Made by a program: the position numbers and the translations under genes. A stretch of DNA of 64,000 nucleotides, taken from contig JAPNUP010000148.1 of NCBI GenBank assembly GCA_026627345.1, positions 1-64,000 of the forward strand, given 5' to 3'. Within the stretch, counting starts at the first letter, position 1. Each line of letters starts with the position of its first letter. Below, piece by piece: positions 1 through 64,000 of this stretch. A model generated the notes under the pieces. That model was not told where the DNA came from. It searched no databases and saw only the letters and a list, made by a program, of their open reading frames with translations. This DNA comes from Bacillota bacterium (lineage in GTDB: Bacteria > Bacillota > Bacilli > Alicyclobacillales > SLC66).

Positions 1-140
<140 letters not shown>

Positions 141-355
141 CAGTGACCAAAGTCACTCTCTTATTCGGCGGTGTCCACCGAAGTGAACACTTGCCTTACT
201 CGCGTGGTTGATTGCGCTATGATCGCTCATAGCGACTTGGATACGTGTTTAGTTTTCAAGGATCCACAATGCTTTTCTCGACTCCCCGCCAAACTTCGAA
301 GGGCTTGTCGTGCCGCTCTGTGCTTGGGTTTTCTCGGCCCGTGCTCGCGGCGACA
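141..355 (-). other. rRNA operon leader transcript with boxA-like antitermination motif
   Basis: This is the stretch between the proposed rRNA promoter and the 16S start. Read on the minus strand it contains CCTTGAAAACTAAACAC around 246-262, which resembles the boxA-type antitermination sequence found in Bacillus rRNA leaders. A short inverted repeat lies around 220-236. No protein-coding gene with a ribosome binding site is seen. The extent assumes transcription starts at about 355. Confidence 0.55.
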
Positions 356-361
356 AGTAGC

Positions 362-390
362 AATATACCATGTGGCAATCCCCGTGTCAA
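362..390 (-). promoter_or_regulatory. Sigma-A promoter of the rRNA operon
   Basis: On the minus strand a perfect -35 TTGACA (385-390) is separated by exactly 17 bp from TATATT (362-367). It lies about 220 bp upstream of the 16S start, as expected for an rRNA promoter. Other rRNA promoters may exist but were not found as clearly. Confidence 0.7.
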
Positions 391-527
391 CAGCTGAAGC
401 CAGTTTAGAATAAATCCAGAATACGCACGCAATTGGCCCTTATCGGACACCATGTCGGTTCTCGCTCAGGTTCATTAAAATGCGCTCGGTGATCGGAATC
501 TTTCAGAGAGCGAATCTCGCTTCTTTC

Positions 528-556
528 TTGACAAATTTGGATAGTGGGTCTATAGC
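528..556 (+). promoter_or_regulatory. Sigma-A promoter for the moxR-DUF58 operon
   Basis: TTGACA (528-533), a 17 bp spacer and TATAGC (551-556) form a good housekeeping promoter. It reads into the moxR gene with an untranslated leader of about 100 nucleotides. It diverges from the rRNA promoter, and the 391-527 stretch between the two shows no gene. Confidence 0.65.
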
Positions 557-663
557 AATAGAATAGACTGTCGAGCCTTCATCGATTCGCCAGCGCTCAC
601 GCCCCGCCGACTGCGAAAAGATCAGTAGCTCTGCCGTTATTTCATCATAAAATGAGGTGCCAC

Positions 664-1671
664 ATGTCAGTCAACCCGCCTTCTACGAAGTCTCCCATCG
701 ATTCGTCCAGTCTCAACCAGGCCATTATACAGCTTCAACAGGCACACAGCAGAATTTCACAGCAGCTGTTCGGGGTCGATCCGGCTATTGACCAACTTTT
801 CACGGCGCTCCTATCGGGTGGCCACATCTTGCTTGAAGACGTACCTGGCACGGGCAAGACAAGTCTGACAAAAGCTTTCGCTGAGGTATTAGGGCTTTCG
901 TTCGCACGGATTCAGTGCACACCTGACCTGCTGCCAGCCGACATCACTGGAGGACTCGTTTATCATCCAAAAAGCGGTGACTTTGAGCTACGCAAAGGGC
1001 CGATCTTCGCGAACATTCTGCTTGTTGACGAGATCAATAGAGCCTTGCCCCGCACGCAGTCAGCGCTTCTCGAAGCCATGGCAGAAGGACAGGTGACACT
1101 CGACGGCCAGACGCATGCCTTACCCGAACCATTCATGGTCATCGCAACCCAAAACCCACTAGAATCGCAAGGTGTCTTCCCGTTACCTGAGGCACAACTC
1201 GACCGTTTCTTGATGAAAACATCGCTAGGGTACCCGACCGCCTCACACGACCTCTCGATTTTACAGTTTCACTTGCAAAGTCATACCTTAACAGTGCCAT
1301 CGACTTTGCAGGAACAGTCTGTCCCGCTGAATTTGCCACAACTGCAGTCGCTTGTTGAAAACGTCTTCTTACACGAAGATATTTTGCGTTATATCGTCGC
1401 CATCGTGCGCGCCACCCGCGAGCAACCCGATGTGCGCATAGGCGCAAGTCCACGAGCCATGATCATGCTGGCCAAAGCGGCGAGAGCGACAGCTCTGGTG
1501 CGTGGTCGCAGTTATGTTACGCCGGACGACGTACAGTCGATTTGCCCTACTATTTTGCTACATCGCATGGTCATGCAGAGTTTTATGGAAACCGGGTCCG
1601 ATCAGGAGCGTGAATGGACGCGACTCCTTCTTGAATCAGTACCTGCGCCTTTAGAAGCTGGTTTGTTATGA
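664..1671 (+). CDS. MoxR-family AAA+ ATPase
   Basis: A 335-residue AAA+ ATPase of the MoxR family, cytoplasmic chaperone-like ATPases usually encoded beside DUF58 proteins. Walker A PGTGKTS lies at residues 61-67, Walker B ILLVDEIN at 118-125 and sensor-1 ATQNP at 161-165. I chose the ATG at 664 because GAGGTG precedes it by 6 nucleotides; an ATG at 652 is in frame but has no such site. The stop overlaps the next start by 4 bp (ATGA), so translation is probably coupled. The role is inferred from the family: assembly or activation of partner proteins, possibly the DUF58 protein. The substrate is unknown. Confidence 0.9.
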   Translation: MSVNPPSTKSPIDSSSLNQAIIQLQQAHSRISQQLFGVDPAIDQLFTALLSGGHILLEDVPGTGKTSLTKAFAEVLGLSFARIQCTPDLLPADITGGLVYHPKSGDFELRKGPIFANILLVDEINRALPRTQSALLEAMAEGQVTLDGQTHALPEPFMVIATQNPLESQGVFPLPEAQLDRFLMKTSLGYPTASHDLSILQFHLQSHTLTVPSTLQEQSVPLNLPQLQSLVENVFLHEDILRYIVAIVRATREQPDVRIGASPRAMIMLAKAARATALVRGRSYVTPDDVQSICPTILLHRMVMQSFMETGSDQEREWTRLLLESVPAPLEAGLL

Positions 1672-2765
1672 GCCTGTTTATTATCGCCTTGTTGATTGTA
1701 GCGCTGCTGACTTGGTCGAATCTGTGGGTGCGCTGGGTACTGCCGCAAATATCGGCGGAGATGACTACGGACAGCACTTCGATTGCTCACGGCGAGGCAT
1801 TCAATGTTCACATCACTATTCGCAATACAGCGCGTTTGCCGGCCCCCTACGTACACTGCGAAGTGCTCTTACCTCAGGGGCTTAGTTTGGTTCCCTTAGA
1901 TGAGGCCACAGATCAAAATAAGCCTCTTGCGGTGGCGCTTAGCCTCAAGTCGCGTGAAGTCGTGACTGTCACGTTCAGACTGTATGGCATTCGCCGGGGC
2001 GTTCACCGCTTGCATGAATTTCGGATCAAACTTTCCGATGGCTGGACGCCAAAGCGCCACGATCTCACCTTACAGTTTTACCGCCAAATCACCGTCCACC
2101 CGGCGCTTATCAGCCATACAGGGACGGCTGAGCGAGACCCACAACCGCTGGGTACAGTGACGCGGATGCGCAAGTGGTACGCGACTTCGCTCGACTGGGT
2201 CGATATGCGCCCCTACCAGCCTGGCGACTCTTTGCGTGACGTAGCCTGGCGTACCACCGCCCGACGCGGTGAGTTGATCGTACTCGAGCGCGCAGACACG
2301 CAGACACCAGATGCACTCGTCATCGTCAATGTACAAACCCAAGCGACATATCACTTGGGTACAACGATAGCAACCGTAGACGAGGTACTGGAAGACGGTT
2401 ACTGGCTGACGCGCGAACTTTTACAGAATGGCGCTCGCGTCTCGCTTTATACGAACGCGATCCAGTACGGGAAGAAAAAATCTGCGCACCCGCGTTTTCT
2501 CACGATTACGGGCCCGCTCGCTAAAGCCACTGATCACAAACTCGGCCATGCGCTTGGTCAACTATCCCCATACGCTTTTTTCTCCTTCGCCCGACTGATT
2601 GAGATTGCTCGGTTGACGGAGCGTACGCCCACCAGAGTGATCGTCGTGACGGCTTATGAAGACGCCGACAGCGCGCGTCAACTCGCAGAGTTGCGCAAAA
2701 TGGGACATACCGTGGCTGTCCACCATCTGACGGATGCAGGCGCAGCCGAGGAGGTGGCACAGTGA
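1668..2765 (+). CDS. DUF58 domain-containing protein
   Basis: A 365-residue protein with one or two N-terminal membrane segments (residues 1-27), a beta-rich region, and the DUF58 signature around residues 175-205 (DWVDMRPYQPGD followed by DVAWRTTARRGELIV). The C-terminal part resembles a von Willebrand factor A-like fold. DUF58 proteins pair with MoxR ATPases across bacteria, and the same pair (yeaC-yeaD) occurs in Bacillus. The gene overlaps its upstream and downstream neighbours by 4 bp each, so the three form one operon. The biochemical function of the family is not established. Confidence 0.88.
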   Translation: MSLFIIALLIVALLTWSNLWVRWVLPQISAEMTTDSTSIAHGEAFNVHITIRNTARLPAPYVHCEVLLPQGLSLVPLDEATDQNKPLAVALSLKSREVVTVTFRLYGIRRGVHRLHEFRIKLSDGWTPKRHDLTLQFYRQITVHPALISHTGTAERDPQPLGTVTRMRKWYATSLDWVDMRPYQPGDSLRDVAWRTTARRGELIVLERADTQTPDALVIVNVQTQATYHLGTTIATVDEVLEDGYWLTRELLQNGARVSLYTNAIQYGKKKSAHPRFLTITGPLAKATDHKLGHALGQLSPYAFFSFARLIEIARLTERTPTRVIVVTAYEDADSARQLAELRKMGHTVAVHHLTDAGAAEEVAQ

Positions 2766-3961
2766 ACGCTGTAGGTCTAGTGGCAGATGCCATGATTTCC
2801 TCCGCCATTGCTTTTTCGCTTACCACTTTAGCCCATAGCGGTCAACCTCAGTACGGAATCTTCGCCATCTTTCTTTGGTTGGCTCTACTTTTTGCCTGGG
2901 TTGTCAGACGTCTGCCCACGATCCCGCTTCAAGGGGTCGCCCTGGTGGTGACGACTATCTTGGTCTTAGGTATCACACTGCTTACATCAGGCTCTCTCTC
3001 CGTTGTTCTCGCACTGTTTGGCTGGGCTGTATTACTCATCCGGCAGTACCGCGAAATCAGCGATCCGATCATGGACAATACCCAATGGTGGCGATTGCTC
3101 ATCGATTTGCCGATCGCGGTTGTGCTGCTGGTCATTAACGCGATGGCCAGTTCGCCTGAGCAAGCCTTGGTTGCCATGCTTCTTGCCCTCACTTTTGCCG
3201 TACGGATACTGGCCTTGCGCGCTAGTGAAGTCGCCTATGCACGGCAAAACGGCGTTTCTTTCATCGCCAGTCTCTTTCGTTCGCAATCCACGTTACTGGT
3301 GGCAGTTGGCATTGCTTTGCTCTTTCTCGTGGTTTTTTACCAACAGATCCTTCGCTTGATCTTTGACATCTTATCGCCTTTTCTGTGGTTAATCGCATAT
3401 ATTTTAGAAGTCCTCTTTTCGCACCTCAAAAGTCGCAAGCCGCCTGCACTCGCGAGTCACGGAAAACCAGGCACTCCTAAAGAACAGCTCCACCCCATAC
3501 ACCACACCATTTTGAACCAGAGTGACTTTGCATGGCTACCGTACGCACTTGCCGTCATCGCCTGTCTCGCGCTGATCTACGCAGTTTGGCGACTTCGCAA
3601 TAAGACACACGATCCATCCGACCCTAGCCGCCAGGCCGTGATTACTCGGGAAAGAATGACGCCGAAGTCCAAAGCAGAGCCGGCACCGAGTCCTCTGCGC
3701 CAAGTGTTTATGGACTGGGTAGCCGATGGACGTGCCAAGCAGACACTACTGTTTAAACGTGGGGTCACTGCAACGGGTCTCGCCAAGCAAGCCACATCAC
3801 AACTGTCAGCCTCGGAACACCTGCGCTCACGAAGTCTCGAAGCATTCGTCAGTGCCTACGAAAGCGAGCGCTACGGTGAAGTTACGTCTTCGCCGGAACA
3901 AGTGACCCAACTAAAAAAGCAACTGCACGATGACGAGTGGTTACATGATCATGATCGCTAG
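2762..3961 (+). CDS. Multi-spanning membrane protein with C-terminal DUF4129-like region
   Basis: A 399-residue integral membrane protein. Roughly seven hydrophobic segments occur in the first 220 residues and another near 262-280, followed by a soluble C-terminal region (about 310-395) that resembles DUF4129, with a short helical motif ending in SAYESERYGEV. It starts at GTG, with GGAGGTGG 4 nucleotides upstream, and overlaps the DUF58 stop. In Bacillus the third gene of this operon (yebA) encodes a larger membrane protein with a transglutaminase domain between the membrane part and DUF4129. That domain is absent here. Function unknown. Confidence 0.75.
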   Translation: MNAVGLVADAMISSAIAFSLTTLAHSGQPQYGIFAIFLWLALLFAWVVRRLPTIPLQGVALVVTTILVLGITLLTSGSLSVVLALFGWAVLLIRQYREISDPIMDNTQWWRLLIDLPIAVVLLVINAMASSPEQALVAMLLALTFAVRILALRASEVAYARQNGVSFIASLFRSQSTLLVAVGIALLFLVVFYQQILRLIFDILSPFLWLIAYILEVLFSHLKSRKPPALASHGKPGTPKEQLHPIHHTILNQSDFAWLPYALAVIACLALIYAVWRLRNKTHDPSDPSRQAVITRERMTPKSKAEPAPSPLRQVFMDWVADGRAKQTLLFKRGVTATGLAKQATSQLSASEHLRSRSLEAFVSAYESERYGEVTSSPEQVTQLKKQLHDDEWLHDHDR

Positions 3962-3985
3962 ATGATCGATCGCATGCATTCCAAT

Positions 3986-4024
3986 GTCAAAAGGGACTGA
4001 GCCTAGGGCCCAGTCCCTTTTGAC
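3986..4024. terminator. Bidirectional intrinsic terminator
   Basis: A perfect 14-bp inverted repeat (GTCAAAAGGGACTG at 3986-3999, complement at 4011-4024) has an 11-nt loop and AAAA/TTTT tracts inside the stem arms. It lies between the convergent DUF4129 and korB genes. Confidence 0.85.
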
Positions 4025-4037
4025 TATCCAAAACCCG

Positions 4038-4898
4038 TTATCGGAAGTCTGCTAACAACTTGACATAGTCGTCGTCAGACAGCGTGTGTTCCTGAGTCGC
4101 GAGTCCCTTGGTCGAGTACTTCGCGTGGCCGTCTTCGAAGGTCACACGGTCACCCTCATACAGTACGCCTGTGAGCAATGCATTGGCTTCAGTCACGCGC
4201 TCCAAAGCAGCAAAACGATTACCGGCATCATAGGTCGGATCGTCCTCCACCTTTTTCACATGGCTCTTGTAGAATTCGTACGTGTTTTGCTTATTGTACG
4301 TGACGCAGGGGCTAAAAATGTTCACGAACGAGAAGCCTTTATGAGCAATCGCCCGTTTGACGATCGTAGCGAGTTGCACAATATCTCCTGAAAAGCCTTG
4401 TGCGACAAAGCCACATCCCGTAACCAAGGCGAGATGCAACGGATGCACAGGCTCCTCCACCGCTCCCGTCGGCGCTGTCTTGGTGATCATGCCCGCATCG
4501 CTCGTGGGCGAGGTTTGACCGGTAGTCAAGCCATAAATATGATTATCCATAACGAGGTACGTGATATCGATGTTTCGGCGCATGGCATGGATAAAGTGTC
4601 CCAGACCGATGCCAAAGCCATCTCCGTCCCCTCCGGCGGCAAGCACGGTTAATTCACGGTTGGCCAATTTAACCCCTTGGGCCGTAGGCAAAGAACGCCC
4701 GTGAATGGAATGCAGGCCGTAGGAACCGAAATACGCAGACAATTTGCCTGAACAACCGATACCGGAAACGACCACCATTTCTTCAGGGTCGAGACCGAGT
4801 TCCACAGACGCCCGTTGCAACGCGTTAAGGACACCAAAGTCCCCGCAGCCGGGACACCAAGTAGGCTTCTCCGCTTTAAAATCAGCTAGGATTGCCAA
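4038..4898 (-). CDS. korB: 2-oxoacid:ferredoxin oxidoreductase, beta subunit (copy 1)
   Basis: A 286-residue thiamine diphosphate-binding subunit of a 2-oxoacid:ferredoxin oxidoreductase, which oxidatively decarboxylates a 2-oxoacid to its acyl-CoA and reduces ferredoxin. Visible signatures are CPGCGDF (residues 15-21), GDGDGFGIG of the TPP/Mg site (90-98) and MDNHIYGLT (118-126). It starts at TTG (4896-4898) behind AGAGGTG and overlaps the alpha gene by 17 bp. Length and CPGCGDF motif match the two-subunit KorAB type found in Bacilli. The true substrate (2-oxoglutarate, pyruvate or branched 2-oxoacids) cannot be read from the sequence. Confidence 0.88.
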   Translation of the reverse strand: MAILADFKAEKPTWCPGCGDFGVLNALQRASVELGLDPEEMVVVSGIGCSGKLSAYFGSYGLHSIHGRSLPTAQGVKLANRELTVLAAGGDGDGFGIGLGHFIHAMRRNIDITYLVMDNHIYGLTTGQTSPTSDAGMITKTAPTGAVEEPVHPLHLALVTGCGFVAQGFSGDIVQLATIVKRAIAHKGFSFVNIFSPCVTYNKQNTYEFYKSHVKKVEDDPTYDAGNRFAALERVTEANALLTGVLYEGDRVTFEDGHAKYSTKGLATQEHTLSDDDYVKLLADFR

Positions 4899-6624
4899 CT
4901 GTCATCACCTCTTTCGCTCGTTTGACAATCTCGGAGACAAGGAGCGGATCGCCGTCGTACTTGAGGCACGACTCGATCTTGTCGTGACACCCCAGATGAA
5001 GTTTAATCTGCGAAGCGAGTTGCCCCTGTGAGTTAACTTCGACGACGAGCAACGCGCGGGCGCCTTGTACAAATGGGCGCAGACTGTCTGTCGGAAAAGG
5101 CGCGAGTACGCTCAGCTGTACGTGGGTGACGTGCAGACCCTGCGCGAGAAGCGCTTCTTGCGCCTCACGGATGACCCCTTTCGTGGACCCAAAGCCGATG
5201 AGCGTCAACTCTGCGTCGTAAGTCCCTACCGCCGCTACGCCTTCTAGCTCTGCAAATGCGGCTAGCTTGCGAGCGCGCTTATCCATCTGCAGACGGCGCA
5301 TCGTCTGATCTTCCATCTCAAACCCCAGCTCATCGTGCTCGTTGCCAAGCGCGATGAAACGACCGCCTTTCTGTCCAGGGATAGCACGCGGCGAGATCCC
5401 GTCTTCTGTGACCTCATAGCGGCGAAACTGACCGCGCACAACCCCTTGCAGTTGATCCTCCGTCACGATTTTCCCACGTTCTATCTTGACGATGCCCGGG
5501 TCGAGCAGATCGGAAGACCCTTTGCTCATCCCCATATACAAATCACTGGCAACGATCACAGGGCACTGATACTTCTCAGCAAGGTTAAACGCCTCAACCA
5601 TATACGAAAAACACTCTTCTACAGTCGTCGGTGCCAGGACAATGCGCGGAAATTCGCCATGAGACCCGTAAAGCGCCTCATACAGGTCACTTTGCTCTGT
5701 CTTCGTTGGCAACCCTGTACTCGGCCCACTGCGTTGTACGTCCACAATCACGAGTGGCGTCTCTGACATACCTGCTAACCCGAGCGCCTCCATCATGAGC
5801 GAAAAACCGGGGCCAGAGGTGCATGTCATCGACCGCGTGCCACCGTAGTTAGCGCCGATAGCCATGTTGACAGCACTGATCTCGTCTTCTGCCTGAACGA
5901 CGATACCACCATACTCTGGAAGGTACTTGACGAGCGAGTACATGACTTCCGTTGCAGGGGTGATCGGATACTGTGCCAGCACTCGGCATCCTGCAGCCAG
6001 CGCGCCTAAGGCAATCGCTTCATTGCCAGAGATGTACAGGTGATTCGGCGACAATGGCGGAGCAACAGGCAAAGTGAGACGAGTGGTGAAGTGTTCATTG
6101 TAATAGTCGTACCCTTTACGCACGGCATTGAGGTTGCTGTCGACGATCTCTTGCCCTTTCTTCGCAAAGCGATCTTCAATGACCGTCAAAAAGTCTTCCG
6201 GCCGAAGCCCGATAATAGCTGCCGTCACGCCAACGGCAACCATGTTCTTCATAATCGCACTGCCCGCTTCTTTAGCCAGCGAGGTGAGCGGAATCTCGTA
6301 GAGATGTACTGGTCTGTCGTCTACTGCCTTCATCGGACCGTCGGAAATGACGACCCCACCATCGACCATCTCGTGCCAGTTCACCGACACCGTCTCCTGA
6401 TCAAAGGCCACGAGAAGGTGCAATTCATCCCCGTGATGACTGATCATCTCATCTGCCACACGAATCTTATAGTTCGTGTGGCCCCCTTTAATCCGTGACA
6501 TAAAATGGCGGTAAGCGAATACATAGTAGCCAAGGCGGTGCATCGTCCAGGCAAAAATCTCTCCTGTGCTATCAATGCCCGCGCCCTGTTCCCCACCGAC
6601 TTTCCAACCCAGTTCCTTAGTCAA
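4882..6624 (-). CDS. korA: 2-oxoacid:ferredoxin oxidoreductase, fused gamma-alpha subunit (copy 1)
   Basis: A 580-residue subunit. It has an N-terminal gamma domain (about 1-190, beginning GWKVGGEQGAGIDSTG) fused to the alpha domain (about 200-580, with QYPITPATEVM and STGLPTKTEQSDL). This fused layout is typical of two-subunit oxidoreductases. The start is TTG at 6622-6624 with GGAGGG seven bases upstream. It is the promoter-proximal gene of a korA-korB operon on the minus strand. The paralogous pair at 9064-11672 is divergent in sequence but identical in architecture. Alternative substrates are possible, and the gene symbol follows the usual name for this type. Confidence 0.87.
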   Translation of the reverse strand: MTKELGWKVGGEQGAGIDSTGEIFAWTMHRLGYYVFAYRHFMSRIKGGHTNYKIRVADEMISHHGDELHLLVAFDQETVSVNWHEMVDGGVVISDGPMKAVDDRPVHLYEIPLTSLAKEAGSAIMKNMVAVGVTAAIIGLRPEDFLTVIEDRFAKKGQEIVDSNLNAVRKGYDYYNEHFTTRLTLPVAPPLSPNHLYISGNEAIALGALAAGCRVLAQYPITPATEVMYSLVKYLPEYGGIVVQAEDEISAVNMAIGANYGGTRSMTCTSGPGFSLMMEALGLAGMSETPLVIVDVQRSGPSTGLPTKTEQSDLYEALYGSHGEFPRIVLAPTTVEECFSYMVEAFNLAEKYQCPVIVASDLYMGMSKGSSDLLDPGIVKIERGKIVTEDQLQGVVRGQFRRYEVTEDGISPRAIPGQKGGRFIALGNEHDELGFEMEDQTMRRLQMDKRARKLAAFAELEGVAAVGTYDAELTLIGFGSTKGVIREAQEALLAQGLHVTHVQLSVLAPFPTDSLRPFVQGARALLVVEVNSQGQLASQIKLHLGCHDKIESCLKYDGDPLLVSEIVKRAKEVMTVGNPS

Positions 6625-6801
6625 GGCGCTTCCCTCCTACGTTCACTGTGAAAAAATCTTGCTGTACTATTTCATATTTTAGCAGTGTTCTGAAAAAACG
6701 AAAGGGGGTGAAGACAAATATTTTCGTGAACAATGCATACTAGCACAGGCTACTGGAGATGGATAAACAACAGAAAATGTATGAGGAAGTGATGAGAGAC
6801 C

Positions 6802-7452
6802 ATGATTCCCCTACGCACTGCATTCGGTGCAGTCGCTTTGGCCTTCACTGTCCAGATGACAGACCAGCCAGTGGATTCGGCGACCACCGAAGGGCATGCC
6901 AGCGTTTGGAGTGGAATCCCCGCAGGAAAAGCAAGCGCGATTCACACGGCCCGTCCATCCACACCCCAGGCCTCCCATCGAGCCACTCGCCCACCTCGGC
7001 GTAACGATCACAAGAAAGCGCAGCAAGCACCGGGGGTCGAAGCCATGGCCGCACTAGCCCCGGTGCTATCCGACGCACATGACGAAGGCGGGCCGTTTGC
7101 TCTGCAACACTCATACGAGTGTATGCTCACAGCCTACGGTCCGGGGTTTGTGTCGACTGGCAAACGGCCGGGCGATCCGGGCTACGGCATAACGGCCAGC
7201 GGACGCGTTGCTCAGCCACGACATACGATCGCAGTCGATCCTGATCTGATTCCACTCGGATCGATCGTGTATATCGACGGAATCGGTTATCGGGTCGCGG
7301 AAGATGTCGGCGGTGCGATCAAAGGCCATCATATCGATGTCTTTTTTGCCAATGACGATCAGGCACGCATCTTTGGCGTCAAATCGCATGTCAAAGTATA
7401 CGTCTTTGGCCACCTGCGCCCAGCACACGAGCTGAATCAGGGGGCCAGATAG
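6802..7452 (+). CDS. 3D domain-containing exported protein
   Basis: A 216-residue protein with a weakly hydrophobic N-terminus that could be a signal sequence, a low-complexity region rich in Ala, Arg and Pro (about 30-85), and a C-terminal 3D domain (about 107-206). The domain shows LTAYGP, GYGITASG, IAVDPDLIPLGS and the characteristic DVGGAIKGHHIDVFF with its conserved aspartates. 3D domains occur in peptidoglycan lytic enzymes such as YocH and YuiC of Bacillus and bacterial expansin-like MltA folds. Cell-wall hydrolysis is therefore likely, though the substrate is unproven. No LysM or other wall-binding repeat is present. Confidence 0.8.
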   Translation: MIPLRTAFGAVALAFTVQMTDQPVDSATTEGHASVWSGIPAGKASAIHTARPSTPQASHRATRPPRRNDHKKAQQAPGVEAMAALAPVLSDAHDEGGPFALQHSYECMLTAYGPGFVSTGKRPGDPGYGITASGRVAQPRHTIAVDPDLIPLGSIVYIDGIGYRVAEDVGGAIKGHHIDVFFANDDQARIFGVKSHVKVYVFGHLRPAHELNQGAR

Positions 7453-7871
7453 GTTCGCACAGCTTTCACAAATGCGTCTACGGCAGCGTGTCTGTGGGCG
7501 TTCGCATAGATGGCTTGCTCGTGATCCGCAAGGTAGTCTTGTACCAGCACCTTGCGGATCTGCATGATCTCCGTCAGGTCTTTTGCCAAGGTATCGCTGA
7601 TCACCTGTTCATCTAAAAGAACGGCGACGATGTCAACGTAACTCGAGGGATCACGCATAATCAAACCATCGATCAAAGTATTGCCCACATCGGCGATCCC
7701 CTCGATCACCAGGTGCAGACTGCGTTCAAGCGCCCGTGTCACTAAACCACGTCTGTTGTCAGGGCCGAATGCAGTCGCCGCATCGATGCCCTGACGCAGA
7801 AAGTCGGCTTCGCGTTCAAGAAATCGTAGCAAAGGCTCAATATCGCTTTTTAATTTATCAGTGATAAACAT
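7437..7871 (-). CDS. HepT-like (DUF86/HEPN) protein with altered active-site motif
   Basis: A 144-residue, largely alpha-helical protein similar in pattern to the HepT/DUF86 (HEPN) family, including Bacillus YutE. In active HepT toxins the RN-X3-H motif performs RNA cleavage or is the target of AMPylation. Here the corresponding stretch at residues 106-113 reads RKVLVQDY, so the Asn and the His are both replaced. No MntA-type nucleotidyltransferase antitoxin is adjacent. Its start at 7871 has GGAGG eight bases upstream. The 3' end overlaps the convergent 3D-domain gene by 16 bp. Function unknown; the family assignment is moderately sure. Confidence 0.65.
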   Translation of the reverse strand: MFITDKLKSDIEPLLRFLEREADFLRQGIDAATAFGPDNRRGLVTRALERSLHLVIEGIADVGNTLIDGLIMRDPSSYVDIVAVLLDEQVISDTLAKDLTEIMQIRKVLVQDYLADHEQAIYANAHRHAAVDAFVKAVRTYLAP

Positions 7872-7988
7872 GAGTTAGCCTCCATTCACGTCCATTATAA
7901 CCACACTACTGCGGGGAGTGGCACCTACTGGCACAAATTTGCCTCATTCCTTTTTTTCGACTCCACTACCCTTTCGGAGCAAATCGAG

Positions 7989-8038
7989 TATAATAGGAGC
8001 GTGTTACACATTGGATTAGTGGATTAGTCCATTAAGCT
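7989..8038 (+). promoter_or_regulatory. Promoter and possible operator of the GntR-kor operon
   Basis: A perfect -10 TATAAT lies at 7989-7994 with no strong -35. Just downstream, around 8012-8033, are two direct copies of GGATTAGT; the second, with its flanks, forms the imperfect palindrome TGGATTAGTCCA. The position directly after the start of transcription would suit autoregulation by the GntR protein encoded next. This is inference only. Confidence 0.4.
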
Positions 8039-8059
8039 TTGCAGGGAGGGGACGACCGC

Positions 8060-9019
8060 TTGGCCAACCCCATCGTTCGGAAAAGTGGGATCCCGCTATA
8101 TATGCAAGTGAAAGAACACGTGATCGGTGGGATTCGTGAGGGCCTTTATGCATCCGGGGTACAACTGCCTGCTGAACGCACCCTTTCGGAGTTGCTAGGG
8201 GTCAGTCGCAACACGGTCAGTCAAGCGTACCAAGAACTTGAGGCCGATGGGATCGTGTCTTCTCGACAAGGCCGCGGAACGTTTGTGAACGATCGCGACG
8301 ACAAGTGGCGAGTGGCCAATCGTCGAGACCTTCTGACAAAGGTGATTGACGTGGCGCTCGAGGAGAGCATACAGTTGGGCTTTTCACTCGACGACTTCTT
8401 GGAGTTGAGTACTGTACGGGCCAAGCAAAAATCTGCGCTCCTGCGCAAGGCTCAGGTGGTCTTTCTGGAATGCAACCGCGAGCAGGTCGAATACTTGTCG
8501 CGTAAACTCGAGTTCGGTGGGGTGCACATCGATCCTGTTATTCTGGACGATCTGCACGATCACAATTCACCGGCCTGGCAGGCGGTAATGTCTGCAGACC
8601 TCGTCGTTACCACGTTTTTTCACTACGATGAGGTGCAAGCACTGCTTGACAATTCTCGCGAGGTGCTTGCCATCGCTCTGGATCCCGAGCTCGAGACCAT
8701 CGTCAAGATCGCCCGCATCCCGGTAGGACAGCGCATAGGGCTGATTTGCCGCAGTGACAATTTTGCGGGAAAAGTCATCTCCGCACTTGCGCAGGCTGGC
8801 CTCGATTCGCTTTCCATCACCTCTTGTACCACCGCTCGCGACGAGGTGCTCGTCGATTTTGTGTCGCACCTAGATGTGGCAGTCGTTTCCCCGGGGAGAC
8901 GACGCGAAGTAGAGGCATACTGTACTAAACGGCAACACATTATTGAGTTCGTCTTTAAACCAGATGCAGCATCCATCAACCTGTTGCGAGCGGCATTGGC
9001 TGATGTGCGTCAGGCTTAA
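8060..9019 (+). CDS. GntR-family transcriptional regulator with unclassified C-terminal sensor domain
   Basis: A 319-residue regulator. The N-terminal winged helix (about 8-80) carries the GntR hallmark LPAERTLSELLGVSRNTVSQAYQ-type helix-turn-helix, followed by GIVSSRQGRGTFV. After a linker, residues 125-315 look like a two-lobed alpha/beta ligand-binding region. It is not the usual FCD, UTRA, MocR-aminotransferase or YtrA tail. I favour the TTG at 8060, since GGGAGGGG lies nine bases upstream; a TTG at 8039 would place that site inside the gene. It directly precedes korA2-korB2 (45 bp gap), so control of that operon by a 2-oxoacid or CoA-ester is plausible. Confidence 0.82.
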   Translation: MANPIVRKSGIPLYMQVKEHVIGGIREGLYASGVQLPAERTLSELLGVSRNTVSQAYQELEADGIVSSRQGRGTFVNDRDDKWRVANRRDLLTKVIDVALEESIQLGFSLDDFLELSTVRAKQKSALLRKAQVVFLECNREQVEYLSRKLEFGGVHIDPVILDDLHDHNSPAWQAVMSADLVVTTFFHYDEVQALLDNSREVLAIALDPELETIVKIARIPVGQRIGLICRSDNFAGKVISALAQAGLDSLSITSCTTARDEVLVDFVSHLDVAVVSPGRRREVEAYCTKRQHIIEFVFKPDAASINLLRAALADVRQA

Positions 9020-9063
9020 TCAGTCAGAGGCCGCAAGCGCGGCTTTAGAGGAGTGACAAAATC

Positions 9064-10818
9064 ATGCTTCAAGAATTATCTTGGAAAGTCGGCGGTCAAC
9101 AAGGTGAAGGCATCGATTCGACAGGAAAAACATTTTCCAGTTCGCTGAATCGCATGGGCTATTTCATTTACTCGTATCGCCATTTTTCCTCTCGTATTAA
9201 AGGTGGCCATACCAACGATAAAGTCCGTGTAAGCACTGTTCAGCGCTTTTCGAGCGCGGATAAACTTGACATTTTACTGGCATTTGACCAAGAAACCATT
9301 GATTTTAACGGCCATGAGCTGCGTGCTGGCGGGGTCGTAGTGGCGGATGCCAAATTTAACCCTGTGCTCCCGGCGAATATAGCTGATGACGTGATTTTGT
9401 TCAGTATACCGTTCACGAAGTTAGCCGAACAAAATGGCGCTTCCATCATGAAAAACATGGTGGCGCTAGGCGCAACCGCTTTTGTCATGGGACTATCACC
9501 TGATTTTTGCGCGGCAGAGTTGCAAAGTAAGTTCGGGAAAAAGAGTCAGAAAATCGTGGATCAAAACTTGGCTGCCGTACAAGCGGGGTATGATGCCATG
9601 AAAGCACAAGGCCAAGACTTCCCTGAACTGCATCTGGCGCCGGCAACCCCTGACAAGCACTTGTTCTTGATCGGCAATGACGCCATTGGCTTTGGCGCAC
9701 TCGCAGCAGGTGTAAAGATCATGCCTGCTTACCCGATCACGCCGGCGTCTGATGTGATGGAGTACTTGATCAAAAAGTTGCCTCAGGTAGGCGGTGTGGT
9801 CGTTCAAACAGAAGATGAGATCGCCGCACTCACCATGACAATCGGAGCGTCCTATGCAGGATCCCGTACGCTGACAGCGACTTCCGGACCCGGACTCTCT
9901 TTAATGATGGAAGCTATGGGCCTAGCGGGAATGACCGAGACACCTGTCGTGATCATCGATACGCAGCGTGGGGGTCCTAGCACTGGCTTGCCGACGAAGC
10001 ACGAACAAAGTGACATGAATGCGGTCTTATTCGGCACACATGGTGAGATTCCGAAGATCGTATTGGCGCCTGCCACTGCCGAAGAATGCTTTACAGCGAC
10101 TGTCGACGCCTTTAATTACGCCGAAAAATATCAGTGCCCGACGATTTTGATCACGGACCTGGCACTGTCGTTGGCTAGCCAATCCGCGAAAATGTTCGAT
10201 TATGACTACGTGACGATCGATCGCGGGTCTTTGGCGGACCCTGCAGATCTGGCTAAAGTGGTTCCTGGTGAAATGTTCAAACGCTATGCACACACCAGTG
10301 ACGGGGTTTCACCGCGGGTGTTCCCTGGGCAAAAAGGTGGATTGCACCACGTAACAGGTGTTGAACACAATGAAGTGGGGCGTCCAGATGAAGGGCAAGC
10401 CAATCATGTAAAGATGATGGACAAACGCCTTGGCAAGCTAAAAGGTGTGGAATTGCCAAACAGCGTGACGTATCAGGGATCTGAAAATCCAGATGTGCTC
10501 CTAGTCGGCGTAGGATCTTCTTATGGACCTATTGGGGAAGCCTTGGAACGTTTGCAACAGGCAGGCTTGTCGGTCGGTCACGCTCACGTGCACGTACTGT
10601 CTCCCTTCCCCGTCAAGGCGCTCGGAGACCGGATGAAAAATGCCAAGCAAGTCATCGTCGCGGAATCCAACGCAACCGGCCAACTTTTTCATCTCATCCG
10701 TTTTCACGGATTGAGTCATCCCGAGATGCAAAGTTATACCAAGTACGATGGCACGCCGTTTGTGCCGGGCGAAATCGAGAACAAAGTGAAGGGATCGATG
10801 ATCGAATGGCAACGGTAA
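9064..10818 (+). CDS. korA: 2-oxoacid:ferredoxin oxidoreductase, fused gamma-alpha subunit (copy 2)
   Basis: A 584-residue paralogue of the korA gene at 4882-6624. It has the same gamma-alpha fusion: the N-terminus reads SWKVGGQQGEGIDSTG and the alpha domain has AYPITPASDVM and STGLPTKHEQSDM. It lies downstream of the GntR gene, with a GAGGAG ribosome site, and overlaps korB2 by 13 bp. The two copies differ in the residues flanking these motifs throughout, so they are old paralogues rather than a recent duplication. The presence of its own regulator suggests a different substrate or growth condition for this copy. Confidence 0.87.
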   Translation: MLQELSWKVGGQQGEGIDSTGKTFSSSLNRMGYFIYSYRHFSSRIKGGHTNDKVRVSTVQRFSSADKLDILLAFDQETIDFNGHELRAGGVVVADAKFNPVLPANIADDVILFSIPFTKLAEQNGASIMKNMVALGATAFVMGLSPDFCAAELQSKFGKKSQKIVDQNLAAVQAGYDAMKAQGQDFPELHLAPATPDKHLFLIGNDAIGFGALAAGVKIMPAYPITPASDVMEYLIKKLPQVGGVVVQTEDEIAALTMTIGASYAGSRTLTATSGPGLSLMMEAMGLAGMTETPVVIIDTQRGGPSTGLPTKHEQSDMNAVLFGTHGEIPKIVLAPATAEECFTATVDAFNYAEKYQCPTILITDLALSLASQSAKMFDYDYVTIDRGSLADPADLAKVVPGEMFKRYAHTSDGVSPRVFPGQKGGLHHVTGVEHNEVGRPDEGQANHVKMMDKRLGKLKGVELPNSVTYQGSENPDVLLVGVGSSYGPIGEALERLQQAGLSVGHAHVHVLSPFPVKALGDRMKNAKQVIVAESNATGQLFHLIRFHGLSHPEMQSYTKYDGTPFVPGEIENKVKGSMIEWQR

Positions 10819-11672
10819 AAGAGTTTCGCAACAGTGTTCGGCCTAACTGGTGCCCTGGTTGTGGCGACTTCGCCGTACAAGCGGCCATGCAGCGTGCACT
10901 CGGCAATTTGGATCGCGAGCCTGAACAAGTGGCTATCGTCTCTGGCATCGGTTGCTCAGGCCGTATCTCGGGCTATGTCAATGCGTATGGCTTTCACAGC
11001 GTACACGGACGCTCGCTTCCCGTCGCACAAGGCGTCAAACTTGCCAATCGCGATCTTACCGTTCTAGCGGCTGGCGGCGACGGTGACGGTTTCGGAATTG
11101 GTTTGCACCACTTTGTGCATGCAGTTCGCCGTAACATGGACATCACCTACATCGTCATGGATAACCAGATCTACGGCTTGACCAAGGGGCAACACTCCCC
11201 AACGAGTTCATTCGGATTCAAGGCAAAGACCACGCCAGGTGGCAATATTGAAAATGCAGTGAGTCCGTTGCAGATTGCCCTCGCGGCCGGCATCACGTAC
11301 TTGGCGCAAGGCTTTTCGCATGATGTCAATCAATTGACGGAATTGATTCAAGGCGGCATCGAGCACAAAGGCTTCTCATTGATTAACGTCTTCAGCCCGT
11401 GTGTGACGTACAACAAAGTCAATACCTATGAATGGTATAAAGAGCACACCGTCAATCTCAATACTTTCCCGGATTACGATCCAACTAACCGGGGAGCTGC
11501 CATCGCGAAAGTCATGGAGACAGATGGACTGTGCACGGGACTGATCATGAAGGACACTGAAAGGCCTGCGTTTGAAGACCTCATCAAAGGGTATCGCGAA
11601 GAGCCTGTTGCTAAACAGGATTTAGGAATCAGCCGAGATATGTTTTCACAGGTCATGGAAGAGTTTGCGTAA
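10806..11672 (+). CDS. korB: 2-oxoacid:ferredoxin oxidoreductase, beta subunit (copy 2)
   Basis: A 288-residue TPP-binding beta subunit with the CPGCGDF motif (residues 17-23), GDGDGFGIG near 93 and MDNQIYGLTKG. It forms the catalytic complex with the preceding alpha-gamma subunit. The ATG start lies inside the 3' end of korA2 with a weak AGGGA site, so translation is probably coupled. A strong terminator follows. As with copy 1, the exact 2-oxoacid cannot be told from the sequence. Confidence 0.88.
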   Translation: MATVKEFRNSVRPNWCPGCGDFAVQAAMQRALGNLDREPEQVAIVSGIGCSGRISGYVNAYGFHSVHGRSLPVAQGVKLANRDLTVLAAGGDGDGFGIGLHHFVHAVRRNMDITYIVMDNQIYGLTKGQHSPTSSFGFKAKTTPGGNIENAVSPLQIALAAGITYLAQGFSHDVNQLTELIQGGIEHKGFSLINVFSPCVTYNKVNTYEWYKEHTVNLNTFPDYDPTNRGAAIAKVMETDGLCTGLIMKDTERPAFEDLIKGYREEPVAKQDLGISRDMFSQVMEEFA

Positions 11673-11686
11673 CGTCCAAATAGAGA

Positions 11687-11735
11687 AATCCCCCGACATG
11701 CAAGGAAACCTACATGTCGGGGGATTTTTTCTTTT
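11687..11735 (+). terminator. Intrinsic terminator of the GntR-kor operon
   Basis: A 14-bp perfect inverted repeat (AATCCCCCGACATG at 11687-11700, complement 11713-11726) with a 12-nt loop is followed by a T-rich tract (TTTTTTCTTTT). It can also serve the convergent lipoprotein gene. Confidence 0.88.
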
Positions 11736-11742
11736 CAATCTT

Positions 11743-12576
11743 TCACGAGGATGCCTGCGTGACGAAGCTATTGATGATCTGCTCGGTCACGGCAGCTTGC
11801 GACTGCGGTAGATAAACATCGAGACGGATCGATCCACCAGTGCTTAGGTTGGCTACAATCCCTTTGTCAGGATTAGGATTTTGCGGGTTCATCAACGTGT
11901 ATCCCACAATTTGTTGAGGAATCACCCAGTGAACTGTCCCTATCGCTTGCCCGTTATAGAAACTGACCAAGTCCCGCGCAGAATTTTGCACCAGTTCTAC
12001 GATGGATTGGGAACTGTCTTTAGGATTGGTAAGACGAATAGTCGTTCCCTCACCGCCATCTTGCGTCGTTTGCATAATCCAGTGGGCGGGGAGCAAAACC
12101 GTACTCACAGAGCTACTTGCAGGCACGAAACCGCCGCCAGCTTCCGAAGCGCCAGACACCGCGGTCGCCGTAAGATCCGTAGCACCTTGTACGTCTACAG
12201 TGACGGGCACCTTGCCTTGATTCGTACCAGAGGGGCTCGTACTAGGCGTACTCTTCGTTGTCCCTTGCGGCGAATGCTTAGACGTACCAGGTGTACTCGC
12301 CGTGTTTGCTGAGGAACCGGTGGTTGCCTTTGGTTGCCCTCCTTGCTCCGTACCAGACGGTGCGGTGGTCGCACCTTGTCCGCTTGTACCAGTGATCGGC
12401 GTACTTGATCCATCAGTACCTGCACTTGGCGTCGTGTTGCCATTGCCGGCAGATTGTGCTGTAATGGGTTGTGGTACTGGCTGTCCTCCACCCGCCACTT
12501 GCGACCCACATCCAGCGAGTAGCGAAAGGCTAGCAATGGCCGCGATCATACTGAGCGCTCCACTCGTTTTCGTCAT
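11743..12576 (-). CDS. Lipoprotein with Ser/Thr/Gly-rich linker
   Basis: A 277-residue predicted lipoprotein. The N-terminus has a hydrophobic stretch ending in the lipobox LLAGC (Cys at about residue 23). It is followed by about 100 residues of low-complexity Ser/Thr/Gly/Gln sequence that would span the cell wall, and a folded C-terminal domain of about 140 residues (WIMQTTQDGGEG, QIVGYTLMNPQNPNPDKG). I do not recognise the C-terminal domain. It could be an extracellular ligand-binding or spore-envelope protein, but nothing in the context shows this. The gene is convergent with korB2 and monocistronic. Confidence 0.65.
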   Translation of the reverse strand: MTKTSGALSMIAAIASLSLLAGCGSQVAGGGQPVPQPITAQSAGNGNTTPSAGTDGSSTPITGTSGQGATTAPSGTEQGGQPKATTGSSANTASTPGTSKHSPQGTTKSTPSTSPSGTNQGKVPVTVDVQGATDLTATAVSGASEAGGGFVPASSSVSTVLLPAHWIMQTTQDGGEGTTIRLTNPKDSSQSIVELVQNSARDLVSFYNGQAIGTVHWVIPQQIVGYTLMNPQNPNPDKGIVANLSTGGSIRLDVYLPQSQAAVTEQIINSFVTQASS

Positions 12577-12620
12577 CGTCTCACGTCCTTTTAAAGTCTA
12601 GCAATTAGGAGGTCATCTAT

Positions 12621-13094
12621 GTGTTTGCAACGCTGCGTGTCATTTATCACACGGCCACAGGAGTGGCGCTTGGTACCATGATCTTTTTCACGGCGATCGT
12701 CGCGGAGCAGATATTCGCCACGCTGCCACTCGGTAAGGCAGGTGATGTCCTAGCGGCCATCTTTCCTCCCTACTATACACTTGTCACACTGCTTTGTGGA
12801 CTAGCCTTTATCGTAACACTGGCACTGCTCAGAAAGAAACGGAGTGGCTGGTTGCGTTCAGGCCAGTGGGCGGTCCTTATAGCGACCGTTTTCATGGCGG
12901 TGGGATGGCTTGTTTTCTTGCCGATTATGAATAACATTCGGGCCACCATTCCCACTTTTTCAGGACCACAGACACCAGCTATCGAGCGTTTCTTTATGTA
13001 CCACGGCTTGTCAATGGGCCTCAATCTACTGGCCATCTTGTTGCTCTTTTGGGCAGAAATCATATTCATCGTCAAACACGACGCCCTGACATAA
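12621..13094 (+). CDS. DUF4149-type small integral membrane protein
   Basis: A 157-residue membrane protein with four predicted transmembrane segments (about 8-28, 45-70, 80-102 and 128-152). The pattern resembles the DUF4149 family (TMEM205-like). It starts at GTG behind a perfect AGGAGG at 8 nucleotides. An ATG two bases upstream is in another frame. The function of the family is unknown. The next gene follows after 33 bp and may be co-transcribed. Confidence 0.65.
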   Translation: MFATLRVIYHTATGVALGTMIFFTAIVAEQIFATLPLGKAGDVLAAIFPPYYTLVTLLCGLAFIVTLALLRKKRSGWLRSGQWAVLIATVFMAVGWLVFLPIMNNIRATIPTFSGPQTPAIERFFMYHGLSMGLNLLAILLLFWAEIIFIVKHDALT

Positions 13095-13127
13095 CCTACA
13101 AAGAACCTACGAAGGAGAAACGCCGCC

Positions 13128-13430
13128 ATGAATGACAAATTAGCTGCAGTGAACCGCTTTAAGGATATCAAGTTACCTGAAGGGGCAGAGCTTTGGCGTA
13201 AGGAGAACTATGCCTACACTGTAGCTGGCCAACCTTTCGACATCGAGCTGTTCGCGTCCCAAGACGACCGCTACTACGCCATTGGGACACCGGCTGACAA
13301 GAGCCGACTCATTATCTATGGCAGCCAAATCGTGAACGACGAGCTGACCGCTTTGCAACAAGCCATTAAAAAAATCAACCGGGATGCGTTGCAGACTCCC
13401 ATTTTTGAGGTGGGCGAAGATCGCGAATAA
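13128..13430 (+). CDS. Hypothetical protein, 100 residues
   Basis: A small soluble protein of mixed alpha/beta character. No signal peptide, membrane segment or recognisable motif is seen. It starts at ATG with GAAGGAGAAA upstream, which supports it as a real gene, and lies 33 bp after the DUF4149-type gene in the same direction. A helical C-terminus (LTALQQAIKKINRD) is the only clear structural cue. Function unknown. Confidence 0.6.
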   Translation: MNDKLAAVNRFKDIKLPEGAELWRKENYAYTVAGQPFDIELFASQDDRYYAIGTPADKSRLIIYGSQIVNDELTALQQAIKKINRDALQTPIFEVGEDRE

Positions 13431-13451
13431 GATCATTCGCCCATACTTTTT

Positions 13452-13637
13452 TCAAATCCGCCACTGATCGTCATTATAGTCATATGAAAACCCGTCCCGG
13501 AGCTGTGGGGCTACGCCCGACATACGCGCCAAGACCTCTGCATAGCGGCGGCGATCACCATTCGATCGCGCGTGCTCAGAGGCTTGGCGCAAGGCTTCGC
13601 GTACGATAGCTTGGTCTTCGTTGGAGAGTTGCTGCAT
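13452..13637 (-). CDS. Hypothetical small helical protein, 61 residues
   Basis: A short, strongly helical and charged protein (LSNEDQAIVREALRQASEHA). I chose the ATG at 13637, where AAGGGGTG lies about 11 bases upstream; TTG and GTG codons just upstream in frame are alternatives. It sits 14 bp downstream of the yuiD-like gene on the same strand and probably shares its transcript. No known domain is recognised. Confidence 0.5.
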   Translation of the reverse strand: MQQLSNEDQAIVREALRQASEHARSNGDRRRYAEVLARMSGVAPQLRDGFSYDYNDDQWRI

Positions 13638-13651
13638 CAAGAGCACACCCC

Positions 13652-14146
13652 TTATACTGTGGTGTGAATCACGCTAGCCGCGATCACTCCTAATACAATC
13701 CCCAAAACCGCACCCATGAATACTTCAATGGGTTGATGCCCGAGCATCTCCTTAAGTTTCTTTTGGTACATCTCATTTCCCGAAAAATGACGATCGATAT
13801 AACGTCCGATCTCTTCTTCAAGCTGATTGAGAACGATCGCCTGTTCCCCTGCGTGACGGCGGATACCGGCCGCGTCATACATGACAATGACACCAAAAAC
13901 CACACACGCACCGAAAAGCGTAGAACCGGTGCCAAACTCACTACCAACCACCGTCGCAAGGGAACAGACGGCCGCTGAATGCGAACTCGGCATGCCCCCA
14001 GTTGAAAACATCTTTGAAAAATCCCATTTTCTCTGCGAAAAAAAGAAAATCGGCACCTTGATCACTTGCGCGATGACAATAGAGGCAAGCGCCGCTATAA
14101 TTGCCGGATTATGAGCCAACCCGCGAAAGAACGCGGAGAGCCACAT
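13652..14146 (-). CDS. yuiD: Divergent PAP2-family membrane protein (YuiD-like, DUF212)
   Basis: A 164-residue membrane protein of the divergent PAP2 (DUF212) family. The signature GGMPSSHSA (about residues 50-58) and DAAGIRRHAGEQA (about 91-103) correspond to the phosphatase-like motifs of the family, and hydrophobic segments lie at about 15-33, 65-88 and 138-160. Bacillus YuiD has the same length and motifs. A phosphatase activity on a lipid phosphate is suggested by family membership but has not, to my knowledge, been shown. Confidence 0.85.
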   Translation of the reverse strand: MWLSAFFRGLAHNPAIIAALASIVIAQVIKVPIFFFSQRKWDFSKMFSTGGMPSSHSAAVCSLATVVGSEFGTGSTLFGACVVFGVIVMYDAAGIRRHAGEQAIVLNQLEEEIGRYIDRHFSGNEMYQKKLKEMLGHQPIEVFMGAVLGIVLGVIAASVIHTTV

Positions 14147-14199
14147 GCGGGTACCTCCCTTAACTATCGTGCTCTAGTAGTATAACGCATAAGACAAGG

Positions 14200-15984
14200 T
14201 TAGCGAACAGATTCTGTGCGAACAGCAGTCACCTCATCGACAACATGGACCGTGGGGTGCCCAGTAGCACTCTGCGGGTACACATAGCAGATCGTGAGCC
14301 ACTCACTACCGCCCCTTGGCTCGCTCGCCTGCCCAAGAAAACTGGAAAGCCTGTCCCAAGCCGCACGCGGGATGAGGTCCACCACCGTACGCTTGGGTAG
14401 GTCAGGACGCAAAAGATCTTCTTGCGATAGCTTGGGAGAAAGTTCACGCCAGTTGATCGCTGGCGAACGGCCGATGCCACGTCCCTCCATGCGCTGCCAC
14501 CAAAGACTTCGCGGCTTCAGTTTCTCACGCATGAGATAATCCGCTCTCAGCAAAGCTTGCGCGATCTCATCGTAGACCTCTGCATAGATGAGAAAGTCCT
14601 CGAGGCGTCTCACCAGATCTAACGGCTGATGGCCTATACGCGCATAACCGAGCCTGTTCCAAAAGTCTCCAAAGGCTTGAAAAAAAGCGAATGCAGAAGT
14701 GAAACGTTCGCTGACAATATAGCGAACAATATTTGGAAAGCGCCCTGAGTTGTAAAACTTTTCGAGCACATCTTCCAATCTTTTTAAGCGTATTACTTCG
14801 TCATAGGTCATCCAATGATTCGAAAGCATCTCGTAAGGCGCAGTATCCATGTATACATAGCCGTACGACTCAGCCACACGTCGAAGCCCTGTGCCGCGTA
14901 GCAGTTTAAGAAACCCAAGTTGAAGCTCATCGGGACCTAGGGCGAACACGTCATTGAAAGTCTTCTCAAACGATGTATACCCCTCTTCCGGGAGTCCCGC
15001 AATGAGGTCAAGATGCTGGACGATTCGACCTGCCTGCTTAATACGCGTGACCGTGCGCGACAGCTTGGCAAAATTCTGACGCCGAGAGACGCGCTCGTTC
15101 GTCAGATCATTGGTAGACTGTACACCTACCTCAAAGCGAAAAAGCCCTACTGGTACGTGCTCGCAAAGCCAATCCACCACATCATCGCGCAAAATGTCCC
15201 CAGTAATTTCGAAATGAAAGGTCGTCTGGCCAGGGTTCGCAATCAAAAACGAAAAAATCTCCAACGCGAAATCTTTGCGCAGATTAAAGGTGCGATCAAC
15301 GAACTTGATCTGTCGAACGCCCGCCTGTATCAGGCGAGACAGGTCATCTTTCACGCGACGAATCGAGTACGCGCGTACGCCCGACTCAATGGACGAGAGG
15401 CAAAACTGACACGAAAATGGACACCCCCGAGACGCCTCGTAATAGACGATGCGATTGGCCAATTCGTGCATATGCGCTTCTCCGTACGGACTAGGCAAAT
15501 CATCTAAATTCACCACTTTGGTGCTTGCAACCGTCTTGTGCAGTCTCCCATCCTCTAATCGATAGCAAAGGCCTGGTATGCCGCTCAGCGTTGCAAAAGC
15601 TTCGTGAGCGTCCACAAGTTCCTTAAATGTCGCTTCACCTTCCCCGATCACAATGGCATCGACGCTTGGTAAACGCTCCATGAAGTACTCTGTATCATAA
15701 GATACCTCCGGCCCGCCCAAAACGATCAATGTGCTCGGCAAGACTTTTCTTAACACCGGTAAGATCCGCGCAGTCTCTTCTATATTCCATATATAGCAGC
15801 TAAAACCGATGACATCAGGGTGCAGTTCATAAAGACTCGAAACGACAACCTCAATCGGATCATGAATGGTGAACTCTTTCAGCGTCACGTCGTGACGATC
15901 TTCGATCGCGCTACGCAGACATCTGAGCGCGAGCGAGGAATGGACGAACTTGGCGTTCAGTGTTGTCAGTGCGACGCGGCTCAA
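14200..15984 (-). CDS. B12-binding-domain radical SAM protein (DUF4080-type)
   Basis: A 594-residue protein. An N-terminal cobalamin-binding-type Rossmann domain (about 1-150) is followed by a radical SAM domain containing ASRGCPFSCQFC (about residues 185-196), which supplies the CX3CX2C ligands of a 4Fe-4S cluster. A C-terminal DUF4080-like region follows. Such proteins use a 5'-deoxyadenosyl radical and often perform methylations or rearrangements; the substrate is unknown. I place the start at TTG 15984, where AAAGGGG lies nine bases upstream and conserved sequence begins (SRVALTTLNAKF). The longer open frame to 16089 has no such support. Divergent from yunC. Confidence 0.82.
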   Translation of the reverse strand: MSRVALTTLNAKFVHSSLALRCLRSAIEDRHDVTLKEFTIHDPIEVVVSSLYELHPDVIGFSCYIWNIEETARILPVLRKVLPSTLIVLGGPEVSYDTEYFMERLPSVDAIVIGEGEATFKELVDAHEAFATLSGIPGLCYRLEDGRLHKTVASTKVVNLDDLPSPYGEAHMHELANRIVYYEASRGCPFSCQFCLSSIESGVRAYSIRRVKDDLSRLIQAGVRQIKFVDRTFNLRKDFALEIFSFLIANPGQTTFHFEITGDILRDDVVDWLCEHVPVGLFRFEVGVQSTNDLTNERVSRRQNFAKLSRTVTRIKQAGRIVQHLDLIAGLPEEGYTSFEKTFNDVFALGPDELQLGFLKLLRGTGLRRVAESYGYVYMDTAPYEMLSNHWMTYDEVIRLKRLEDVLEKFYNSGRFPNIVRYIVSERFTSAFAFFQAFGDFWNRLGYARIGHQPLDLVRRLEDFLIYAEVYDEIAQALLRADYLMREKLKPRSLWWQRMEGRGIGRSPAINWRELSPKLSQEDLLRPDLPKRTVVDLIPRAAWDRLSSFLGQASEPRGGSEWLTICYVYPQSATGHPTVHVVDEVTAVRTESVR

Positions 15985-16080
15985 AGACACAGGCCCCTTT
16001 GCTAAAAAGTGTGGGATCGAACGTTTACGATCGTCGCGCCATAAAGTACACCAATGCATGAAAAAGGAGGGTGTGCACTC

Positions 16081-16419
16081 ATGTTTCAAGTCTACCCTGT
16101 TCTCATCGGCCCTTACACCTGCATCGCAGTCGATGTCGCTTTGCCGAAGACGCGGCTACTCGCCATTCGCAGTGAAACAGGATACATTATGTGCGGAGCG
16201 CTCGATGTCGCCTTACTCAATGAGAAGCTGTCAGACCGCGGCATTATCGCTGGCCGAGCGGTCGGCGTACGTACGATCGATGATCTCCTGTCGGCACCCC
16301 TCGAGTCGGTTACACGAGAAGCGCAAAAGATAGGCATCGAGCCTGGTACCATCGGCCGCGACGCGTTGCGCATCATGTGCGAGCATGCAGAATCATGCTC
16401 GGGATCAACGGGATCGTAA
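16081..16419 (+). CDS. yunC: YunC-like DUF1805 protein
   Basis: A 112-residue protein closely matching Bacillus YunC: LPKTRLLAIRSETGYIMCG, ALDVALLNEKL and GRAVGVRTIDDLL. DUF1805 proteins are small cytoplasmic proteins with no assigned activity. The ATG at 16081 is preceded by AGGAGG at nine bases, which decides against the ATG at 16054. Its 3' end overlaps the convergent glycosyltransferase gene by 15 bp. Confidence 0.88.
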   Translation: MFQVYPVLIGPYTCIAVDVALPKTRLLAIRSETGYIMCGALDVALLNEKLSDRGIIAGRAVGVRTIDDLLSAPLESVTREAQKIGIEPGTIGRDALRIMCEHAESCSGSTGS

Positions 16420-17652
16420 ATCATCAAGAGAAATGGACCGCGTGTGGACAGTGTGTTTCCATACGCGGTTATGGCGCGTAAATAGTGCCATAGACGTGAC
16501 AGGAAACCATGTCATCATAAAAAAAGGAAATAAAGGGAGACCCAGATACGCTTTCCAATTCACTCTGTCCAGAAGCATAGCCAAAGGCATCTGGATAAGG
16601 ATAAATAGATTGATCGCCGCCCAAAACCACGTGGGCAAGAGCTCTGTAACCGCTGAAATGGCGCTACTTCCAGGCACAGTAGCCTGAAACACCAGCATAA
16701 ATCCAGTCAAAAACAGAATCAGAAAACGCATAGGCTGGAACAGGTAAATCGCTGCGTCAAGTTTAGGCAGATTGCGTTCGACAACACTGGCCTTAAGTAG
16801 CGGCATCATGTATTGTTGCGCACAAGTAAAATGCCCCTGCATCCAGCGCAAGCGCTGGCGCAAAGACGCGATCAGCGTGATCGGCTTCTCGTCGTACACA
16901 CGGGCATCGTGCGCCCACACCGGATAGATGCCGATGCTGACACAACGCGCGCCGAATTCCACGTCCTCTGTAAGTCCCGTGGCCTCCCAGCCAAGCTGCG
17001 TCAGCAACGGCATATCGATGCAAAGCCCTGTGCCACCGAGCGCGCAAGAAAGACCGAGGTTGTACCGTGCCAACTGCCACATGCGGTTCGTATACCAATA
17101 CGAGATCGCCATCGAGATACTCACCCAAGAGTCGTAAGGATTCTTAATATCCAAATACCCTTGGATCACCTTTTTGCCGTCTTGCAGCCGATCATTCATC
17201 ACACGCAAGAAATTGGTTGCCACCAAGTTGTCGGCGTCAAACATGACCACTGCGTCGTAAACTGTGCCCATCTCAGCGAGTTGCTCAAGCATCCAGCGAA
17301 TCGCAAAGCCCTTACCGCGCTCGCCCTCACTAGAACGCTCCGAAACCATGGCCCCGTGTAGCCGAGCAATCCGCGCAGTCTGATCTGTACAGTTATCAGC
17401 AATCACATGAACGTCGTACAGCTCTTTCGGGTAGTCCATTCTCTTTAGATTCTCTAGTAAGTGAGCGATCACCATTTCCTCATTATGCGCCGCGACGAGA
17501 ACGGCAAAGCGCTTCGCAGGCTCGTGTCGAATCGGTCTTTTACGGTAAAACAATCCGAATACGGACAGCACCACCTGATAAAGTCCGATGAGACCGGTCA
17601 CGGCTTGCATCGCTATAAAGCACCCGTCAAGCGTAGCGTTCCAGAATCCCAT
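16405..17652 (-). CDS. Family 2 glycosyltransferase, membrane-bound
   Basis: A 415-residue processive-type family 2 glycosyltransferase. It has an N-terminal membrane segment (about 10-33), the catalytic domain with NEEMVIAHLL, the DxD-type motif FDADN (about residue 138), a second acidic motif TGLTEDVEFG and the acceptor motif RQRLRWMQGH, then two or three C-terminal membrane segments. The layout resembles chitin/cellulose/poly-GlcNAc synthase-like enzymes, so it probably transfers sugars onto a surface polysaccharide or lipid. No neighbouring polysaccharide genes refine this. It starts at ATG with GGGGAG nearby. Confidence 0.82.
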   Translation of the reverse strand: MGFWNATLDGCFIAMQAVTGLIGLYQVVLSVFGLFYRKRPIRHEPAKRFAVLVAAHNEEMVIAHLLENLKRMDYPKELYDVHVIADNCTDQTARIARLHGAMVSERSSEGERGKGFAIRWMLEQLAEMGTVYDAVVMFDADNLVATNFLRVMNDRLQDGKKVIQGYLDIKNPYDSWVSISMAISYWYTNRMWQLARYNLGLSCALGGTGLCIDMPLLTQLGWEATGLTEDVEFGARCVSIGIYPVWAHDARVYDEKPITLIASLRQRLRWMQGHFTCAQQYMMPLLKASVVERNLPKLDAAIYLFQPMRFLILFLTGFMLVFQATVPGSSAISAVTELLPTWFWAAINLFILIQMPLAMLLDRVNWKAYLGLPLFPFFMMTWFPVTSMALFTRHNRVWKHTVHTRSISLDDLRSR

Positions 17653-17748
17653 CTAGGTCTCCCCTGTCAATCCAAGACTTTTTCGTTCTCTGCGTGAAAG
17701 GCAAAAGATGCTTCATTACTATAGCATGTATGCAATCTGCCGGACAAG

Positions 17749-17777
17749 TAGACGAACTCTATCGCCCCATGTATAAT
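17749..17777 (+). promoter_or_regulatory. Promoter of the first dedA gene
   Basis: TAGACG (17749-17754), 17 bp and a perfect TATAAT (17772-17777) form a sigma-A-type promoter about 50 bp upstream of the dedA start. Confidence 0.55.
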
Positions 17778-17825
17778 AAAAAGGTTGAGGTAGCAGTTCA
17801 GTCGCCATAAAGGTGGTATAGCCCA

Positions 17826-18425
17826 TTGCAAGCCTTGTCAGCCTTCCTTGAACACGCTATTCGCCATTATGGCATTCTTGCTGTCTTTTTAGCCATGGTC
17901 TTGGAAAGTGCCTGTATTCCGTTGCCAAGTGAACTCATTATGACTTATGCGGGATTTGAGGCTTTTCGTGGCAATATCGCCTTTGCCCCGGCAGTTGTCG
18001 CAGGCATCGTCGGCAACGTCGTCGGTGCAATGATCGCCTACTATGTCGGCAGTCGTGGTGGCAGAGTTTTCTTGCAGCGATATGGTAAGTACATCTTCTT
18101 TAGCGAGAAGCACTTTGCGGCAGCGGAACGTTACTTTGTCCGCTACGGTACGGTCACCACGCTTGTGTCTCGCGTGTTGCCCGTACTGCGCACGTTTATT
18201 TCCCTGCCCGCTGGCATCGCACGCATGGATCGCAGGCGGTTCCTACTTTACACGACGATCGGATCTATTCCGTGGGTGTATGTGCTTACGTACCTCGGAT
18301 ACAAACTGGGACAGAATTGGACCTCCATCAGCGCACATTTCACCGCTTTGACAGTCATTTTTGTGGTCATCTTCGTCGCAGCTGTCATCTGGTTTTGGAC
18401 GAGCGCCCGTGCACGTAAAGTGTGA
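17826..18425 (+). CDS. DedA-family membrane protein (first copy)
   Basis: A 199-residue DedA/SNARE-associated (VTT) membrane protein. It shows the N-terminal re-entrant region with LESACIPLPSE and the conserved RYFVRYG, SRVLPVLRTFISLPAG (family motif around residues 117-132) and GSIPWVYVLTYLGY-type segment. DedA proteins act in membrane lipid and proton-motive-force homeostasis; some flip undecaprenyl phosphate or phosphatidylethanolamine. Start is TTG at 17826 with AAAGGTGG nine bases upstream. A second, more divergent copy lies at 30258-30866. Confidence 0.86.
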   Translation: MQALSAFLEHAIRHYGILAVFLAMVLESACIPLPSELIMTYAGFEAFRGNIAFAPAVVAGIVGNVVGAMIAYYVGSRGGRVFLQRYGKYIFFSEKHFAAAERYFVRYGTVTTLVSRVLPVLRTFISLPAGIARMDRRRFLLYTTIGSIPWVYVLTYLGYKLGQNWTSISAHFTALTVIFVVIFVAAVIWFWTSARARKV

Positions 18426-18430
18426 TCTCG

Positions 18431-18488
18431 GCGCTTACTAATAAAAGCCCTTGGTACCTAGGTACCTAGGGCTTTTATTAGTAAGCGC
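18431..18488. terminator. 58-bp near-perfect palindrome, probable bidirectional terminator
   Basis: Two perfect 21-bp arms (18431-18451 and 18468-18488) flank a centre that is itself a perfect 14-bp palindrome (GGTACCTAGGTACC, 18453-18466). Only the T/T pair at 18452/18467 is mismatched. It lies between the convergent dedA and iscA-type genes, and AAAA/TTTT tracts occur inside the stem. It can form a long hairpin in RNA or a cruciform in DNA. Confidence 0.8.
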
Positions 18489-18496
18489 AATCGGGA

Positions 18497-18844
18497 TTAA
18501 TCGCAACTGCCCGGTTTTCCTGCGTCATCTTTCGTCCGGAAGCTCGATCCACAGCCACAGGTGGATATAGCATTAGGATTATGGATTGTAAATCCTGTGT
18601 TCGCCATCGATTGTACAAAATCGATCTCAGCACCAGATACATAAGGCGCACTCTCTGCATCGATGAGCACCGGGATTCCAAGCGGCAACAATACCTGATC
18701 GTCCGCTTTACGATCATCGATGGCAAGCCCATAGCTAAAACCGGAACAGCCACCGGGTTTCACAAATAGTCGAAGCCCCTTGTCTTCCTGACCTTCGAGC
18801 AGGTCTTTCACTTTCTCCGCTGCATCCGCCGTTAACGTCACCAT
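18497..18844 (-). CDS. IscA/ErpA-type iron-sulfur cluster assembly protein
   Basis: A 115-residue A-type Fe-S carrier (HesB/IscA/ErpA family). Conserved cysteines are Cys33 in PGGCSGFSYGL and Cys96/Cys98 in STCGCGSSF, the usual three ligands. The protein accepts an iron-sulfur cluster and delivers it to apoproteins in the cytoplasm. I start at the ATG at 18844, with GGGGGA eight bases upstream, rather than the longer frame to 18883. The family contains known selenoproteins, but here all three positions are ordinary cysteine codons. Confidence 0.86.
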   Translation of the reverse strand: MVTLTADAAEKVKDLLEGQEDKGLRLFVKPGGCSGFSYGLAIDDRKADDQVLLPLGIPVLIDAESAPYVSGAEIDFVQSMANTGFTIHNPNAISTCGCGSSFRTKDDAGKPGSCD

Positions 18845-18970
18845 TTGAAAGTCCCCCAGTCCGTCGCAAATTGTAATCTTCAAAGTCTATTTTACTCCTT
18901 TTGCGCCGTACATTAAAGGAATCTCTGCAACAACTTGCTCAGCCCTTCAGGGATTTGCAGACTGGACTGG

Positions 18971-19219
18971 CTATACCTCCCTCGCCACCTTAGACAAACT
19001 GTGTGCAAGGTCCGTCCAGGCAAGCTGACCAATCCGAATGATGCGTTGCTCATCACGATGACCTTGTGTACTGTGTAGAAAGCGCAAGCCACTGACTTCG
19101 GCAGCGGAAATTTTGTCCCCGATATAGGTACTGGCAGTCACAATACGGCTGTGCGGAACCAAGGACATCCCATACATCACGAGTCCCAAGACAATCAATA
19201 ATCGCATTTTTCTCTTCAT
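18971..19219 (-). CDS. Hypothetical small secreted protein
   Basis: An 82-residue protein with a positively charged N-terminus (MKRKMRL) and a hydrophobic core (LIVLGLVMYGMSLVP) that looks like a signal peptide, followed by about 50 residues without known motif. GGGAG lies about 11 bases upstream of the chosen ATG. The open frame extends to a TTG at 19291, immediately after the stop of the peroxiredoxin frame, so translational coupling with that gene is possible. Function unknown. Confidence 0.45.
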   Translation of the reverse strand: MKRKMRLLIVLGLVMYGMSLVPHSRIVTASTYIGDKISAAEVSGLRFLHSTQGHRDEQRIIRIGQLAWTDLAHSLSKVAREV

Positions 19220-19291
19220 CAAAAACACGCTCCCATCGCTGCTGCTACCAGCATCGACGAGAGCGTGAACATCTATACGAGATAGGCGCAA

Positions 19292-19756
19292 TTACTCCGC
19301 CTGCAGATCGCTCAGTACCTTCTGTGCATGTCCCTCAACCTTGACTTTTGGGTACACACGCGCTATTTTTCCCTCTGGATCAATCACATAAGTGGTTCTC
19401 TCGATCCCCATGTACTTCTTGCCGTACATGCTTTTTTCCTTGTACACCCCGTAGGCGGTGCACACACTTGCATCCGGGTCGGAAAGCAGCGGAAAGGGAA
19501 ACTGATACTTTGCAGCAAATTTTTCATGCGACGCCATACTGTCGGCGCTAGCCCCTAGCACCACGGCCCCAAGCTTGACGAACTCTGCGTAGAGCGCGGC
19601 AAACTCATTGGCTTCCTTCGTTCAGCCAGGGGTATCGTCTTTTGGGTAGAAAAACAGCACCACGGGCTTCCCGCGCAAATCTTCCAACGAAATAGTCTGA
19701 TTGCCAGTCGCCTCTAGCGTAAAAGCAGGGGCGACTTGTCCAGTCGTCAGTTCCAC
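19292..19756 (-). CDS. bcp: Bcp/PrxQ-type peroxiredoxin with in-frame TGA at the peroxidatic position (selenoprotein candidate)
   Basis: A thiol peroxidase of the Bcp/PrxQ family, full length at 154 residues if the in-frame TGA at 19622-19624 is read through. Upstream of it the frame gives [13 protein letters not shown], the beta strand [14 protein letters not shown], and then TGA at codon 45, where the family has its peroxidatic Cys (TPGC-T-E). Downstream it continues with [32 protein letters not shown] and a normal C-terminus. No other stop or frameshift interrupts it. The start is GTG 19756, with GGAGG eight bases upstream. The usual resolving Cys five residues on is Asn50, and Cys99 is the only other Cys. 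Selenocysteine is the most attractive reading; a nonsense mutation or sequencing error is the alternative. Confidence 0.72.
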
Positions 19757-19856
19757 ACACATCGCCTCCATCCGTCTGTGTATCGCGATCGCTTCTTTAC
19801 TTCACTCAGTATACCGGACTGTGCACCGGATGGACAAATGTAGCAAACGACTGTCG

Positions 19857-21311
19857 TCAGGATCCACTGACGACGCGAACGGTGGCGATCGTGGGGTCAT
19901 CTGGTCCTTGCACGGGAAGGCCGGCTCGCAAATTCTCCTCGATGTAATCGACATTATCTGACGTCACAACCTCGCCTGGCAACAAAATCGGAATACCTGG
20001 CGGGTAGACCATAATCATATCGGCAATGGTATGCCCAACAGATTCACGAAGCGGGACAATCCTCGTAGATGCGTAGAAAGCATCGCGCGGATTCATCGCC
20101 AAGCGCGGCGTTGATGGGACGAACACCCTTCCACGCTCCTGCGGACTCTCCAGGCGTTCGCGCGCAATCTCCGCGAGGGCTTGGACGAGCGCGGAGGTAT
20201 CCTGCTCGGAATCTCCTGAAGTAATGATGAACAACACGTTGTATAGATCCGACATTTCCACTTCGATATTATACCGTTCCCGCAACAATCCTTCGACGGC
20301 ATACCCTGTCAGCCCAATGTCCGCCACTCGAACGGTGACCTTCAGTGGATCGAGCGCAAAAGTTGCGGTTGAGCGCTTGATCTCTTCGCCGAAACAATAA
20401 AGACCAGGCACCTCGTTGATCGCACTACGCGTCTTTTGCGCCAAAGAGATCGCCTTCTCAATTAACGCGCGACCTTGCGTAGCGAGTTGACGACGCGCCG
20501 CATCAAGTGAGGCAAGCAGAATATACGAGGTTGAGGTAGTAGTCAACATCGACAAAATGGCATGGACGTGGCGTGCCCGAACAAGCCCCTCTTTGACATT
20601 GAGGACTGAGCTTTGCGTCAGTGATCCACCCAACTTGTGTACACTCGTCGCCGCGAGGTCACAGCCCGCTTGCATAGCGGATAAAGGTAGTTCTTCGTGA
20701 AAATGGATATGCACCCCATGTGCCTCGTCGACAAGCACAGGAATCCCACGAGCATGAGCCAACTCGACGATGGCACGCAAGTCTGCTGCAACGCCGAAAT
20801 AGGTGGGGTTAATGAGCAACACAGCCTTGACGTGAGGGTGGGCGCTCAAAGCAGCCTCGACCGTTTCTACGCGAACTCCGTGGGCAATGCCAAGATGGAG
20901 GTCGATCTCAGGTTGCATAAAATACGGCTTTGCGCCAGACAGAATGATTGCGCTGAGCACGGAGCGATGGATATTGCGCGGAACCAATATCTCGTCGTCT
21001 GGGCCGACCACCGACATTACCATGGCCATGATCGCACCGCTCGTCCCTTGTACGGAAAAAAATGTAGCATCTGCCCCAAATGCTTCAGCCGCGAGGACTT
21101 GCGCCTCCTGAATGATCCCCGTGGGGTGCATCAGATCGTCAAGCGGCCCGATATTGATCAGATCGAGGCTTAACGCAGTATCTCCTATGATGCTGCGAAA
21201 CTCGGGGTCCATTGCTTTCCCTGTCTTGTGTCCCGGGATGTGAAATTGTAAGGGTTTGCGCGCTGCATGCGCCATTAAGGCACTTAACAGGGGCGTCTGC
21301 TGCTGATTCAT
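19857..21311 (-). CDS. speA: Arginine decarboxylase, SpeA (aminotransferase-fold type)
   Basis: A 484-residue PLP enzyme matching Bacillus SpeA nearly end to end: QFHIPGHKTGKAMDPEF, SVQGTSGAIM (84-94), VLVDEAHGVHIHFHEELP and the PLP lysine Lys226 in ATSVHKLGGSLTQSS. It decarboxylates arginine to agmatine, the first step of polyamine synthesis, in the cytoplasm. C-terminal MVYPPGIPILLPGE is typical of the Orn/Lys/Arg decarboxylase family. No speB or speE lies next to it in the window. A lysine or ornithine specificity cannot be fully excluded. Confidence 0.88.
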   Translation of the reverse strand: MNQQQTPLLSALMAHAARKPLQFHIPGHKTGKAMDPEFRSIIGDTALSLDLINIGPLDDLMHPTGIIQEAQVLAAEAFGADATFFSVQGTSGAIMAMVMSVVGPDDEILVPRNIHRSVLSAIILSGAKPYFMQPEIDLHLGIAHGVRVETVEAALSAHPHVKAVLLINPTYFGVAADLRAIVELAHARGIPVLVDEAHGVHIHFHEELPLSAMQAGCDLAATSVHKLGGSLTQSSVLNVKEGLVRARHVHAILSMLTTTSTSYILLASLDAARRQLATQGRALIEKAISLAQKTRSAINEVPGLYCFGEEIKRSTATFALDPLKVTVRVADIGLTGYAVEGLLRERYNIEVEMSDLYNVLFIITSGDSEQDTSALVQALAEIARERLESPQERGRVFVPSTPRLAMNPRDAFYASTRIVPLRESVGHTIADMIMVYPPGIPILLPGEVVTSDNVDYIEENLRAGLPVQGPDDPTIATVRVVSGS

Positions 21312-21390
21312 ATCATACGCACATCCTTCTCCAAACCAAAATGGTCGGGACCGTGACCCGACCGTTGCAATTCTGCATACATCCCACCTG

Positions 21391-21954
21391 TCAATCTACC
21401 AGATCCTCAGCGTTTTGTACGGCATCACGTGCCAACTTGTCGCGGTATGCCTCGTCTTGCTTCTGCTTATCTAACAAAGGCGCGTATTCCTCAGCCGTCA
21501 GCCACTGTTCCCAGACGCTAGGCGTAGCATTCACCCACAATTCTTCACGCTGTGCCATCAGAAACGAACCTAGCAGCGTACGTTCGTGATCATTTAGCGC
21601 CTCTAGCATGATCTTCCCTTTGACCGCTCCATCCATCTTGTTGACCTGATCGGCCAAATTCTTGTATCCGATGCCAGACTCTTGGTCGATGTAGATGACA
21701 CAAGCGGCGAGACCATTGATCCCGTGACCTGCGATAAAGCGCCGCAGTGTCGCCCAAACTAACGCAATTCGCCTGGGACTCGCCACCTCGTCAGCGGCCT
21801 TCGTGAAGTGAATCCCCTTCTCAAACTTCCCTTTTCCGTGGATAGCCGCGTTGTCAATATAAACCTCATCACCATCGATGATGATCGCGGATAAATTCGC
21901 CAAAGCATCCGGACGTTTATGCCGGTCCACCGCTTTCAGTTGTAGACGCTCCAT
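21391..21954 (-). CDS. ywhD: YwhD-family protein
   Basis: A 187-residue protein resembling Bacillus YwhD: YIDNAAIHGKGKFEKGIHF, RRIALVWATLRRF and a C-terminal WLTAEEYAPLLDKQKQDEAY. The function of the family is unknown. I chose ATG 21954, preceded by GGAGG at about 10 bases; ATG codons at 21981 and 22008 are in frame but less well supported. In Bacillus the gene also lies near polyamine genes (speE-speB), which agrees with speA being adjacent here. Confidence 0.78.
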   Translation of the reverse strand: MERLQLKAVDRHKRPDALANLSAIIIDGDEVYIDNAAIHGKGKFEKGIHFTKAADEVASPRRIALVWATLRRFIAGHGINGLAACVIYIDQESGIGYKNLADQVNKMDGAVKGKIMLEALNDHERTLLGSFLMAQREELWVNATPSVWEQWLTAEEYAPLLDKQKQDEAYRDKLARDAVQNAEDLVD

Positions 21955-22085
21955 AGAGGCCTCACCTCCATCATAAGTCATACTCAATCCCTCAGTGTAT
22001 TGTACCAAATACGCGCATGATTTTCTCTGTCTAGGGAATTGTTATAGATGCCTTCCGGTACATTCTCATTATAGGGGGTCAACTC

Positions 22086-22748
22086 GTGCGTATACCTTTG
22101 CGCCACACTTTAGCATTACCGCCGCTGTTTGCTCTCGTTCTTGGCCTCTGTATCACTAGCACCCCGGTCCCGGCCCATGCGCAGACAGCGTATTATCTCG
22201 GCGCCGCCGGTTTTCCCAGCACGATCCGCGTGGCGATCCGGGAGAATAACGCATCCGGGGAGCCAGATCCCCGCGGTCGAATCATTTTCGTATCCACCGT
22301 TAATTTCGATGACTACTGCCGGTGTGTGTTGCCCAATGAGTGGTACCCGGCTTGGCGGCCAGCGTCCCTCGAAGCCGGAGCTATAGCCGTTAAGATGTTC
22401 GCTTGGTACCACCAGCTCCACCCTGTCACCGTCGACGGCTTTACGTTCGATGTAGACAACACAGTCAATTTCCAAACCTATCGAGCCGAATCCTATCAAG
22501 ATTCGACGGATCAAGCGTATTACACGACGCGCAATCTGGCATATGTAAAACCGGATAAGGAGATATTTGAACTCAATTACCGTGCCGGATATCAAAACCA
22601 ACCCAACTGGCAATACCGAAACGCCCAGAAGATGGCCCAGTGGGGAACGGAGTATCTAGCCGAACAAGGTAAAACGCCACTGGAAATCCTGGAGTTTTAT
22701 TATACCGGCCGCATGCTCACCAGCATTCCAGGAGTAGGAAGGAGCTAG
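22086..22748 (+). CDS. Exported SpoIID/LytB-domain protein
   Basis: A 220-residue protein with a signal peptide ending at AHA (residue 32). A SpoIID/LytB-like core follows: FVSTVNFDDYCRCVLPNEWYP and then SLEAGAIAVKMFAWY, the helix that carries the conserved features of SpoIID lytic transglycosylases. SpoIID-family enzymes cleave peptidoglycan denuded of peptides during engulfment; LytB-type members enhance amidase action. It is shorter than SpoIID (about 340 residues), so it may be a reduced relative. Start GTG at 22086. The next gene follows after 3 bp and is probably co-transcribed. Confidence 0.75.
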   Translation: MRIPLRHTLALPPLFALVLGLCITSTPVPAHAQTAYYLGAAGFPSTIRVAIRENNASGEPDPRGRIIFVSTVNFDDYCRCVLPNEWYPAWRPASLEAGAIAVKMFAWYHQLHPVTVDGFTFDVDNTVNFQTYRAESYQDSTDQAYYTTRNLAYVKPDKEIFELNYRAGYQNQPNWQYRNAQKMAQWGTEYLAEQGKTPLEILEFYYTGRMLTSIPGVGRS

Positions 22749-22751
22749 ATT

Positions 22752-23432
22752 ATGTTACGAAAATTACGACCCGCTAGCGGACAACGTACACTCCGTTTGC
22801 GTCAGCAGCTAGGAATCGCCTTGCTCGCAATCGGCGGACTACTCCTCACGCCTATGGCCGCCTATGCGCAGTCGCCGAGTCCAGGTTCAACACCGTCTGT
22901 ACAAAGCGTGCAGCCAAATAACGGGGCCAAGCCGAATGCTTCACCGCAAAGTCCTGCTCCCGCCCCTTCAGCACCGAACACAGGGTATGTCCCCGACCTT
23001 CCGGGATCAGCTGCTGGACGCCTGCGGGTTAAAGTCATCGACGGGCGAACCCGCAAGCCACTGCAAGGGGCCGAAGTGGTCGTGATCGAAACGGAGAAAC
23101 GATACAAAACAGACAAAGACGGCCTGACACCTTGGATAAAAGCGCCCGTGTTGAGGAGTGCACGCTACCGATTTTTAGTCAATGAGCTACACGGACAGTT
23201 AAACCTCATCTCGTATAAGGATGGCTACCGGGATTCAGTACACATGGGTGTGCGCGTCAATGAAGGGGCTGTAACAAAAACGACCATTTGGCAATACAAA
23301 ATTCTACCGGGTCCTGACACGCGGGTAGAACCTGTACTCTATCAGGAACCGTACCACCGGCTTTGGATCATTCAGTTAGCCGATCGCTTTCGTCGACCTT
23401 CACAACTCGGTGAAGGCTACGAACGTCCGTAA
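22752..23432 (+). CDS. Exported protein with carboxypeptidase-regulatory-like domain
   Basis: A 226-residue protein. A signal peptide ends at AYA (residue 39), then comes a Ser/Pro/Asn-rich linker (40-80) and a beta-sandwich resembling the carboxypeptidase regulatory-like fold (LRVKVIDGRTRKPLQGAEVVV, residues about 94-114). Such domains mediate protein or carbohydrate contacts outside the cell and are not enzymatic. The start ATG at 22752 lies 3 bp after the SpoIID-like gene. The C-terminal 80 residues are not recognised. A partnership with the SpoIID-like protein is inferred from the close spacing only. Confidence 0.6.
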   Translation: MLRKLRPASGQRTLRLRQQLGIALLAIGGLLLTPMAAYAQSPSPGSTPSVQSVQPNNGAKPNASPQSPAPAPSAPNTGYVPDLPGSAAGRLRVKVIDGRTRKPLQGAEVVVIETEKRYKTDKDGLTPWIKAPVLRSARYRFLVNELHGQLNLISYKDGYRDSVHMGVRVNEGAVTKTTIWQYKILPGPDTRVEPVLYQEPYHRLWIIQLADRFRRPSQLGEGYERP

Positions 23433-23520
23433 GTAGAGCCGATGGGAGGAATTGTCCTTTGTCCTGATCCGCCGATTTGATACAATAAGCTATCTGAAAC
23501 ATTCGGGGGAGAGTGGTGCG

Positions 23521-25122
23521 ATGCCAAGGGTAGCGAAGTGGACCCTTCTGCTTACCTGCGGACTGGCAACTCTCTCTCTGGTCGGCTATGGCACCAGCGT
23601 CGCGGTCTCGCGAGGTGAGAGTACAACCATACAGCAACCTTCTTTGGGAGATCACGCGCCTATTCGCGTGTCATCGGCAAAACAGGGCAAAGGCACACAT
23701 CACGCCATGCTCGCAGCGCGTCCGGTGGCGCTACAAAGCGATTCACGAGCGCATCCATCCGATGAATTACTCGAAGGTATGCGTAGCTATCGTCCGGTTC
23801 TCAAAGCCCCCTACTTTTCGCAAACGGTGTTTCAGATCAACGGTGGATGGTACGAAGCTCCCCTGACAAAAGGCGAACGCGTGTCTGCAGTGGCCCTTTC
23901 AGATGGGATTGCGTGGACAATTCAGACAGCAGTCAGCAGTGGACAAGCCGCTTCGATTTCCCATGCGCGTATTTACTTAAGCCCTTATCGGCAAGGCACC
24001 ACGAAGGCTCGTCCGAGTCTTTTGCAAGAGGGAACCCAGCTGTACAAGACGACTACCTCACCTGGCACTTCCGATATCATTACCCTCTACCAATGGAACC
24101 AGGGTCTTCTTTATACAATGACACGTTCGATCGGATCAGGGCGCGAGCAAGAACGCCTCTACTTCGCTACGCCAGATGCACAACCGACATTGCTGACCAC
24201 AGTTAACGGTCTTTCTTTGACTGGATCCCTACAAGCAGTAGACACTGGCATCCTCTACGCTTTCGGACAGCATACAGATGGTGCCGTGCGTTTAAAGGCT
24301 GTTGGCTTTTTCAATCCGCAGACACATATCGCAACATCCCTACCCGCCACTGTATGGCCAGTCGCAATCGACAGTGTTGCGGGGGATTCGGTGAACGTCT
24401 TATCTGGTCCATCGGCCATTGCGGTTACCCTGGATACAGGCAAAGTGACTGTATCCCCAGCCCCTGCAGATCCGAGTCTGCGCGAGCAGGCTCTAAAGTC
24501 GTTGCATACGAAATCTTGGACGGTACTCTATCTGCCAAACGCTGCACCTGACCTAGCGCATAGCGCATACACATGGAGCCATGGATCGGATCACACGTAC
24601 ACGATTGATGTCGGCAATCCTTTATCGCGTCAGGACGTTTCCGTGACCGTTCAAAGCCTACCTGTCCATGGCGCTATCCACAGCCCGGACCAAACACCGA
24701 CTACTATTTTGAAGCCGAGTCGTTTCTTCGGCAACTATCAGGTCAAACATGCCTTTACGCTAAGTTCAAAAGAAGGACCTCTTGTCACTTGGGCTTACAC
24801 CAAGAATGAGGAACGCAAAGTTGCGTGGTTTGCCTCCTTTACCAGCGCAGGCTGGCGCTTTATGATTGGCCCTTTTTCATCCCCTGCCAACCTGGCACAG
24901 ATCAGACAGCTGCGCAGTTTGCTCGCCCTTTACGCACACGGGCCTGTCCTGCCACTCGGAGCCGCAGGACAGGTCAATATGCGTATGCAATCAGACACAA
25001 ACAAACAGAGTCAAGTTCTTTTCTCACCTGCCCCAGGCTTAGAAGTCTCAGCTGAAGGGCCTTCCCTATCCCCTCTTTCTGTACTTTCCCAGTGGACGGT
25101 GAATCCGGTAAACGGGGGCTAG
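23521..25122 (+). CDS. Large exported protein of unknown function
   Basis: A 533-residue protein with an N-terminal membrane anchor or signal peptide (WTLLLTCGLATLSLVGYG, about 7-25). The remainder has many short beta-like segments and alternating Ser/Gly/Thr turns that suggest a beta-propeller or repeat-like ectodomain, though I cannot define repeats confidently. The ATG at 23521 has GGGGGAGAG seven to eight bases upstream; the open frame reaches back to 23452 without a comparable site. It follows the two exported proteins upstream at 88 bp. No known domain is recognised. Confidence 0.6.
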   Translation: MPRVAKWTLLLTCGLATLSLVGYGTSVAVSRGESTTIQQPSLGDHAPIRVSSAKQGKGTHHAMLAARPVALQSDSRAHPSDELLEGMRSYRPVLKAPYFSQTVFQINGGWYEAPLTKGERVSAVALSDGIAWTIQTAVSSGQAASISHARIYLSPYRQGTTKARPSLLQEGTQLYKTTTSPGTSDIITLYQWNQGLLYTMTRSIGSGREQERLYFATPDAQPTLLTTVNGLSLTGSLQAVDTGILYAFGQHTDGAVRLKAVGFFNPQTHIATSLPATVWPVAIDSVAGDSVNVLSGPSAIAVTLDTGKVTVSPAPADPSLREQALKSLHTKSWTVLYLPNAAPDLAHSAYTWSHGSDHTYTIDVGNPLSRQDVSVTVQSLPVHGAIHSPDQTPTTILKPSRFFGNYQVKHAFTLSSKEGPLVTWAYTKNEERKVAWFASFTSAGWRFMIGPFSSPANLAQIRQLRSLLALYAHGPVLPLGAAGQVNMRMQSDTNKQSQVLFSPAPGLEVSAEGPSLSPLSVLSQWTVNPVNGG

Positions 25123-25139
25123 ACACCGGTCTGCTGTCC

Positions 25140-26312
25140 TCAGGCTTTTGCAGCCACCGCCGCAATCCGCGCGGCGGCTTCTTCTAAGCGCGCCTCCGGG
25201 GCCAGCATCGCAACCCGTACATACCCTTCTCCTGCCTCACCAAAACCGATACCAGGTGCCACAACCACGCCTTGTTCTTGGAGCAAGCGCTCGGCGAAAG
25301 CAACCGACGTAGTACCAGGCGGTGTGGGTAACCACACAAAAAACGAGCCTTCTGCAGGTAGCAACCTCGGATATCCCAGCCTTTTCAAAGCGTTGAGAAA
25401 AGCGTCTCGTCGACTGCGATACGTGTCACGCAGTTCCCGCACGCACCCTTGATCGCCGAGAAGCGCAGTCGCCGCGGCCCGCTGAATGCCGCCGAACAGG
25501 GACACGAAATAGTGGTCTTGAAGGGTGTTGAGAAGTTCGACCACCGTCTCGTTGCCAAGTGCAAACCCAACACGCCAGCCAGCCATATTGTACGTCTTAG
25601 ACAGCGTATAAAACTCTACCCCCACATCCTTTGCCCCTGGGGATTGTAAAAAACTTTGCTGCACGCCACTGAACCCGAGCGCTCCGTACGCAAAGTCATG
25701 AGCAACGACTATATCATGACGCTTGGCAAAAGCGATCGTTTCCTCAAAAAAAGTGGAGGTGGCAACGGCCGCGGTAGGATTGTTGGGATAGTTGAGAAAC
25801 ATCAATTTGGCCCGCTCTGCCACTTGTAGGTCAACCTGCCGGTAATCCGGTAAAAATCCGTTCTTCTCAGCTAGCGGCATAGCGACGAAGTCGGCGCCTG
25901 CCACGGCGATACCAGACAGGTAATCTGGATAACCGGGATCCGGCACAAGGGCAATGTCACCAGGGTTCAGCAAGCATTGACTGATTTCCACTAAACCCGC
26001 CTTGCCGCCGAATAACACGGCAACTTCCCTCTGTGCATCAAGTTGCACGCCGTATTCCCGCGCATAAAAGGTACAGATCGCCTCCCGCAATGCTGGCAGC
26101 CCACGAAAGGGTGGGTAGCGATGTGTGGTGGGATCTTGTGCAGCCGTCTGCAACGCTTCGACGATGTGCCGCGGCGTAGGTAAATCTGGATTCCCTTGGC
26201 CCAGATTGATAACATCGCGGCCGCTCGCGATCAAGACCGCCGCTCTGGACGTCAAAGACGCGAAGAATTGCTGAGGCAGACGCCGCATTACGTTGGCCGG
26301 TATAATTGGCAT
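25140..26312 (-). CDS. mtnE: Class I/II aminotransferase, MtnE (YkrV)-like
   Basis: A 390-residue PLP-dependent aminotransferase very similar in pattern to Bacillus MtnE/YkrV, which transaminates 2-keto-4-methylthiobutyrate to methionine in methionine salvage. Matching stretches are PQQFFASLTSRA, VINLGQGNPDLPTP, MFLNYPNNPTAAVA and the PLP-lysine motif TLSKTYNMAGWRVGFALG. The start ATG 26312 has GGAGG eight bases upstream and lies 13 bp after endonuclease IV on the same strand. No other methionine salvage gene is in the window, so another amino-donor specificity is possible. Confidence 0.72.
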   Translation of the reverse strand: MPIIPANVMRRLPQQFFASLTSRAAVLIASGRDVINLGQGNPDLPTPRHIVEALQTAAQDPTTHRYPPFRGLPALREAICTFYAREYGVQLDAQREVAVLFGGKAGLVEISQCLLNPGDIALVPDPGYPDYLSGIAVAGADFVAMPLAEKNGFLPDYRQVDLQVAERAKLMFLNYPNNPTAAVATSTFFEETIAFAKRHDIVVAHDFAYGALGFSGVQQSFLQSPGAKDVGVEFYTLSKTYNMAGWRVGFALGNETVVELLNTLQDHYFVSLFGGIQRAAATALLGDQGCVRELRDTYRSRRDAFLNALKRLGYPRLLPAEGSFFVWLPTPPGTTSVAFAERLLQEQGVVVAPGIGFGEAGEGYVRVAMLAPEARLEEAAARIAAVAAKA

Positions 26313-26325
26313 GATAACCGCCTCC

Positions 26326-27195
26326 TTACTCTTCTTCCCCGTTGCTCGGCGCATCTGGCGGCAATTCTTCTGTTTCCCCTCGCAATAAAGCAATCTCGTG
26401 CCTGTACAGGCCGCCTGGCGTTTCCAAGATCAGCGGAATCTGTGCAAGCGCCGGATGCCGTACGATCCGCAATAGAGCATCGACCCCGAGCGAACCGCGA
26501 CCGATATTGGCGTGACGGTCCTTGTGTGAGTCAAACGGCGTTTTCGAGTCGTTGATATGCGCAACTTTCAGTTTGTCGAGCCCGATCGTATCGTCAAATC
26601 GCGACAAAAAGCCATCGAAGTCATTGACGATATCATACCCTGCACTGTAGTTGTGGCAGGTGTCTATACATACTGCCAGCTTTTCACGATGCTTGACAAG
26701 GGCCATGATCTCGGCAATCTCTTCTAATTGATTACCCACTTTAGATCCATCTCCGGCCATAGTCTCTAAACAAATCGACAACGGCTCTTCGCCCGTCAAA
26801 ATGGCATTGAGCCCTTCAGCGATCCGTTTGATCCCGGCTGCCGTGCCAGTTCCCACGTGACTGCCTGGATGCATCACAATATACTTAAAGCCAAGATAAG
26901 ATACGCGCTGAATCTCCTCCGTCAGAATCATCACCCCGTATTCGAAGGTATCTGTCTTTTGACTTGCCAAATTGACCAAATACGACAGATGTACCACAGG
27001 GTCTGAAAGACCGCTTTGCTCCATGATCGCTTGCGCCTCATCACGATGAAATGTGTCGATCGGCTTGGCCGCGCCACCGCGGTTACTGCGTGTATAGATC
27101 ATATACGTATCAGCCCTATAGGAGATGGACTCCTCAACCGCTTTCAACAAACCAGTTTTGGCGATAGAAACATTAGCCCCTATTTTCAAAGACAA
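26326..27195 (-). CDS. nfo: Endonuclease IV (AP endonuclease)
   Basis: A 289-residue apurinic/apyrimidinic endonuclease of the Nfo family, which cuts abasic DNA during base excision repair using three metal ions. Metal-site motifs are visible: MHPGSHVGTG, CLETMAGDGSKVG, CIDTCHNYSAGYD, HINDSKTPFDSHKDRHANIG and LETPGG. The N-terminal HxPY stretch is slightly unusual (VVHLSYLVNLAS). The start is TTG; a ribosome site GGAGGAG lies just upstream, and the second in-frame TTG six bases further in is also possible. Likely co-transcribed with the mtnE-like gene. Confidence 0.9.
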   Translation of the reverse strand: MSLKIGANVSIAKTGLLKAVEESISYRADTYMIYTRSNRGGAAKPIDTFHRDEAQAIMEQSGLSDPVVHLSYLVNLASQKTDTFEYGVMILTEEIQRVSYLGFKYIVMHPGSHVGTGTAAGIKRIAEGLNAILTGEEPLSICLETMAGDGSKVGNQLEEIAEIMALVKHREKLAVCIDTCHNYSAGYDIVNDFDGFLSRFDDTIGLDKLKVAHINDSKTPFDSHKDRHANIGRGSLGVDALLRIVRHPALAQIPLILETPGGLYRHEIALLRGETEELPPDAPSNGEEE

Positions 27196-27309
27196 TACTC
27201 CTCCTTAGCATAACGGCACAGCCGCCGACACTACAGTACACGGGAGGCGCTACCGGCGCCATTGCTTACCTTATGTACATGTGCCCAGTCTACCACAAGA
27301 GACGCAAAG

Positions 27310-27349
27310 AGAAGGCGCATGCAGTCTTGACGACCTGCACACGCCTTCT
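27310..27349 (-). terminator. Probable terminator of glnA
   Basis: An inverted repeat AGAAGGCG/CGCCTTCT (27310-27317 and 27342-27349) is extended by TGCAG/CTGCA inside. On the minus strand it is followed by a moderately T-rich stretch. It lies 22 bp past the glnA stop. Confidence 0.6.
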
Positions 27350-27370
27350 GACATACAAAGTCCACGTTTC

Positions 27371-28795
27371 CTACAGATCCAGATACATCTGGAACTCAAG
27401 CGGATGCGGGCGCAACTTGAGAGGAAGTACTTCTGTCGAACGCTTGAAGTCGATCCATGTCGCGATGAAGTCGCGATCGAATACCCCACCTTCGAGTAGA
27501 AATTCGTGATCGCTCTCAAGCGCCTCAAGCACTTCGTCGAGTGAGCCTGGCACGCTGCGAATCTGCGCCTTCTCATCTGCTCCTAGTTCATAGATATTCT
27601 TATCCATCGGGCCATAGCCGTGCGCCGTCGGATCGATCTTGCGGCGAATACCATCTAATCCAGCAAGCAGCATCGCTGCAAAAGCCAAGTACGGGTTTGC
27701 CGTACAATCTGGCGTCCGAAACTCGATACGTGCAGTCTTCGGCGTAACGGCCGCCACTGGTACGCGCACAGCCGCACTGCGGTTGCCTTTAGAAAACACA
27801 AGGTTGACTGGCGCTTCGTATCCGGGAACCAAACGCTTAAAGGAGTTGGTGCTCGGAGTGGCAAACGCCAGAATGGCAGGCGCGTGCATGAGGATGCCTC
27901 CGATATAATGCAAGGCAGTTTCACTCATGTTGCCATAACGCCCCTCTTCAAAGAACAAGGGATGACCATCTCTAAACAAGCTTTGGTGTACATGCATGCC
28001 AGACCCGTTATCACCGTACACCGGTTTCGGCATGAATGTGGCAACCTTCCCGTACTTGCGAGCCACATTGCGAACGATATATTTATAGAGTAAAACAGTG
28101 TCCGCGACATTCGTTAGCGTGTTGAATCGAAAGTTAATCTCTGCTTGACCCGCGGACGCGACTTCGTGATGATGGCGTTCGACACGAATGCCTGCATTCA
28201 TTAATTCCATCACCATTTCGGTACGAATGTCGTGCTGACTGTCGGTAGGCTGAACAGGAAAATAGCCACCTTTGTTCTTTACTTTGTAAGCTAAGTTACC
28301 ATTCTCGTCCTTACCCGTGTTCCAATTTCCTTCGCTCGAATCCAACTGGTAGAAAGCACCCGATTGGCTGGAATCAAATCTGACATCGTCGAAAATAAAA
28401 AATTCGAGCTCAGGGCCAAAATACGCTTCTGTCGCCACGCCTGACTGGCGCATGAAGGCTTCTGCCTTTTGTGCGATAAAGCGAGGATCGCGATTGTAAC
28501 GAACGCCCGCGGGATCATAGATGTCACATACAAGATCCAAGGTAGGGACTGCGGTAAAAGCATCTACATAGGCAGTAGCAAGGTCTGGACGCATCACCAT
28601 ATCGGATTCTTCAATGCCTCGAAATCCCTGAATACTGCTACCGTCAAAAGCCACACCGTGCGTCAGCATGTCTTCGTCTACTTCGATAGCCGGAATCGTA
28701 ACATGGTGTTGCCGGCCCGGCATATCCACCAAGCGAAAATCCACCATCTGAATCTTCTTCTCTTTAATCAAGGATAAAATTTCCGAAACTGTCAT
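27371..28795 (-). CDS. glnA: Glutamine synthetase, type I-beta
   Basis: A 474-residue glutamine synthetase (glutamate + ammonia + ATP). Signature motifs are DGSSIQGF (51-58), PVYGDNGSGMHVHQSL (258-272) and the ATP-site stretch NRSAAVRVP (338-346). The C-terminus carries the loop KNIYELGADEKAQ, with Tyr402 aligning to the adenylylated Tyr397 of enteric GlnA, and extends to a GSI-beta-type end (RPHPLEFQMYLDL). Bacillus GlnA is the shorter alpha type (444 residues). The start ATG 28795 has GGGAG eight bases upstream and begins MTVSEIL as in the family; the open frame to 28897 crosses the operator and is not used. Monocistronic. Confidence 0.9.
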   Translation of the reverse strand: MTVSEILSLIKEKKIQMVDFRLVDMPGRQHHVTIPAIEVDEDMLTHGVAFDGSSIQGFRGIEESDMVMRPDLATAYVDAFTAVPTLDLVCDIYDPAGVRYNRDPRFIAQKAEAFMRQSGVATEAYFGPELEFFIFDDVRFDSSQSGAFYQLDSSEGNWNTGKDENGNLAYKVKNKGGYFPVQPTDSQHDIRTEMVMELMNAGIRVERHHHEVASAGQAEINFRFNTLTNVADTVLLYKYIVRNVARKYGKVATFMPKPVYGDNGSGMHVHQSLFRDGHPLFFEEGRYGNMSETALHYIGGILMHAPAILAFATPSTNSFKRLVPGYEAPVNLVFSKGNRSAAVRVPVAAVTPKTARIEFRTPDCTANPYLAFAAMLLAGLDGIRRKIDPTAHGYGPMDKNIYELGADEKAQIRSVPGSLDEVLEALESDHEFLLEGGVFDRDFIATWIDFKRSTEVLPLKLRPHPLEFQMYLDL

Positions 28796-28828
28796 GTCTC
28801 CAACTCCCGCAAGTAAAGTGACGTTATG

Positions 28829-28849
28829 CATTTCGACAGTGTCGAAATG
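28829..28849. promoter_or_regulatory. Palindromic operator upstream of glnA
   Basis: Perfect 10-bp inverted repeat CATTTCGACA-G-TGTCGAAATG centred at 28839. It lies between the glnA promoter and its start codon, where bound protein would block transcription. It does not match the GlnR/TnrA consensus TGTNA-N7-TNACA. The regulator is unknown. Confidence 0.65.
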
Positions 28850-28862
28850 TTTTTCTACGGGT

Positions 28863-28892
28863 TCAGTATACGATACTCCCTGCAGTTCCGTC
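28863..28892 (-). promoter_or_regulatory. Sigma-A promoter of glnA
   Basis: On the minus strand TTGACG is followed after 18 bp by TATACT, about 70 bp upstream of the glnA start and just upstream of the palindromic operator. Boundaries are approximate within a few bases. Confidence 0.55.
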
Positions 28893-28923
28893 AACACTTC
28901 ATGTTAGGTTAGCTCACGTGCAC

Positions 28924-30114
28924 TTAGTCGAACCGCAATGTTCGTCGCCGGACAGATACGCTGAGGGCAATCCCAATGAAAATAAAATCGACGATCAAAG
29001 AGGAGCCTCCGTAACTGACAAACGGCAAGGTGATCCCCGTGGCTGGCGTGATGACCAAATTCATCCCGATGTTCTCAAAAATCTGAAACGCAAACATCCC
29101 GACCGCTCCTGCGAGCATGTACGAACCAAAATCATCGAGTGCTGTGTTCGCTATGCGAATCATCCGGTAAAGCATATATAAAAACAGCATGATAAGCACG
29201 CTTGATCCGATAAATCCCAACTGTTCCGCTACTGCCGAAAAGATGAAATCTGTCCACTGAAAAGGAATCCACCCACCGGAAGTCTGGGAGCCGTGAAACA
29301 GGCCTGTCCCGTAGACACCGCCTGAACCGACAGCAATCTCCGCCTGCGCAACCTGATACCCATAATCGGACGTACTGTAGCCCGGATCGATGAGCGTGAC
29401 AATCCGCATGGTCTGGTAATACTTGAGAAAATGCTGGTGCAGTAGGAAATGGAGCGTTTCTTTATAAAACACGCCTATCGCTAGCGCGACAAAGCCTACC
29501 AACGTCCCACCGATCCCCATCATCCATGCCAAGTGCCGTTTTTTCACATAGACCAACAGCATGGTGAACATCGTCGCGATGAGGACCAATGCCTGTCCGA
29601 GTGCGGGCTCTTTCAGAATAAGGGCCGCCGGAATGAGAAAAACAGCGAATACGGGCAATAACCCCCGAAAGGAATAGTCAGGCGTCTCTCGCTCGTTCAT
29701 ACGGGCCATGTAGTCAGACGTCCATATGATCGCGGCGAGTTTGGCTAATTCCGAGGGCTCAAAGCTGAGTCCCGGAAGCGGAATCCAACTATGCGCATTG
29801 TTGATCTTGTGGAACCCGAAAACCGCGACAAGTAAAAATAGCGTGCCACCATAAAAGATCCAACGGATCTTTGCCAAACTCTTGTAGTCATAAAACATGA
29901 CCAGAAACATCGTGATATAGCTCAGCACTTCCCAAACGATCTGTCGGTACAGAATATGAGCGGGAATGCCGAGTACGGGATCCCCCACAGCCGGATTAGC
30001 TTTGCCGTAGGTCGAGGTGTACACCGCGATACAACTAAAAACAGAAATACCCAGCATAGCGATGATCAGACCGTAGTCGAGATCGCGGATGTTACGTTTT
30101 ACAATGGATTCCAA
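28924..30114 (-). CDS. FtsW/RodA/SpoVE-family protein, RodA-like
   Basis: A 396-residue polytopic SEDS-family peptidoglycan polymerase with about ten membrane segments. SEDS proteins polymerise glycan strands from lipid II with a partner class B PBP. Conserved stretches include FEPSELAKLAAI, GSQTSGGWIPFQWTDFIFSAVAEQLGF and ENIGMNLVITPATGITLPFVSYGGSS. The last resembles RodA (elongation) more than FtsW. The start is TTG 30114 with GGAG about nine bases upstream. It stands alone without mreBCD neighbours. The alternative is a sporulation SEDS protein. Confidence 0.8.
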   Translation of the reverse strand: MESIVKRNIRDLDYGLIIAMLGISVFSCIAVYTSTYGKANPAVGDPVLGIPAHILYRQIVWEVLSYITMFLVMFYDYKSLAKIRWIFYGGTLFLLVAVFGFHKINNAHSWIPLPGLSFEPSELAKLAAIIWTSDYMARMNERETPDYSFRGLLPVFAVFLIPAALILKEPALGQALVLIATMFTMLLVYVKKRHLAWMMGIGGTLVGFVALAIGVFYKETLHFLLHQHFLKYYQTMRIVTLIDPGYSTSDYGYQVAQAEIAVGSGGVYGTGLFHGSQTSGGWIPFQWTDFIFSAVAEQLGFIGSSVLIMLFLYMLYRMIRIANTALDDFGSYMLAGAVGMFAFQIFENIGMNLVITPATGITLPFVSYGGSSLIVDFIFIGIALSVSVRRRTLRFD

Positions 30115-30257
30115 AACCGTGCGCTCCTTTGGCCAAGGCGGTATTCCCCTCTATCTTCGCATGCATCGCCGAAAGGCGCAATGCCTGATCGGACGGATCT
30201 GTGAACAGGCAGTAACATCCCTCAAAGCACTCCGGCAAGGCAGGATCAAGAGATGTA

Positions 30258-30866
30258 TCACAGTCTTCGCTTTTTGCGCTTTAGCATCCACAACCAACAG
30301 CCGACGAGACAAAAGGTGCCGGCCATGCCCGCTGACAGCCACAAATCACCGACAGGAAAAGCTTCGCGCAATGCGGCCACATGTGGACCTGCGAAGCGAC
30401 CCAGGGTGATAAATGCTGTGACCCAGATGCACACGCCTGTATAGGCGGCAAGGGCAAAGCGTGGATAAGGCATACCGCCAAGGCCTGCCACAATAGCAGT
30501 CACGTGCCGCACCCCCGGTACGAAAAAACCGGCGATCAGGGAGACACTCCCATACTTGTCGAAGTACCGTTCTACTGTCGCCATTCTTGGTTCGGTCAGC
30601 CCGACGTGTCGCCCCAGTCGTAACAGCAGTGGTCGACCGATCCAGGCGCCAGCCGCGTAGCTGAGCGTGATGCCGATACCGCCGCCGATGATGCCTGACA
30701 ATAAGCTAGGCAGGTACGCCAAATGGCCACGATAGATCAAGTACCCGACCGCAGTCAGAATGGTCTCATCCGGCAAGGGCAAACCGACGATCCCCAAGAT
30801 CAGGATTCCAGCCAAGCCGACATAACCATACTGATGAATCCATACGAGCAAGTGCCCACTCGTCAT
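30258..30866 (-). CDS. DedA-family membrane protein (second copy)
   Basis: A 202-residue DedA/VTT membrane protein related to the copy at 17826-18425. It shows ILGIVGLPLPDETIL, the RYFDKYGSVSLIAGFFVPGVRHVTAIVAGLGGMP stretch containing the conserved arginine motif, and C-terminal membrane segments. The arginine-containing loop FFVPGVRHV corresponds to the functional motif of the family. The start ATG 30866 has GAGGTG nine bases upstream; a GTG at 30878 is inside that site. Such proteins affect lipid carrier or phospholipid transport. The exact substrate is unknown. Confidence 0.82.
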   Translation of the reverse strand: MTSGHLLVWIHQYGYVGLAGILILGIVGLPLPDETILTAVGYLIYRGHLAYLPSLLSGIIGGGIGITLSYAAGAWIGRPLLLRLGRHVGLTEPRMATVERYFDKYGSVSLIAGFFVPGVRHVTAIVAGLGGMPYPRFALAAYTGVCIWVTAFITLGRFAGPHVAALREAFPVGDLWLSAGMAGTFCLVGCWLWMLKRKKRRL

Positions 30867-30972
30867 TTTGTTATTCACCTCGCCTATCTCTTTCGGTATT
30901 CCTCCGCTTATCCGCAGACGCCTGCGCTAAAGACAGTACAGGTACATAGGGTACATTTGAGGAGGGAGAACG

Positions 30973-31272
30973 ATGTTTATTCCACGTCATCAGTGGCATC
31001 GGCACGTAGGTCGTCACGTTTTGGTGCACACCCGCTCAGGCGTCTATCACGGTCGTTTGCAAGGAATCACGGATACGCACATGCACCTGCAAGGCACCCG
31101 ACTTGCCAGTACAGCAAAAGACGAAGCGCTCTTGCTGAAGACACTCGAGACTTCTTCTGAAGTGAGGCACGAGCCGGACTTGGTCTATTTTCCAGGCGCC
31201 GCGATGGCGATCCCTTTGGCTGCGGTCGCTGGCGTCACCGCGCTTGGTCTTGGCGCCATGGCAGGCTGGTAA
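30973..31272 (+). CDS. Small protein with LSm-like N-terminus and hydrophobic C-terminus
   Basis: A 99-residue protein preceded by GGAGGGAGAACG. Residues 10-42 (HVGRHVLVHTRSGVYHGRLQGITDTHMHLQG) have the strand-turn pattern of an Sm/LSm-like beta barrel, where GVYHGRL replaces the usual G-x-Y-x-G-x-L. The C-terminal 26 residues are hydrophobic and glycine/alanine-rich (AMAIPLAAVAGVTALGLGAMAGW), likely a membrane insertion segment. Similar small proteins are encoded in Bacilli (YqfC/spore-coat style is uncertain). Function unknown; a spore or membrane role is only a guess. Confidence 0.55.
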   Translation: MFIPRHQWHRHVGRHVLVHTRSGVYHGRLQGITDTHMHLQGTRLASTAKDEALLLKTLETSSEVRHEPDLVYFPGAAMAIPLAAVAGVTALGLGAMAGW

Positions 31273-31290
31273 AATGGTTTGCAATCGTGC

Positions 31291-31325
31291 GGGGCGTTCA
31301 CACCTTGTGTGTGGGCGCCCCTTCT
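31291..31325 (+). terminator. Hairpin terminator after the small LSm-like gene
   Basis: GGGGCG (31291-31296) pairs with CGCCCC (31316-31321), with an inner CACAC/GTGTG stem, followed by TTCTTT. It lies between the small gene and the downstream SEDS gene. Confidence 0.6.
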
Positions 31326-31425
31326 TTGTCCATTACAAAAAACTATGCAAGTGGACGGGCATTTAGCAGGAGGACAGGGCATCCGCAGCGAATAAAAGTG
31401 TTTGTACATAACTGGAGGGGCATGA

Positions 31426-32649
31426 ATGGATCGACATAAGCCAGACTTTCTACTGTTATTCACAGTGCTTTGCTTACTCGGCTTCGGCCTCGTGATGGTG
31501 TACAGCGCCGGGATGGTTAATGCGGTACTGGTCTTGAATCAGAGTCCGTCCTATTATTTCACCCATCAGGTCATCAGTGCAGTGCTTGGCATTGCCCTCA
31601 TGTTCGTCATGATGCGCGTACCTTTCACGGTGTTAAAGAAGAGCGCTAAAGGTATCACGATTGCGACGATCATATCGCTGATCCTCGTGTTCGTCCCCGG
31701 AATTGGACATTCCGCGCAAGGCGTTCGACGGTGGATCGGACCGGTGTCCTTGCATCTGCAACCCAGTGAATTTGCACTGGTAGGCGTACTCATTTACCTA
31801 GCGCATATATACGATAAAAACGCATCTTTCACTTCGCGTTTCTCGCGCGGGGTCGTACCGCCACTGATTGTCGTCGGCGGCCTCTTTCTCCTGATTATTA
31901 AGGAACCCGACATGGGAACCGGCATGTTACTGCTTTTATCAGGACTCGCTGTCATGTTTGCCGCAGGCATTCGCAAGTCGCATTTCACTTTGCTGCTCAT
32001 GTCCTTGGTACCTGTTGTGATCGCCTTTATCCTGATGAAAGGATATCGCAGCCGGCGACTGTCCGCCTTTTTGCACAGCGGTGGCTATCAGATCAAGGAA
32101 TCTTTGATCGCGATCAACAACGGTGGACTGTTTGGTAAAGGCCTCGGTCAAGGGATTCAATCTTATGGCTTTTTACCCGTTCCCGAAGCAGACTTCATCT
32201 TTTCTATTATCGTCGAAGAGCTTGGCTTGATTGGCGCAGCGCTTATGCTTGGCGCATTCGGCTTTCTGGTGTGGCGCGGCATCAAGATCGGCCTCGGATT
32301 GCCGAACCGCTTTGCATCGCTGCTCGCGATCGGCATATCGTGTATGATTGGTATCGGTGTTTTGATCAACGTCTGTTCGGCGACCGGTCTGATCCCGATC
32401 ACTGGGATCCCACTGCCATTTATCAGCTATGGCGGGACCGCCCTCGTGGTCAAACTGGGTGCCATGGGCATCCTGTTATCGTTATCGCGTTACACGATCG
32501 AGCCGATGGAGGCGGCGCGCTCACGTGAGCAGCTCAGCAATATTCGACCATTCACGGCAGCAAGTGCGAACGGTGTTTCGCAGAGGCGTCCAAAGCGCAA
32601 ACCTGCTGCCGCCAGCCGTATGTCCACCACACAAACCCGCAAAGGATGA
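31426..32649 (+). CDS. FtsW/RodA/SpoVE-family protein, FtsW/SpoVE-like
   Basis: A 407-residue SEDS protein with about ten membrane segments. It contains LHLQPSEFALVGVLIYLAH, GKGLGQGIQSYGFLPVPEADFIFSIIVEELGLIG and GLIPITGIPLPFISYGGTALVVKLG, the pattern of FtsW/SpoVE. It would polymerise peptidoglycan at the septum or during sporulation with a class B PBP. The soluble tail after about residue 370 is Lys/Arg/Ser-rich. ATG at 31426 has GGAGGGGC upstream. The MBL-fold gene starts within 6 bp of its stop and may be co-transcribed. Whether it is FtsW or SpoVE cannot be settled here. Confidence 0.82.
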   Translation: MDRHKPDFLLLFTVLCLLGFGLVMVYSAGMVNAVLVLNQSPSYYFTHQVISAVLGIALMFVMMRVPFTVLKKSAKGITIATIISLILVFVPGIGHSAQGVRRWIGPVSLHLQPSEFALVGVLIYLAHIYDKNASFTSRFSRGVVPPLIVVGGLFLLIIKEPDMGTGMLLLLSGLAVMFAAGIRKSHFTLLLMSLVPVVIAFILMKGYRSRRLSAFLHSGGYQIKESLIAINNGGLFGKGLGQGIQSYGFLPVPEADFIFSIIVEELGLIGAALMLGAFGFLVWRGIKIGLGLPNRFASLLAIGISCMIGIGVLINVCSATGLIPITGIPLPFISYGGTALVVKLGAMGILLSLSRYTIEPMEAARSREQLSNIRPFTAASANGVSQRRPKRKPAAASRMSTTQTRKG

Positions 32650-32654
32650 ATACG

Positions 32655-33602
32655 ATGAGTCTCCTGCAAAAAATCGACGAACAGTTATTCTACTTCGATC
32701 TCCTTGAACAAGGCCTACCTGGCCGTTCGAGCGCTTACTTGATGAAAGGGCAAAAAAACGTGCTGATTGAGACAGGTTCAGCCCCCTGTCTTCCGCGTAT
32801 TGTCGCAGCCCTGGATGAAGCGGGGCTTTCTCCAGACGAGCTCGATTACTGCATTGTCACGCACGTCCACCTCGACCATGCCGGCGGAGCGGGCTTGCTG
32901 GCAACCCTTTGCCCGCGCACAATTTTTGTGGCGCAAGAGCGTGCCGCGCGCCACCTCATCGATCCAACCCGCCTGATCGCTGGAGCCAAAGCTGTCTATG
33001 GCGATGCTTTTGAAACGTATTTTGGTCAAGTGCTACCTATACCTGAGAGACAAGTGATCGTTAAAAAAGACGGGGAATCCCTTGATCTTGGGGATAGAAC
33101 GCTGGTGTTTTATGATACGCCAGGCCATGCCAAGCACCATTTTAGCATTCACGACCCAGACCGCGAAGCCATCTTCTCTGGTGATGCGCTCGGTATCCGG
33201 TATGTTCGCGCATTCACCGGTTGGGATTTTGAGTTTATTTTACCTTCCACCAGCCCAACGGACTTTGACCCTGAAGGCGTTGCCTATACCGTACAGAAAC
33301 TGGAGTCGCTAGGTGCGAAGACTGTCTATCACACTCATTTTGGCCCATCCCCTGCTACGCAAGCACTGACTGACACGCTGACTGGCGCCACAGCCTTCGC
33401 CGGACTCGTGGACATCTTCTACAATGAAGACTTGACATGGGAGGAATTAGCGCTGGCCCTGCAAGGATTCATCGGAAGTTATTTTCGTGCCAGAGGATAT
33501 GACAAGCCTCTGAACATCGAAGATATCGGGATCGATATCGAGCTCGACGCCAAAGGCTTGCTCTACTATGCACAACAAAAAAACAGCCACACAGCCTCCT
33601 GA
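32655..33602 (+). CDS. Metallo-beta-lactamase-fold hydrolase
   Basis: A 315-residue MBL-fold protein. The zinc-binding motif VTHVHLDHAGGAG (about residues 69-81) and further ligands in YDTPGHAKHHFSIHD, FSGDALGIRY and VYHTHFGP are present, so two metals can be bound. The family is broad (thioesterases, lactonases, nucleases) and no substrate is indicated. I chose ATG 32655, which follows AAAGGATG by six bases; the ATG at 32646 overlaps the preceding stop. A terminator overlaps its 3' end. Confidence 0.8.
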   Translation: MSLLQKIDEQLFYFDLLEQGLPGRSSAYLMKGQKNVLIETGSAPCLPRIVAALDEAGLSPDELDYCIVTHVHLDHAGGAGLLATLCPRTIFVAQERAARHLIDPTRLIAGAKAVYGDAFETYFGQVLPIPERQVIVKKDGESLDLGDRTLVFYDTPGHAKHHFSIHDPDREAIFSGDALGIRYVRAFTGWDFEFILPSTSPTDFDPEGVAYTVQKLESLGAKTVYHTHFGPSPATQALTDTLTGATAFAGLVDIFYNEDLTWEELALALQGFIGSYFRARGYDKPLNIEDIGIDIELDAKGLLYYAQQKNSHTAS

Positions 33603-33622
33603 GAGACTGTGTGGCTGTTTTT
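33582..33622 (+). terminator. Intrinsic terminator overlapping the MBL gene end
   Basis: A 13-bp inverted repeat (AACAGCCACACAG at 33582-33594, complement 33607-33619) brackets the stop codon, followed by a TTTTT run. Confidence 0.85.
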
Positions 33623-33624
33623 CA

Positions 33625-33812
33625 TTCTAGAGGTTGTTCAAAAAGTGTCCAATGGCGCAGGTATGCGCCCGTGAACTCCGTAGCGTGGGAGAGGCGGCAG
33701 GCCGTTTCCAACGTGCTCATTTACCGACTACGTACACTCCGCGCGCTGAAAACGGCCTGCCGCCTCTCCCACGCACGTCTTACCTAGACACTTTTTGAAC
33801 AGTCACTTCTAG
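33625..33812. mobile_element. MITE-like element with 15-bp terminal and 24-bp internal inverted repeats
   Basis: Two perfect 15-bp terminal inverted repeats, TGTTCAAAAAGTGTC at 33635-33649 and its complement at 33787-33801, enclose two perfect 24-bp internal inverted repeats (33684-33707 and 33750-33773). The whole unit is flanked by a direct repeat TTCTAG (33625-33630, 33807-33812), a candidate target duplication. It is about 170-180 bp and encodes no protein. This is a non-autonomous miniature element. The right flank overlaps the 3' end of the msrC gene by a few bases, which argues for insertion close to the gene end. Confidence 0.7.
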
Positions 33813-34303
33813 TATGCGGTAAAATCGCAGCCTTTTTCAATAATCGCCACGATCTCCTCCAGCCCGCTGCGGTCTGCGTCTGTGAAGCGCCCCGGTAGTG
33901 GGCTGTCGATGTCTAACACCCCGACCACATGGCCGTCCCTGCGAATCGGCAGGACGATCTCGGACCGCGAATCTGCGTCACATGCGATATGTCCCGCAAA
34001 AGCGTACACATCCGGGACGACTTGTGCCTCCCCCGTATGAGCAGCGGTACCACATACCCCTTGTCCGAACGGGATCCGAATACATGCCGGTTTCCCTTGA
34101 AAAGGGCCAAGGACGAGTTCTTCCCCATCACGCAAGTAAAAGCCCACCCAGTTGATACGGTCCAGGAGTACCGCGAAAAGAGCAGACAGATTCGCCAAGT
34201 TAGCGATCAGATTAGGCTCCCCTTCAATCAGATGTTTAGCCTGAGTCGCCATACTATGATAACGCTCGGGGCCATCACTTACAGTCTGGTTCACTTCTAT
34301 CAT
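33809..34303 (-). CDS. Free methionine-(R)-sulfoxide reductase (GAF-domain)
   Basis: A 164-residue GAF-domain protein of the fRMsr/YtsP type, which reduces free methionine-R-sulfoxide in the cytoplasm using thioredoxin. The catalytic cysteines are seen in GKPACIRIPFGQGVCGTAA and HIACDADSRSEIVLPI, with the FDIDSP-type motif VLDIDSPLPGRF near the C-terminus. Start uncertain: ATG 34303 (AAAGG about 11 bases upstream), with GTG 34309 and ATG 34312 also possible. The stop lies at the edge of the MITE-like element. Confidence 0.85.
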   Translation of the reverse strand: MIEVNQTVSDGPERYHSMATQAKHLIEGEPNLIANLANLSALFAVLLDRINWVGFYLRDGEELVLGPFQGKPACIRIPFGQGVCGTAAHTGEAQVVPDVYAFAGHIACDADSRSEIVLPIRRDGHVVGVLDIDSPLPGRFTDADRSGLEEIVAIIEKGCDFTAY

Positions 34304-34319
34304 GTACACCATCGCCTTT

Positions 34320-35105
34320 CTACGCTAGACTTTCTGAGGGCTGGGACGTCTCTGCGGGAGTCGTTTTCGAGATCCCCAACATCTGTAAAACATGCTCGTG
34401 CGCACGCCATTCCAGTGTATCGTCAAGCTCCACTAACGGCTCCTGAACCCCGCGAAAGGCCCGTGCCTTCGTCAGTAGGTAATCTGCCAAGTGTGGATTT
34501 TTGGGCAACAGCGGTCCATGAATATAGGTTCCGATGACCCCCAGATGGTGTAAACCTTCTAAGCCGTCGCGTCCGTTATTCCCATATCCGGAAAGCACCT
34601 TACCTAGGGGAAGATACGGGTGATAAGTGCGCCCTTGATGATTCTCAAATCCTACGACTGTTTGTCGAACGACTCCCGGAATCGACGAACACTCGATCGC
34701 GATATTGCCCACTAAACGCGTACCGGGCTCTGCCTTCGTGTACATTTCCACCAGTCGCAATCCTTTGACCAAATCACCACCTAGCGTCTCATAGTAGTCT
34801 CCAAGTAGCTGATAGCCACCACAGACCGCAAGCATCGGCATGCCAGCCTCGACTGCGTAGTGCAGATCACTTTGATACTGAGGGAGCATAGACGCCACTT
34901 GCATTTGCTCCTTGTCCGACCCTCCACCTAGTAAAACCATATCGAGTTCAGCTAAATTCAAGGGTTCTCCGAGACGAATAGGAACTACCTCTAGATCGAT
35001 CCCTCGTACAACGGCACGAGCACGCAGCACAGCGAGATTACCACGATCGGCGTAGAGATTTAGTAGTTCGGGAAAAAGATGCGCAACGCGTAGCGGTCTA
35101 TTCAA
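34320..35105 (-). CDS. gatD: Lipid II isoglutaminyl synthase, glutaminase subunit GatD
   Basis: A 261-residue class I glutamine amidotransferase of the GatD/CobB type. The nucleophile Cys lies in MLAVCGGYQLLGDYY (about residue 94) and the catalytic His in the C-terminal GTYIHGPLLPKNP. With MurT it amidates the D-isoglutamate of lipid II stem peptides. It overlaps murT by 4 bp (ATGA), as in other MurT-GatD operons, which gives translational coupling and supports the assignment. Confidence 0.9.
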   Translation of the reverse strand: MNRPLRVAHLFPELLNLYADRGNLAVLRARAVVRGIDLEVVPIRLGEPLNLAELDMVLLGGGSDKEQMQVASMLPQYQSDLHYAVEAGMPMLAVCGGYQLLGDYYETLGGDLVKGLRLVEMYTKAEPGTRLVGNIAIECSSIPGVVRQTVVGFENHQGRTYHPYLPLGKVLSGYGNNGRDGLEGLHHLGVIGTYIHGPLLPKNPHLADYLLTKARAFRGVQEPLVELDDTLEWRAHEHVLQMLGISKTTPAETSQPSESLA

Positions 35106-36529
35106 CTGGCCGACACCGCCTTTCCACGAAACTCTTTGGGTTGTGCGTGGGTAAGTAGACTCACAAGTGGATGCAAGGCCGTGTAAGTCGACAGCACGTA
35201 CACTGGAAGGGCCTCCTCGTTTCCAACCAAAAGCAACGCCTCAGTGTCATCGACGATCTTGATATCCAGACGGTCAACCCCAGCATAAGCGAGTCGCAAA
35301 GCCATATCAGCTGCGCGCGTGCCCGCGCAGACATAGCGGGTGCTAGGGCTATTCTCGACAAAGACTTCAAGATCGACGTCCCACAGCCAGGAAACATCCC
35401 GACCGTCCGCGAAATTGTCGTTGATTACAAAACACACCATTTTTTCTCGCGCATCTTGCGCCACCGTACTTAGTACACTATCTGCACCAGTCGGATTCTT
35501 GATGAGCGAAAGAATCCGCTCTGGATGACCTGGGAATACTTGCATTCGACCAAGCGGCTGAATAAACCGTTTGCTCGCCTCAGCGATGCGGCTTGGAGAG
35601 ACGCCCAGCGTGCGCGCTGCACTTGTGGCAGCGAGCAGATTGTACGCGTTGTACAGTCCTTTTAACGGATTGGGCACGAGAAATTCACGATCCTCGCTAG
35701 GACGCCAGTCTTGCGTAGCCGCATACTCATTTACACACAATTGACTCGCCGCAGTTCCCGCATCCAGCACGCGACCTGCAAAACTGAGCTCTGGTCGCTT
35801 GAATGAGCACTCTGGACACGCATAAATACCCATCTGCCCATAGAAATACCGCTCATAGGACAACAGCGCACCACACTTTTCACAAAATGCACCGTCACGC
35901 ACTTGATTCCCTGAGACGAGGTCTACGACAGATGTCTCATCTGTTGATTCCATGGGGGCATATCCGAAAAAGACAGGCTTTTGATTGATACTGGAAATAG
36001 CCACGCAAAGTGGATCATCTGCATTGGTCACCAGTGTGGTGTCAGCACCCCAAGCGGCATTGCGCAACAGCATGATCGTTTGATCAATCTCACCGTAGCG
36101 ATCGAGCTGATCTCGCAACACATTCGTCAGGACCAGTACTTGTGGGCGAATACTCGGAAGGACGAGTCGCATGGTTGCCTCATCAACCTCTAAAAGCACG
36201 CGCTTTACGGTCAATCTGCCCCGCCAGTTCGTCTTTTGTAAAAGCGTCGCGAGAATCCCTTGAATGAGATTCGCGCCACCCCGATTAACCAACCAAGGCT
36301 CATCGTCGCTGTGTAACATCGCGTAAAGTAGTTCAGTAGTCGTCGTCTTTCCGTTGGTGCCGGTCACAATGACGCAGGTATCAATTTGCCGCAAGAGTCG
36401 ATCGGGAAGCAAAAGATACACCCGCTGTGCGATAACGCCAGGTAGACTGGTCGCCCCTCGGCCCATGATTTTCAAACCTATCGTCACGAATTTGCTCATC
36501 CATACCGCGAGCAATGCTCGAAAACTCAT
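35102..36529 (-). CDS. murT: Lipid II isoglutaminyl synthase, Mur-ligase subunit MurT
   Basis: A 475-residue Mur-ligase-like subunit that activates lipid II D-glutamate with ATP for amidation by GatD. The P-loop VTGTNGKTTTTELL (about residues 55-68) is followed by a zinc-ribbon-like pair of CxxC motifs (CEKCGALLSYERY and YACPECSFKRP), a hallmark of MurT, and by PLGRMQVFPGHPE. I place the start at ATG 36529, nine bases after GGAG, because the frame extending to 36700 begins with non-conserved sequence. The gatD start overlaps its stop. Confidence 0.88.
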   Translation of the reverse strand: MSFRALLAVWMSKFVTIGLKIMGRGATSLPGVIAQRVYLLLPDRLLRQIDTCVIVTGTNGKTTTTELLYAMLHSDDEPWLVNRGGANLIQGILATLLQKTNWRGRLTVKRVLLEVDEATMRLVLPSIRPQVLVLTNVLRDQLDRYGEIDQTIMLLRNAAWGADTTLVTNADDPLCVAISSINQKPVFFGYAPMESTDETSVVDLVSGNQVRDGAFCEKCGALLSYERYFYGQMGIYACPECSFKRPELSFAGRVLDAGTAASQLCVNEYAATQDWRPSEDREFLVPNPLKGLYNAYNLLAATSAARTLGVSPSRIAEASKRFIQPLGRMQVFPGHPERILSLIKNPTGADSVLSTVAQDAREKMVCFVINDNFADGRDVSWLWDVDLEVFVENSPSTRYVCAGTRAADMALRLAYAGVDRLDIKIVDDTEALLLVGNEEALPVYVLSTYTALHPLVSLLTHAQPKEFRGKAVSAS

Positions 36530-36554
36530 ACCTGTAAACTCCATTATAAATAGA

Positions 36555-36875
36555 TCAACTCCATAACGTATATAGTAATCCGCTGAGCAGCAGTAAGATG
36601 GCCACGACAAGGGCGCTAAGAAGCCAAGCCCGGCGGATCTTTCTTCGCTGTTCTGACTGTTCATCGAGCAAAAAGGCGTCTTCCACAGACCCGGAACCAA
36701 AGCGAGTCAGCATTAAGTAAACGACAAGCCCCCCAAGGCCGGCCAGCCCCCCCATCTGCGCGTAATTGCGAAGGGAAAGGCGATGTCCGATATAGAGATA
36801 CATGAGCAGTACGATCGCCACCAGGGAATACAGAAGGACGACGCGCACGACAAATCTTTTTAGTCTAGAACCCAT
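36555..36875 (-). CDS. Small membrane protein of unknown function
   Basis: A 106-residue integral membrane protein with three predicted transmembrane segments (about 11-31, 40-60 and 83-104). Between the second and third is a charged cytoplasmic-type loop (DEQSEQRRKIRR). Its ATG overlaps the upstream SDR gene by 11 bp, so the two are co-transcribed, and it leads into murT-gatD. I do not recognise a family. Given its neighbours, an envelope role would be plausible, but nothing in the sequence says more. Confidence 0.65.
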   Translation of the reverse strand: MGSRLKRFVVRVVLLYSLVAIVLLMYLYIGHRLSLRNYAQMGGLAGLGGLVVYLMLTRFGSGSVEDAFLLDEQSEQRRKIRRAWLLSALVVAILLLLSGLLYTLWS

Positions 36876-37635
36876 ATACGCCCATGCCCCCGTCTACCAG
36901 GAGCGTCTGTCCTGTGACGTAACTGGCGGCATCCGACAGAAAGAAGATAATAGGGCCAAGTAGTTCGTGTAGTTCCCCCACTCTGCCCATAGGCGTGCGC
37001 GACACCACTTCACGATGATACTCCTCATTCGCCAAAAGTGGTTCGGTGAGTGGGGTTTTAAAATACCACGGTGCCACGCAATTCACCCTCACTCCCTCTT
37101 TCGCCCACTCGCACGCCAGTGATTTGGTCATATGGATGACGCCTGCCTTGGCCGATGCATATGCGGTGCCCGTTCGCAACGCGACATGTCCACCAACCGA
37201 AGAGATGTTCACGACCGCGCCGTGTCCTTGCTTGCATAGGGTTTGCCCGACAGCTTGCGCGACAAAAAAAGTCCCTTTTAAATCAGTATCTACAACGGTA
37301 TCCCAGTCTTGTTCTGTGACATCCAGCGCTTTTGTGCGAATATTGACCCCTGCGTTATTGACAAGTCCATCAAGGCCACCTAGCGACTCGCGCACCACAT
37401 CCACCGCACGCTGTATGGAGGCAACGTCTCGCACATCCATTTGCGCTGTAGCGACCGTCTGACCTGTCGCATCATAGATAGCGGCTGCTACTTCCTGCAG
37501 ATCGCGCTCTGTCCGTCCACACAGCCCTACGCGCGCACCGGCTTGTGCCAACCCGTGCGCCAAAAAAGCGCCAATCCCTCGTGTCGCCCCAGTAATGAGG
37601 ATGCGCTTGTCGACGACCGAAAGTGAATTCTCCAC
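36865..37635 (-). CDS. Short-chain dehydrogenase/reductase
   Basis: A 256-residue classical SDR. The nucleotide-binding motif TGATRGIGAFLAHGL (about 15-29), NNAGVN (about 91-96), catalytic Ser region NISSVGG and YASAK (Tyr/Lys) and the C-terminal DGGMGVYGF are all present. It probably reduces or oxidises an alcohol/ketone with NAD(P). FabG-like or sugar dehydrogenase activity are both possible, and the substrate is not indicated. GTG start, with AGGAGG upstream; a dispersed repeat lies between 37655 and 37687 in its leader. Confidence 0.82.
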   Translation of the reverse strand: MENSLSVVDKRILITGATRGIGAFLAHGLAQAGARVGLCGRTERDLQEVAAAIYDATGQTVATAQMDVRDVASIQRAVDVVRESLGGLDGLVNNAGVNIRTKALDVTEQDWDTVVDTDLKGTFFVAQAVGQTLCKQGHGAVVNISSVGGHVALRTGTAYASAKAGVIHMTKSLACEWAKEGVRVNCVAPWYFKTPLTEPLLANEEYHREVVSRTPMGRVGELHELLGPIIFFLSDAASYVTGQTLLVDGGMGVYGF

Positions 37636-37654
37636 GCAGATCCTCCTTCTCTAC

Positions 37655-37687
37655 ATAACGGCGTAGACAGTGGTGCGACAGCACCAT
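37655..37687. repeat. Dispersed short repeat, copy A
   Basis: Carries ATAACGGCG (37655-37663) and GTGGTGCGACAGCACCAT (37670-37687), a small inverted repeat. The same two blocks, the second with one change, flank the longer copy B at 53991-54042. Confidence 0.45.
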
Positions 37688-37794
37688 CGTGTCCATTTCC
37701 AGATTAGCTTACCAGACTCATCCGTATTTCTGCAATGTTTCTTTGAATTGGTTTATACTATGGACACAGGAAATGCACAGAAGGAGCGAGACAT

Positions 37795-38547
37795 TTGCTA
37801 CATCGATTTTCACGAACAGAACTGGTGGTCGGCACGCAAGGGCTAGCTACACTCCAACATGCGACAGTGGCGGTGATCGGTCTTGGCGGAGTAGGGTCTT
37901 ATACGGCCGAGGCACTCGCACGCTCAGGCGTGGGACGTCTAATTCTAGTCGATAAAGACGTGATCGATATAACCAACATCAACCGACAGATCCCAGCGCT
38001 TACAGAGACCATCGGACGGCCGAAAGTCGAGGTTATGGCAGAACGCATACACTCTATCAATCCCGACTGCGAAGTCGTGCAAAAGCAAATCTTTTTTTTG
38101 AAAGACACGGAGACCGATATTCTTGAACCACCACTGGACTACGTGGCAGACGCCATCGATACAGTAAGCGCCAAAATTCACTTGGCCTTGTCCTGTCGGG
38201 CGCGCCAGATTCCCTATGTAGCCAGTATGGGAGCGGCCAATAAGCTTGACCCGACCGCATTTCGCGTCATGGACCTGTTTGACACGCACATGGACCCGAT
38301 CGCGCGCGTCATGCGCCGAGAACTGCGCAAACATGGCGTGCACAAAGGCGTGACCGTCGTATGCTCAGAAGAACCTCCACGCAAGGCGGATGCAGAAGTG
38401 TTAAAGCAGATCGCCCCGTCAATACAACCTGGCGAGACGTTGCCCCGCAAGGCGCAGAATCCGCCGGCGAGTATTGCGTTCGTGCCTCCGATACCCGGGC
38501 TCATCCTGGCTAGCGTAATTGTACGCGACCTAGTAGGGCTACGATAA
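37795..38547 (+). CDS. tcdA: tRNA threonylcarbamoyladenosine dehydratase
   Basis: A 250-residue E1-like/ThiF-fold enzyme that dehydrates t6A37 in tRNA to the cyclic ct6A form with ATP. Motifs are VIGLGGVGSYTAEALARSGVG (nucleotide loop), DKDVIDITNINRQ and DYVADAIDTVSAK, with a cysteine in VVCSEEPPR. Length and order match TcdA/YrvM. TTG start behind AAGGAGCGAGACAT. It stands alone on the plus strand between a minus-strand SDR gene and a minus-strand pseudouridine synthase. Confidence 0.88.
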   Translation: MLHRFSRTELVVGTQGLATLQHATVAVIGLGGVGSYTAEALARSGVGRLILVDKDVIDITNINRQIPALTETIGRPKVEVMAERIHSINPDCEVVQKQIFFLKDTETDILEPPLDYVADAIDTVSAKIHLALSCRARQIPYVASMGAANKLDPTAFRVMDLFDTHMDPIARVMRRELRKHGVHKGVTVVCSEEPPRKADAEVLKQIAPSIQPGETLPRKAQNPPASIAFVPPIPGLILASVIVRDLVGLR

Positions 38548-38560
38548 TCCGGCGACGACC

Positions 38561-39523
38561 TTACGTCTTGCGCAAAAAACGCACGAGTCCAGACTGTTGA
38601 AGCACGCTCATAAACGCCGCTGACGGTGGCGCAAAAAATGTGGTCCCATCGGCTAGTACAACAGATTGGGCGTGCAAAAGGTGGTGGTTCACACCAAAGG
38701 CCAGTTTGCCTCCGTACTTGACATCCCCGAGAAGCGGATGTCCGATGTCTTGTAGGTGCGCCCGTATCTGATGCGTGCGCCCGCTTTCAATTTCCACCTT
38801 CAGAAGCGTAAAAGGACCGGCAGTCCCCCAGGGCTCGTAGCGCGTGACTGCCCCTTGCACGCGGAACAGATTGTCATCTGGGCGGCGCGCATGCACACGA
38901 CCGGCAATGAGCGTGCGTCCTGAGCGCTCGTCGCGCACCAGATCGGAGTTGACTTCCCCCGCCTCTGCCACCGCTCCCCACACCACTGTGAGGTAAAACT
39001 TTGATAATCGATGCTCACGAATGTCTTGCGCAAGCTTGCGCAGTGTATCTCCGTCTTTACCAATGAGGACAATGCCTGAAGTATTGCGATCCAGTCGATT
39101 GACTGTGGCCGGCATGAAAGCTCGTCCATCGGAGAGTTCACCGCGACTGTGGAGATAGGCGAGGGCACGTGAAATCAGAGTATCTTTATGTTCCGTGGCA
39201 TCCGGGTGCGTAAGCAAACCGACAGGTTTGTTCACGACGAGTAAATGGGCATCTTCATAGACGATATCGATATCTTTGGAGACGCCTCCGAATTTCTTCG
39301 CGGGTCGACTCAGCGCTTGATATTCTTGCTCAGGCATATAGATAGTGACGATATCGCCCGCTTGTAACAATGTGTCATTGTTACCTTTCTTTCCATTCAC
39401 TTTGATTCGCCCTACGCGAATCATCTTATAGACGCCGCTCAGAGGCAAGCCAGGAAGGGCTTGCCTCAGATAACGGTGCAGTTTCTTGCCACTGTCGGGC
39501 TGGGACATTTCAAACTGAATCAA
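38561..39523 (-). CDS. RluA-family RNA pseudouridine synthase
   Basis: A 320-residue pseudouridine synthase. An N-terminal S4-type RNA-binding domain (about 12-72) is followed by the catalytic domain with HPDATEHKDTLISRALAYL and the conserved VNRLDRNTSGIVLIG containing the catalytic Asp. GRTHQIRAHLQDIGHPLLGD is also typical. It isomerises uridines in ribosomal or transfer RNA; RluC/RluD-type specificity cannot be decided. Start TTG 39523, with GGAGG eight bases upstream. Confidence 0.86.
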   Translation of the reverse strand: MIQFEMSQPDSGKKLHRYLRQALPGLPLSGVYKMIRVGRIKVNGKKGNNDTLLQAGDIVTIYMPEQEYQALSRPAKKFGGVSKDIDIVYEDAHLLVVNKPVGLLTHPDATEHKDTLISRALAYLHSRGELSDGRAFMPATVNRLDRNTSGIVLIGKDGDTLRKLAQDIREHRLSKFYLTVVWGAVAEAGEVNSDLVRDERSGRTLIAGRVHARRPDDNLFRVQGAVTRYEPWGTAGPFTLLKVEIESGRTHQIRAHLQDIGHPLLGDVKYGGKLAFGVNHHLLHAQSVVLADGTTFFAPPSAAFMSVLQQSGLVRFLRKT

Positions 39524-39577
39524 ACGATTGGCCTCCGATTTTTACCGATTGCTGCACACGTCCCAAGACGCTTGGAA

Positions 39578-40864
39578 CTAGCTTTGCGGGCGCACTATAG
39601 ATACGGCGAACTGATCGTTGCGCACGTGACTTTGTAGTGCCTGATTCACATCTTGTACAGTCATCACGCGAAGAAAATCGAGTGTGGTCAGAACGTCAAT
39701 GCCACGTAGCATCTGTTGCGTGTACACATTGGCAATACCTTGTGGAGAATCCATCAAGGACAAGAAACGGCCGATGGCTTTGCGTTTCGTGCGTTCAAAG
39801 TCGGTTGGATCGAGACCGTTCTTGGCTGCGTCTTGCAGTGCGCTTTTTACCCGCTCCGCCAACTTCTCCGGATGATTCGAGTTGCCCCCCATCATGGTAT
39901 GCCCATAGTATTCTGTCAACTCATAACTAGCGCCAAACCCTGCATCCGCCAGATCCTCGTCGATCAACGCATAGTAGAGCTGCGCACCACGCCCGAGAAG
40001 CGCATCCAAAGCAATTTCCATCGCGGCTTCGTGACGCTGGCGCAACTGTCCCGTGACGGGCACTGCCGTCTCTTTGAAGCCGAACATCGTACGCGGTTGG
40101 GACACGGCTAGGCGACTCTCGCGAAGCGCCTGACTCGGGTGTTTCGGTACAGGTGGGAAGCCGCGTACAATAGGCGGTTGCGGTTGGTACCCTTTAGCCG
40201 CTTGATTGGCGACAACATGCTCTAAAATAACATCCGGTTCCATTGGACCGATAACGAACAAAACCATGTTCCCAGGGTGATAAAACGTTCTGTGGCAATC
40301 ATACAGGTCTTCTTTCGTGATCTGATAAATCGACTCCACCGTACCTGCAATGTCAGTGGCCAGAGGGTGTTGCCCGTACATACCTTGCAACAACCCTTTG
40401 AAAACCTGCCAAAACGGGTTATCTTCGTACATGCGAATTTCCTGTGCAATAATACCTTTTTCCTTTTCCACGTTCTCGTCCGTAAAATAAGGACGTTGGA
40501 CGAAATCGATCAAGATCGAAAGACTGTCCAACACTTTGTCCGTAGACGAAAACAGATAGGTCGTACTGTCAAAGGTCGTGAAAGCATTGGTTTGCGCGCC
40601 GTTTTTAGCAAAATCCAGAAAGATGTCCCCGTGCTCTTCTTCGAACATCTTGTGCTCCAAAAAATGTGCAATGCCGTCTGGCACATGGCGTACAGCACTC
40701 TGACCTGGCACTACGAAGTCATTGTCGATCGAACCATACTTTGTCGTGAAACACGCATAAGTTTGCCGAAAATCTGGCTTTTGCAGTACATACAGCGTTA
40801 AGCCGTTGTCCAGAACCTCCGTGTACAGTGTCTCCCCGACAGAATCGTAGCGAATCTCACGCAT
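39578..40864 (-). CDS. ymfH: M16-family zinc peptidase, YmfH-like
   Basis: A 428-residue M16 (pitrilysin-type) peptidase with the inverted zinc motif HFLEH (within DGIAHFLEHKMFEEEHG) and the downstream acidic stretch NAFTTFDSTTYLF. It pairs with the upstream YmfF-like protein, which lacks the zinc motif; M16 enzymes commonly work as active/inactive heterodimers. Start ATG 40864 has GGAGG nine bases upstream and overlaps the ymfF stop by 8 bp. The peptide substrate is unknown. Confidence 0.85.
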   Translation of the reverse strand: MREIRYDSVGETLYTEVLDNGLTLYVLQKPDFRQTYACFTTKYGSIDNDFVVPGQSAVRHVPDGIAHFLEHKMFEEEHGDIFLDFAKNGAQTNAFTTFDSTTYLFSSTDKVLDSLSILIDFVQRPYFTDENVEKEKGIIAQEIRMYEDNPFWQVFKGLLQGMYGQHPLATDIAGTVESIYQITKEDLYDCHRTFYHPGNMVLFVIGPMEPDVILEHVVANQAAKGYQPQPPIVRGFPPVPKHPSQALRESRLAVSQPRTMFGFKETAVPVTGQLRQRHEAAMEIALDALLGRGAQLYYALIDEDLADAGFGASYELTEYYGHTMMGGNSNHPEKLAERVKSALQDAAKNGLDPTDFERTKRKAIGRFLSLMDSPQGIANVYTQQMLRGIDVLTTLDFLRVMTVQDVNQALQSHVRNDQFAVSIVRPQS

Positions 40865-42161
40865 GGGTCTCACCCTCCTGATCCCGTAAGAAATACACCG
40901 TATCTAGTTTGACTCCCTGCGCAACCCGCACCACGTCTTCTTTCGTGACGGAGGCGATGCTATCCAACAGCTCGGGCACCGTACGACTTCGCCCGGACAG
41001 TCGTCCATACATCTGAAGCATCGCCCCCGTCAGCGGTTGGTCATCAGACAGAAGATACTGATTGATCAATCCGTCACGCGTAAACTGTAGCTCATCATCC
41101 GAGATCATGCCGGACCGCAGTGCCTCCAATTGTTCAACAATAATGCCTTGTGCTTGGTCAAAATTCTCGATCTGAATCCCTGATTGGATAAAGATAATGC
41201 CTTTGAGTCCCTCCAAACGGCTGGACGCATAGTAGGCTAGGCTCGCTTTCTCACGCACGTTGGTAAATAGCTTAGAGTGCGGAAACCCACCAAGCACGCC
41301 ATTGTACACGAGAAGTGCCGGATAATCTTCACTAGCGTACGATGCATTCGTAGAAAGCCCCATGTTAAGCTTCCCTTGATTTACATCGAGTCGCTCGACG
41401 ATAACCTTAGGCTCCGCACGATTAACGCGATTAAACGGCACCGTACGCATATCAGCTACACTTTTGGCAAAAGTCTCGCTGCGAAAGTCCTTAAGGACTT
41501 GCATGACGGACGTAGATAGCACATGCGCGTCGACGTTGCCGACGATATACAGATGTAGGTCGTGCGTTTGTACCAGATGTCGGTAATCCTCGTAAAGTGA
41601 TGCAGGCGTGATCTCATCTACGCGTTGAGCATAACCATTTCGCGGAATTCCGTAAGGCAAATTCTCGCACATCAATTGTGTACAGCGATCGGCTGCATAG
41701 GCAATCTTGTCATTCACAACATTTTCGATTCGTTGCTTGTGCAACATCTTCTCGGTTTGCACAGCCTTTGGGTCAAAAGCACCCTCTAAGAGATGGGGTT
41801 GAAACAACACCTCTGCAAAGAGCGAAAACGCCTCGGCAAAAAGCCCTTTGGCCTCAGGCAGATGGGATTCATTCGCGCACTGCAGAGAAAATTCGATCGT
41901 CTGCGCATCGCCTTGTTTCACCGCACGACCACCGATACTCGCTCCGTAGAGGTCATCAAACGCGCGCATGAGTCCTTCAGGACTCGGATGCCGCTTCGTG
42001 CCACGCAATAACACATGCGGTAACACAGAGTACGCGGTGACAGTGTCCTCTGCGAGCGTACACTGCCAAGTCGCAAGCGCGGTCACCATCTTGTATTTTT
42101 CCGTCGGCAAAATATGTACATGAATGCCATCATACTGCTCACTATGCCAGTTGGCTGTCAC
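40857..42161 (-). CDS. ymfF: M16-family peptidase-like protein, YmfF-like (no zinc motif)
   Basis: A 434-residue M16-family protein in the usual two-domain form (DQAQGIIVEQLEALRSG, QYLLSDDQPLTGAMLQMYGRLSGR). The position of the zinc motif reads PHVLLRGTKRHPS, so HxxEH is absent and catalysis is not expected by itself. It likely acts as the non-catalytic partner of YmfH. GTG start with GGGGG upstream. The two genes overlap by 8 bp. Confidence 0.82.
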   Translation of the reverse strand: MTANWHSEQYDGIHVHILPTEKYKMVTALATWQCTLAEDTVTAYSVLPHVLLRGTKRHPSPEGLMRAFDDLYGASIGGRAVKQGDAQTIEFSLQCANESHLPEAKGLFAEAFSLFAEVLFQPHLLEGAFDPKAVQTEKMLHKQRIENVVNDKIAYAADRCTQLMCENLPYGIPRNGYAQRVDEITPASLYEDYRHLVQTHDLHLYIVGNVDAHVLSTSVMQVLKDFRSETFAKSVADMRTVPFNRVNRAEPKVIVERLDVNQGKLNMGLSTNASYASEDYPALLVYNGVLGGFPHSKLFTNVREKASLAYYASSRLEGLKGIIFIQSGIQIENFDQAQGIIVEQLEALRSGMISDDELQFTRDGLINQYLLSDDQPLTGAMLQMYGRLSGRSRTVPELLDSIASVTKEDVVRVAQGVKLDTVYFLRDQEGETHA

Positions 42162-42231
42162 TGTCCGCAGCCCCCTTTTCTCGATTGCCTCGCGTACGTA
42201 GTATGTGTTCTAGAAAAAACGGCATACCAAT

Positions 42232-42260
42232 CGCCCTCGGCACCACCCACACCGAGGGCG
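42232..42260. terminator. Possible hairpin terminator
   Basis: CGCCCTCGG (42232-42240) and CCGAGGGCG (42252-42260) form a 9-bp perfect stem with an 11-nt loop between ymfF and the zinc-finger gene. No T-run follows, so it may be a weak or regulatory hairpin. Confidence 0.4.
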
Positions 42261-42279
42261 AACGACATAGATCTCACCT

Positions 42280-42522
42280 TTATGAACCTTTGCGCATCTG
42301 ACTGCGTGCCGCGGCTTGGGCCACATCAAAATCAAGACGCGTAATCAGTTGCGACTTGCGAATCCACTGTTGCACGTCACGACGCATCACGGGAGCCACG
42401 TACTTGGGTAATCCGTAATGGTCCACTAGTTCCTTGCGGGACATTTGATGGCGGCTCTTGCAATGCAGATTCGTCAGAGCTTCCATCAACTCACCACAGA
42501 TTGGACATTGAAACACGGACAC
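42280..42522 (-). CDS. Small zinc-finger protein resembling the Ros/MucR core
   Basis: An 80-residue protein. The N-terminus reads FQCPICGELMEALTNLH followed by CKSRHQMSRKELVDHYGLP, giving a CX2C...H...H arrangement that could bind zinc and a following helix. The pattern resembles the C2H2 core of Ros/MucR regulators, which are mostly proteobacterial. The C-terminal part is basic (RRDVQQWIRKSQL). DNA binding is plausible, and the target is unknown. The ATG 42522 frame is short but its motif is not random. Confidence 0.6.
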   Translation of the reverse strand: MSVFQCPICGELMEALTNLHCKSRHQMSRKELVDHYGLPKYVAPVMRRDVQQWIRKSQLITRLDFDVAQAAARSQMRKGS

Positions 42523-42655
42523 TCATCCCTTCACGTGGGGTATGTCACATGTGTTGCCTTCTGTAAGAGCTTCTCGGATGTCTCTTTGATGTGTACACAA
42601 GATGCAAGCTATTTTAGTACCCTTTGAGTGTACCTTTTTTCCATTGTGGAAGCAA

Positions 42656-42688
42656 TCAAAAAAGCGCCACCCATCATGCAGTGGCGCT
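42656..42688 (-). terminator. Intrinsic terminator of the NDH-2 gene
   Basis: AGCGCCAC/GTGGCGCT (42663-42670, 42681-42688) with a 10-nt loop; on the minus strand the stem is followed by TTTTTT. It lies just past the oxidoreductase stop. Confidence 0.85.
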
Positions 42689-42700
42689 CGCTTCATACGT

Positions 42701-43870
42701 TTAGTGAAACACGGAACCGATCTTGGCGAGATAGCGCCAATTGCCAGCCTCTTTGACCAGATAAGCCATGCGACCATGCAGTTTAGTCGACCTGCCTACT
42801 TTGCCGACACAGTCTTTGCGACCAAGCGACGCCAAGGTCCCCATCATCACTGGCTTAAACGCTTCTTTGACGCCACCTTTGATGTCATGATAAAGGCCTT
42901 GGCCTGCTGCCGCCCCCATCTGCCAAGCGAGTTGCGCCGTTGGGGGCAAAGGTCTGCCATTGTCCCCGAGTACAAACGCACAGTCGCCCACCAGATAAGT
43001 ATTTGGAATGTTGACCGACTGTAGATAAGCATCGACTTTCGCGCGTCCACGCGGCTCAGTCTCGAACCCGGCGTCGACAACCAACTGGCTACCGCGTACG
43101 CCGCCTGTCCAAATCATCGTTTCGGTCTCGATGACACTGCCATCTTTCAGGTGCACAAGGCCAGGTTCAACCTTGGCAACCGCCACGCCTGTGCGAAATC
43201 TGACACCGCGCGACTGCAGACTCTCCTGCGCCGCCTGCACTAATTCGGGATCAAAGCCGGGCAAAATGCTCGGCATCGCCTCCACGTTGTAAATCTCCAC
43301 CTGGCTGTAGTCGACACCTGTCTCTGCCGCCAAACGCGGCAATGCATCTGCCAGTTCGCCGACCAGCTCGATTCCACTGAACCCCGCGCCACCTACTACA
43401 AAACGAAGTAATTCCGGCCTGCGATCATAGGCGTATCGAGCGAAGCAGGACTGAATGTGCACGCGAATCAACCGCGCTTGATTAATCGTCTTCATGATAA
43501 AGGCGTTTTCCTTCATGCCTTCGATGCCGAAATACTCGGCCTCACTGCCAAGCGCCACCACCAAATAGTCATACACCAACCGTTGCCCGTCTACTAACTC
43601 TACTGTGCGCTCATCTGGGATGATCCGCGCCACTGTACCTTTGAGTACATCGATATCCTTACCGTTGACCACTTTTTCAATAAGGACGCGACTCGCGCGA
43701 TCGGAACGGGCCCCGACGGCCGTCTCGTGTAACTGTGTAACCAATTGATGATAACTGTGTTTATTCACAAGCGTGATCCGCGCATCATCGACGGTCAACT
43801 TCTTACGCGCCTCAAGCGCGCTCATCAAACCCCCATAACCTGCCCCTAGAACGACAATATGTTTAGCCAT
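42701..43870 (-). CDS. NDH-2-like NADH:quinone oxidoreductase
   Basis: A 389-residue FAD/NAD(P)-dependent oxidoreductase of the type II NADH dehydrogenase family (YumB/Ndh-like). FAD motif VVLGAGYGGLMSALEARK (residues 5-22), NAD motif VVGGAGFSGIELVGELADALP (about 158-178), and NTYLVGDCAFVLG of the second FAD site are seen. It passes electrons from NADH to the quinone pool at the membrane surface without pumping protons. ATG start. An alternative is the ferredoxin-reductase-like YumC type, but the sequence order fits NDH-2. Confidence 0.82.
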   Translation of the reverse strand: MAKHIVVLGAGYGGLMSALEARKKLTVDDARITLVNKHSYHQLVTQLHETAVGARSDRASRVLIEKVVNGKDIDVLKGTVARIIPDERTVELVDGQRLVYDYLVVALGSEAEYFGIEGMKENAFIMKTINQARLIRVHIQSCFARYAYDRRPELLRFVVGGAGFSGIELVGELADALPRLAAETGVDYSQVEIYNVEAMPSILPGFDPELVQAAQESLQSRGVRFRTGVAVAKVEPGLVHLKDGSVIETETMIWTGGVRGSQLVVDAGFETEPRGRAKVDAYLQSVNIPNTYLVGDCAFVLGDNGRPLPPTAQLAWQMGAAAGQGLYHDIKGGVKEAFKPVMMGTLASLGRKDCVGKVGRSTKLHGRMAYLVKEAGNWRYLAKIGSVFH

Positions 43871-43914
43871 GTCTCACTTGTCTCCCTTACACTCGTCTCC
43901 ATGAATATCTTTTT

Positions 43915-43942
43915 ATCATAGCAGGTATATAGTCGGTGTCAA
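43915..43942 (-). promoter_or_regulatory. Promoter of the NDH-2 gene
   Basis: On the minus strand TTGACA (43937-43942), 16 bp and TATGAT (43915-43920) lie 45 bp upstream of the start. Confidence 0.6.
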
Positions 43943-44096
43943 TAAAAGTCGAAACAAAATCGTTGACTCTTTCACCTGTATCTATTGACGGAGGTAAACT
44001 GTATCGATCCCCTTCTCTATCTTATGCGATTGATGACAGCCGATGTGACAAAGGAAGAAAACGGAGAACAAGGAATGACATTTCGTGTCGTCTCGG

Positions 44097-44126
44097 TTGA
44101 AATAGAGGCCACCTGTATTATATGAT
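44097..44126 (+). promoter_or_regulatory. Promoter of the ferredoxin gene
   Basis: TTGAAA (44097-44102), an 18-bp spacer and TATGAT (44121-44126) lie 38 bp before the ferredoxin start. The region 43943-44096 between the divergent promoters shows no gene or repeat. Confidence 0.5.
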
Positions 44127-44163
44127 AAGTCTGAGGTTTACTTGTACGAGAGGAGTGGATATT

Positions 44164-44400
44164 GTGGCGTTCATTATTGTTTCTCCCTGTATTGGTGAGA
44201 AGGCTGCCGACTGTGTTGAAACCTGCCCTGTCGATGCGATTCACGAAGGGGAAGATCAGTACTACATCGACCCAGAGACTTGCATCGATTGCGGTGCTTG
44301 CGAGGCTGTTTGCCCTGTCTCGGCTATTTACCAAGAAGACTTCGTGCCCGATGACGAGAAGTCGTTTATCGAGAAAAACGCAGAGTTCTTCAAGAAGTAA
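44164..44400 (+). CDS. fer: Ferredoxin (two-cluster, 7Fe-type)
   Basis: A 78-residue ferredoxin close to Bacillus Fer. Two cysteine groups are present: CIGEKAADCVETCP and CIDCGACEAVCP, a pattern typical of 3Fe-4S/4Fe-4S or 2[4Fe-4S] ferredoxins. It carries electrons between redox enzymes in the cytoplasm and is a natural acceptor for the two KorAB enzymes in this window. I start at GTG 44164, since AGGAGTGG precedes it; the open frame to 44122 lacks conservation. The C-terminal VPDDEKSFIEKNAEFFKK matches Fer. Confidence 0.88.
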   Translation: MAFIIVSPCIGEKAADCVETCPVDAIHEGEDQYYIDPETCIDCGACEAVCPVSAIYQEDFVPDDEKSFIEKNAEFFKK

Positions 44401-44448
44401 GTGACTGTCTCTGCGCGGCAAGCTGCGTAGACAAGAAAGCGGCGCTGA

Positions 44449-44482
44449 TAAGCGCGCGACCGTTTTGAGCGTCGCGCGCTTA
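44449..44482. terminator. Convergent hairpin between ferredoxin and MFS genes
   Basis: TAAGCGCGCGAC (44449-44460) pairs perfectly with its complement at 44471-44482 around a 10-nt loop. No T-run is present, so terminator strength is uncertain. Confidence 0.5.
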
Positions 44483-44483
44483 C

Positions 44484-45770
44484 TCATGCTTTGCGCCTAC
44501 CTCCCCTGTTAACGGGGATCTCACCCGGAACTTGCACGGGCTGAAAGTCGCGATAGCTCACCGGATCGCGCGGGTCATAACGAACGTGGCGTACCACCCA
44601 CACGACGATCATATGTGCGCAGCCAAGCACTGTGGCAAGGGCAATGAGCTTATGTTGCGACGGGGACGACAACGCGACCACTGTGAACGATCCTACGCTG
44701 AGCAGTCGCCCCAAGCCAAGCGCAAGTTCACGCGCAATCAAGTGTTCCGAACGCCGCGACCGTGACGCCTCAGATTCGTCAATCTCATTTAGTTGCATAG
44801 CCCCGAGTGGCACCATGAGAAACGGCAACGCAGTCGCCGTCACAATCCCAAACACGAGCAACGAGCGACGACTGACCTCCCACCAGAATATCTGCACACC
44901 TGCGGCTAACAAGAGACTAGACACATACATCAGTGCGCGGCTCACGCGCCGATTGTTTGCGATGCGTCCCGATACGTAGAAGGCGGCCAGGGACAAGAGG
45001 CCTGTCCATAAGCCGTATTCCCCGAGACCGGCTTCTGATTTCGTTACAAAAAATACCAATAATCCAATGAGAAAGGCAAAGACGCCCTCACGGATCCCAA
45101 ACACCACCTGCCCGATGAGCAGACGCCGCCAGTCAGGATCTCTACGTAGGCGAAAGCCTGTCCGCAAGTGCAAAGGGGCATGTCTGTCTTGTACAGGCAA
45201 CCTGAAGCTAAGTACAAACAGCAAGGCAAACAGGATCAAAGAGACACCAAATACTAGGTGATACCCGGAAAAACGAGTGTGATCAGAAATGAGAAAGCCC
45301 GCAAGAAAAGGCGGAATCGTGCCTGCCAAGGTACCAAACAAACCAGCCCAGCCACTGAATGACCCGCGCGTCCGATCAGTGGTCAGATCAAAAGTTAGCA
45401 CATGAAAACCGTACCAGTATAGGCCTTGCCCAGCGCCAAAAAAGACACCGAGCCAAATCACATGATGGGCGCTGCGACTCCCCAGTACGAACAAGAGGGC
45501 AAAAAACACAGATATCGCGACTACACCTACGCGAATCATCCACGGCACGCCAGTGCGCGGACTGAGATACCCGGCGGCCAGAAATGAGAGCGGCAATGCC
45601 GCGTACATACAGAGGTTAAAGACCCCAATCGCAACAAAGGAATGGTCCACGCGCCAAATAAAGACGTTCACAAACATCCCGGACAGCGTGTACGCAGCCA
45701 CAAATAAGGTGCCAATTACGAGAAGCAAACGGCTGGCTTTAGGAAGCTTTGGATGAACCGAGGATAGCAT
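44484..45770 (-). CDS. Major facilitator superfamily transporter
   Basis: A 428-residue MFS protein with about twelve hydrophobic segments in two halves separated by a charged loop around residue 190-200 (LPVQDRHAPLHLRTGFRLRRD). A motif-A-like loop SPRTGVPWMIRVG lies after TM2. Uptake or efflux and the substrate cannot be told from the sequence. It begins at ATG 45770 and is monocistronic, convergent with ferredoxin. Confidence 0.75.
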   Translation of the reverse strand: MLSSVHPKLPKASRLLLVIGTLFVAAYTLSGMFVNVFIWRVDHSFVAIGVFNLCMYAALPLSFLAAGYLSPRTGVPWMIRVGVVAISVFFALLFVLGSRSAHHVIWLGVFFGAGQGLYWYGFHVLTFDLTTDRTRGSFSGWAGLFGTLAGTIPPFLAGFLISDHTRFSGYHLVFGVSLILFALLFVLSFRLPVQDRHAPLHLRTGFRLRRDPDWRRLLIGQVVFGIREGVFAFLIGLLVFFVTKSEAGLGEYGLWTGLLSLAAFYVSGRIANNRRVSRALMYVSSLLLAAGVQIFWWEVSRRSLLVFGIVTATALPFLMVPLGAMQLNEIDESEASRSRRSEHLIARELALGLGRLLSVGSFTVVALSSPSQHKLIALATVLGCAHMIVVWVVRHVRYDPRDPVSYRDFQPVQVPGEIPVNRGGRRKA

Positions 45771-45858
45771 GGAATCCCCCCTCGGTTACCTAAACTGCCT
45801 AAAACACAGCCATCTTATCCACTGCGCAAGTACCTGTAGAGTCCAGATATGTTGCCTG

Positions 45859-46698
45859 TTAAACGATGAAACTATAAGCTAGCGTCAACACGCCGACGAC
45901 CGCGCAGTAAATGCCAAACGGGCGCAAAGCACGCACTTCGTGGGTGCGAAAGTACCGCATGAGAAACCAGGTGCTAAAGTATGCAGCGACGCCTGCCACG
46001 ACACCGCCGATCAAGGACATCTGCAAGAAGCCGTGCGCGGCGTGATGTAACTTCGGCAATTCCTTGACCGCGGCGCCAAGAATCACTGGCGTTGCGAGCA
46101 AGAAAGCGAAGCGTGCTGCCGCCTCATACCGTAGACCGTACATGAGGCCGCCGATCAAGGTTAGTGCTGACCTTGAGAACCCAGGAATCAGCGCAAAGGA
46201 CTCAAGTACGCCGACCACCAATGCCTCACCAAAGGTAAGATCGGTCATCTCTCGCTTACCTGTTTTCTTTAGCAGTCTATCGCCAATAATCAAAATGATC
46301 CCGTTGACGATGAGAAAAATCATGGCCACACGCGGTGTTGCGAACAGTTGCGCGAACTTCTTCGCGCCGAGTTCGCCGATAATGACGGGCGGAATCGTAC
46401 CCACGACGAGCAGTAAAAACTCTTTGCGTGAACGCTTTACTTGCGGACGCTTTGCTGATGGGCCGCTCGCAAATAAAGCGACGATCATCGTCAACCAGTC
46501 TTTCCAGAAAAATAGCAATAAAGCGACCGCTGTCCCTACGTGCAACGCCACAACAAAAGGTAGAAAAGCAGGGTCTGCCTGCACGTTCGGCCAATGCAGC
46601 AAATAAGGCAGAATGACGCCGTGTCCGACGCTGCTAATCGGAAAAAGTTCAGTAATCCCCTGTATCAAAGAGAAGATCAGGGTCTGTACGATGGTCAT
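45859..46698 (-). CDS. uppP: Undecaprenyl-diphosphate phosphatase
   Basis: A 279-residue UppP/BacA integral membrane phosphatase that recycles undecaprenyl pyrophosphate for cell wall synthesis and gives bacitracin tolerance. The signature motifs are GITELFPISSVGHGVILP near the N-terminus (with the E and SSxxH catalytic residues) and PGFSRSALTLIGG with the conserved SRS. About eight membrane segments. ATG start, with GGGAGG about 12 bases upstream. An extended -10 (TGTTACAAT) lies upstream on the minus strand near 46737. Confidence 0.9.
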   Translation of the reverse strand: MTIVQTLIFSLIQGITELFPISSVGHGVILPYLLHWPNVQADPAFLPFVVALHVGTAVALLLFFWKDWLTMIVALFASGPSAKRPQVKRSRKEFLLLVVGTIPPVIIGELGAKKFAQLFATPRVAMIFLIVNGIILIIGDRLLKKTGKREMTDLTFGEALVVGVLESFALIPGFSRSALTLIGGLMYGLRYEAAARFAFLLATPVILGAAVKELPKLHHAAHGFLQMSLIGGVVAGVAAYFSTWFLMRYFRTHEVRALRPFGIYCAVVGVLTLAYSFIV

Positions 46699-46798
46699 AG
46701 AAAATACAGGCCTCCCTCAGTCTAGTTCGGGGGTATTGTAACATATTTCTCACATACCCCGCCTGTACTTTCTGAGAGAGACCCTATTTACTATTTTT

Positions 46799-46828
46799 GC
46801 GCAGTCGCCTATTCTTCCCGTGGACGGT
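46799..46828. repeat. Dispersed short repeat, copy C
   Basis: Matches 27 of 30 positions of 53997-54026 (copy B). The core TATTCTTCCCGTGGACGGT at 46810-46828 is exact. It lies between the uppP start and icmF stop. Origin and function are unknown. Confidence 0.5.
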
Positions 46829-46838
46829 AGCTAAGCGA

Positions 46839-49800
46839 TTACAGATTGCGTCTATACTGTCCTCCTACCTCATAGAGCGCCGCTGTGATCTGTCCGAGAC
46901 TCGCCACTTGTACGGTTTCCATCAATTCTGCGAACAGATTCCCTCCCGCCTCGGCTACCGCTTGCAGGCGCTTTAGAGCTGGCCCCGATTGGGCTGCATG
47001 CCTCTCGACAAACTGCTTGAGGTTCGCGATCTGTCCGACTTTCTCCTCTTGCGTCGCACGTGCCAACTGCATCTCACCTTTCGCGGCGCTCGCCTCGTCC
47101 CTATGCGGCAAAAAGGTGTTCACACCGATAATCGGCAGTTGCCCGGAATGCTTGAGTGTCTCGTAATAGAGCGACTCCTCTTGAATCTTGCCACGTTGAT
47201 ACTGCGTCTCCATCGCGCCTAACACACCACCTCGCTCATGCAAACGCTTGAACTCTGCGATGACGGCTTCCTCCACCAGATCAGTCAGCTCTTCGACGAT
47301 GAACGCACCTTGCGAAGGGTTCTCGTTTTTCGCCAAGCCAAATTCCCGGTTAATGATCATCTGAATTGCCATCGCCCGGCGAACAGACTCCTCCGTAGGC
47401 GTCGTGATCGCCTCATCGTACGCGTTTGTATGCAGCGAATTACAGTTGTCGTTGATCGCGAGCAGCGCTTGCAAGGTCGTGCGAATGTCGTTGAAATTGA
47501 CCTCTTGTGCATGCAGCGAGCGACCAGAAGTCTGAATGTGATACTTCAGCTTTTGGCTACGCTCACCCGCTCCATACAGGTCACGCATGACAACAGCCCA
47601 AATGCGGCGTGCGACCCGACCCATGACGGTATACTCCGGATCCATGCCATTGCTGAAGAAGAACGAGAGGTTTGGAGCAAAATCGTCAATATGCATCCCA
47701 CGGCTAAGGTAGTACTCCACATAGGTGAATGCATTAGCCAGCGTGAACGCTAACTGCGAGATCGGATTGGCTCCAGCTTCTGCAATGTGATAGCCGCTAA
47801 TGGATACGGAGTAGTAATTGCGCACCTGATGCTCGATAAAGTACTCCTGAATATCGCCCATCATCCGTAAGGCGAATTCCGTCGAGAAGATGCAAGTGTT
47901 TTGCCCTTGATCCTCCTTGAGGATATCCGCTTGCACAGTCCCTCGCACCGCCTTTAGCGTGCGCGCCGCGATGGTGCGGCGTTCCTCATCACTTGGGGCA
48001 CGTCCTTCGCGTTGCTCGAAAGCGCGTAACTGTTGCCGAATGGCGGTATTGAAAAACATCGCCAAGAGCATCGGAGCCGGTCCGTTGATGGTCATCGAAA
48101 CTGAAGTATTAGGATCCACCAGGTCAAAGCCGGCATATAGCTTCTCCATGTCATCAAGCGTGCAAATACTGACGCCGCTTTCGCCCACCTTGCCATAGAC
48201 ATCAGGTCGATAATCCGGGTCCTCCCCATACAACGTCACACTATCAAACGCCGTTGACAGACGCTTGGCCGGATCGTCTGCCGACAAGTAATGAAAGCGC
48301 CGGTTCGTGCGTTCAGGAGAGCCTTCACCCGCAAACTGACGCCGCGGCTCTTCATCTGTTCTTCGCAAAGCAAAGACACCCGCGGTATAGGGAAACTCAC
48401 CCGGCACATTTTCAAGCGACAAAAAACGCACCCAGTCCCCGGCATCGCGATATCGGGGAACTGCCACACGCGGAATCGAGAGGCCACTCAAACTCTCTGT
48501 GTACAGCGGTTGGCGAAACGTTTTGTCGCGCACCACCGTGACGAGTTCCGGCGCATGATAGCGCGCGATCAGATCCGGTATGCTTTCGAGTTGGCTGCGG
48601 GTCTGCGCACTCAGTCGCGCAGTCAACCCTTGCAAAAGAGTGCGCAGTTGCTCTTGTGCGGCTTGCGTATTGTGTCCGACCTCTTGGCTACCTTCAGTAG
48701 GTTCCGAAATCAGGTTCAAGGCGCCTTCGGTTCGATAGCACTGCGACGCGAGTTCTGCTTGCTGCTCTACTTGTTCGTGATAGCGCTCCACCGTGCGGGC
48801 CACATCGAGCAGATACTGGGTACGCTCACCTGGAATAATGGCGCTTCTTGTCGGCAACCCTGTTTTTAGCGTAAGGGACGACGCCAGATCGGTCTTGCAC
48901 TTACGAGCCACTGTGTCTACGAGCGCCAAGTAAAGCGTATTGGTTCCTGGGTCATTAAATTGACTGGCCATGGTCCCATATACGGGCATCTCTTCTGGCG
49001 CATCGTGAAATCTACCCTGGTTGCGTTGGACCTGTTTGCGAACATCTCGCAGCGCGTCAAGGGATCCACGCCGATCAAATTTATTGATCGCCACTATGTC
49101 CGCATAGTCGAGCATATCGATCTTCTCCAACTGCGAGGGCGCACCGAATTCACTTGTCATCACATAAACCGCTACATCTGCGATCGCCGCTACATCCGCA
49201 TCGCCTTGCCCAATACCACTAGTTTCCAGTAATATCCAATCAAATCCCGCGGCGCGCAAGATTGTGCACGCATCCGCTGCGGCTGCCGAGAGCTCCGAGC
49301 GAGCGTTCCTCGTCGCTAGTGACCGCATATACACGCGCGGATCGTAGATCGCATTCATGCGAATCCGATCGCCCAAGAGCGCACCGCCAGTCTTTTGACG
49401 CGATGGATCTACTGAGATCACTGCAATCCGCTTATCGGGATCATCGCGTAAGAAGCGTCTCACTAGCTCATCAGTCAGGGAGCTCTTGCCTGCTCCGCCC
49501 GTTCCGGTGATCCCGATCACAGGTGCGGCGCCGTGCCCCGTCAACCGTGTGCCGAGATCAAAGGGATCGGTAGACTGCGCTTCAACAGCCTCCTCAGCCA
49601 AACTAATGAGCTCGGCGATCGTATCATGGTCGTCGGGGCGAAGCGTCTCATGACTGGCCAGCCACACCTTAGCCTTGGTTTTAGGCGTAGGCATATCTGC
49701 GCGCTGCAACATGTCATCGATCATACCTTGAAGCCCGAGTTCACGGCCGTCGTCTGGCGAGTAGATGCGCGTCACACCGTAGGCGTGCAACTCCGCCAGC

Positions 49801-50126
49801 TCGCGCTCGACAATGACGCCACCGCCACCACCAAACACGCGAATGTGAGAAGCGCCGCGCTCTTTCAACATGTCCACCATATATTTAAAAAACTCGACAT
49901 GACCGCCTTGGTACGAACTCACGGCGATCCCTTGAACATCTTCTTGAATGGCGGTGTCTACGATCTCTTTGACGGAACGGTTATGTCCGAGATGAATGAC
50001 CTCGGCTCCGCTCGCTTGGATCAGCCGACGCATAATATTGATCGATGCATCGTGACCATCATATAGACTGGAGGCTGTCACAAAACGCAAACGATGTACT
50101 GGCTGATAAGGACTGGCTGTATTCAT
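46839..50126 (-). CDS. icmF: Fused isobutyryl-CoA mutase (IcmF)
   Basis: A 1095-residue fusion of the B12-dependent isobutyryl-CoA mutase with its G-protein chaperone. Residues 1-150 form the cobalamin domain, with His25 in [12 protein letters not shown] as the axial ligand. Residues ~150-420 are the MeaI-type GTPase (P-loop [26 protein letters not shown]), which protects and reloads the cofactor. From about residue 560 the mutase TIM barrel follows ([28 protein letters not shown]). It interconverts isobutyryl- and n-butyryl-CoA, linking valine and branched fatty acid breakdown with beta-oxidation. It overlaps the TetR gene by 4 bp. A pivalyl-CoA-type specificity cannot be excluded. Confidence 0.9.
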
Positions 50127-50806
50127 GAAATAGATCCTCCTTCTGGCGTTTGCGCGCTGGTCGCTATCATCCCTTCATCGCGCGCGCACAGTTCGCGCAT
50201 GATGAGGGATGTCTGGGTCTCTATAAAGGCTGTGAGCGGATATGTGTGACGCAGCGACCAACGGCGAAACGCCCACATTTGGCCGAGCACCGTGATGTTG
50301 TGCGCCATGAGCGTCACTGAGCTCGGAGAAAGCGTAAAAGAGTGGTCCTCGATGCCTCGGCGGATCAACGTTGCAAACCGTTCGGTGATCGCTTCTTCGC
50401 GTCGCAACACGTAATGCATATGGCCACGCGGTAGTGACTGCGTCTCTTGATACATGAGGAGAATAATATCTTGCAGTTCATCAATGACGCGCAAAAAGCC
50501 TTCCAGTAAGCGCGGCATCTGATTGGCTGCAGTCTCGCCTGGTGTCGGCACTTGATCTAGTCGCGCTTCCAGTTCAGTGTGAATCATGTCGCATACCAAA
50601 TACAAAATATCTTCCTTGGAGGTGACATATTCGTACAGTGTCCCAGTACCTAGTCCACTCGCCCGTGCGATCTCGCGCGTCGTAGTGCCATGATACCCTT
50701 TTTGGATAAATAACGCCGTGGCTGCGCGCACGATCTGTTCCCGTCGCTGCAAGACGAGTTGAGGGTCTTTAGCAGGCGGAAGAATCGGACTTCCCATACT
50801 GTACAC
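50123..50806 (-). CDS. TetR-family transcriptional regulator
   Basis: A 227-residue TetR/AcrR regulator. The helix-turn-helix lies in residues 20-62 ([37 protein letters not shown]), followed by a long ligand-binding domain of about 160 residues. TetR regulators of fatty acid genes (FadR-like) sense acyl-CoAs. It is the promoter-proximal gene of an operon with icmF, overlaps it by 4 bp, and the fadEAN genes lie upstream on the same strand. Regulation of fatty acid breakdown is inferred. The operator at 50826-50845 suggests autoregulation. Confidence 0.82.
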
Positions 50807-50825
50807 CTCCTATGCGCATCTATTC

Positions 50826-50859
50826 CCGAACGAGCGCTCAGTCGGTTCTATTGTAACAT
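50826..50859 (-). promoter_or_regulatory. TetR-gene promoter with overlapping palindromic operator
   Basis: The palindrome CCGAACGAGCGCTCAGTCGG (50826-50845) has a perfect GAGCGCTC core and CCGA/TCGG ends, typical of TetR-family operators. It lies just downstream of an extended -10, TGTTACAAT, on the minus strand (about 50851-50859), so a bound repressor would block initiation. Boundaries are read by eye. Confidence 0.6.
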
Positions 50860-50921
50860 AGTCACTTTGCAGAAAATAGAGAACTGAAACCGCAGTTATC
50901 GCACGCGGCTGGTGTACAAAA

Positions 50922-50956
50922 AAGAAGAAAGCCTCCGTCTGAGAGGCTTTCTTCTT
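50922..50956 (-). terminator. Intrinsic terminator of the fad operon
   Basis: A 14-bp inverted repeat (AAGAAGAAAGCCTC and complement at 50943-50956) is followed on the minus strand by a T-run. It separates fadE from the TetR-icmF operon. Confidence 0.85.
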
Positions 50957-50985
50957 CACGCCGTGATAACGAGAACGCCAACGCA

Positions 50986-52755
50986 CTAAGCCAGATATTG
51001 CTCGGCTTCAAGCACGCGTTTGGCAATGCGTCGTTTTAAAGCCACTGTATTGGTGGGAGTATACTTTGTCAGCTTGCGCACCATCGCCAAGCTCATCTTC
51101 AGGTCATCGCCTTCTTGCATGACCGCCACGGTGTCTCTCGCCAATAGCTCTACTTGCGGGAAGGTTTGTGCGACAAACAACTGGACCATATCCGACTGCA
51201 AGGCGGCATCTCCTTTGTTGCTTTGAGCCGCTTTTTGTGCTCTCAAGAGGACGCTCTCCATGGCATACAGAGCGATACCGATGTCAGCGAGATTGGCTAG
51301 GACCTCTTGCTCGCGTTCGATTTTCTGCCCGTAAGTCTGCACCGCCATACCTCCGACTGCCAGAAAGAGTTTACGGGTCATCTCTACAGCGTGTACCTCT
51401 TTACCGAGAGGCGCTTGCTCATCCGCTGGTTCGATCATCCCTAACAGTTCAGACTGCACTTGTCCCGCGGCTTGGAGCAGTGCGACTTCACCTTTCATGG
51501 CCATCTTCAAAAGCGTCCCTGGAATGAGCAAACGGTTAATTTCGTTCGTTCCCTCAAAGATGCGATTGATGCGAGAATCGCGATACATGCGCTCGATCGG
51601 ATAGTCTTGAATAAAGCCTGCGCCGCCGTGAATTTGTACGCCTTCATCCACGACGAAGTCGAGCATCTCGGAGCCGAACACTTTGTTGATCGAGCATTCA
51701 ATCGCAAATTCAGCAATGGCCTTCGCCGCCACTTGTCCACCTTTTTCACCGGTCAGATCCACTTCCGTCAATGCAGCATCGATAGCGCCTGTCGTCCGGT
51801 AGGCGATCGTCTCTGCGACAAACAGCTTGGTTTGCATATCGGCAATCTTCCCTTGAATAAGCGGAAAATTGGCAATCGGCTGTTTAAATTGTTCACGTGT
51901 CTTGGCGTATTTCACAGCCGTTTGAAGTGCCACTTTCGACCCACCGACTGCACCAACCGCCAGTTTGTAACGCCCAATATTCAGGATATTAAAGGCAATC
52001 ACGTGACCGCGGCCTTTTTCACCCAGCAAATTCTCGACTGGCACATGTACATCCTCTAGAATCAGCGGACGTGTGGAGGAGGCTTTAATCCCCATCTTCT
52101 TTTCTTCAGGACCGGTGGACACACCCGGGTAGCCACGCTCGACAATGAACGCAGAGAAGTGTTCTCCGTCAATCTTCGCATAGACGATAAACACATCGGC
52201 AAAAGCCGAGTTGGTGATGTACTGCTTTTGACCGTTCAGGATATAAGACTTGCCATCCGCAGACAGCTTCGCCGTCGTACGTGCGCCAAGTGCGTCGGAA
52301 CCGGAGCCCGGTTCGGTCAGAGCGTACGCCGCAAACTTGGCACCGCTGGCGAGATCCGGTAGGTATTTTTTCTTTTGCTCGTCTGTGCCAAAAAAGATAA
52401 TCGGCAAACTGCCGATGCCGACGTGCGCCCCATGTGACAAAGCAAATGACCCAGCGTGACTCATGGCTTCGCCAATCAGGGATGAACTGACTTTATCGAG
52501 CGCCAGTCCTTCGTAAGCCTCCGGTACATCCGATGCGAGCAATCCGAGCTCGCCAGCTTTTCTCAAGAGACGTTGGGTAAGTTCCCAGTCCTGATGCTCG
52601 AGCTGATCGGCGACTGGCAGTACCTCGCCTTCGACGAAATCCAGCGTCGTTTTCGCAATCATCTTGTGTTCATCCGTAAAATCCTCGGGTGTAAAAATCT
52701 CCTCTGGCGACGTCCCTGCCACAAAGAATGCGCCACCGCGCTCGCGATCTGCCAC
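50986..52755 (-). CDS. fadE: Acyl-CoA dehydrogenase (FadE)
   Basis: A 589-residue acyl-CoA dehydrogenase, similar in length to Bacillus FadE/YusJ (about 594). It introduces the first trans-2 double bond of beta-oxidation with FAD. Seen: ALTEPGSGSDALGARTTA (FAD/substrate site), GGAGFIQDYPIERMYRDSRINRIFEGTNEINRLLIPG (catalytic-base region) and an extra C-terminal helical domain (about 400-589) characteristic of the long-chain VLCAD-like type. GTG start with GGAGG upstream. It is the last gene of a fadN-fadA-fadE operon, separated by 29 bp from fadA. Confidence 0.9.
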   Translation of the reverse strand: MADRERGGAFFVAGTSPEEIFTPEDFTDEHKMIAKTTLDFVEGEVLPVADQLEHQDWELTQRLLRKAGELGLLASDVPEAYEGLALDKVSSSLIGEAMSHAGSFALSHGAHVGIGSLPIIFFGTDEQKKKYLPDLASGAKFAAYALTEPGSGSDALGARTTAKLSADGKSYILNGQKQYITNSAFADVFIVYAKIDGEHFSAFIVERGYPGVSTGPEEKKMGIKASSTRPLILEDVHVPVENLLGEKGRGHVIAFNILNIGRYKLAVGAVGGSKVALQTAVKYAKTREQFKQPIANFPLIQGKIADMQTKLFVAETIAYRTTGAIDAALTEVDLTGEKGGQVAAKAIAEFAIECSINKVFGSEMLDFVVDEGVQIHGGAGFIQDYPIERMYRDSRINRIFEGTNEINRLLIPGTLLKMAMKGEVALLQAAGQVQSELLGMIEPADEQAPLGKEVHAVEMTRKLFLAVGGMAVQTYGQKIEREQEVLANLADIGIALYAMESVLLRAQKAAQSNKGDAALQSDMVQLFVAQTFPQVELLARDTVAVMQEGDDLKMSLAMVRKLTKYTPTNTVALKRRIAKRVLEAEQYLA

Positions 52756-52784
52756 TTGATATCCCTCCAGTTTTGTAATCAGGC

Positions 52785-53969
52785 TTACAATCTTTCAAAT
52801 ACGCCGGCCGCTCCCATGCCGCCGCCGATGCACATAGTCACCAGACCATAGCGCCCACCGCGCCGCTTCAATTCTTCCAAGATGTCAATTGTTTGCCGCG
52901 CTCCTGTGCATCCGAGCGGATGTCCAAGAGCAATCGCGCCGCCGTTGACATTGACTTTATTCATGTCCATGCCAAGGCTTCTCACAACTTGCAGAGCTTG
53001 GGCTGCGAACGCTTCGTTCAGTTCGATCAAATCGATCTCATCTAGTGTGAGACCGGCCTGAGCCAAGGCTTTGGGGACTGCGGCAATCGGTCCGACACCC
53101 ATAATTTCAGGATCGACTCCCGCCACGGCAAAGCTGCGAAATACGCCTATCGGCTTTAGACCCTCGGCTGCCGCCCGGTTTGCCGACATCATCACGAGCA
53201 TCGCAGCGCCGTCGCTTGTCTGTGAAGAGTTGCCTGCGGTGACGCTCCCGTTGACTGCAAATGCCGGCCGGAGCTTAGAAAGAGCTGCCAAAGAGGTGTC
53301 CGAACGCACACCTTCATCTTCGGCAAAACGCTTTTGTACGCGCTCGGGCCTACCCTCTTCATCCACAATCGTAAGACTTACGTCAAGTGGTACGATCTGA
53401 TCGCGCGTCTTTCCTGCCGCGATCGCAGTCGCCGCCAGCTCATGACTGCGCAGCGCGAACGCATCTTGATCCTCGCGTGAGATGCCAAAGCGTTTCGCCA
53501 CCTCTTCCGCCGTGTGCCCCATCGAAATGTACGCTTGTGGAAAGTGTTCTGCCAGATAAGGGTTCGGGCTGATGTTGTGACCGCCCATCGGCAATCGGCT
53601 CATACTTTCGACGCCACCTGCCACGGCTACTTCGTAACCGCCGGTTTGAATGCTTTGCGCAGCCATGGCAATCGCCTGCAGGCCCGAACTGCAAAAACGA
53701 TTGACGGTTTGCCCTGGAACAGATGTGGGCAACCCAGCGCGTAGCAGGAGATTGCGGGCGATATTCATCCCTTGTTCCGCTTCAGGTGTGGCGCATCCGA
53801 GGATGACGTCCTCGATGGCGGCGGGGTCTAAACCTTCGACGCGTGCCAGCGTCTCTTTGAGTACCGCAGCCCCGAAGTCGTCCGCCCTCGTTTCCCGCAG
53901 GGTGCCGCGACCAGCTTTGCCAACCGCACTGCGCGCACCCGCCACAATGACCGCTTCTTTCATCGCCAA
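52785..53969 (-). CDS. fadA: Acetyl-CoA acyltransferase (thiolase, FadA)
   Basis: A 394-residue thiolase for the last step of beta-oxidation. Active-site signatures: nucleophilic Cys in [14 protein letters not shown] (about 91-104), [13 protein letters not shown], and the C-terminal [19 protein letters not shown] and [14 protein letters not shown] with the catalytic His and Cys. ATG start with GAGGGATTGGCG upstream. Positioned between fadE and fadN as in Bacillus yusLKJ. An 86-bp gap to fadN contains a dispersed repeat. Confidence 0.9.
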
Positions 53970-53990
53970 TCCCTCTTTTCCAAATTAAGA

Positions 53991-54042
53991 ATAACGGCGC
54001 AACCGCTTATTCTTCCCGTGGACGGTGGTGCGTCAGCACCAT
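53991..54042. repeat. Dispersed short repeat, copy B, in the fadN-fadA gap
   Basis: A 52-bp unit bounded by ATAACGGCG and GTGGTGCGTCAGCACCAT. Its interior matches copy C at 27 of 30 positions, and its ends match copy A. On the minus strand it can fold into two hairpins (AAGAATAA...TTATTCTT and GGTGC/GCACC). It lies within the operon, between fadN and fadA, so it may act as an intercistronic RNA element. Confidence 0.5.
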
Positions 54043-54055
54043 GTCACCCTATCGA

Positions 54056-56458
54056 TCAATTGCGAAGTGGCTTTCCAGTCTTTAGTGTGTGAGCCATTCG
54101 CGCTTGGGTCTTTGGCTCCGCGCACAGAGACAAGAAGGCTTCGCGCTCCAAATCGAGCAGGTAATCCTCAGAGACGAGCGTTTTTCCTGCGACGTTTCCG
54201 CCGGTCAGTACGCGAATCACTTGTTTGGCCACTTTTTCGTCGTGATCACTGATATAGCCACTCTTCTTCATACCGTACACACCAATTTTCAGCAAAGCTG
54301 CACCTTCTTCGCCGACGACGCGAATCGCCTTTGGCTTGCGGGGTACAAATCGCTCTGCGAGAGATAGAACCGCCTGTTTGGCGTCGTACAGTTGCTGTTC
54401 CCGAGAAACAGTTACAGCGTCGCCTTTACGCAAATACCCAAGTTCTAGCGCATCCGCTGCACTGGTCGACACTTTAGCGAGAGCAATGCGTTCAAAAGCC
54501 TGTTGTACAAACGGCATGGCCGACACGTCCTCGTTGTCAGGCATCCGCTCCATGGCGCGGATCAGCATTTCTTTGTTGCCGCCGCCGCCTGGAAGCAAGC
54601 CTACGCCCGTCTCCACCAGCCCCATGTACGTCTCAGCCGCCGCCTGTACACGCGTCGCCGGAAAGCACATCTCCGCCCCGCCACCTAGCGTCAGCCCGTA
54701 GGGAGCTGCCACCACTGGTTTGCGCATGTATTTCACGCGCATGGTGGCGCGCTGAAACTGGCGCACGGCGAGTTCAACCTCATCGTAATCCTCATCTTGC
54801 GCCGCCATCAGAATCATCATTAAATTGGCTCCAACGCAAAAGTTCGGCGCAACGGACGAGGTGATCACCAAGCCTTCGTAATTTTTCTCTGTCTCGTCCG
54901 CCGCTTTCATCAGCATCGTGACAATATCAGAGCCGATGGCCTGTTTCGGCGAGTGAAAATCGAGCGCCAGAATACCATCGCCAATGTCAACCAGGCTTGC
55001 CCCTTTGTTTCCCATCACAAGATGTCCGTTTTGCCGTAAAACTTGCAAATCAATCGCGCGCACATCTGTCTGTTTCTCACGGTATCCCGACGAGGTGAAA
55101 AACTGCTGTACTGTCGGTTGATCTAGGTGTGCGCTGTAAAACGATGAACCTGTCGTCAGCATGTCCGTCACGAAGGCAGGAACCGTGATTCCTTCTGACT
55201 GCATACGTTGAACCGAGCGCTTGACACCGATCGCGTCCCACAGTTCAAAAGGGCCGAGTTCCCAGTTAAAGCCCCACTTCATCGCCTGATCGATCGCAAC
55301 GATATCTTTCGCGATCACACCGACTAGTGATGCGCTGTAGGCGAGTACTCTGCTGATGACGCGCCAGAGAAACAAGCTGGCAGCATCATCTCCATAGAGC
55401 AACGCCTTCACCTTCGCTGTCAGATCCCCTGCTTGCCGCGCAGCTTCAAACGAGGCGGATTGCAACTTGCGTCGTGGCCTGTACGCCATCGTCGAGAGAT
55501 CGAGTGCCAAGATTTCGGATCCGCGTTCACCTTTGACTTTGTGAAAAAATCCTTGGCCTGCCTTGTCTCCGATCCAACCGCGAGAGACCATTTCCAGCAC
55601 CTCTGCAGGCACTGTAAAAACAGCCTTTTCTTTCTCGTCAGTCGACTGTTCCTGCACATTCTTGGCGACATGCACAAAGGTGTCGATCCCGACAATATCG
55701 AGCGTGCGAAACGTCGCACTTTTCGGTCTGCCAAGCACTGGACCAGTCAAAAGGTCGACCTCATCGACGCCAAACGACGTTTTCTTCATCTCTTCAAGAG
55801 TAGCTAATAAGCCAAATGTTCCAATCCGGTTGGCTATAAAATTCGGCGTATCAAAAGCGACGACCACTCCTTTACCGAGAACACGCTCTCCAAACTCGCA
55901 CATTCCCTGTACGATATCAGGGTCCGTCATATCCGTCGGAATAATCTCTAGTAGCTTCATATAGCGCGGAGGATTGAAGAAGTGTGTGCCTAGGAAATGT
56001 TTCAAAAAGTCAGTCGATCGCCCTTGTGACATCGCGGTGATCGACACGCCTGAGGTATTAGAGCTGACGATCGATCCTGGTTTGCGAGCAGCGTCCACGC
56101 GAGCGAGCAGCGCACGCTTGACGTCAAGGCGCTCCACGACGACTTCGATAATCCAGTCGCAATCAGCCAATTTGTCAAAATCATCATCCAGATTACCAGT
56201 TTCAATGAGATCCAGTGCTTGCGGTACATACAGCGGCGCTGGTTTCGCTTTAAGCAAATGTGTGCGACCGAGGTTAGCCAGTCGATTCCTCACCTCTTTA
56301 CTCGCCAGCGTAAGCCCTTTCTTTTCCTCGTCAGGGGTTAGCGCTGTAGGAACGATATCGAGCAGCAAACTGGGAATGCCCACGTTAGCCAAGTGCCCGG
56401 CGATCGCTGCGCCCATCACACCTGAGCCAAGAACCGCGACCCGTCTTATCGATAGCAT
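54056..56458 (-). CDS. fadN: 3-hydroxyacyl-CoA dehydrogenase/enoyl-CoA hydratase (FadN)
   Basis: An 800-residue bifunctional beta-oxidation enzyme. Residues 1-190 form the NAD-binding Rossmann part (VAVLGSGVMGAAIAGHLAN) and residues ~190-400 the 3-hydroxyacyl-CoA dehydrogenase domains (GTHFFNPPRYMKLLEIIPT). From about 470 an enoyl-CoA hydratase/isomerase domain follows (GLVITSSVAPNFCVGANLMM, TLGGGAEMCFPATR). The order, HAD before ECH, and length match Bacillus FadN/YusL. ATG start behind GGAGGGTG. First gene of the fadNAE operon. The upstream region is the GC-rich repeat island. Confidence 0.9.
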   Translation of the reverse strand: MLSIRRVAVLGSGVMGAAIAGHLANVGIPSLLLDIVPTALTPDEEKKGLTLASKEVRNRLANLGRTHLLKAKPAPLYVPQALDLIETGNLDDDFDKLADCDWIIEVVVERLDVKRALLARVDAARKPGSIVSSNTSGVSITAMSQGRSTDFLKHFLGTHFFNPPRYMKLLEIIPTDMTDPDIVQGMCEFGERVLGKGVVVAFDTPNFIANRIGTFGLLATLEEMKKTSFGVDEVDLLTGPVLGRPKSATFRTLDIVGIDTFVHVAKNVQEQSTDEKEKAVFTVPAEVLEMVSRGWIGDKAGQGFFHKVKGERGSEILALDLSTMAYRPRRKLQSASFEAARQAGDLTAKVKALLYGDDAASLFLWRVISRVLAYSASLVGVIAKDIVAIDQAMKWGFNWELGPFELWDAIGVKRSVQRMQSEGITVPAFVTDMLTTGSSFYSAHLDQPTVQQFFTSSGYREKQTDVRAIDLQVLRQNGHLVMGNKGASLVDIGDGILALDFHSPKQAIGSDIVTMLMKAADETEKNYEGLVITSSVAPNFCVGANLMMILMAAQDEDYDEVELAVRQFQRATMRVKYMRKPVVAAPYGLTLGGGAEMCFPATRVQAAAETYMGLVETGVGLLPGGGGNKEMLIRAMERMPDNEDVSAMPFVQQAFERIALAKVSTSAADALELGYLRKGDAVTVSREQQLYDAKQAVLSLAERFVPRKPKAIRVVGEEGAALLKIGVYGMKKSGYISDHDEKVAKQVIRVLTGGNVAGKTLVSEDYLLDLEREAFLSLCAEPKTQARMAHTLKTGKPLRN

Positions 56459-56539
56459 AGATCACCCTCCTCACGTCATGATTCCATGATAGCAGAGTGC
56501 CAGGGCTTTGAACATAGATTTTCGACTGATTGGTCAATT

Positions 56540-56815
56540 TTCTTTTTCGGAGGGAACTGGGAGCCAGCAGGGGTGGGGCCCGGGGGGTGGCCGAGGGACA
56601 AGGGCCGGTCCGCCGCTCCACGCTATCGCCAAACGCGGCGGACCGGCCCTTGCCCCTCGGCCTGTGGGGGCCCCAAAGAGGGCTGCTTCCCCCTTTCGCC
56701 TCTTCAGGCGAAAGGGGGAAGGGCGCTGATGCTTTGCCGGAGTAGGCGGGCTCGCCCCCTCCGGGGCATCGCCGCTCTGCTGGGGCTCGCCCCCTCCGGG
56801 GCATCGCTGAGCTAG
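56540..56815. repeat. GC-rich repeat island with nested inverted and direct repeats
   Basis: Between fadN and the D-amino acid aminotransferase gene lies a stretch markedly richer in G+C than the rest of the window, without a believable gene. It contains 28-bp inverted arms at 56589-56616 and 56635-56662 (one mismatch), a perfect 16-bp hairpin at 56686-56701 and 56706-56721 with a CTTC loop, and two exact 25-bp direct repeats at 56748-56772 and 56783-56807. Open frames here are Gly/Pro/Arg-rich and look non-coding. Confidence 0.7.
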
Positions 56816-57672
56816 AGAGGGAGAGTGGCGGTGTAGGCGGACTGTAGGCGGCGGACTACGCTGCCTGGAGACAGAGCTTTTAGACCGACCGCTTGTCCGT
56901 CGATCTCAATGATGGGTGCGATTTCGGTTAGCGTGCTCATCGTGAAAATTTCGTCCGCAGTCATGAGTTCGGTTGGGGTGAAGCGTTTTTCTTCGACAGC
57001 GATGCCGAGATCGGCGCACATCGACAAGACGGATGCGCGGGTGATGCCGTGGAGAATGTGTTCTGTCGCAGGGTGAGTGATCAGCATGCCGTCTTTGATC
57101 ATGGCGACGTTGCTACTGGTGCCTTCTGTGATAAAACCGTCGCGCACGAACAGCGCATCGTTGACACCGGCGTCTAGTGCTTTTTGTTTGGTCATGACAT
57201 TGGGAAGTAGATTCAGCGACTTGATGAAGCACAGCTGCCAGCGGATGTCGGGTGACAAGATAACGCGTTGTCCCCGCTCGCGGACAGCGGTAAATTTTGA
57301 GTCGTCGACCGGGCGCACAGTGAGACTGAGATGTGTAGGGACGGCGGGATATGCGTGGTCGCGACGTGCGATGCCACGAGAAAGTTGGAAGTACACTTGG
57401 GATTCTTGCAGTTGGGAGCGGACAATCGCTTCTTCAATCAAAGCAACTAGCCCATCGAGCGAGCGGTCTAGAGTCAGACCGATCGCTTTAGCGCTGCGGT
57501 CAAAGCGCTGGATGTGCGCTTCTAGCAGATGTGGTTTACCGCGATATACGCGAATGACTTCGTAGATGCCGTCGCCGAACTGGTGCGCACGATCATCAAT
57601 GGGTATAACAGGTTCGTCCAACGCCACAAAGCGGCCCCGGGCGTACGCAATGCCATCGGTCTCTATGCTCAT
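56812..57672 (-). CDS. dat: D-amino acid aminotransferase
   Basis: A 286-residue class IV aminotransferase closely following the D-alanine transaminase pattern: PIDDRAHQFGDGIYEVIRVY, RGIARRDHAYP, CFIKSLNLLPNVMTKQKALDAGV with the PLP lysine in KSLNLL, ITEGTSSNVAMI, GITRASVL and MSTLTEIAPIIEIDG. It makes D-glutamate or D-alanine for peptidoglycan. I use the ATG at 57672; a GTG at 57687 is inside the GGAGTG site. The branched-chain aminotransferase is a related alternative, but FGDGIYE favours Dat. The hit gene is divergent. Confidence 0.85.
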   Translation of the reverse strand: MSIETDGIAYARGRFVALDEPVIPIDDRAHQFGDGIYEVIRVYRGKPHLLEAHIQRFDRSAKAIGLTLDRSLDGLVALIEEAIVRSQLQESQVYFQLSRGIARRDHAYPAVPTHLSLTVRPVDDSKFTAVRERGQRVILSPDIRWQLCFIKSLNLLPNVMTKQKALDAGVNDALFVRDGFITEGTSSNVAMIKDGMLITHPATEHILHGITRASVLSMCADLGIAVEEKRFTPTELMTADEIFTMSTLTEIAPIIEIDGQAVGLKALSPGSVVRRLQSAYTATLPL

Positions 57673-57741
57673 TTTGCCAATGTCCACTCCTTCTTGTTAT
57701 CATACATCGTATCATCGCACGAAAATGAAGGAGTGGGAAGA

Positions 57742-58083
57742 GTGGAATGTATTTTCTGCAAAATTGCCGCTGGTGAATTGCCGGCCAAGAAGGTTTTCGA
57801 ATCTGAACACGTCGTTGCTTTTGAAGACATCCATAAAGTGGCACCTGTACACGTGCTGGTCATCCCGAAGGTGCACAGACAGTCACTGCTTGAGGTAAAC
57901 CCGAACGATGTCGACCTCCTTAGCGGCGTACAAGAGGCCATCCGCGCCGTGATCAAAGACACAGGGATCGAGCAAACCGGATTTCGTGTCATCACCAACT
58001 CAGGCGCGGCCGCTGGTCAGACGGTGTTTCATCTGCATTTTCATGTCATAGGCGGTCGCGAACTCGCCATGACACTAGCGTAA
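57742..58083 (+). CDS. HIT-family protein
   Basis: A 113-residue histidine triad protein (HinT-like nucleotide hydrolase). CIFCKIAAGELPAKKVFE at the N-terminus and the triad HLHFHVIGG near the C-terminus are clear. HinT-like enzymes hydrolyse purine nucleoside phosphoramidates; exact substrate not indicated. GTG start 57742 follows GGAG by eight bases; an earlier start in frame at 57529 runs into the dat gene on the other strand and is not credible. Confidence 0.9.
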   Translation: MECIFCKIAAGELPAKKVFESEHVVAFEDIHKVAPVHVLVIPKVHRQSLLEVNPNDVDLLSGVQEAIRAVIKDTGIEQTGFRVITNSGAAAGQTVFHLHFHVIGGRELAMTLA

Positions 58084-58087
58084 TAAC

Positions 58088-58133
58088 AGGTGCAGCACGT
58101 CATAGCTTCTGGCATAATCGGCGTGCTGCACCT
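58088..58133. terminator. Convergent hairpin between hit and cupredoxin genes
   Basis: AGGTGCAGCACG (58088-58099) pairs with its perfect complement at 58122-58133 around a 22-nt loop. It sits at the end of both convergent genes; no long T-run. Confidence 0.6.
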
Positions 58134-58499
58134 TCACTTCACCTCAATCTCTCCAGACAATCCTGGTTCTTTACTGCCGCCCGTGTCCGAGAAAAATGGA
58201 TACGACCCCTTCTTATCGGGACTAAAGCCGACATTGGTCGTCTTTTTCGCTGGCAGGTTAGCTGTAAAAATATAAAACGCAGGAAGGATGAAATTGTGTG
58301 TCTTGGTCCCCTTATTCACAATGGTGATCGTCACCGGTTGATTGAGATGAGCCGTGATATGCGCTGGCGAAAAAGCATGATCGTTCACCACGATCCGGTA
58401 GCTTTCGGCATGCGCTGCTTGCGAATTCAGCAACGTAGCGCCGAATATGGCTAAAAACGCGGTGGCCACGCGCGCTCGTGAAAAAGCGTAGACATTCAA
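58134..58499 (-). CDS. Exported cupredoxin-fold protein lacking most copper ligands
   Basis: A 121-residue protein with a signal peptide (about 1-31, ending AHAE) and a plastocyanin-like beta-sandwich. In blue-copper relatives the sites are His, Cys, His and Met; here His68 (KGTKTHNF) is kept, but the C-terminal loop SDTGGSKEPGLSG has Ser104 for Cys, Ser109 for His and Leu114 for Met. It is therefore unlikely to be a normal type-1 copper electron carrier. A copper-free structural or ligand-binding role is possible. No copper or iron oxidation genes are adjacent. Confidence 0.7.
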   Translation of the reverse strand: MNVYAFSRARVATAFLAIFGATLLNSQAAHAESYRIVVNDHAFSPAHITAHLNQPVTITIVNKGTKTHNFILPAFYIFTANLPAKKTTNVGFSPDKKGSYPFFSDTGGSKEPGLSGEIEVK

Positions 58500-58622
58500 C
58501 GTTAACTATCCCTCGCTTTATACGTCTTTACACCTATCATTGCCGTGAACTGTGACGGAGCAACCCCCCAGTGCGGTCATACAATTACGATGTCCCAAAA
58601 CACTCCACTGCATCCGACTCTG

Positions 58623-59189
58623 TCATAGATGAGGCGTCAGGCGGACAAGTAGTAACGCAAAAGCGCTGCCAATCACCGCTCCAGCCAGCACATCGCTGAT
58701 GTAATGCAACCCTGCCAGCACGCGCGCGATGGCCAGTAGACCAGCTAAGGTGTAAGAGACCACTGCAAATGCGGGGAAAGAAAGACTGAGCGCAACCCCA
58801 AGCGCAAAGGCGCCGCCTGCGTGATTAGAAGGAAATGACGGATCATCTGCACTCTTTGGTAGCAGTGGGCTAAAGGCATACTGCACAAACGGACGCTTGC
58901 GTTCTATGCGCTTGCCGATCTGATCAATGACGACTTTGGTGCACACTGCCGCCACTATCGCGATGCCAATCCCGCGAACCGCAATCTCAAGCGACGCAGT
59001 CGCAGATAAGGCATAGGTGATGAGGATCACCGCCATCTCGACAAAGAAAAGATGAGGTCCAAAGCGGGCCATGAAACGCACGATGCGCCAGAATAAGCGG
59101 TGCTTCATTCGTTGCGTGAGAATGCGTTGACACGCTGCATGATCCACAGATTGAAGCCAGCGTGAAAAGCTCTGCCCCTGTCTATCCAT
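58623..59189 (-). CDS. PAP2-family phosphatase
   Basis: A 188-residue membrane phosphatase of the PAP2 superfamily. The three catalytic motifs are visible: KRIERKRPF (motif 1), PSNHAGGAFALG (motif 2) and ARVLAGLHYISDVLAG (motif 3) with the catalytic His residues. Hydrophobic segments flank them. Likely substrates are undecaprenyl pyrophosphate or phosphatidic acid. I start at ATG 59189, about 12 bases after AAGGA; the open frame runs back to 59285. Confidence 0.82.
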   Translation of the reverse strand: MDRQGQSFSRWLQSVDHAACQRILTQRMKHRLFWRIVRFMARFGPHLFFVEMAVILITYALSATASLEIAVRGIGIAIVAAVCTKVVIDQIGKRIERKRPFVQYAFSPLLPKSADDPSFPSNHAGGAFALGVALSLSFPAFAVVSYTLAGLLAIARVLAGLHYISDVLAGAVIGSAFALLLVRLTPHL

Positions 59190-59297
59190 CGCATGATACA
59201 GTCCTTTCCCAACCCGTATCATACCGTTTGCATCGGTCACATGCCAGCAGATCGACAACGGTGATACCGTCGACCACTGCTTCACGCAGACTTCCTC

Positions 59298-60344
59298 TTA
59301 GGACTCCGTACTGACAGCTTGTCCGCGCGCAAACTGATCCGTGAAGTCTTGATCCATATCCTTGCCAAATAGATAGGCGTCACGAAGGGCAACATCCCCT
59401 TCATGATTGACCGAGAAACCGTGCAAAGAAAAATTGGCACTCCCCACAAAGACCCAGCGCCCCTGATCTACATCGAGAATCTTGGCATGCAGATACTCCG
59501 AATTGTAAGGCGTGTAGAAACGAACTTGCAAACCCGCAGCTGTGAGCTCCTGTGCAGTCTTGCGATTGTACGACTGCTGCGGGTCGAGCAGCACGCGCAC
59601 AGAAACCCCTCGCCCGACAGCCGCTTCGAGTGCCGCGATAAACGGTTTGCTGGTAAAAGCGAAGGCCTCGATCGCGATCGTGTGTCGCGCCTGTGAAATC
59701 GCCGCTAGCATGGCCGGTAAAATCTCATCGTCATACACAAGCGGCAACGGATACTCGATCTGCTCTGTCTGTACGCCTGCAGCGCGTGCATAGTCTTGTT
59801 CGAAGAGCCCTTCGAAACCTTGCTCCGCGTGGGAGAAGTAAACCGAAGCATCATGATTCTCCCAACTATAACTGCCAAAATTCATGCCGCCAAGAAGCGC
59901 GTGCAACCCATGCCGATCCTCAGTCACCAGCGACTTGATGTGCGAGATTCCGCCTGGGATTTTCAATGTTCGCACCAAGATGCCGTGCGCGCGCAAAAAC
60001 GGTAATCCGGTGCTGAGTGTGTGCGGCTCCGTCGCATCCACAACCACCTTCACATCCACCCCGCGTGCGTGCGCTTGCCCGAGAGCCCGTAAAATATCTG
60101 GATCGGATAACTCGTACATGGTCAGGTGGCAAAACACAGTGCTGCTGCGAATCATCTGCAGCGCTTCAGGTTTAATCTCTGGTCCCCACAAGAGCGTCTC
60201 CCCGTTCACGGTCAAGGCTGGCATAAACTCAGGCCTGTCGCTTGATACCTGCCCTTTTAGACCGCATCCATCTAACAGTAACGCCAGCAGCGGCAACAAG
60301 GCCCACCATTTGCTGATCCTGCCCTTACCTATACCTCGCGTCAT
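59298..60344 (-). CDS. Phospholipase D-like protein
   Basis: A 348-residue PLD-superfamily protein with two HKD-type motifs: HIKSLVTEDRHGLHALLGGMNFG in the first half and LHAKILDVDQGRWVFVGSANFS in the second. A hydrophobic N-terminus (WALLPLLALLLDGCG) looks like a lipoprotein or secretion signal; the residue before Gly-Cys is Asp, which is unusual for a lipobox. It may be a cardiolipin-synthase-like or nuclease-like enzyme acting outside the membrane. Start ATG 60344 with GGGGAGTGG upstream. Monocistronic. Confidence 0.78.
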   Translation of the reverse strand: MTRGIGKGRISKWWALLPLLALLLDGCGLKGQVSSDRPEFMPALTVNGETLLWGPEIKPEALQMIRSSTVFCHLTMYELSDPDILRALGQAHARGVDVKVVVDATEPHTLSTGLPFLRAHGILVRTLKIPGGISHIKSLVTEDRHGLHALLGGMNFGSYSWENHDASVYFSHAEQGFEGLFEQDYARAAGVQTEQIEYPLPLVYDDEILPAMLAAISQARHTIAIEAFAFTSKPFIAALEAAVGRGVSVRVLLDPQQSYNRKTAQELTAAGLQVRFYTPYNSEYLHAKILDVDQGRWVFVGSANFSLHGFSVNHEGDVALRDAYLFGKDMDQDFTDQFARGQAVSTES

Positions 60345-60544
60345 CGCAAAGTCCACTCCCCGTATGCATTCGGCCTCGTGCAGCACGGCCTTCCATCCAT
60401 AACGGTTATGCATTAGACGGCGAAACCCTTCTAGCAATTGGAGACATCGGCATATCGGTTTGTATAAGTCATATTTGCTGCCTCAATCCTGGTCCACATG
60501 AAAATAGCTGCCTGCTCCTGCGCAGACAGCTCATCGACAGCGTT

Positions 60545-60796
60545 TTACCGAATCACAGTCGGACTATAGAGGTACTTTTGATCGGGGTCAAACACAGGCA
60601 TAAGCGTCTGCGCTTTGGTTACGACAGCGACTCGACTGGTATGCATCCAAGCAAAGTCCCCCATGTTGAATCCTGCGCCAATCAGAGTGGGCGCGTGAGA
60701 GTCCCAGCCGTTTTGTACGTTTTGGCCAAAGAATTGCCCTGCCGCGTTAGTCATCGCAGAGGTATAGATCTGGCCCACATTCACCCAAGAAGCCAT
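60545..60796 (-). CDS. Unknown small protein, paralogue 2 of a tandem pair
   Basis: An 83-residue protein whose ATG directly follows the stop of its paralogue. Both share VGxxxxSxMTN, GQNVQN-W-DSH and GAGFxMG. The first half looks beta-rich with a hydrophobic turn, and the C-terminus reads FDPDQKYLYSPTVIR. A loose likeness to GerPA/GerPF-type spore germination proteins (GSGG-N-GD and N-T-DPD motifs) can be seen, but I am not sure. The pair probably shares a transcript. Function unknown. Confidence 0.6.
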   Translation of the reverse strand: MASWVNVGQIYTSAMTNAAGQFFGQNVQNGWDSHAPTLIGAGFNMGDFAWMHTSRVAVVTKAQTLMPVFDPDQKYLYSPTVIR

Positions 60797-61051
60797 TTAC
60801 GGACCCTCCCAGCTTGGAGAGAAGTCATCTTTCACGTCCGAATCAGCAATCGGTTGCAAAATCACAGACGGAGTATAAGAAAAAATCGCGCTGGTCGCGT
60901 TCATACACCAGTTGCCCATCACAAACCCTGCGCCCATCTGAATAGGTGAATGCGAATCCCATGCGTTTTGCACGTTTTGACCGTAGAAAAAACCGACATC
61001 GTTGGTCATAGACGAAATAGACAATGCACCCACGCTGACGAAAGCCGCCAC
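60797..61051 (-). CDS. Unknown small protein, paralogue 1 of a tandem pair
   Basis: An 84-residue paralogue of the downstream gene. The N-terminal 45 residues have many identities (GQNVQNAWDSHSP and GQNVQNGWDSHAP), while the C-terminal halves differ. GTG start with GGAGGGG about nine bases upstream. The stop TAA is immediately followed by the ATG of the next gene. No enzyme motif; a structural role, for instance in the spore envelope, is speculation. Confidence 0.6.
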   Translation of the reverse strand: MAAFVSVGALSISSMTNDVGFFYGQNVQNAWDSHSPIQMGAGFVMGNWCMNATSAIFSYTPSVILQPIADSDVKDDFSPSWEGP

Positions 61052-61121
61052 AGTTGTTCCCCTCCATCCCCACTGCAGATGCGCGCCCCAATTGAAGCAG
61101 GCTTTCTCGCGTCACAGTGTG

Positions 61122-61154
61122 TTAAAGCTTATGCCGATCACCTACGATGGGTGC
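61122..61154 (-). promoter_or_regulatory. Possible late-sporulation (sigma E/K-like) promoter of the tandem pair
   Basis: On the minus strand GGCATAAGCTTTAA (61122-61135) resembles the CATA-N3-T(A) -10 element of sigma E/K promoters, with GCACCC (61149-61154) about 14 bp upstream. It is roughly 70 bp before the GTG of paralogue 1. Weak evidence, by eye. Confidence 0.3.
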
Positions 61155-62170
61155 TAGACAGAGGGTTGCAGCGCCGCAACGACAGCATCTCCGAAGGCTC
61201 GCGTCTCGTGCACAAAGGTCAAACGCCCTCCTAGCGAATTATGCATACGCACGGCCACCACATCAAGACTAGGAATGACTAGACACACGCAACCGGACAT
61301 GCCCACAATCTGAAAAGCGCCTTGCGGTACGCGAGCCCCTATTTCATTCGCGCGGACCCCGATTTTTTGTAGCCACCAAAAAAAACCGTGACGGGGATAG
61401 CGACGATCAAGCGTCGCAGGTGTTTGCTCTTGTATGACAGGGGCGAATAGCTCGCGCGGCAATAGCTGGTTTGGACCGACGACTCCAGCATGTAAGTGCA
61501 AGTACCCCCATGCGGCCAATTCACGCGCGCTGACATAGAGGTTGCGACCAGCCCCGTCGTCTTTACCGATCATCATCGGTGCGCCGCGTGATGGACTATA
61601 GACATCCTGCACCAATGCGCCACTCACTTCGCTCTCGAACCCGGATTCGCGAAACCCAAGCGGTGTCCAGACATGGTCTTGCAACCATTCCCTCACTGTA
61701 TGTCTTGTCAGAGCGAAAAACACCTGGCACAACAGGTCGTTCCCGGTGTTGGTATAGTGCCAGCGCGTACCTGCGGCGAAGCGCCGATATAGGCGACCTC
61801 TGTGTTCGTCTAGACCGTGCGTATGAGTGAGCAGGTGACGGATGGTGGTGCCTTCGAAAAGGCTTGGATCAGGCGATGGCAGTATCTCCGATAGCGCTGT
61901 ATCGAGGGAGAGCAGACGCTTCGTAAGCAATAGACTCGACACGGCGAGTCCTATGTAGGTTTTGCGTACCGAGTAAACATTAAAGCGAGAGGATGGGTTG
62001 ATCGCGACACCTTTGCCGTCTGGCGTGTGATCACCGTCGTACGATTCAGCGACGACTTCGCCGCCTTGAAGGACGAACAAAGCTGAGGCCGTCACGGCCC
62101 TGCGTTTTCGCGCCTTTTGTTCAAACAAAAGCAGATCGCTCGTGGGGTGCGCCCGATGCGCAAAGGACAC
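61154..62170 (-). CDS. Serine hydrolase, beta-lactamase class C-like
   Basis: A 338-residue protein of the class C beta-lactamase/penicillin-binding family. The nucleophile motif is SVRK (within FNVYSVRKTYIG, about residue 68), with YTN (HYTNTGNDL) as the second motif and GMSGCVCLVIP in the position of the third region. There is no obvious signal peptide, so it may be cytoplasmic: an esterase or D-amino peptidase is as likely as a lactamase. The start is uncertain, and GTG 62170 has only a weak ribosome site. Confidence 0.75.
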   Translation of the reverse strand: MSFAHRAHPTSDLLLFEQKARKRRAVTASALFVLQGGEVVAESYDGDHTPDGKGVAINPSSRFNVYSVRKTYIGLAVSSLLLTKRLLSLDTALSEILPSPDPSLFEGTTIRHLLTHTHGLDEHRGRLYRRFAAGTRWHYTNTGNDLLCQVFFALTRHTVREWLQDHVWTPLGFRESGFESEVSGALVQDVYSPSRGAPMMIGKDDGAGRNLYVSARELAAWGYLHLHAGVVGPNQLLPRELFAPVIQEQTPATLDRRYPRHGFFWWLQKIGVRANEIGARVPQGAFQIVGMSGCVCLVIPSLDVVAVRMHNSLGGRLTFVHETRAFGDAVVAALQPSV

Positions 62171-62244
62171 TAGCGAGTCGGTCCCACTTTCAAGCCATTT
62201 GCCGCTATTCGTTCCTATCGCGCCCCTTTCTCCGAATCAGACCA

Positions 62245-63948
62245 TCAACGAATGGCCAAGCCGCGAACACGGTTCCAAGCGAGCCCTATCTCGATCGCAC
62301 GCGGTAACGCATAGAACCCAGAACAGCCAGCAACTGGACTGATCGATACGAAGCCATCTTTATGGACATGCGCGATGAGCTCATGGACCACTTCACCTAG
62401 TGGCTTTTCCCCGTCAACCGTATGCAGCAGTCCATAGCGCAACAACGCGGCTACTGCGCGTGTCTGAGACTCATCACTCAGTTGTTCAAGCGCGCTGAGA
62501 TCGACAAATTCATCTCCGTACTGAAGTACCGTCCGCGACTTTGCCTCGAGCCTTGCCAGCCGCGCCCCGATGGCCAAGGGCTGCGGTGCACGTGGGCGAG
62601 CAGGCATAAGCGGCGTCAACGCCTCCGGCACACGTGCCGCTGGCAGTTCCCGCGTGACTTCAAGGGCGCGCTCTGTCGCATCGGTCGGCACATATTCATC
62701 GAGCAAAAGGACGACGTCAGCGACATCCAGATAGTCTCCTGCTCCGCCAATCACTAGGACACTAGATACGCCAAAGCGGTTGTACAGTTCTCGAACGCGG
62801 TCAATAAATGGGGTGATGGGCTCGTGCTCGCGTGACACCAGACGTTGCATACGCGCGTCTCGCAGCATGAAATTAGCGGCACTCGTATCCTCGTCGATTA
62901 AGAGCACTGTCGCGCCAAGTTCCAGCGCTTCGACGATCGATGCAGCCTGCGAGGTCGAACCACTCGCATCTTGTGTGCTAAAGGACGTCGTGGAGCGCCC
63001 CCGTGGCAAGTGGTTGATGAATCCCGAAATATCTACCCGACTCACGCGTCGACCATCTTCGGCGCGCACCTTGACAGCCGTTTCGTCGCTGATGCACCAT
63101 TCTCGCCCATCAGCTGCAACGTGATTGTAGACACCCCCGACTATCGCTTGCAGTAGCGTACTTTTGCCATGGAAACCACCACCGGCAATAAGCGTTACGC
63201 CTGCGGCCACCCCCATTCCGGTCACCGCTAAACCACTTGGGCAAGTAAAAGTGACGCGAAGCGAGTCTGGACTGATAAAGGCTTGCGCCACACTGGCATC
63301 CATCGGCAACTCACTGATCCCACTTTTACGCGCGAGCACGGACCCATCACCGATAAACGCAATCAAGCCGCGTTCTTTTAGGGAGCGTCTAATAAAACAC
63401 TGATCGACATAGAGCGCGACGTGACGCTCGAGTTGTGAAAATGGAAATGAAGCGCGCGACCATGCCGTATGGAGCAGATAAGGGAGATCCTCGAGAAACA
63501 TCGCTTCAGCGTCTTTAGCGCGAATGCGGCGACCATCTGCAGGCAAACCAACAGCGATACGCGCTTCCAAGTAATCTGGCGTAATCTCCACACTGCTGCG
63601 CGGCAAAACAGTTTGTGACGGCGTGTCAATCAAGATCACACCACTACGTCCGGATCCTCGGCGCTGCTTACCGAGCGACTCGAGTGCAAAACCTAACCTG
63701 CGGGTCAGAAAATCTTCGCTAGCCACACGCCGCTCATGGGAGGCAATGGCTGTGGCATCAAGGCGCAGGAGATCCGCATGTACGCGCAGGCGAACGCGCG
63801 TGGGAGGGGCGAAAGGGTCTGACTGGACATGGTCAACGTACAACTCATAAGGGCCGAGTGTAAACGCACCAGTCAAGTCGCGATACCCCTGATAGGGCTT
63901 CCCGTCCAAAGCCCGCAAAAGCCGTGTAAACTGGGACAGGCTTTCCAA
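62245..63948 (-). CDS. ABC-type ATPase domain protein (COG3044/MRB1590-like)
   Basis: A 567-residue P-loop ATPase of the uncommon COG3044 type (relatives of MRB1590). The Walker A is IAGGGFHGKSTLLQAI (about residue 252), Walker B-like VLLIDEDTSAANFM near 358, and a glycine-rich region STSQAASIVEAL before it. An N-terminal 230-residue region and a C-terminal tail (YALPRAIEIGLAW) flank the ATPase core. RNA-related roles are known for distant relatives; in bacteria the function is unclear. TTG 63948 directly follows GGAGGAGGGG; the longer frame begins at 63981. Confidence 0.8.
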   Translation of the reverse strand: MESLSQFTRLLRALDGKPYQGYRDLTGAFTLGPYELYVDHVQSDPFAPPTRVRLRVHADLLRLDATAIASHERRVASEDFLTRRLGFALESLGKQRRGSGRSGVILIDTPSQTVLPRSSVEITPDYLEARIAVGLPADGRRIRAKDAEAMFLEDLPYLLHTAWSRASFPFSQLERHVALYVDQCFIRRSLKERGLIAFIGDGSVLARKSGISELPMDASVAQAFISPDSLRVTFTCPSGLAVTGMGVAAGVTLIAGGGFHGKSTLLQAIVGGVYNHVAADGREWCISDETAVKVRAEDGRRVSRVDISGFINHLPRGRSTTSFSTQDASGSTSQAASIVEALELGATVLLIDEDTSAANFMLRDARMQRLVSREHEPITPFIDRVRELYNRFGVSSVLVIGGAGDYLDVADVVLLLDEYVPTDATERALEVTRELPAARVPEALTPLMPARPRAPQPLAIGARLARLEAKSRTVLQYGDEFVDLSALEQLSDESQTRAVAALLRYGLLHTVDGEKPLGEVVHELIAHVHKDGFVSISPVAGCSGFYALPRAIEIGLAWNRVRGLAIR

Positions 63949-64000
63949 GCCGACCCCTCCTCCGGCGCATCCGTCTGCCACTAAACCTCTTGAATCACTT

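Follow-up and report, generated by a model that had tools for sequence, protein, structure and literature searches.

A second glutamine synthetase of the GSI-β type, probably under GlnR control, in a Bacilli genome

The 64,000-nt stretch of DNA analysed here (positions 1 to 64,000 of contig JAPNUP010000148.1, assembly GCA_026627345.1; hereafter the window) carries a gene for a second glutamine synthetase (GS) of the GSI-β type. We put the probability at about 0.85 that this gene was inherited within the Bacilli, is of the glnA1 type and encodes an unadenylylated work enzyme that takes no part in signalling, its amount being set by GlnR, while a GSI-α enzyme encoded at another locus acts as the sensor. 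The assembly comprises 2.76 Mb in 186 contigs, and the nearest named relatives of the genome are Ferroacidibacillus, Sulfoacidibacillus and Alicyclobacillus. The features of the locus are collected in Table 1.

Table 1. Coordinates of the features at the β-GS locus of the window
Feature	Position	Strand	Basis or remark
GSI-β glutamine synthetase gene (glnA1-type), 474 aa	27371..28795	-	ORF, TIGR00653, tree, alignment
β insert of ~25 residues, codons 136-161 (DDVRF...WNTG)	28313..28390	-	alignment
Tyr402 codon, aligned with the enteric adenylylation tyrosine, also present in α	27590..27592	-	alignment
GlnR/TnrA-type box CGTGAGCTAACCTAACA	28902..28918	-	7/8 fixed positions of TGTNAN7TNACA
-35 hexamer TTGACG	28889..28894	-	promoter scan; place kept in relatives
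-10 hexamer TATACT, 18-nt spacer	28865..28870	-	promoter scan
Perfect palindrome of 21 bp (two 10-bp arms around a 1-nt centre), between -10 and start codon	28829..28849	.	
Hairpin just 3' of the stop, 14-bp stem including two G-U pairs	27311..27348	-	by eye
Upstream neighbour, FtsW/RodA-like protein	28924..30114	-	named by reading; 13/14 family loci
Downstream neighbour, endonuclease IV-like protein	26326..27195	-	named by reading; 13/14 family loci

Assignment of the window gene to GSI-β

Judged by its sequence, the window gene is a catalytically ordinary GSI-β glutamine synthetase. The reading frame, for which the first-pass annotation gave no strand, runs on the minus strand from an ATG at 28795 to a TAG codon at 27371-27373, and its product scores 622.7 bits against the NCBIfam model TIGR00653 (GlnA, type I glutamate-ammonia ligase), above the cut-off of 429.15. 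Against NF007006 (PRK09469-type GlnA), which we take to be the model for enterobacterial GlnA, it reaches 597.8 bits, below the cut-off of 845. A search of solved structures returned chain 3ng0, presumably the GS of the cyanobacterium Synechocystis, as the best match (E 9.4e-179).

Two sequence marks separate the enzyme from GSI-α. The first is the insert by which GSI-β is defined and which has no counterpart in α enzymes (PMC9249791): residues 136-161 of the window protein align with the β enzymes of Enterobacter, Nonomuraea and Paenibacillus, and fall on a gap in the 445-residue α enzyme of the same genome. The second is the place of Arg62, which holds arginine in 11/11 α enzymes and in 0/77 of the Bacilli β set, so that the window enzyme shows neither of the α features. 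The residue counts cover 77 of 78 Bacilli rows, as the protein of locus L045 breaks off early (71 aa), and one α row (L155) was left out of them. The α enzyme of the same genome, of the Bacillus type, catalyses the same reaction and belongs to the same overall family, but lacks the insert, carries the Arg62-type residue and is 41% identical to the window enzyme. Enterobacterial GlnA, an adenylylated GSI-β enzyme, shares with it the insert, the length and an aligned tyrosine, at 52% identity.

Phylogeny agrees with this assignment. The tree holds 81 rows, namely 70 of the 111 unique β rows, thinned by hand, and 11 α rows; it is a quick tree with SH-aLRT supports only and contains some long branches. 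The window enzyme groups with the β enzymes, and the split between α and β has a support of 100. Of the 80 loci fetched, two partial ones (L074 and L088) enter neither the upstream set nor the tree set, and the final counts were made after removal of four duplicate proteins. The first-pass annotation of this DNA had called the gene GSI-β and named a GlnA phylogeny as the check; the length of 474 residues, the insert and the fully supported separation from α bear it out on gene type, whereas its guesses at regulation through GlnE and at a horizontal origin are poorly supported, as described below.

Promoter and surroundings

The β-GS gene likely has a promoter of its own, a reading suggested by the -35 element and the GlnR/TnrA-type box before it, both of which keep their places in relatives. 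The region holds three promoter-type matches, compared with 2.6 expected in shuffles. Neither of the neighbouring genes was found beside β-GS in the other 66 loci, within the flanks examined. The exact core of the palindrome in the leader has a single copy in the genome and is absent from 40 relatives. We rejected this palindrome as a conserved operator, its core being present in 1/41 genomes and both of its half-sites missing from the leader of a locus of the same genus (L045). The hairpin downstream may act as a terminator; it has a weak T run and is missing from the output of the terminator scan. At the gathering threshold, Rfam returned for the whole window only the edge of a 16S rRNA, a partial match (model positions 1-146) at window positions 1-137 on the minus strand.

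A GlnR/TnrA-type box before the -35 element

The β-GS gene is probably controlled by GlnR through the box that lies just upstream of its -35 element. Relative to the consensus TGTNAN7TNACA, taken from PMC9948412, the box deviates at the first position (C for T), and its start lies 24 nt ahead of the -35 sequence TTGAC. A box matching at least seven of the eight fixed positions and starting 22-25 nt before TTGA is present in 38 of the 39 β genes of the order, at exactly 24 nt in 37 of them; the same arrangement occurs in 10/37 other Bacilli (the remaining 27 have no 7/8 box at this place), in 0/34 non-Bacilli and in 0.16% of 11,000 resamples, which are first-order Markov draws from the test rows and not strict dinucleotide shuffles. 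Anywhere within the 220 nt upstream, a box of at least 7/8 was found in 74/76 Bacilli, the exceptions being L043 and L187, as well as in 2/34 non-Bacilli and 9.2% of resamples. One Bacilli locus with too short an upstream sequence (L038) was left out of these counts. By the promoter box, with seven of eight positions and a place kept throughout nearly the whole order, the gene is a candidate member of the GlnR regulon.

Two loci stand apart. L066, from a metagenome-assembled genome (MAG) titled Thermaerobacter, has a Bacilli-like β-GS (71% identity), by misbinning or transfer; a perfect GlnR consensus lies upstream of its β-GS, and by eye no recognisable -35 element follows it. This locus counts as non-Bacilli in the figures of 74/76 and 2/34, and as Bacilli in the tree, in the residue counts and in an alternative grouping that gives 75/77 against 1/33, with a Fisher p of 3e-24 that is only a guide because related rows are not independent. 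L187 (genome G054, family f16), a β-GS of the class without a 7/8 GlnR box upstream, sits on a long branch and perhaps has a separate history.

The motif as such is loose. Across the genome, YGTNAN7TNACA gave 141 matches against 116 in the control and is barely enriched, so the claim for the box rests on its conserved place and not on sequence alone; a genome-wide search was discarded on the same figures as too loose to define a regulon. Upstream of the genome's own glnR the best box reaches 6/8 only, and a textbook autoregulated glnR operon is therefore not evident here.

The α enzyme and GlnR of the same genome

Two glutamine synthetases exceed the Pfam cut-off in this genome. The second is the α enzyme, encoded on contig C10 directly after a GlnR-like gene; the glnR and the further, α-type glnA that the first-pass annotation had suggested looking for are thus both there, at another locus. 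One match to this GlnR was found in the genome at E<=0.001. The protein carries QGELSRFF near its C-terminus, which resembles the published GlnR tail IQGELSRF that enters glutamine-inhibited GS (PMC9249791). According to the same source, the GlnR tail binds α-GS where β enzymes have their insert, and Arg62 helps to fix the glutamine-inhibited state.

Among the 398 genomes sampled from the class, 387 have an α-GS at E<=1e-110, including all 104 that carry β-GS; none of the β carriers is among the 11 α-less genomes. In one genome (G103) the α-GS match, at C134:138795-140129, has one in-frame TAG. PII (PF00543) was matched neither in the genome studied here nor elsewhere in its family of 18 genomes, some of which are incomplete, compared with 17/23 genomes of the sister family (13 strong matches and 4 weak). 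Across the whole family f1 (G000-G017), this absence is an apparent family-wide loss.

These elements can be arranged in a simple scheme. The α-GS encoded beside glnR would be the glutamine sensor; once inhibited by glutamine, it would bind the C-terminal tail of GlnR and so activate GlnR, which in turn would set the amount of β-GS at transcription by putative binding to the box upstream of the -35 element. By analogy with glnA1 of Paenibacillus polymyxa, the effect of GlnR under nitrogen excess would be repression. Since the insert occupies the site of the GlnR tail and an Arg62-type arginine is missing, the β-GS itself most likely serves as a work enzyme, sending no signal to GlnR and escaping the α mode of inhibition by glutamine.

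Relation to glnA1 of Paenibacillus polymyxa

In P. polymyxa WLY78, glnR and glnA are found in glnRA and glnA1 is separate, and the two synthetases are 39% identical (PMC6191146). GlnR sites are reported for glnA1, whose promoter is bound by GlnR when nitrogen is in excess (PMC9948412). One of the two 19-mers that this paper prints for the glnA1 promoter occurs exactly in three β-GS promoters (L199, L200 and L201), and the second in none of the fetched loci. Because of the exact 19-mer in three β-GS promoters, glnA1 is very probably a β gene. The window gene is probably orthologous to it. Like glnA1, the window gene encodes a second GS apart from glnRA and has a GlnR-type promoter site, and the distance to the α enzyme is similar (39% identity there and 41% here). 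The two differ in promoter layout: the window gene has one box and the extra palindrome, whereas Paenibacillus promoters, as seen by eye, have a further, strong distal box together with a weaker copy near the -35 element. In P. polymyxa the interaction of GS1 with GlnR is described as weak, with or without glutamine, and deletion of glnA1 as leaving nif control unchanged (PMC6191146).

Other second synthetases have been described in Bacilli. Alicyclobacillus acidocaldarius has three glnA genes according to a 2012 survey, one of them with a clear GlnR site (PMC3412718). The glnA2 of Halobacillus halophilus likewise stands alone as a second GS gene of a Bacilli genome, and differs from the window gene in its predicted sigma-B promoter and its response to salt and chloride (PMC4187189).

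Direction and level of control

Repression under nitrogen excess appears more likely than activation, by analogy with glnA1. A site upstream of the -35 element is often an activator site, which makes the direction of GlnR control uncertain. The box, centred ~50 nt before the likely start, stands in this position in nearly every β gene of the order, and would suit a GlnR that activates the β gene as an enzyme of nitrogen starvation. A GlnR site upstream of the -35 and -10 elements does activate nif in P. polymyxa (PMC6191146), and A. acidocaldarius is listed without TnrA (PMC3412718), much as the genome studied here yields a single GlnR match. We nevertheless consider activation the less likely direction, as glnA1 is expressed more strongly in a glnR deletion than in the wild type at both nitrogen levels (PMC9948412), and the binding of GlnR to that promoter was seen under nitrogen excess. 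Some glnRA operons of the class, inspected by eye, also have a box just before the -35 element, which further weakens the case for activation from position.

We know of no small GS-inactivating partner protein in Bacilli, and it is improbable that the β-GS is inhibited by such a partner, as in cyanobacteria, and not by transcription alone. What speaks for it is the best structure match, 3ng0, together with the inactivation of cyanobacterial GS by small proteins (PMC6316151); cyanobacterial GSI is, however, under NtcA and its inactivating factors, where the window gene has a GlnR-type box instead.

Distribution and origin

The β-GS looks like an old gene inherited within the Bacilli. It was found in 36 of 41 genomes searched, the present one included: in 18/18 of its own family, a count that takes in one gene split in two (G012), one short (G006) and one gapped (G001), and in 18/23 of the sister family. 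In the class sample, whose Bacilli label is inferred from named relatives, 104 of 398 genomes and 30 of 145 genera have a β-GS at E<=1e-140; MAGs were labelled as Bacilli or non-Bacilli from their titles and the tree. Named relatives with β-GS include Sulfoacidibacillus, Ferroacidibacillus, Alicyclobacillus, Paenibacillus and Fontibacillus. In the tree, a branch with an SH-aLRT support of 92 sets apart the 43 β rows of the Bacilli group, which include L066; their first partners are nine other Bacillota rows, at 99. The window row is placed within its family, in a nine-row set supported at 99.

The first-pass annotation had suggested that the gene may have been acquired horizontally. Its patchy occurrence in the class, and the finding of the same neighbours only in the family within the flank lengths examined, would fit a recent arrival from Gram-negative or actinobacterial donors. 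The presence in all 18 family genomes and the tree position, inside one Bacilli clade that joins other Bacillota before anything else, led us to reject this account, which we regard as very improbable; identities point the same way, at 80-91% to family relatives compared with 58% for the best matches titled as other phyla and ~55% for the best non-Bacilli matches in a plasmid collection. A plasmid origin was set aside as well, the best match in the plasmid collection being a 2.7-Mb Paenibacillus record at 64%. An old transfer of β-GS into early Bacillota may have occurred.

Tyr402 and adenylylation

The β-GS is most likely not adenylylated. The residue to which the first-pass annotation drew attention, Tyr402, does align with the adenylylation tyrosine of Enterobacter (KNLYDLPPEE). 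The same place also holds a tyrosine in the genome's own α enzyme (RNIYVM), in 11/11 α enzymes altogether and in 76/77 of the Bacilli β set. As α enzymes, described as not AMPylated (PMC9249791), carry the same residue, the tyrosine alone is no sign of adenylylation, and we rejected the motif as a marker. Around it the loop reads NIYELGADEK, compared with NLYDLPPEE in enterobacterial GlnA.

The modifying enzyme itself was looked for by its domain. The GlnE domain (PF03710) is unmatched both in this genome, whose assembly is incomplete, and across the 398 class genomes; among 14 control genomes, the search matched 3 (E. coli, Caulobacter and Corynebacterium). The textbook AMPylation of the loop tyrosine that goes with GSI-β thus finds no GlnE counterpart here, and PII, as noted, is also without a match in the genome, a second difference from the setting of enterobacterial GlnA. 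Cyanobacterial GS, to which the best structure match presumably belongs, has been reported as not found adenylylated (PMC6316151), and for this reason we apply the name GSI-β by clade and insert and not by modification. Further afield, GlnE matches occur in 6 of 25 named genomes with a related β-GS, and 19 are without one. Among the six is a Bacillota MAG from outside the Bacilli (L085), which has both GlnE and a related β-GS (60% identity). GlnE may accordingly have come or gone on some branches, perhaps within the Bacillota. The first-pass annotation's proposal that GlnE-type adenylylation of Tyr402 regulates the window enzyme draws on the conserved tyrosine and these six genomes, and is barely credible given the lack of GlnE matches in its own genome and class, the tyrosine of the α enzymes and the cyanobacterial precedent.

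Discussion

The window gene is a member of an already-known kind, the second Bacilli synthetase with a GlnR-type site. That the glnA1 of Bacilli is a GSI-β enzyme, apparently without adenylylation, may be under-appreciated: a literature search on GSI-β in Bacilli, with partial coverage and mostly outside subscription journals, found no paper stating so. A 2022 paper presents GSI-β as the AMPylated form of Gram-negative bacteria (PMC9249791). In contrast to that description, we find β enzymes within a Gram-positive class, in 104 of the 398 genomes sampled, with no GlnE match and, at the gene studied here, a promoter site of Gram-positive type. The tyrosine by itself should not be read as a sign of adenylylation.

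As a tentative and somewhat doubtful generalisation, about a quarter of the sampled Bacilli genomes would contain an α enzyme that drives GlnR as the sensor and an unadenylylated β work enzyme, free of α-type feedback, that is controlled only through GlnR. If this division between α sensor and β work enzyme is true, one synthetase would regulate the supply of the other, and the division would explain why nif control in P. polymyxa is affected by glnA and not by glnA1 (PMC6191146).
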